Below are positions 1 through 18,535 of a DNA stretch of 18,535 bases, piece by piece. The notes under the pieces were generated by a model, which was given only the letters and a program-made list of their open reading frames with translations, ran no database searches and had not been told where the DNA came from. Source of the DNA: Rickettsiales bacterium (GTDB taxonomy: Bacteria > Pseudomonadota > Alphaproteobacteria > Rs-D84); assembly GCA_031278055.1 (NCBI GenBank), contig JAITLD010000062.1, positions 1 to 18,535 on the forward strand, given 5' to 3'. The position numbers and the translations under genes were made by a program. Position 1 is the first letter of the stretch; each line of letters opens with the position of its first letter.

Positions 1-156
1 AGTAAGATTATCTTGTGTTTTGTAGAGGAATAAATATAACCGCTGAACCAATGATTTAGCGAAAATAATTGCTAAATTAATTAATTTTTTGTCGAGATGC
101 TAGTCAAGAGCCATAATTATAATTGATAATTTTCTTATCGGGCGGTATGATTTTTG

Positions 157-185
157 TTGCGATTTTCTCGCTCTAATTTTATAAT
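157..185 (+). promoter_or_regulatory. sigma70-like promoter for thrS
   Basis: A TTGCGA box (157-162) and a perfect TATAAT box (180-185) are separated by 17 nt. This predicts a transcript start near 192 and a leader of about 48 nt before the thrS ATG at 240. The rest of 1-239 is AT-rich and I see no gene in it on either strand. Confidence 0.6.
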
Positions 186-202
186 CGGCAAATAGACAAT
201 AG

Positions 203-222
203 ATTCCCGTTTTTGTGGGAAT
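203..222 (+). promoter_or_regulatory. leader hairpin just upstream of the thrS ribosome binding site
   Basis: ATTCCC (203-208) and GGGAAT (217-222) form a perfect 6-bp stem with an 8-nt loop. It is followed directly by an A-rich run and the AAAAAGG Shine-Dalgarno at 225-231. The position suggests an effect on translation initiation, for example an operator for the synthetase itself as in E. coli thrS, but nothing in the sequence proves that. A terminator is less likely because A residues, not T, follow the stem. Confidence 0.35.
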
Positions 223-239
223 AAAAAAAGGTTTTTATC

Positions 240-1973
240 ATGTCATACAATGTTGAAGTAATACGGCACAGTCTGGCGCATATTATGGCGGCCGCGGTGC
301 AGAAATTATGGCCGGATGTCAAATTCGCCGGAGGTCCGGCGATTGAAAACGGATTTTATTATGATTTCGACGGCGAACACAGGTTCGCCGATAATGATTT
401 TCCCGCGATTGAAAAAGAAATGCGGGAATTAATCAAATCAAGCGGCAAATTCGAGCGGCGCGAAGTTTCATTAATCGAAGCGAAAAAAATATTCGCCGCC
501 CAGCCTTACAAAATGGAATGGCTGAATGAGCATGATGAAAAAGGCGAAAAACTTTCCGTCTATAAATTCCGCGACTTTTCGGATTTATGCAAAGGACCGC
601 ATGTCGAATCATCAAAGGATTTGCCGCGCGACTCGTTCAAGATTCGAACGGTTGCCGGCGCATACTGGAAAGGGGATTCCAAAAATAAAATGCTTCAACG
701 GATTTATGTCGACGCCTTCGCGTCCAAAGATGAATTGGACGCGTATTTGAAAATGGTCGAAGAGGCCGCATTGCGCGACAATCGGAAACTTGGCAAAGAT
801 ATGGACCTGTTTCATTTCGAGCCGGACTATGCGCCCGGCATGGTATTCTGGCACGACAAGGGGGCGCGCCTGTATCGCCGGATGATTGAGTTTTTGCGCG
901 CCAGGCAGGAGGTTCGCGGATATTTGGAAATCGCGACGCCGGAAGTTATGGATAGGTCGCTATGGGAAACGTCCGGTCATTGGGCAAAATACGCCTCGCA
1001 CAATTATGTAGGGAAAACGCAGGATGAAAAAATCTTTTGCGTAAAGCCGATGTCTTGCCCGGGCGGAATGCTGGTCTACAAGCATGGGATAAAATCATAC
1101 AAAGAACTTCCGCTGTATATGGCGGAATTCGGAAAGGTTCATCGCTACGAGGCGGCCGGCGGATTGTCGGGCCTGATGCGCGTGCGCGGATTCACGCAAG
1201 ACGACGCGCATATTTTTTGCACCGAGCGGCAGTTGGAATCGGAGGTCGTGAAACTGATCGCGTTTATCAAGGATACTTACGAAAAATTCGGTTTTGACGA
1301 GATATCAATGAAACTGGCGACGCGCCCCGATTCAGAATTTCGAATCGGAAATGATGAAGTTTGGGACAGGGCGGAGGGCGCGTTGCGCCATGCGTTGGAA
1401 TCGAATAAAATCCCGTTTGATGTTGCCGAGGGCGACGCGGCGTTCTATGGCCCGAAGATTGACAATTATCTTCGCGATTCGATGGGGCGCGTATGGCAAT
1501 GCGGAACGATTCAGCTGGATATGAATCTGCCCGAAAGGTTTGATTTGTCTTATGTTGACGAAAACGGGGAAAGCGTGCGGCCGATTATGCTGCATCGCGC
1601 GCTGATTGGCAGCATTGAGCGGTTTATGGGAATCTTGCTGGAATCAACCGGCGGAAATCTGCCGCTGTGGCTGTCGCCCGAGCCGGTTGTCGTCGTGCCT
1701 GTGTCTGATAAATTCAATGATTACGCGAATGCCTTGGTTCGCGATTTGCGCGATATTGGCGTTCATGCGCGCGCCGACCTGCGCAGCGAAACCGTGCCGC
1801 ATAAAGTGCGAGATTTGTCTTTGTCAAAAACGCCGATAATCGCCGTCGTGGGCGAAAAAGAAATCGCCGAAAAGACAGTGGCGTTGCGCCGCCTCGGCGT
1901 TGAAAAACAGGAAATCATGAAAAAAGACGACTTCCTGAAATATATGATAGGGCAGATAAAACTGCCGGAATAA
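240..1973 (+). CDS. thrS: threonyl-tRNA synthetase lacking the N-terminal TGS domain
   Basis: Charges tRNA-Thr with threonine in the cytoplasm; class II synthetase, 577 residues. The protein begins directly at the editing (N2) domain: H10 and H14 of the HxxxH motif, then C117 and H121 of the second editing motif. The catalytic core carries the three expected zinc ligands C273, H324 and H452, motif 2 around HRYEAAGGLSG (about 301-311) and motif 3 around HRALIGSIERF. The anticodon-binding domain fills the last 100 residues or so. Bacterial enzymes are usually about 640 residues; the missing 60 or so correspond to the TGS (N1) domain. The start is firm: an in-frame TAA lies at 222-224 and AAAAAGG sits 8 nt before ATG 240. 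A lipoprotein gene follows 14 nt downstream, probably co-transcribed. Confidence 0.97.
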   Translation: MSYNVEVIRHSLAHIMAAAVQKLWPDVKFAGGPAIENGFYYDFDGEHRFADNDFPAIEKEMRELIKSSGKFERREVSLIEAKKIFAAQPYKMEWLNEHDEKGEKLSVYKFRDFSDLCKGPHVESSKDLPRDSFKIRTVAGAYWKGDSKNKMLQRIYVDAFASKDELDAYLKMVEEAALRDNRKLGKDMDLFHFEPDYAPGMVFWHDKGARLYRRMIEFLRARQEVRGYLEIATPEVMDRSLWETSGHWAKYASHNYVGKTQDEKIFCVKPMSCPGGMLVYKHGIKSYKELPLYMAEFGKVHRYEAAGGLSGLMRVRGFTQDDAHIFCTERQLESEVVKLIAFIKDTYEKFGFDEISMKLATRPDSEFRIGNDEVWDRAEGALRHALESNKIPFDVAEGDAAFYGPKIDNYLRDSMGRVWQCGTIQLDMNLPERFDLSYVDENGESVRPIMLHRALIGSIERFMGILLESTGGNLPLWLSPEPVVVVPVSDKFNDYANALVRDLRDIGVHARADLRSETVPHKVRDLSLSKTPIIAVVGEKEIAEKTVALRRLGVEKQEIMKKDDFLKYMIGQIKLPE

Positions 1974-1987
1974 AAAGGAAAATAAAA

Positions 1988-2143
1988 ATGAAAAAAAATA
2001 ACATATCTCATGTCTCATGCCTCATGTTTCTTGGCGCATGTCTATTCCTTGCCGCCTGCTGTCGGTGCGAGGTAGAGCCGGTTGTGGAACAAAATCATAA
2101 ACTGATAGTCCCGCCGAATTTCGGACAAAAACCGAAAGCATAG
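1988..2143 (+). CDS. small lipoprotein of 51 residues
   Basis: A short ORF with an AAAAAGGAA ribosome binding site (1972-1980) about 8 nt before the ATG. The product has a basic N-terminus (MKKNN), a hydrophobic stretch and a good lipobox, LAAC with Cys24, so it should be a lipid-anchored envelope protein with a mature part of only 28 residues. The tail reads LIVPPNFGQKPKA, resembling the 'VPP-F' motif of alphaproteobacterial DUF3035-type lipoproteins; that link is weak. Residues 6-14 (ISHVSCLMF) are encoded by a dispersed repeat unit at 2003-2030. It follows thrS by 14 nt and is probably in the same transcript. Its role is unknown. Confidence 0.7.
   Translation: MKKNNISHVSCLMFLGACLFLAACCRCEVEPVVEQNHKLIVPPNFGQKPKA
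2003..2030 (+). repeat. CATG-rich dispersed repeat, single right arm (copy 1)
   Basis: Successive units of the pattern TCTCATG / CCTCATG / TTTC, matching the right arms at 9045-9067 and 9768-9787. It lies wholly inside the small lipoprotein gene and is read in frame as ISHVSCLMF. No matching left arm is visible upstream. Confidence 0.65.
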
Positions 2144-2159
2144 GAATTAAATTTTGTGT

Positions 2160-2188
2160 TTGTGCCGTCTGATTTTTTTTGATATAAT
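2160..2188 (+). promoter_or_regulatory. promoter of the first pilin-like gene
   Basis: TTGTGC (2160-2165), 17-nt spacer, perfect TATAAT (2183-2188). The predicted start near 2195 gives a short leader containing the TAAGAGG ribosome binding site at 2199-2205. Confidence 0.6.
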
Positions 2189-2211
2189 TCGGTAAAGATA
2201 AGAGGCTTTGT

Positions 2212-2553
2212 ATGAAGATATTAAAATCATTCGCGGTTATTGGCGTTGTGATTCTGGCGGGCATGACTAGTGCCTATGCCGCCGGGCTCGGCGGCGACCC
2301 GTGCGTTCTGATCAACGAACTGGGATATGTGTTCCGCACTTTGCGCACTTTGGCATTCGCCGGTGCGGCGTTCATGATTGCCGGTTGGGCCTGGACATAC
2401 ATAAAGGGCAGTTCGGATGGCAAGACGAGCCTTGTTGATGATTTGAAAAACAAAGGGGTCGGCCTTCTCGTCGGTTTTGCATTGCTGTTCGGTTTGGGAG
2501 TGATAATACAATTCTTGCCCGGTTTTTTCGAATGCGGCAACCTTAATTGGTAA
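2212..2553 (+). CDS. VirB2/TrbC-like pilin subunit, copy 1
   Basis: 113 residues with a Sec signal peptide (basic MKILK, hydrophobic core, cleavage after AYAA at about residue 24). The mature part has two hydrophobic segments (about 43-62 and 85-104) joined by a short polar loop rich in K, S and D. This is the layout of TrbC/VirB2 major pilins of type IV secretion systems, which are inserted in the inner membrane and assembled into pili. Two Cys, in GDPC and FECG near the two ends of the mature chain, are both on the periplasmic side and could form a disulfide. No other vir/trb gene is in this window, so the machine it serves is not visible. About 90% identical to the protein at 2676. It has its own promoter and terminator. 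Confidence 0.75.
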   Translation: MKILKSFAVIGVVILAGMTSAYAAGLGGDPCVLINELGYVFRTLRTLAFAGAAFMIAGWAWTYIKGSSDGKTSLVDDLKNKGVGLLVGFALLFGLGVIIQFLPGFFECGNLNW

Positions 2554-2580
2554 AGAATTACCTTACGCAAAAAAATGAAC

Positions 2581-2614
2581 CCCGCGGCGCGATTATCATT
2601 GCGGGATTTTTTTT
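2581..2614 (+). terminator. Rho-independent terminator after pilin copy 1
   Basis: CCCGC (2581-2585) pairs with GCGGG (2601-2605) across a 15-nt loop, followed by A and eight T (2607-2614). The stem is short but the T-run is strong, and a similar structure follows copy 2. Confidence 0.65.
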
Positions 2615-2623
2615 ATTTGCCTT

Positions 2624-2651
2624 TTGTTTTTTATATTGTCTATGATACAAT
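2624..2651 (+). promoter_or_regulatory. promoter of the second pilin-like gene
   Basis: TTGTTT (2624-2629), 16-nt spacer, TACAAT (2646-2651). The same TTGTTT-N16 layout occurs ahead of the SPOR gene at 3049. Confidence 0.5.
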
Positions 2652-2675
2652 TAGAAAAAATAAAGGTGTTAAATT

Positions 2676-3005
2676 ATGAAGATATTAAAATCGTTCGCGG
2701 TTGTGGGCGTTGTGATTCTGGCGGGTATGGCTGGTGCCTATGCCGCCGGTCGCGGCGGCGACCCATGCGTTCTAATCAACGAACTGGGATATGTGTTCCG
2801 CACTTTGCGCACTTTGGCGTTCGCCGGCGCGGCGTTCATGATTGCCGGTTGGGCCTGGGAATACATAAAGGGCGGAAAGGCGGAGATAGACGATGTGAAG
2901 AAAAAGGGGGTCGGCCTTCTCGTTGGTTTTGCATTGCTGTTCGGCTTGGGAGTGATAATACAATTCTTGCCCGGTTTTTTCGAATGCGGCAGCCTCAATT
3001 GGTAA
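2676..3005 (+). CDS. VirB2/TrbC-like pilin subunit, copy 2
   Basis: 109-residue paralogue of the gene at 2212, with the same signal peptide, two membrane segments and the same GDPC and FECG cysteines. Differences are concentrated in the loop between the membrane segments, where copy 2 is four residues shorter and more charged (KAEIDDVKKK), and in four positions near the signal peptide. The two membrane segments are identical in both copies. AAAGG lies about 9 nt before the ATG. The high DNA identity with separate promoters and terminators points to a fairly recent tandem duplication, or to gene conversion. As a pilin it would be exported and assembled by a type IV-like secretion system encoded elsewhere. 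Confidence 0.75.
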   Translation: MKILKSFAVVGVVILAGMAGAYAAGRGGDPCVLINELGYVFRTLRTLAFAGAAFMIAGWAWEYIKGGKAEIDDVKKKGVGLLVGFALLFGLGVIIQFLPGFFECGSLNW

Positions 3006-3012
3006 AGAAAAG

Positions 3013-3033
3013 TCCCGCAGCGCGGGATTTTTT
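3013..3033 (+). terminator. Rho-independent terminator after pilin copy 2
   Basis: TCCCGC (3013-3018) pairs perfectly with GCGGGA (3022-3027) across the triloop AGC, followed directly by six T. A textbook intrinsic terminator. Confidence 0.85.
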
Positions 3034-3048
3034 ATTTGTCTCTTTATT

Positions 3049-3076
3049 TTGTTTTCCTTACTTTTTGTGATATAAT
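3049..3076 (+). promoter_or_regulatory. promoter of the SPOR-tatA unit
   Basis: TTGTTT (3049-3054), 16-nt spacer, perfect TATAAT (3071-3076). Transcription would start near 3083, just ahead of the AAGGAG ribosome binding site of the SPOR gene. Confidence 0.6.
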
Positions 3077-3105
3077 GCGATAAAAGAAAGCAAGGAGAAT
3101 CCAAA

Positions 3106-3807
3106 ATGGCGGAACTTGACGCTGAGAATGAAGTTTTGGAGTTTGATGATGATTCATTGCCCGAGTTGCCGGATGACAATCCGTTTGAGGATACGGGGAC
3201 CAAGCGACCGTGGCTGTTGGTCGGAATTGGCGTTGTCGCCATAACTTTGGTGGTGGTGGTCGTTTTGAAATTGACGATGGGGGGCCGCGACAGCGAAACA
3301 GGATTGATTGAAATTCCGATTGAATCCGCCGCGCTTGAAGATGTTCCGAGCCCCGATTTTGTAGACCAGGCAAATAAATTGGTCGCAGTTGATAATGAAA
3401 AACCCACAGGTATGCCCGAACGTGTTGTCGATAATCGCAAGAGCGTATCATTTGATCCGGATAAACCGACCGTCCGTCGGCCAAAGCCGCGGCCAATCGT
3501 CGGCAAGTCATCGAAACCTGCGAGGGATTCTTCGCCGGCAAAAACCGCGCAAATATCGGGCGGCAGATGGATGGTTCAGGTTGGTTCATACCCGACCCGC
3601 GCGGCCGCAGAATCGGGACAACGGAAATTACAGGCCGCGCATGACAGTTTATTCGGCGGGCATAATTTCACGATACTCGCGGCTGTTCTGCCAAACGGTC
3701 AGACAACATACCGCCTGAGAGTTGTCGGTTTCGAGACTGGCCATGAAGCCAACGGTTTTTGCAGAAACGCGCAGTCGGACGGCGTTCAATGCTATGTAGC
3801 AAAGTAG
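3106..3807 (+). CDS. SPOR-domain inner-membrane protein
   Basis: 233 residues. An acidic cytoplasmic head (1-30) is followed by one membrane segment (about 35-57), a Pro/Lys-rich periplasmic linker (about 60-150) and a C-terminal SPOR domain (about 153-232, beginning WMVQVGSYPTRAAAE and ending QCYVAK). SPOR domains bind denuded glycan strands at the division septum, so this is probably a FtsN-like or septum-targeted envelope protein. AAGGAG lies 7-12 nt before the ATG. It is directly followed by tatA (9 nt between them); a SPOR gene close to the tat genes is a known alphaproteobacterial arrangement. The linker and head are low complexity and give no further clue. Confidence 0.88.
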   Translation: MAELDAENEVLEFDDDSLPELPDDNPFEDTGTKRPWLLVGIGVVAITLVVVVVLKLTMGGRDSETGLIEIPIESAALEDVPSPDFVDQANKLVAVDNEKPTGMPERVVDNRKSVSFDPDKPTVRRPKPRPIVGKSSKPARDSSPAKTAQISGGRWMVQVGSYPTRAAAESGQRKLQAAHDSLFGGHNFTILAAVLPNGQTTYRLRVVGFETGHEANGFCRNAQSDGVQCYVAK

Positions 3808-3816
3808 GGGGAAGTT

Positions 3817-4005
3817 ATGCGGTTTGGATTTTGGGAAATATTTTTAATAGTCGCGCTGGTATTCTTGCTGTTCGGGGCGAACAAGTTTCCGGCGATGATG
3901 AGAAACCTGGCCGAAGGACTAAAAATTTTCAAGAAAGAGATTAAGGAAAAACCGAAGCCTGCCGTGAAAAAATCCGTCGGTAAAAAAGCGGCGAAAAAAA
4001 AATAA
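3817..4005 (+). CDS. tatA: twin-arginine translocase subunit TatA
   Basis: 62 residues: an N-terminal membrane helix (about 5-20), the FG hinge (LLFGANKFP), an amphipathic helix (about 24-43) and a Lys-rich tail. This is the standard TatA/E layout. TatA oligomers form the passage for folded twin-arginine substrates after docking on TatBC in the inner membrane. A strong AGGGGGAAG ribosome binding site (3806-3814) precedes the ATG. Unusually, tatB and tatC are not next to it but about 5.8 kb downstream. It could be called TatE, but it is the only TatA-like gene visible here. Confidence 0.9.
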   Translation: MRFGFWEIFLIVALVFLLFGANKFPAMMRNLAEGLKIFKKEIKEKPKPAVKKSVGKKAAKKK

Positions 4006-4053
4006 TCGGCCCGGCGGTTTACGAATTAACGGTGGTTTTCGCGCCTTGTCTGG

Positions 4054-6246
4054 ATGTGGTTTAATTGCGAATTGAATATGTTTGGACAGGAATTGCCCAT
4101 TTTTCCAAAACAAATAAGAAGCGCGATTGGAAATATTTTCGCCAAGATTCTTGGTTGCGGCCTCTTGGGTTTCGCATTGTGGGCGATTTGGGCGCTTGCG
4201 TTCATGCCAGACGATTTGCAAACATGGACAAATTTCTCGACCTATCCGCCCGCAGGAAATTTCGCGAAAATAATTGATTTGTGCGTTTATGCAATCGGCT
4301 CGATTCCATTGCTTTTTGTAATCTTGTTTTTATTTCATCCCGCGATATTGTTGATTTTTGGAAAAAGGCGGCCGCATCCCGAGGTCATGGCAATGCAGGT
4401 ATTCATATCCGCGATGTCGCTTTCATCGTCGATTTCTATTTTGATTCCCGGCACGCTTGCCGGCGGGGTTTTCGGAACGTTTGTCGCGAACGACATTGGT
4501 AAAATATTCGGGCCGTGGCCGTCTATTTGTTTCGGCGCGTTATTTATGGCCGTATTTTTTCTGTTGTCCGGCGCCGCGACGCGAATCACATTTGGAAAAA
4601 TCATACGATTCTTTTACATAACCGGACGGCTTGTCGACGGATTCTTTATAAAATTATTCGGCAGAAAAAATCGCGGTTTTACCAATATCGATTTTAATAA
4701 ACCCAAAATAAGAAGAAGAACTGTTAAGAAAAAAACCGTTAAGAAAAAAATCCAAAGAAAATCCAAGAAAGACGAAGAATTTGAATACGAGTTGCCTCCG
4801 CCCGAATTGCTGGAAAAATCGAGTTTTTCTGGAAATATGGTTATGCGCGAGCATAGGGATATCGCCGCCAGCATGGAAGTGAACTTTGCGAAATACGGCA
4901 TTCGCGGCGCGGTGCGGGAAATTCACCCCGGGCCGATTGTTACGCGGTATGATTTCGAGCCCGAGGACGGGCAGAAAATAAATAAAATCATGGAAACCGC
5001 GACGGACATGCGGCGCGCCATGGCGACGGAGCAAATCAGGATAGCCCTTGTTCCAAGAACGCGATATATCGGCGTCGAGATGGTGAATCCGAATCGGCAG
5101 TTCGTTTATTATCAAACTCTGATGTCCAACCCCGAGTTTGTCGAATCGAGAATGAAGCTGCCGCTTGCGCTCGGCGTCGAAATCGGCGGGCGACCTTTTT
5201 ACGCGGATTTGGCGAAGATGCCCCACGTATTAATCGCCGGCCGCACCGGTTCCGGAAAGTCGGTGTTCATGCAGTCGATTATAACATCGATCGTCTATCG
5301 CAATCGGCCGGATGAATGCAAGATTGTTATTGTTGATCCGAAAGGCGTCGATTTCAACAAATGGCGCGATATTCCGCATTTGATCGCGCCGATTGTGAGC
5401 GAGGCCGCGGCCGCAGTCAATGTTCTCAAATGGGCGGTGCGCGAGATGGAAGACAGATATAAAGTCCTGCAATCGGTCGAGGTTCAGAATATTTCCGATT
5501 ATAACGATTTTGTCGACAAGATGAATGCGCGAGGAAAATTATTTAGAAAAAAGGTTCCCGTCGGGACGAACGAGGATGGCGAAATCGAATATGAGATAGA
5601 AGAGAGGCAATTGGAAAAAATGCCCTATATCGTGATTATTATGGATGAAATCGCCGACCTGATGCAGCAAATGCGGAAAGAGGTCGAGGCCTGCATACAA
5701 CGCATAACGCAAAAGGCGCGCGCGGCCGGAATTCATCTGGTTGCGGCGACACAGCGGCCGGATGTGTCGGTTATAACCGGCGTAATTAAATCCAATCTGC
5801 CGACCAGAATTTCGTTTCAGGCGCGCTCGTATGTCGATTCTATGACGACGCTTGGCGAGCGCGGGGCGGAAATGTTACTGGCGCAGGGCGACATGCTTTA
5901 CAGCGAATCCGGCAAGCAGCCGATTCGGATTCACGGCGCTTTCATTCAGGATAAAGAAGTCGACAGGGTGGCGAAATTCCTGCGTGCTGAAGGCTCGCCC
6001 GATTATGTGGACGGAATAACGGACGCGGCGGACGATTCCGGCGTTGCGATTCCCGGGTTTCCGTCCGGCGGCGACGAGCTGTATGATCAGGCGGTGGAAA
6101 TAGTATTGCGCGATAAAAAGCCGACGATTTCTTATGTTCAACGGCGGCTTGGAATCGGGTATAACAAGGCCGCGACATTGATTGAGAAAATGGAGGCCGC
6201 CGGCGTTATAGTCAAAACCCCGGGCGGAAAATACGAGGTTGTATAA
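4054..6246 (+). CDS. ftsK: DNA translocase FtsK
   Basis: 730 residues. Septum-anchored ATPase that pumps DNA and clears the chromosome terminus at division. The N-terminal membrane domain has about four hydrophobic segments (roughly 31-52, 75-101, 115-145, 155-175). A Lys/Arg-rich linker (about 218-240) contains two VKKK repeats. The motor domain has Walker A GRTGSGKS (396-403), Walker B IVIIMDE (526-532) and the conserved ATQRPDVSVITG segment (565-576). The C-terminal winged-helix gamma domain (about 665-730) should read polar DNA motifs and contact XerD. The linker is short compared with many FtsK proteins, so the whole is on the short side. Neither ATG 4054 nor in-frame ATG 4078 has a clear ribosome binding site; 4078 is a real alternative start. 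Confidence 0.95.
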   Translation: MWFNCELNMFGQELPIFPKQIRSAIGNIFAKILGCGLLGFALWAIWALAFMPDDLQTWTNFSTYPPAGNFAKIIDLCVYAIGSIPLLFVILFLFHPAILLIFGKRRPHPEVMAMQVFISAMSLSSSISILIPGTLAGGVFGTFVANDIGKIFGPWPSICFGALFMAVFFLLSGAATRITFGKIIRFFYITGRLVDGFFIKLFGRKNRGFTNIDFNKPKIRRRTVKKKTVKKKIQRKSKKDEEFEYELPPPELLEKSSFSGNMVMREHRDIAASMEVNFAKYGIRGAVREIHPGPIVTRYDFEPEDGQKINKIMETATDMRRAMATEQIRIALVPRTRYIGVEMVNPNRQFVYYQTLMSNPEFVESRMKLPLALGVEIGGRPFYADLAKMPHVLIAGRTGSGKSVFMQSIITSIVYRNRPDECKIVIVDPKGVDFNKWRDIPHLIAPIVSEAAAAVNVLKWAVREMEDRYKVLQSVEVQNISDYNDFVDKMNARGKLFRKKVPVGTNEDGEIEYEIEERQLEKMPYIVIIMDEIADLMQQMRKEVEACIQRITQKARAAGIHLVAATQRPDVSVITGVIKSNLPTRISFQARSYVDSMTTLGERGAEMLLAQGDMLYSESGKQPIRIHGAFIQDKEVDRVAKFLRAEGSPDYVDGITDAADDSGVAIPGFPSGGDELYDQAVEIVLRDKKPTISYVQRRLGIGYNKAATLIEKMEAAGVIVKTPGGKYEVV

Positions 6247-6289
6247 AAGAACCCGATTCTAACTCGGAAAAAGAGGATGCGGTTGCCGA

Positions 6290-7117
6290 TTGAAATATAG
6301 TTTGTTTGTGATTTTTGCGCTGGCCGCGACGCCCGCATTCTCCGATTGTAATGTTCGCGGGGTGAGGTCTGCGGCGCCGGTATTGTGCGGCAACGCCGTT
6401 CAGGGCGGGTTTCTTTACGGCGAGACGGATTATTTTGTTCATAGCCGCCAATATGACGCGGTCTATAAGAATAAGATTTTTGTTCTCGGATTGCCTATGG
6501 ATGCGGACGAGAAATTAACTTTGCAATTTTGCAAAATGCCTTTCAATAACGGATTTGCCAATTGCCAATCATTCGATTACAAAGTAAAACAGCGAAAATA
6601 TGCGGAGCAAAATATCAGAGTCGACGATAAGTTTATCGATTATCCGCCGGAAATCCAAAAGAGAATCGATTTGGAAAACGGGCGCATGGCATCCGCGATG
6701 AAAAATATCGACCCGTCTTTCATCGGGTTTATGAATTGGAAATATCCGTTCGCAAAAAAATATCCGGTATCCGGATCGTATGGCGCGCGGCGCGTGTTTA
6801 ACGGCGAAAGAAAATCCCCGCACAGAGGGCTTGACATAGCCGCGCCTAGGGGAACGAAAATCCGCGCGGTAGGGGTCGGCAAGGTTGTTTTGACAATTGA
6901 TTCTTACATGTCCGGCAAGACGGTGATAATCAGCCATGGGTTCGGAATATTTTCGCTATACGCGCATTTGAATAAAATCATCGCCGCGACCGGCGACATT
7001 GTAGGCCCTGATTCTATAATCGGAACGGTCGGCTCAACGGGCCGCGCGTCCGGTCCGCATTTGCATTTGGGGCTTTATTTCAATCGGACGCCGATTGACG
7101 CGGGATTGTTTTTCTAG
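6290..7117 (+). CDS. secreted M23 (LytM-type) metallopeptidase with intact active site
   Basis: 275 residues. Signal peptide MKYSLFVIFALAATPAFS, then an unrecognised periplasmic domain (about 20-145) with four Cys, then the M23 domain (about 150-275). All zinc-site residues are present: H178 and D182 in HRGLD, H225 in YAHL, and H257/H259 in HLHLG. It is therefore predicted to be an active endopeptidase cleaving peptidoglycan cross-bridges in the periplasm. The start is TTG 6290; AAGAGG at 6271-6276 is a rather distant ribosome binding site (13 nt), and no in-frame ATG gives a better signal peptide. It follows ftsK by 43 nt and precedes recJ by 31 nt, all in one direction. Confidence 0.88.
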   Translation: MKYSLFVIFALAATPAFSDCNVRGVRSAAPVLCGNAVQGGFLYGETDYFVHSRQYDAVYKNKIFVLGLPMDADEKLTLQFCKMPFNNGFANCQSFDYKVKQRKYAEQNIRVDDKFIDYPPEIQKRIDLENGRMASAMKNIDPSFIGFMNWKYPFAKKYPVSGSYGARRVFNGERKSPHRGLDIAAPRGTKIRAVGVGKVVLTIDSYMSGKTVIISHGFGIFSLYAHLNKIIAATGDIVGPDSIIGTVGSTGRASGPHLHLGLYFNRTPIDAGLFF

Positions 7118-7148
7118 TAAAATCGCGCCGATAAAAAAAGAGAATACA

Positions 7149-8849
7149 GTGAGGATAATTTGTGAAAGGTCCATATCCGGAAAGATATGGGCGACGGATG
7201 ATGTTGTCGGCGGCGCGGACATTATAGATTCTATTCTGTCAAAACGAAACCTGGCCGATGAAGAGGCGAAAAGAATTTTTCTGAATCCCAGTTTGCGCGA
7301 ACAGATGCCCGACCCATTTGTCTTGCTCGGAATGGACAAGGCTGTCGAAATTGTCGCGGCTGCGATTCGTTTTAAGAAAAAAATCGCGATTTTCGGCGAC
7401 TATGACGTTGATGGAATTACCAGCACTGCGATTTTAATCAAATTTTTCCGAATAATCGGCGCCGATGTCGTATGGCATTTGCCGGATCGCGAGATCGAGG
7501 GATATGGATTGAATGAATCGGCAATACGCGATTTTGCCGCGTGCGGCGCAAAGTTTTTGCTGACAGTCGATTGCGGAATTACAGCGTTAAGGGAAGTCGC
7601 CGTCGCGAAAGAACTCGGCATGTCGGTTGTCGTGACAGACCATCACGAGCCGACGGAAATATTGCCGGACGCCGAAGCGATCGTGAATCCAAAGCAGGCG
7701 GCCGACAAATCGGGATTGCAATATCTGGCGGGCGTCGGCGTCGCGTTTATGTTTTTGGTTGCGCTGAATCGCGAATTGGGACATCCCGTTTCCGATTTAA
7801 TGCAGTTTCTCGATCTGGTCGCGCTTGGAACAATTTGCGATACAATGCCTCTTTTGGGGCTTAATCGCGCGTTCGTATCCGTTGGCCTCAGGGTTTTGGA
7901 AAAACGGCGGAATATAGGACTTCGCGTTTTGATGGAAAAGGCGGCGGTTAAAAGGGTCGATGTGTATGCCGCCGGTTTCATTCTGGGGCCGCGTTTGAAC
8001 GCGGCGGGCCGGATGACGGACGCGAATCTGGCGCTGGATTTGATTTTAACGGACAATTTCATGATTGCGAATGATTTGGCGGAAAAATTGAATACCATGA
8101 ATGAAAGGCGTCAATCGATTCAAAATGCGATTCTGCTGAATGCCGACGGGGCCGCGCGCGAGCAAAAAGAGTCGGGCGCATTTTGTTTGTTTGTTTCCGG
8201 CGCGAACTGGCACGGCGGCGTCATGGGAATAGTCGCGGGACGACTGAAAGATAAATACGGGCTGCCGTGCTGCGTCGCAACCTCGGCGGATGGAGTCGTT
8301 AGCGGCAGCGGTCGTAGCATAGAAAGTGTAGATTTGGGCGGGATAATACGTAAAGCTATGGATGAAAAAATCATAACTGGCGGCGGCGGCCATGCGGCAG
8401 CTGTGGGATTTGAATTGTCGGCTGAAAATGAAAAGAAATTCGCCGATTTTCTGAATGGGCAGGTTTCGGCCGCCTTAAACGGGGTTCTGCCAACGCCAAA
8501 AATCGATATTGATGTTGAAATAGATGCGGGCGGCGCAAATTTAGATTTGGCGACATCATTATCCAGATTGGCGCCGTTTGGAATCGGAAACAACGAGCCG
8601 GTTCTTTCTCTTTCCGGCGGAATGTGGGCTTTCGGTCGAACGATGGGCGGCGGCGGGCATTTATTCGGAAATCTGAGGACAAGCGCGGGCCAGCTTCCGG
8701 TTGTAGGCTTCAATATGTCGGATAGTCCGGTCGGACGATTTTTGTTGGATGAATCGAATTTTGGCTGTATTATAAAGGTTGTCGGGAAATTAAAAGAGAA
8801 TGATTTTTCAGGCGGAGTTCAATTGCTGTTGGAAGACGCTTCATTATGA
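7149..8849 (+). CDS. recJ: single-stranded-DNA exonuclease RecJ
   Basis: 566 residues from the GTG start. 5'-3' exonuclease on single-stranded DNA in recombination and mismatch repair. DHH-family motifs are in order: GDYDVDG (83-89), DCG (141-143), DHH (164-166), RLNAAGRM (282-289), and in the DHHA1 domain SGSGRS (385-390) and GGGGHAAA (about 411-418). The C-terminal OB-like domain is present. GTG 7149 is preferred because an A/G-rich AAAGAGA lies just ahead of it; the frame is open further up to a TTG at 7095, but that would overlap the upstream peptidase gene and adds an unconserved 18 residues. The stop at 8847-8849 sits in ATGAAACATGA, a fragment of the dispersed repeat. Confidence 0.95.
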   Translation: MRIICERSISGKIWATDDVVGGADIIDSILSKRNLADEEAKRIFLNPSLREQMPDPFVLLGMDKAVEIVAAAIRFKKKIAIFGDYDVDGITSTAILIKFFRIIGADVVWHLPDREIEGYGLNESAIRDFAACGAKFLLTVDCGITALREVAVAKELGMSVVVTDHHEPTEILPDAEAIVNPKQAADKSGLQYLAGVGVAFMFLVALNRELGHPVSDLMQFLDLVALGTICDTMPLLGLNRAFVSVGLRVLEKRRNIGLRVLMEKAAVKRVDVYAAGFILGPRLNAAGRMTDANLALDLILTDNFMIANDLAEKLNTMNERRQSIQNAILLNADGAAREQKESGAFCLFVSGANWHGGVMGIVAGRLKDKYGLPCCVATSADGVVSGSGRSIESVDLGGIIRKAMDEKIITGGGGHAAAVGFELSAENEKKFADFLNGQVSAALNGVLPTPKIDIDVEIDAGGANLDLATSLSRLAPFGIGNNEPVLSLSGGMWAFGRTMGGGGHLFGNLRTSAGQLPVVGFNMSDSPVGRFLLDESNFGCIIKVVGKLKENDFSGGVQLLLEDASL

Positions 8850-8860
8850 AACATGACGAT

Positions 8861-8975
8861 TTATAATTGACAATTAACAATTATTAAGGCATGAAACATG
8901 AGATATGAATTTATAATTAAAAAATCTTGCGAGCAAGGCGAACTCATTGATTAATAATTGATAATTAATAAAATT
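8861..8975 (+). repeat. AT-rich inverted repeat element between recJ and lolA
   Basis: The arms TTGACAATTAACAATTATTAA (about 8867-8887) and TTAATAATTGATAATTAATAA (about 8951-8971) are imperfect inverted copies. The interior holds a repeat arm (8891-8909) and a small palindrome CTTGC-GA-GCAAG (8926-8937). No transposase is present. It resembles a short non-autonomous or MITE-like element, but no target duplication was identified. No gene is seen in 8850-8978. Confidence 0.45.
8889..8909 (-). repeat. CATG-rich dispersed repeat, single arm (copy 2)
   Basis: ATGAAACATGAGATATGAA (8891-8909) is the reverse complement of the right arms at 2003, 9045 and 9762. A shorter piece, ATGAAACATGA, lies at 8846-8856 over the recJ stop codon. 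Confidence 0.55.
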
Positions 8976-8978
8976 AGT

Positions 8979-9076
8979 ATGAAACATAGGGCAAGAAATA
9001 TGGAATATAAAAAAAACGCAGGGCAAAATTCCCACGCCCGTCCTATATCTCGTGTCCCATGTTTCATGTTTCATGT
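8979..9076 (+). repeat. palindromic CATG-rich repeat overlapping the lolA start (copy 3)
   Basis: The left arm 8979-9003 and right arm 9043-9067 are complementary at 20 of 25 positions by eye. The loop contains an A-run and GGGCAAAA, both shared with copy 4 at 9675-9789. The unit ATGTTTCAT is then repeated once more (to 9075). The left arm contains the candidate lolA ribosome binding site and start codon; the right arm encodes ISRVPCFMF in the signal peptide. Confidence 0.7.
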
Positions 9077-9674
9077 CTTATGTCTCATATTTCTTCTCTC
9101 TTCTCCGCTTTTTGCGGGGGTTGATTCCAAACTAGTTGCAAAGGCGGAGATATATCTGAATGGCATAACCGGATTATCGGGCGAATTTTCGCAAGCTGCG
9201 GGAGGAAAAAGGGACAAGGGTGTTTTTTCAATGCTTCGGCCCGGGCGTGTTCGGTTGGATTATTCCACATTGCCCGTCCAACTGGTTTCAAATGGAAAGG
9301 ATTTATATTTTTATGACAAGTCTCTTGATCAGATAACGACAGTTCCATTAACGTCGACGCCGGCCGGAATATTGGTGCGCAAGAAAATAAATCTGACGAC
9401 TGCGGATATTGTTGTTTCGGAAACGATGTCGACCCCGAATTCTTTTTCACTAAATATTCATATTCGCGGACAGGAGGGCGCCGGCCGAATGAGGGTCGAC
9501 TTCTCGCAAAATCCGGTCGCGTTGAAGTCGTGGGTCGTTTATGACGCGACGGGAATGGAAACGGAAATTGTTTTTGTAGATATGAAAATCAAGACAGATT
9601 TTCCAAAGAATTATTTCGAATTGCAAAGACACAAAATGACATCCAATTCCGGAGGGGATGATTTTTATGAATAA
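9000..9674 (+). CDS. lolA: outer-membrane lipoprotein carrier protein LolA
   Basis: About 224 residues. Periplasmic chaperone that accepts lipoproteins from the LolCDE transporter and carries them to the outer membrane. The mature part has the LolA pattern: AEIYLNGITGLSGEFSQ, then GVFSMLRPGRVRLDY, LVSNGKDLYFYD, a mid-domain with TPAGILV, and a closing LKSWVVYDATGMETEI strand. The signal peptide has a long n-region and the core FMFHVLCLIFLLSSPLFA. Much of the n- and h-region is encoded by the palindromic repeat at 8979-9076. Start 9000 is chosen because AGGGCAAG precedes it; ATG 8979 and ATG 9066 are in frame and possible. LolA close to ftsK is a common alphaproteobacterial arrangement. Confidence 0.88.
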   Translation: MEYKKNAGQNSHARPISRVPCFMFHVLCLIFLLSSPLFAGVDSKLVAKAEIYLNGITGLSGEFSQAAGGKRDKGVFSMLRPGRVRLDYSTLPVQLVSNGKDLYFYDKSLDQITTVPLTSTPAGILVRKKINLTTADIVVSETMSTPNSFSLNIHIRGQEGAGRMRVDFSQNPVALKSWVVYDATGMETEIVFVDMKIKTDFPKNYFELQRHKMTSNSGGDDFYE

Positions 9675-9789
9675 TATGGGATAAAAGACATGGGCCGTGA
9701 GATAAGAGATATGAAAAAAACAGCATTGGGCAAAACCTGCGCGCTTGCCCCATGCCCCATATTTCATATCTCGTGTCTCATGTTTCATA
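9675..9789 (+). repeat. palindromic CATG-rich repeat between lolA and tatB (copy 4)
   Basis: The outer stem GAGATATGAAA (9706-9716) with TTTCATATCTC (9762-9772) is perfect over 11 bp and extends imperfectly outward. The inner stem 9723-9733 with 9745-9755 pairs at 10 of 11 positions (GCAT..GGGCAA with TTGCCC..ATGC). It fills the whole gap between lolA and tatB. It shares arms, an A-run and GGGCAAAA with copy 3. No T-run follows, so it is not a normal terminator. Confidence 0.7.
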
Positions 9790-9799
9790 CCACATAAAT

Positions 9800-10066
9800 A
9801 TGTTTGGAATAAGCGGTGCGGAATTTTTAATAGTGCTTATAATCGCGATTGCGGTCGTGCCGGCCAAAAACTGGCCGGATGTCGCGCGAATGGTGGGGAA
9901 ATTCGTCCGTTATGTTAAAAATATTATCGGAAAATTACAGGACGGAATTGATAATTTTGAAAATGAAGTCGCGAAAGATTTACCCCTCGATAATCTGTCG
10001 CAGAAAACTATGGATGATATGATAGAAACATTTTCAACACCGGTAAAAAAACGGCGCAAAAAATGA
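9800..10066 (+). CDS. tatB: twin-arginine translocase subunit TatB
   Basis: 88 residues: a short N-terminal membrane helix (MFGISGAEFLIVLIIAIAVV), a hinge with Pro (VPAKNWPD), then amphipathic and charged helices and a basic tail. With TatC it forms the receptor for twin-arginine signal peptides in the inner membrane. ATG 9800 fits the family N-terminus (MF-I-..E). The same frame stays open upstream to ATG 9752 through the palindromic repeat, but that extension would ruin the membrane-helix start. No Shine-Dalgarno is visible before 9800, so initiation may depend on other features. The 3' end overlaps tatC by 4 nt (ATGA), indicating coupled translation. Confidence 0.88.
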   Translation: MFGISGAEFLIVLIIAIAVVPAKNWPDVARMVGKFVRYVKNIIGKLQDGIDNFENEVAKDLPLDNLSQKTMDDMIETFSTPVKKRRKK

Positions 10067-10752
10067 GAATGACATTAATGCAGCATTTTCGCGAATTGAA
10101 AGGCCGCGTCGTTTGGTCCCTGATTTTTTTCTGCGCGTCTTTCATATTGGGTCTTTACGTTGCGCCGTTGTTGCGGGATTTTATATCCGGTCCGCTGATT
10201 TCAGTTTGGGCGGAGCCCGCGATGATTTACACGGGGATTTCGGACGGGTTGTCGATACAATTCTCGCTTGCCGGATTATTCGCTATTTTTACCTCGTCTC
10301 CGTTGATTTTGTTTCAAATATGGCGATATGTTTCGCCCGCGCTTAATGGATGTGAAAAAAAGGCCATATTTCCGATTCTAGTTTTATCGCCGCTATTGTT
10401 TCTCGCGGGGGCGGCATTTTCGTATTTCATATTTCTTCCAATCATTTTTCGTTTCTTTCTCGAAATCGGGGGCGCGGATATTACGATGTTGCCCGATATG
10501 AAAGGTTATCTATCATTTTCCGTCGATTTGATAAAGGCATTTGGATTCGCCTTTCAATTCCCGCTGGTTCTCGTGATTTTGAACAGGACGGGGACCGTTT
10601 CTAAAAAGCAAGTTTTGTCCGTCTGCCGGTATATTATTGTCGGAATTTTCGTCTTGTCCGCGATTCTGACGCCGCCGGATGTGATTTCCCAAATCGCGCT
10701 GGCATTGCCGCTGATTGCGTTGTTTGGGCTTTCATTCTTGTTTATGATATAA
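10063..10752 (+). CDS. tatC: Sec-independent protein translocase TatC
   Basis: 229 residues with six predicted membrane segments. Conserved TatC features are visible: the N-terminal HFRELKGR motif, SLAGLFAIFTSSPLILFQIWRYVSPAL followed by the conserved E in CEKK, and the late TPPDVISQ loop (given here as spaced motifs, not one continuous match). TatC binds the twin-arginine signal peptide and nucleates the translocon. It overlaps tatB by 4 nt. The length is slightly shorter than most (about 240-260), mainly at the C-terminus. The 3' end of the gene carries the TATAAT box that may drive the next gene. Confidence 0.94.
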   Translation: MRMTLMQHFRELKGRVVWSLIFFCASFILGLYVAPLLRDFISGPLISVWAEPAMIYTGISDGLSIQFSLAGLFAIFTSSPLILFQIWRYVSPALNGCEKKAIFPILVLSPLLFLAGAAFSYFIFLPIIFRFFLEIGGADITMLPDMKGYLSFSVDLIKAFGFAFQFPLVLVILNRTGTVSKKQVLSVCRYIIVGIFVLSAILTPPDVISQIALALPLIALFGLSFLFMI

Positions 10753-10753
10753 T
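10748..10753 (+). promoter_or_regulatory. -10 box 6 nt before the nlpD-like GTG
   Basis: Perfect TATAAT inside the end of tatC. A start 6-7 nt downstream would fall on the GTG at 10760, giving a leaderless mRNA. No good -35 box is seen at the usual distance, so confidence is limited. Confidence 0.4.
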
Positions 10754-10759
10754 TTCAAT

Positions 10760-11776
10760 GTGAGGAAATTTTCTATTTTCTGTTTGTTGCTTGCCGTTTG
10801 CGCGGCATGCGATTTGCGCCAGCAGATTGTCGATATGCCGAATGACATCGGAAACTTCATCGCGTCCAGATATCCGGCTTTGCTGGCCGACCCCAATACG
10901 GAAATATACGAATACGCGTCCATTTTGGATTACGGGGACAATAACGCGCTGTATGGAGTGCCGCGCTCGATCGAATACGGCAACATCGCCGATTATACAA
11001 TTTATGCCGATCCGGACGATTATGTCCTGCCGAATCAAAGCGTGCTTAAAACGCAGACTATTTCCGATTTGTCGAAAGATTACGGGACGCTCGTTATTGC
11101 CGAAAAGAAATCGTTTGTTTTAAGCGTTAGGGAAATCCAGGTTCAAAAAGGCGACACCGCGTATTCGATTGCGAAAAAATACAATATGCCGGCGCAGCGC
11201 CTGAGGGTTCTGAATAATTTGTCCGATAAGTATCAGTTGAAAATTGGCCAGATATTGAAAGTCGAAAGCGCCGAAATTGTCACGACGAAAACGGAAATCA
11301 CGAAATCCGAAATGACGTTGCAGGCAAGTCCCGTAAAAATGGACCAGCCTGTAATAAAATCCAGTTCGGCCATAAAGCTGCCAAAGCTTGACCCGCGGGC
11401 GGGCGGCAAATTCGCATGGCCGGTGAAAGGAACGATAATCTCGGATTTCGGGCCGAAGAAAAGCGGTCTGACCAACGACGGAATCAATATTGGCTCAACA
11501 GAGGGAACAGTGGTGGGCGCGGCCGACAACGGCGTCGTGGCGTATGCTGGAAATGAATTGAAAGGCATGGGAAATCTTTTGATTATCCAGCATGCGGGCG
11601 GATGGATGACGGTCTATGCGCATTTGGATAGCTTTGTCGTTAAGCGCGGGGACAAGGTCAGAATCGGCCAGAAAATAGGAACTGTCGGGCGCACGGGCAG
11701 AGTGTCCGAGCCGCAGTTGCATTTTGAGATACGCAAGGGTTCCAAGGCTTATGACCCGAAGAAAGAATTAAAATAA
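10760..11776 (+). CDS. nlpD: NlpD-like LysM/LytM lipoprotein, degenerate active site
   Basis: 338 residues. A signal sequence ends in CAAC with Cys17, a slightly atypical lipobox (C at -3), so a lipoprotein is likely. A LysM domain (about 125-168, EIQVQKGDTAYSIAKKYNM onward) binds glycan. The C-terminal M23 domain (about 216-335) has lost catalytic residues: HxxxD is replaced by N239 and N243, and the HxH motif reads Q319-L-H321; only YAH (H287) is kept. This matches NlpD/EnvC-type LytM factors, which activate amidases at the septum instead of cutting peptidoglycan. GTG start, 8 nt after tatC, with no clear ribosome binding site. A LytM gene downstream of tat genes is seen in other Alphaproteobacteria, there usually with serS, surE and pcm between, which are absent here. 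Confidence 0.87.
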   Translation: MRKFSIFCLLLAVCAACDLRQQIVDMPNDIGNFIASRYPALLADPNTEIYEYASILDYGDNNALYGVPRSIEYGNIADYTIYADPDDYVLPNQSVLKTQTISDLSKDYGTLVIAEKKSFVLSVREIQVQKGDTAYSIAKKYNMPAQRLRVLNNLSDKYQLKIGQILKVESAEIVTTKTEITKSEMTLQASPVKMDQPVIKSSSAIKLPKLDPRAGGKFAWPVKGTIISDFGPKKSGLTNDGINIGSTEGTVVGAADNGVVAYAGNELKGMGNLLIIQHAGGWMTVYAHLDSFVVKRGDKVRIGQKIGTVGRTGRVSEPQLHFEIRKGSKAYDPKKELK

Positions 11777-11780
11777 CCAG

Positions 11781-11869
11781 GTCTGTCAAACCGGCTGATA
11801 TGAATGCAAGGCAACATCTAATTACAACTTGTTGATGTGTCTTGTGTGAATTCCAAGATTAAGACAGAC
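11781..11869. other. nested inverted repeats, candidate structured RNA
   Basis: The outer arms GTCTGTC (11781-11787) and GACAGAC (11863-11869) are perfect complements. Inside, GAAT (11802-11805) can pair with ATTC (11850-11853). The apical stem 11807-11818 with 11834-11844 makes 11 pairs with one bulge. A competing hairpin TCTTG (11840-11844) with CAAGA (11854-11858) is possible. It lies in the 142-nt gap between the convergent nlpD and rpsT genes, with no ORF. Strand, transcription and function are unknown; neither end has a T-run. Confidence 0.35.
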
Positions 11870-11918
11870 GCCCAAGGCGCCGATAAGTACGCAGTTGTTG
11901 GAATAAGTAAAGGGCCGC

Positions 11919-12179
11919 TTATTTAATCTTGTTCGCCGACTTGACCAAACGGGACACCTTGCGGCTGGCGCGTCTTTTCGGCATGACTTTTCTGGCGGCT
12001 TTCATCAGTTTGCTTTCCGCTTCTTTCAGCGTCGGCGCGATTGTCGCCGAATCTCTTGATTCGATTGCCTTGACCGCTTTCTTGACGGCGGTGCGCGTCG
12101 CATTCTTGCGCGAAATATTTGCTTTACGTTTTTTTTCGGTAACTAGAATCCGTTTTTTTGATGATTTATGGTTTGCCAA
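11919..12179 (-). CDS. rpsT: 30S ribosomal protein S20
   Basis: 86 residues beginning (M)ANHKSSKKRILVTEKKR, the signature N-terminus of S20, with the basic helical remainder (KNATRTAVKKAVKAIES... KVSRLVKSANKIK). Binds 16S rRNA early in assembly of the small subunit. The start is TTG at 12179; AAAAAGG lies 8 nt upstream of it. The frame is open further upstream, but only this start matches the family. E. coli rpsT also uses a UUG start, where it is linked to autoregulation, so the weak start may be functional here too. It has its own promoter (12211-12239). No dnaA gene follows, although rpsT-dnaA adjacency is common in Alphaproteobacteria. Confidence 0.96.
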   Translation of the reverse strand: MANHKSSKKRILVTEKKRKANISRKNATRTAVKKAVKAIESRDSATIAPTLKEAESKLMKAARKVMPKRRASRKVSRLVKSANKIK

Positions 12180-12210
12180 TGGTTTGCCTTTTTGAAATTT
12201 TGTTTTGGAT

Positions 12211-12239
12211 ATTTTATATTTATTTTTAACAAAAGTCAA
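12211..12239 (-). promoter_or_regulatory. promoter of rpsT
   Basis: On the minus strand, TTGACT (12239-12234), 17-nt spacer, TAAAAT (12216-12211). The -35 box lies inside the last codons of the upstream gene and the stop codon falls in the spacer. Predicted start near 12204, leader of about 25 nt. Confidence 0.6.
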
Positions 12240-12870
12240 ATTGCGCGTCTTGCCGCGATTTCTGGAAATGAAAGAAATCCCGCGTAACAAACAGGCGCAG
12301 TTTTCCAAGCATGTTCGGACGAACTTTTTCCATCAATCGATACGCCGCCTCTAATTTTGAGATTTCATTCGTTCCGGCGCAATAATGGATTTCAATTGCG
12401 GATTTGCCGCCGATTATTTCCAGAAAGTCGTAAAGCTTGTGCAGGTTCGCGCCATTGTTGTCGACAAACATGAATCCCGAGGCATTGATTTTATTTCCGG
12501 CAAAAATTATTTCGTTCCAATCCAAATGCTCCGTATTTTTCAGCGCGAGCGATAAAACTATTTCAATGTCTGATTCGATTTCCAGATTTTCGATTTTCTT
12601 CGTCGGCGCGAATAATTGAATCGCGACATTTTTTCGCGCCGCTATTTCCGGAATTTTTTTTTCGTCCGCCGTAAAGGCAAAAACTTTGACATCTTCCGCC
12701 AGATTGTTCAGCACGGGCAGAAATTCGGGTAGCGCGGATATTGCCGGCAGATGGCGCGCGGTCGAAATGATTACATCCCGCATTATTGTCTCCGCGTCCG
12801 TCGGCCCCCACTCGGCAATGCAGATGTGCGGCATCAGTTTTTTCAGGATACGGGCGTTTCTATCCTCCAT
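12226..12870 (-). CDS. hypothetical protein, 214 residues
   Basis: I do not recognise a family. The predicted product is soluble, with no signal peptide or membrane segment. Hydrophobic strands alternate with helices (for example VKVFAFTADEKKI, IEIVLSLAL, NEIIFAGNKI, SGFMFVDNN, SAIEIHYCAG), suggesting an alpha/beta fold, perhaps Rossmann-like; that is inference. ATG 12870 is the first start after a TATAAT box on the minus strand (12884-12879), only 8 nt away, so the mRNA may be leaderless. rpsT follows 46 nt downstream on the same strand. The reading frame is long, free of stops and ends cleanly just before the rpsT promoter, which supports a real gene. Confidence 0.72.
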   Translation of the reverse strand: MEDRNARILKKLMPHICIAEWGPTDAETIMRDVIISTARHLPAISALPEFLPVLNNLAEDVKVFAFTADEKKIPEIAARKNVAIQLFAPTKKIENLEIESDIEIVLSLALKNTEHLDWNEIIFAGNKINASGFMFVDNNGANLHKLYDFLEIIGGKSAIEIHYCAGTNEISKLEAAYRLMEKVRPNMLGKLRLFVTRDFFHFQKSRQDAQFDFC

Positions 12871-12873
12871 GGT

Positions 12874-12905
12874 TTCGCATTATACCATTTTTATGCTATA
12901 ATCAA
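12874..12905. promoter_or_regulatory. overlapping divergent promoters
   Basis: Within the 39-nt gap between the gene starting at 12870 (minus) and the gene starting at 12910 (plus) lie two perfect TATAAT boxes. The plus box is 12897-12902 with TTCGCA at 12874-12879 (17-nt spacer). The minus box is 12884-12879 with TTGATT at 12905-12900 (15-nt spacer). The boxes interleave, so the polymerases should compete, and both start codons are 7-8 nt from their -10 box. Confidence 0.5.
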
Positions 12906-12909
12906 GGAA

Positions 12910-13896
12910 ATGAGAAAAACAGAACGGTTTTTGATTTCCATTTTATGGCTAAATTCGGTTGCAATCGCGGCTTTGTGGATATTCAATACAATATTCGGAT
13001 TTAATCTGCTCGCTATCAATCATTGGCGATATTTGTCAGAGTTGCAACTGGCCGGCAGAGTTGAGGCGAAGTTTTATATTTTTCTCGCGGTGTTTGCCAT
13101 CGCAGGATTGGTCGGATTATACATGCTGATTGTCCCATGGCATAGGCGTATCAGAATACAGGGCCCCTCGGACATGCTTGCCATGCCTGTTGCGGAAAAA
13201 ATGGCGCCGCCTGCCGCGACGCAAAATGATGTTCGTCAAATGCCGGATTTATCCAGGCCCCCGAAATTAAATCTGAACAGCGTTTTTATCCCGACTCGCC
13301 GCGAGTCGTTTGAACTGCCGCCCGATAGCGAAAATCAAATCTTTCGCGAAAGTTCTGCGGCCCGTCAAATCGCCAGACCTGAAATTATAGATAAAATAAA
13401 AAATATGATGATAGGGGCGGGATTTGTAATCAAGGACGCGCCGAGCGTCGGGGGAACACGTTTGGATTTATGGGCGATAGGTACCGACGAGGCGATAGTC
13501 GCGGGATTAATATGTAATCAGAATGGCGAGATTATCGCGTCAGAGGGCGGCGATTCTATGTGGCGGGCGTCCGGTCGCGCGTTCAAATCCCCTGTTTGGA
13601 CGATGACTGCAATCGTTCAGAAATTGCAGGCGTTGTTTCTTAAAGTAATTGGCGCCGAATTGAAAGTCAGTCTTCTGCCGTTTGTATTCGTGGACGGGGG
13701 GACTGTTTCGAATAAAGACGAGGTGCGGAAAATTTGGGACGCGCTGGGGATTAAAGTATTCGATAACATTGATGTTTTCGGCGATTTTTTGGCCGAATAC
13801 AAACCGCGTCCGCTGGATGAATTCGAAAAGGAGGATTTTGAATCATTCTCGGAATTCGTCGATACGGTTGCGGTTTATTTTAATGGAGAAAGCTGA
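12910..13896 (+). CDS. membrane protein with C-terminal soluble domain, function unknown
   Basis: 328 residues. Two membrane segments (about 7-33 and 54-76), a variable Pro-rich stretch, then a soluble domain from about residue 150 to the end. That domain reads GTRLDLWAIGTDEAIVAGLI... and later LLPFVFVDGGTVSNKDEVRKIWD. The spacing loosely recalls NERD/PD-(D/E)XK-like folds, which use a D, an E and a K around a strand; I cannot identify a full catalytic set, so this is only a suggestion. ATG 12910 follows TATAAT by 7 nt. AAGGA is only 1 nt from the ATG, so a leaderless start is as likely as a ribosome binding site. The next gene overlaps by 1 nt (TGATG), so the two are translationally linked. 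Confidence 0.72.
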   Translation: MRKTERFLISILWLNSVAIAALWIFNTIFGFNLLAINHWRYLSELQLAGRVEAKFYIFLAVFAIAGLVGLYMLIVPWHRRIRIQGPSDMLAMPVAEKMAPPAATQNDVRQMPDLSRPPKLNLNSVFIPTRRESFELPPDSENQIFRESSAARQIARPEIIDKIKNMMIGAGFVIKDAPSVGGTRLDLWAIGTDEAIVAGLICNQNGEIIASEGGDSMWRASGRAFKSPVWTMTAIVQKLQALFLKVIGAELKVSLLPFVFVDGGTVSNKDEVRKIWDALGIKVFDNIDVFGDFLAEYKPRPLDEFEKEDFESFSEFVDTVAVYFNGES

Positions 13897-14399
13897 TGTT
13901 TAATTCCAAGCACGATGCCGAACAGCGTCTGGCTGGATTTCTGATGGATGATATGCCTGTTGAAAGTTGCAAGGCTACGCCGTCGCCGTTTCCGAAAGAC
14001 TGGTTTCGGATGTTTCGTCAGGCGCGCATTGAATTTATGGAATCATTGGATGATTCTGTTCAAGAGCTCGCGCTCTTGAATCTGCCGCGCGATGATTTTA
14101 TAAATTTGCTGACGGCGAAAACCATGCCGGAAAATTTATGCTTAAAATTTCGTCGGCCGATTTTATACGGCGGAGAAATAAATCCTGAAAACATGTTCAT
14201 AATAACGAATTTTCCATACGGGTTAAATTTAGATATTTTTATGGCCGAGCAGTCGGGGCAGGGCGAAATCTGGTATCCGAATCCGGCGAAAAAAATATAC
14301 GTTTCTATGAATGTGCTGTCCGGCGGAGATGGCGGAAACGCGACATCCGATCGCCTGGCGCAGGCGTTTGCGTCAATGAGCCAAAACCGCGATATGTGA
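13896..14399 (+). CDS. hypothetical soluble protein, 167 residues
   Basis: No family recognised. No signal peptide or membrane segment. It contains the stretch LYGGEINPENMFIITNFPYGLNLDIF and ends in a Gly/Asn-rich tail (GGDGGNATSDRLAQ). The start overlaps the stop of the upstream membrane-protein gene by 1 nt, and GGAGAAAG precedes the ATG, which indicates coupled translation and probable joint function. A SUKH-like gene begins 47 nt downstream with its own ribosome binding site. Confidence 0.68.
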   Translation: MFNSKHDAEQRLAGFLMDDMPVESCKATPSPFPKDWFRMFRQARIEFMESLDDSVQELALLNLPRDDFINLLTAKTMPENLCLKFRRPILYGGEINPENMFIITNFPYGLNLDIFMAEQSGQGEIWYPNPAKKIYVSMNVLSGGDGGNATSDRLAQAFASMSQNRDM

Positions 14400-14446
14400 T
14401 GTTAATCGGAAAATAAAGGGGTTGGTATTTTTGGAGAAAAGACGAT

Positions 14447-14881
14447 ATGAACGAAAGAATAAAACATCTTGTTGAGGCCGGCGCGATATTTTTGGACGCC
14501 CCCGTCGGGAGTCGCGCGTTGGAATTGGCGAATGCGGCATTTCAGCAGATGAGGGCGTCGATTCTTCCCGAATCGCTAGTCATTTTTTACAAAAGCTTTG
14601 GCGGGGCGATTTTTGGGGATACATGCGTTTTTCCATTGGACGATATCGAGAGGTCCGGCAGAAATTATATAATTCCCGGAATTATTCAGGTTAACCGCAA
14701 GATGGCGGGGTTTGCCGTTTTGCGCGGCCGGACGGTTTGGGGTCGGAATCAGTTTTATTTATTTTCATGCGATGTTGCCGGAAACTTGTATATGCACGAT
14801 GTGTTGACGTTGCAAGTATTAAGAAAATATACGGATTTCTACGTCGCCTTGACAGATTGTTTATTGGTTGGGAAGATATAG
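14447..14881 (+). CDS. SUKH (SMI1/KNR4-like) domain protein
   Basis: 144 residues. The order of elements fits the SUKH fold: LPESLVIFYKSFGGAIFG near the N-terminal third, the P-L-D-D-I turn, an F/Y-rich strand (QFYLFSCDVAGNLYMHD) and a C-terminal helix (DFYVALTDCLLVG). SUKH proteins are often immunity proteins of polymorphic toxin or contact-dependent systems, but many have other roles, and no toxin gene is next to it. GGAGAAAAG lies about 7 nt before the ATG. The ribbon-helix-helix gene follows after only 2 nt. The assignment is by pattern, not by alignment. Confidence 0.6.
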   Translation: MNERIKHLVEAGAIFLDAPVGSRALELANAAFQQMRASILPESLVIFYKSFGGAIFGDTCVFPLDDIERSGRNYIIPGIIQVNRKMAGFAVLRGRTVWGRNQFYLFSCDVAGNLYMHDVLTLQVLRKYTDFYVALTDCLLVGKI

Positions 14882-14883
14882 GA

Positions 14884-15084
14884 ATGAGAAAAATAAGCGT
14901 TTCAATTTCTAAACATTTGACATCATTTTCCGTCGAGCAAGAATTTATCGACGAATTGAAGTTTATTGCAAAAACGCAGAAAAAGACATTGGCCGCGCTT
15001 GTGCGCGAAGTTGACGAGAACAGGGATGAAAATCAAAATCTTTCGTCCGCGATACGGACATTCGTCTTGAAAAATAAAATCTAG
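14884..15084 (+). CDS. ribbon-helix-helix DNA-binding protein (RHH_4-like)
   Basis: 66 residues. The chain reads ISVSISKHLTSFSVEQEFIDELKFIAK, then LAALVREVDENRDE, then NLSSAIRTFVL. This is the pattern of the short alphaproteobacterial RHH_4 family: a beta strand that dimerises and reads the major groove, then two helices. It probably represses a nearby promoter, perhaps its own operon promoter at 12874-12902. It follows the SUKH-like gene by 2 nt, so the two are very probably co-expressed. ATG 14884 is preceded by GGAAG/TAGGA sequences. Confidence 0.8.
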   Translation: MRKISVSISKHLTSFSVEQEFIDELKFIAKTQKKTLAALVREVDENRDENQNLSSAIRTFVLKNKI

Positions 15085-15127
15085 TCGCCTATTGCGGGCC
15101 GTTCGTCGATAAGGTCGCCTTTTTGTA

Positions 15128-15155
15128 TTGAAAAAGCGGATTTTATTGTTATAAT
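15128..15155 (+). promoter_or_regulatory. promoter of leuS
   Basis: TTGAAA (15128-15133), 16-nt spacer, perfect TATAAT (15150-15155). Predicted start near 15162, leader of about 50 nt, which contains a weak GTCG...CGAC hairpin (15164-15179) and no T-box. Confidence 0.65.
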
Positions 15156-15211
15156 TTCGCTCGGTCGTTTGCAGACGACGAATTGATGAATTGATGAACA
15201 ACGAGGAACCC

Positions 15212-17590
15212 ATGTCCGAGGATAAAATAAAACAACGCGAAGCGAAGTGGCAGAAAAAATGGGCGGACGCGAAGTGCTGGACGCCGAAGAATGACGGAAC
15301 AAAACCGCATTTTTATAATTTGGTGGAATTTCCGTATCCGTCGGGCGACGGACTTCACGGCGGACACATGATGACTTTTTCCGGCGGGGATGTGAGGGCG
15401 CGCTATTTTAGGAAGAAAGGTTTTGACGTTCTGTATCCCGTCGGATTTGATTCGCTCGGAATTTCGACCGAGCATTACGCGACAAAAATCGGCAAACATC
15501 CGTCTGTCGCCGTGCGCGAATTGGTTGAAAGGTTTACGAAAAGCATGGATGAAATCGGATGGTCGGTCGATCCGGATTCCAGAATCGCGACCAGCGATCC
15601 TGATTTTGTCAAATGGACGCAATGGATGTTCATTCAATTCTTTAATGCCGGATTGGCCTATAAATCCCCGTTGCCGATGAACTGGTGCCCGAATTGTAAA
15701 ACAACATTGACGAACGAGGAATTGGAAGACGGAAAATGCGAGCGGTGCCACGGGCTGGTCGAAAAAAAGATGAAGGAGCAATGGAATCTGCGCATTACGA
15801 AATATGCCGACAGACTTGTCGACGATTTGGCGTTGGTCGATTATCCGGAACGGGTGAAGGCCGAGCAGATAAATTGGATTGGCAAATCGATGGGCGCGGA
15901 TGTCGACTTCAAAGTCGGCGATGACATTATGACCGTTTACACAACCCGCGTCGATACTATTTACGGCGCCACATTCTGCGTTATCGCGCCGGAGCACGGG
16001 TTGGTCAAAAAATGGCTCGATGATGGGCGCATAACTAATTCGGACAGAGCGCGCGCGTATGTCGCCGCCGCGAACGCAAAATCGGAAATCGACCGCACCG
16101 ATGTGACCAAAGAAAAGACGGGCGTGAAGCTTGACGGGGTTATGGCGACAAATCCGTATACGAAAACCAAAATTCCTATTTTTGTCGCCGATTATGTGCT
16201 GGCCAATTACGGCACCGGCGCGATAATGGCGGTGCCTGCGCACGACCGAAGAGATTGGGACTTCGCGAAAAAGTTCGGCCTTGAAATTATTCCTGTGCTC
16301 TCCGGCGGCGATATCGAATCGGGACCATGGGAACAAGACGGCCCGCATATAAATTCCGGCCCGTTGGACGGATTGGACAAAGAGCGGGCCATTAGCAAGG
16401 CGATTGAAATTGGAAACGGTTTTGCGCGCGCGCGAACGCGCTATAAGATGATAGACTGGGCTTTCTCGCGACAAATGTATTGGGGCGAGCCGATACCGTT
16501 GGTTTATTGTCCGGTTTGCGGATGGCAGCCGATTCCGGAATCCGAATTGCCGCTATTGCAGCCATACATGGATGATTTCCATCCGACGGAAGAGGGCGAA
16601 TCCCCGTTGGCGCGCGCGACGGATTGGGTTAATACAAAATGCCCGAAATGCGGCGGCGCCGCAAAGCGCGAAACTGACACAATGCCGCAATGGGCGGGTT
16701 CGTCGTGGTATTATTTGCGCTATCTTGACCAGCATAACGACAAGGCGTTCTGCGACGCGGAGAAAATGAAAAACTGGATGCCGGTTGATCACTACGATGG
16801 CGGGAACGAGCACAACACGCGTCATTTGATTTATTCCAGATTCTGGTACAAGGCGATGTTTGATTTGGGGCTTGTCCCGGGGGTCGAGCCGTATAAAAGT
16901 CGCGCGACGCATGGTCTGCTTATGGGGTCGGACGGCAAAAAAATGTCAAAGTCGAGCGGCAACGGATTCATATTGTCGGAAATGGTGGACAGAGTCGGGG
17001 CGGACGCGGCGCGTCTGACAGTGCTGTCGCTGGGGCCATGGGCGGATAATGTGAATTGGTCTGACGGGGCGCTGCTCGGCGTGCAAAGATTTATGAAGCG
17101 CGTGGAAAACATATCGGACAATCTGACAGATTTGGAAATCGACGAACAGACGAGATTGCGCAATCAATTGGCCAAGGATGTCGGCGAACGGATTGAGAAT
17201 ATGCAGTTCAATACCGCGATTGCCGCCATGATGGAATACATGAACGCATTTGGCGGGGGAATTATGCCGCGCGCATGCTACGAGACATTGCTTCATTGTC
17301 TTAATCCGTTTGCGCCGCATTTGGCGGAGGAAATGTGGGAAAAAATAGGAAACAAGGAAATGCTGGCATTCGCGCCGTTTCCGATTCCGGATGAATCAAA
17401 ATTGGCGAAACAGAAAATTACGATTGTCGTTTCCGTAAACGGGAAAAAGCGCGCGGAGATTTTCGTCGACGCGAATGAGAATAGCGAAAGCATAGAAACG
17501 GCCGCGAAATCCGCCGTTGAAAAATATCTGGCCGGCAAAATTAAGAAAACGATTCATGTTCCGAACAGAATGGTGAACTTTGTTGTATGA
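15212..17590 (+). CDS. leuS: leucyl-tRNA synthetase, atypical form
   Basis: 792 residues; class I synthetase charging tRNA-Leu. The HIGH motif is HGGH (49-52) within EFPYPSGDGLHGGH. KMSKS is intact (577-581). The editing domain is present, with the Thr-rich TTRVDTIYG (244-252) and the late D345 in VPAHDRRDWD. Zinc-type cysteines are C159/C162 with C176/C179, and a second set is C433/C436 with C477/C480. At 792 residues it is shorter than usual alphaproteobacterial LeuS (about 860-880). The segment GGNEHNTRHLIYSRFW also departs from the common GG-EHA-LHLLYARFW. Start 15212 has GAGGAA directly upstream; an in-frame ATG at 15194 is weaker. The sequence character suggests horizontal origin, not proven here. 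Confidence 0.95.
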   Translation: MSEDKIKQREAKWQKKWADAKCWTPKNDGTKPHFYNLVEFPYPSGDGLHGGHMMTFSGGDVRARYFRKKGFDVLYPVGFDSLGISTEHYATKIGKHPSVAVRELVERFTKSMDEIGWSVDPDSRIATSDPDFVKWTQWMFIQFFNAGLAYKSPLPMNWCPNCKTTLTNEELEDGKCERCHGLVEKKMKEQWNLRITKYADRLVDDLALVDYPERVKAEQINWIGKSMGADVDFKVGDDIMTVYTTRVDTIYGATFCVIAPEHGLVKKWLDDGRITNSDRARAYVAAANAKSEIDRTDVTKEKTGVKLDGVMATNPYTKTKIPIFVADYVLANYGTGAIMAVPAHDRRDWDFAKKFGLEIIPVLSGGDIESGPWEQDGPHINSGPLDGLDKERAISKAIEIGNGFARARTRYKMIDWAFSRQMYWGEPIPLVYCPVCGWQPIPESELPLLQPYMDDFHPTEEGESPLARATDWVNTKCPKCGGAAKRETDTMPQWAGSSWYYLRYLDQHNDKAFCDAEKMKNWMPVDHYDGGNEHNTRHLIYSRFWYKAMFDLGLVPGVEPYKSRATHGLLMGSDGKKMSKSSGNGFILSEMVDRVGADAARLTVLSLGPWADNVNWSDGALLGVQRFMKRVENISDNLTDLEIDEQTRLRNQLAKDVGERIENMQFNTAIAAMMEYMNAFGGGIMPRACYETLLHCLNPFAPHLAEEMWEKIGNKEMLAFAPFPIPDESKLAKQKITIVVSVNGKKRAEIFVDANENSESIETAAKSAVEKYLAGKIKKTIHVPNRMVNFVV

Positions 17591-17645
17591 ATTGGAAACA
17601 GACAATGCGTCGTCATGTCGGCGCAAGTCGCAAGAGCGTTCGCTG

Positions 17646-18092
17646 TCAATAATAACAATAAGAATGGGTGTATGTTCCCTTGCTATCCGCGCCGCCCGCG
17701 GGTATGGCGCAATTTGTAAGCTCGAAATATCCGGCGGGGCAGCCTGTGTGCGACGGCATGACAATGGTCGTATTATTTTGGCAGGCGTTGGACATATCCG
17801 TGCTGTTGACGAAAGCGGCGCCGTCGGTATTTCTCGGCGATTCGCATGCTTTCGGGGTCGCGCATGTGTAAGAGCAGCTGAAATTTCCGTCATTGCATTT
17901 CATATCCACGCGATAGGTGTTGCATACCGGACGCCCGCCGCCGGTTGTATTTGTAGTTCCGGTCATATAGCATTTGCGTTGCTGGCAAACTCTGCATCCA
18001 AGGGCACATCCGATGGTCGTTGCCGCAAAGATGTTTTCCGCGCAAATCTGAACCGCCAGAATTGCGAAAAAAATTTTTCCCGTTTTTGACAT
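17646..18092 (-). CDS. small secreted cysteine-rich protein
   Basis: 148 residues. The start at 18092 has a near-perfect GGAGGA ribosome binding site 5 nt upstream; the upstream in-frame ATG at 18104 overlaps that site. A signal peptide (MSKTGKIFFAILAVQICAENIFAA) leaves a mature chain with 13 Cys among about 124 residues, including GCALGCRVC near the N-terminus and GCPAGYF near the end, plus many N/T/S residues. Disulfide-stabilised extracellular or periplasmic structure is likely. CPAGYY-type motifs recur in large Cys-rich surface proteins of gut Alphaproteobacteria, as I recall; this is a short member at best. Convergent with leuS (55 nt between stops). It has a long, hairpin-rich leader and an IS element just upstream of its promoter. 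Confidence 0.78.
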   Translation of the reverse strand: MSKTGKIFFAILAVQICAENIFAATTIGCALGCRVCQQRKCYMTGTTNTTGGGRPVCNTYRVDMKCNDGNFSCSYTCATPKACESPRNTDGAAFVNSTDMSNACQNNTTIVMPSHTGCPAGYFELTNCAIPAGGADSKGTYTHSYCYY

Positions 18093-18295
18093 TTTTTCCT
18101 CCATTGTGAACACAAACCGCCGAAACCGGCGATAAGGGGGAGGTAGCAACGCTATCAAGAAATTTTTTATTCGAAAGATTCCGCAACAATCGCGGGAATT
18201 ATTTTTCGTCGTGGCGATAACGGGCGCGGATACGGCCGCTTTCCACGACGCTCGATATAGAGTTGCTACACTCTGCCGCGGCATACCGTCGCGGC
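18093..18295 (-). promoter_or_regulatory. long structured 5' leader of the Cys-rich protein gene
   Basis: About 200 nt between the predicted start and the ATG contain several hairpins (plus-strand coordinates): GCCGCG/CGCGGC (18275-18280 with 18290-18295), AGAGT/ACTCT (18259-18263 with 18270-18274), an 8-bp perfect stem CGTCGTGG/CCACGACG (18207-18214 with 18243-18250) enclosing a smaller GCGG/CCGC hairpin, ATTCC-GC/GC-GGAAT (18178-18199), and a CGCCG/CGGCG hairpin near 18119-18132. The frame is open through it on the minus strand, but codon content and the strong ribosome binding site at 18092 argue against a longer protein. A cis-acting RNA is plausible; no known riboswitch class was recognised. 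Confidence 0.4.
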
Positions 18296-18301
18296 GTTCG
18301 T

Positions 18302-18329
18302 ATTATAAACAAGGTATATTTTTTGGCAA
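18302..18329 (-). promoter_or_regulatory. promoter of the Cys-rich protein gene
   Basis: Minus strand: TTGCCA (18329-18324), 16-nt spacer, perfect TATAAT (18307-18302). The -35 box ends 11 nt short of the left end of the IS element. Confidence 0.55.
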
Positions 18330-18340
18330 GTGTTTTTTTT

Positions 18341-18535
18341 GGGTCAAGACTAGATTTGCGGTGAATTTTGCCTAAAAAAGGGCAGGATTCCGTATGGTTC
18401 AGACACATCACAAAGTGCCGCACTTTACAAAGCGGAAATACCGGCTTATTGTGAAGCTTTTTTCTGAAGATTTGACGGCTGTTCAGGCATCTGAAATCAC
18501 TGGATTGAACAGAAACACCATCAATCTGTGGTTTG
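18341..18535 (+). mobile_element. left end of an IS1595-family insertion sequence, cut by window edge
   Basis: The boundary is placed at GGGTCAAGAC (18341), immediately after a run of eight T that may be part of the target duplication. IS1595-family elements often begin with GGGTCAAG-like terminal repeats and carry a transposase of the type seen at 18394. The exact border cannot be confirmed without the right end. Confidence 0.6.
18394..18535 (+). CDS. IS1595-family transposase, N-terminal fragment
   Basis: 47 codons before the window ends, with no stop. The segment KRKYRLIVKLFSEDLTAVQ followed by ASEITGLNRNTINLW matches the helix-turn-helix head typical of one IS1595 subgroup (usual form ...LFALDLTASQIAELTGLNRNTVNRY). 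The catalytic DDE/DDN domain would lie beyond the window. ATG 18394 has AGG at 18383-18385 upstream. Whether the full gene is intact is not visible. Confidence 0.8.
   Translation, partial: MVQTHHKVPHFTKRKYRLIVKLFSEDLTAVQASEITGLNRNTINLWF

Follow-up and report, generated by a model that had tools for sequence, protein, structure and literature searches.

Dispersed and often palindromic elements made of tandem units of 7 or 8 nt probably serve as the hydrophobic cores of putative signal peptides in unrelated exported proteins of a genus of uncultured, probably gut-dwelling alphaproteobacteria; the probability of this reading is put at roughly 77%. The array segments may work as Sec/Lsp signal peptides and appear to have replaced older ones, which would be easy because any reading frame of the repeat serves. 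As the original prediction had proposed, one repeat forms the signal-peptide core of unrelated exported proteins (three in the genome to which the analysed DNA belongs), and different repeats do likewise in two other genomes of the genus, G001 and G002.

Repeat arrays in the window and its draft genome

The window, i.e. the whole stretch of 18,535 nt that was analysed, is part of a draft genome (G000; 674 kb, 83% complete), and four other genomes of the same genus (G001 to G004) were included for comparison. The lineage probably falls within the order Rs-D84, as the relatives include a Candidatus Enterousia locus and Enterousia is placed in that order (PMC12306168); a termite gut is the likely origin of G001 to G003. 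The gene names recJ, tatB, rsmH, miaA, nusA, murG, mraZ, rodA, plsX, rplS, tolB, four-helix bundle and MltG-like were assigned by eye unless backed by Pfam. The repeat arm that had been reported from a small lipoprotein gene and from lolA is present in both (2003-2043 and 9045-9096, reading ISHVSCLMF and ISRVPCFMF; Table 1). It is a tandem heptamer array, (YYYCATR)n, often paired with an inverted partner.

Table 1. Repeat arms and the genes and frames associated with them in the window
Feature	Position	Strand	Remarks
Small lipoprotein gene, 51 aa, MKKNNISHVSCLMFLGACLFLAACC...	1988..2143	+	thrS-linked; orthologue after thrS in G001 with a different array
Heptamer array of right-arm type, putative hydrophobic core of the lipoprotein signal peptide	2003..2043	+	
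Inverted heptamer copies in the recJ-lolA gap	8883..8910	-	
Left arm of the lolA palindrome	8978..9012	-	ATG at 8979 and 9000, charged n-region
lolA right arm, heptamer array, putative hydrophobic core of the LolA signal peptide, ISRVPCFMFHVLCLIFL	9041..9096	+	
lolA	8979..9674	+	PF03548, 5.2e-20
Left arm of the lolA-tatB element	9675..9716	-	
Right arm of the lolA-tatB element	9741..9796	+	
28-codon frame spanning the lolA-tatB element, MKKTALGKTCALAPCPIFHISCLMFHTT, signal-peptide-like	9711..9797	+	

When up to three mismatches were allowed, the pattern (YYYCATR)x3 had 25 matches in the window versus 0.36 expected and a maximum of 2 in 200 shuffles. With up to two mismatches, 37 matches were obtained in the whole G000 draft and none with the reversed pattern, which confirmed the dispersed nature of the repeat. 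The matches form 12 sites, counted without the one at C9:3775 (two mismatches), which was set aside as likely due to chance. At three sites the array lies at a signal-peptide core, namely those of the small lipoprotein, of LolA and of a BamB-like lipoprotein (contig C67, PF13360 match); of the remaining nine, six are intergenic, two fall within genes resembling rsmH and miaA, and one is located where a nusA-like gene ends (3′ end). The enrichment at signal peptides (3/12 sites) has a p value of 0.0015 at a target share of 2% and of 0.11 at a share of 10%, and the excess in G000 on its own is modest.

The copies at lolA and between lolA and the tatB-like gene are palindromes, for which hairpins of -38.7 kcal/mol (8975-9100; z -7.0 versus 60 mononucleotide shuffles) and -44.0 kcal/mol (9670-9800) were predicted. 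Read from 8979, lolA encodes MKHRARNMEYKK in the left arm and ISRVPCFMFHVLCLIFL in the right arm, after which come LSSPLFA and the mature protein. A hairpin with one purine-rich arm (encoding charged residues) and one pyrimidine-rich arm (encoding hydrophobic residues) would by itself have the layout of a signal peptide. The start of lolA is uncertain and may be at 8979, at 9000 or at 9066, the last being the 202-aa gene call of the protein database, which falls inside the array. In the second element the stop codon of the putative 28-codon frame ends two bases ahead of the ATG at 9800, the assumed tatB-like start, and this frame is perhaps a leader or a decayed start.

The same reading frame had been claimed for the arms in the lipoprotein gene and in lolA. 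This is true for both genes, yet it was rejected as evidence, because the unit length of 7 nt is not divisible by 3 and a heptamer array therefore encodes a near-identical periodic peptide in all three frames. The peptides from the three frames of the window arrays are of one kind (ISHVSCLMF, SHASCFLAH and ISCLMPHVS), the three sense frames of the lipoprotein arm read ISHVSCLMFLGAC, YLMSHASCFLAHV and ISCLMPHVSWRMS, and its antisense strand contains a stop in each of the three frames. With a peptide that does not depend on the frame, the shared frame is evidence neither of a common origin nor of selection on the frame.

Other repetitive features were also observed in this genome. Two neighbouring genes for small membrane proteins with signal peptides (2212-2553 and 2676-3005 of the window) are 93% identical in their aligned DNA stretches; we take this pair to be VirB2/TrbC-like in appearance, and no Pfam match was found for the product of 2212-2553. 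At two loci of G000 (L032, about 4700-4740 of C32; L034, about 6597-6690 of C36) a second heptamer array, GAGTTAT, stands beside the first; by eye, these arrays are intergenic with stops on both strands. The rsmH-like frame of L035 (C79, near 1780-2050) contains a tandem peptide repeat of the PSDISPPIGG type in addition to the array insert, and a frame of G001 (L085) encodes a peptide resembling it.

Units and array positions in the other genomes of the genus

G000, G001, G002 and G004 (four of the five genomes) each carry a unit of their own, which is a heptamer in all but G001, whose main unit is an octamer. The heptamer of the window was not found in G001 to G004 with up to one mismatch. 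For all four units no frame of the pyrimidine-rich sense strand contains a stop, and the encoded peptide is hydrophobic (SHVSCLM, FSYSLILL, FILHSSF and LVSCLLS, respectively), and the antisense strand carries stops in the first three. Palindromes of about 100-150 nt are formed by the two G000 hairpins described above and by copies in G001, whose arms measure about 107 nt end to end; arrays without a palindrome partner were found at some signal peptides of G001 and many of G002. Both intergenic copies and in-frame copies inside genes exist in G000, G001 and G002. No Rfam family match was found in five sources. Exact YYYCATR arrays were also seen at 11 sites in five other genomes of the family, none of them at a signal peptide.

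The assignments to signal peptides were made by eye and by hydropathy and were not blind. A Sec/Lsp layout with charged n-region, hydrophobic core and A-x-A motif or lipobox was recognized by eye, and the best 12-residue mean hydropathy ranged from 1.38 to 2.93 in 46 tabulated copies.

The octamer TTCTCTTA has 147 matches in G001 and, among the matches listed for 183 genomes of the family, was seen in G001 only. The listed matches form at least 40 clusters. Twenty-six of these mark the signal peptides of different proteins (in one case the 5′ end is missing), three are cut by contig ends and 11 are located elsewhere. Pfam names were obtained for an S41 peptidase with PDZ domain, a LysM/M23 (NlpD-like) protein, POTRA/Omp85 (BamA), DUF2155, an OMP barrel, a secretin and MltA; many array-bearing proteins of G001 had no Pfam match, and the LolA of this genome is also among the signal-peptide clusters. 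An n-region of the type MELVKRFLLKIKALRLRRAP preceding FSYSLILLFS is shared by 16 G001 cassettes, and an identical 65-base core occurs at three genomic places, whereas in BamA and one further gene the array alone follows MKKI. Concerning the phase of the array, 22, 2 and 1 of the 25 copies measured fall into the three frames, and the dominance of one frame is as expected for copies of one cassette. The start is in frame in 25 of the 26 signal-peptide clusters, and the remaining one is cut by a contig end.

No clear codon-position signature of selection was detected in the n-region of the 16 G001 cassettes (diversity 0.385, 0.297 and 0.363). Counts of single-difference codons (465 nonsynonymous and 347 synonymous, compared with 433/264 and 619/150 in the other frames) gave no clear signal either, and selection on this region was discarded as an argument. 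A second unit of G001 is the heptamer TTCTCTG (L074, L091, L128, L129 and L239), sometimes joined to the octamer; it forms the core of the signal peptide of the small lipoprotein of this genome.

For the G002 heptamer TTCATTC 154 matches were found, and none for the reversed control. Among the matches listed there are at least 38 clusters: 22 at signal peptides (FFILHSSFFI is the usual reading), one in an apparent single transmembrane anchor (L221) and 15 elsewhere. In eighteen of the 22, an ATG or TTG is in frame and a gene follows downstream, two are cut at the 5′ end, one is cut at the 3′ end and one is out of frame. The G004 unit CTTGTCT occurs at five sites, comprising two signal peptides (a BamB-like protein and a CPVC protein), two antisense positions in genes and one intergenic position. 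The excess at gene starts that the original prediction had suggested looking for in the whole genome is modest for the repeat of the window itself (3/12 sites), and in G001 (26/40 clusters) and G002 (22/38 clusters) it was found for other repeats.

Some further observations concern the same elements. The antisense CTTGTCT arrays in genes of G004 (L255 and L257, one of them in a dnaX-like gene) encode charged linkers (RDKRQET). The antisense arm of two different elements forms the apparent start of the same four-helix-bundle-like, non-exported protein in G001 (L072) and G002 (L229). REP-like palindromes (ATTCCCGCC-TTCGCGGGAATGACA type) are found repeatedly at loci of G001, G002 and G004 (L239, L223 and L256, respectively).

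Signal peptides of orthologous proteins

The LolA proteins of G001, G002 and G003 are 61-65% identical to that of the window. Their signal peptides are of different make: ordinary in G003, an array of the octamer with an inverted left arm in G001 and a 14-nt tandem in G002. Neither lolA nor bamA was found in G004; G000 likewise yielded no bamA and G001 no bamB. A tandem score was calculated for 50 LolA signal-peptide regions. Forty-nine of them, each of 90 nt as delimited by rule, belong to named loci (two from one genome; sources include rumen, reticulum and ileum), and the fiftieth is that of the window, delimited manually (96 nt). Only G001 (21), G000 (19) and G002 (18) exceeded all 548 mature 90-nt windows, the maximum of which was 16; other LolA signal peptides also scored slightly above the mature windows, and three more reached 16. 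At the level of protein sequences only, 11 of the best 120 of 1481 LolA homologues contain an exact translation of a heptamer array over 8 aa within the signal peptide, with several different units and with one peptide shared by three of the 11. The same test was negative for the mature parts and for all 200 rounds in which the signal peptides were shuffled.

Nine orthologue pairs with 43-71% identity were identified by BLASTP, and both members carry arrays in eight of them. The mature parts of the pairs are conserved, and the signal peptides are made of different arrays. The pairs between G001 and G002 are an SNase-like protein, a DUF2155 protein, an OMP, an acidic exported protein and BamA; G002 and G004 share the CPVC protein, and G000 and G004 share BamB. 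The small lipoprotein linked to thrS, which was compared in G000 and G001 only (the stretch is masked in G004), has YYYCATR in G000 versus TTCTCTG in G001, and for the NlpD-like protein an ordinary signal peptide in G000 contrasts with an array in G001. Ordinary signal peptides were also found in BamA of G003 and BamB of G002. A homologue search with the DUF2155 protein yielded two proteins only, one being that of G001 itself and the other being 77% identical with arrays in a different arrangement. An inherited array position at the same genes of G001 and G002 was considered and dropped, as five shared genes are about the chance expectation if some 120 genes are exported (assumed).

Relatives with the same mature protein thus have other signal peptides, in line with the comparison of N-termini that had been suggested. 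The idea that the repeat seeds signals on genes new to export was not borne out: LolA, BamA, BamB and the NlpD-like protein belong to families that are exported anyway, and apparent replacement of existing signal peptides was seen instead.

Alternative explanations, precedents and implications

The arrays might have been inserted at random and have survived only in gaps and signal peptides, where they would be used without being favoured. Such pure tolerance is possible, if rather doubtful. It is consistent with the presence of intergenic and gene-end arrays in G000, G001 and G002, with the one in the membrane anchor of L221 and with the small number of copies in mature parts (the rsmH- and miaA-like genes and the two antisense copies in G004). 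Against it stands the expected share of targets. About 90% coding DNA is given for nine Rs-D84 genomes in Table 1 of PMC12306168, and signal-peptide DNA is therefore expected to make up less than about 10% of the permitted target. With this share of 10%, an assumption suggested by the coding density of the order, the 26 of 37 decidable clusters of G001 and the 22 of 37 of G002 (38 clusters minus the membrane anchor) have binomial probabilities of 2.8e-18 and 2.1e-13, and with a share of 25% of 9e-9 and 9e-6, respectively. The number of arrays may reflect tolerance plus a preference or benefit.

Alternatively, the arrays could be contingency loci, in which changes in the number of 7- or 8-nt units switch the frame and cause phase variation of surface proteins. 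An ATG seemingly out of frame with the mature protein was noticed at three loci (L105 and L128 in G001, L212 in G002), and these starts look like phase variation, decay or assembly error. This explanation is improbable given that the arrays are short, that the starts of G001 are in frame in all signal-peptide clusters except the cut one and that switching is hardly to be expected of core proteins such as BamA and LolA.

Slightly less probable still is the view that the element functions at gene starts as a DNA or RNA device, such as a terminator or regulator, with the coding of signal peptides as a by-product. The predicted hairpins are strong and should hinder translation where they cover the start codon, which counts against a role in export; copies are found upstream of mraZ-, murG-, rodA- and plsX-like genes, and the antisense arm at the start of the four-helix-bundle-like gene in two species also fits a device. 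By contrast, in all classified cases the sense arrays that are necessarily translated belong to proteins with an export segment, and BamA of G001 and many genes of G002 have the array without a left arm. The weak point of the argument from translated arrays is that arrays are open in frame ahead of rodA-, plsX- and tatB-like genes as well; these were scored as gaps because the expected N-terminus begins after the array. An artefact of assembly or binning of repeats in metagenome genomes, for which eight G001 contigs ending at or inside an element (C14, C16, C18, C35, C42, C71, C73 and C79) could speak, is hardly credible in view of the open frames through arrays and the conserved mature proteins in four genomes and of the array-like signal peptides in proteins of other sources.

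The favoured reading, in which the arrays supply the cores of signal peptides, would involve the following steps. Palindromic arrays of 3n±1 units would disperse, possibly by mobile-element copying or by template switching into pyrimidine-rich signal-peptide DNA. Since none of the frames of the pyrimidine-rich strand has a stop and all of them encode hydrophobic peptides, copies at the starts of exported genes could supply a hydrophobic core, and a full palindrome may act as a cassette, with the purine-rich left arm and the spacer giving the start codon and a K/R-rich n-region and the right arm giving the core. Copies in mature domains would mostly be purged, intergenic copies would be neutral and copies at the starts of exported genes would be kept. 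Ohno is said to have proposed in 1984 that oligomer repeats were the primordial coding sequence and that units of a length not divisible by three yield one periodic peptide in every frame; this idea is a hypothesis on early genes, whereas the present case concerns signal peptides of today. Whether lineage-wide, portable and frame-independent secretion cassettes, with one unit per species, keep replacing signal peptides, so that present-day coding sequence is born of oligomer repeats, is judged to be an even bet.

The closest precedent is the Yersinia element RU-2 and the exported protein YPO1552. Reading frames from enterobacterial MITEs (RU-2 and YPAL) are treated by Delihas (2007; PMC2759123) and in a review (PMC2229807), whose sections on these elements give YPO1552 and, as a predicted second case, YPO2495. 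According to the same sections, relatives have other signal sequences, as in the genus studied here; they describe few cases, mostly putative small proteins, in contrast to dozens per genome including BamA and LolA and to species-specific tandem units of 7 or 8 nt. The likeness to Rickettsia palindromic elements that the original prediction had noted was upheld, since the repeats are dispersed and palindromic and have a stop-free orientation inside coding sequence. In the account that PMC2229807 gives of Ogata (2000), those elements are palindromes of 105-146 nt, both intergenic and in frame within genes (19 reading frames, of which gmk was tested as an example), whereas here translated copies are mainly in signal peptides and consist of short tandem units. 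The TAACTGA heptamers of Beggiatoaceae and cyanobacteria are, in the parts of PMC4679880 devoted to them, likewise high-copy tandem heptamers often near gene starts, but their forward arrays have stops in all frames and are mostly intergenic, unlike the stop-free, coding arrays of this genus. Beyond Delihas, no report of repeats that supply signal peptides was found among the titles and abstracts listed.

New here are the scale, the core genes, the 3n±1 tandem units and the turnover between species. Signal peptides can be exchanged in the laboratory, and to our knowledge the natural origin of new ones is poorly known. Repeats with a suitable peptide in every frame suggest a simple route by which new export signals may originate, and they also suggest frame-tolerant secretion tags. 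The starts of array-bearing genes are hard to call, as exemplified by LolA of the window. With an array on dozens of genes, the turnover of export signals may be traced between close species and strains, and the genus would offer a concrete case of repeats turning into useful coding sequence.
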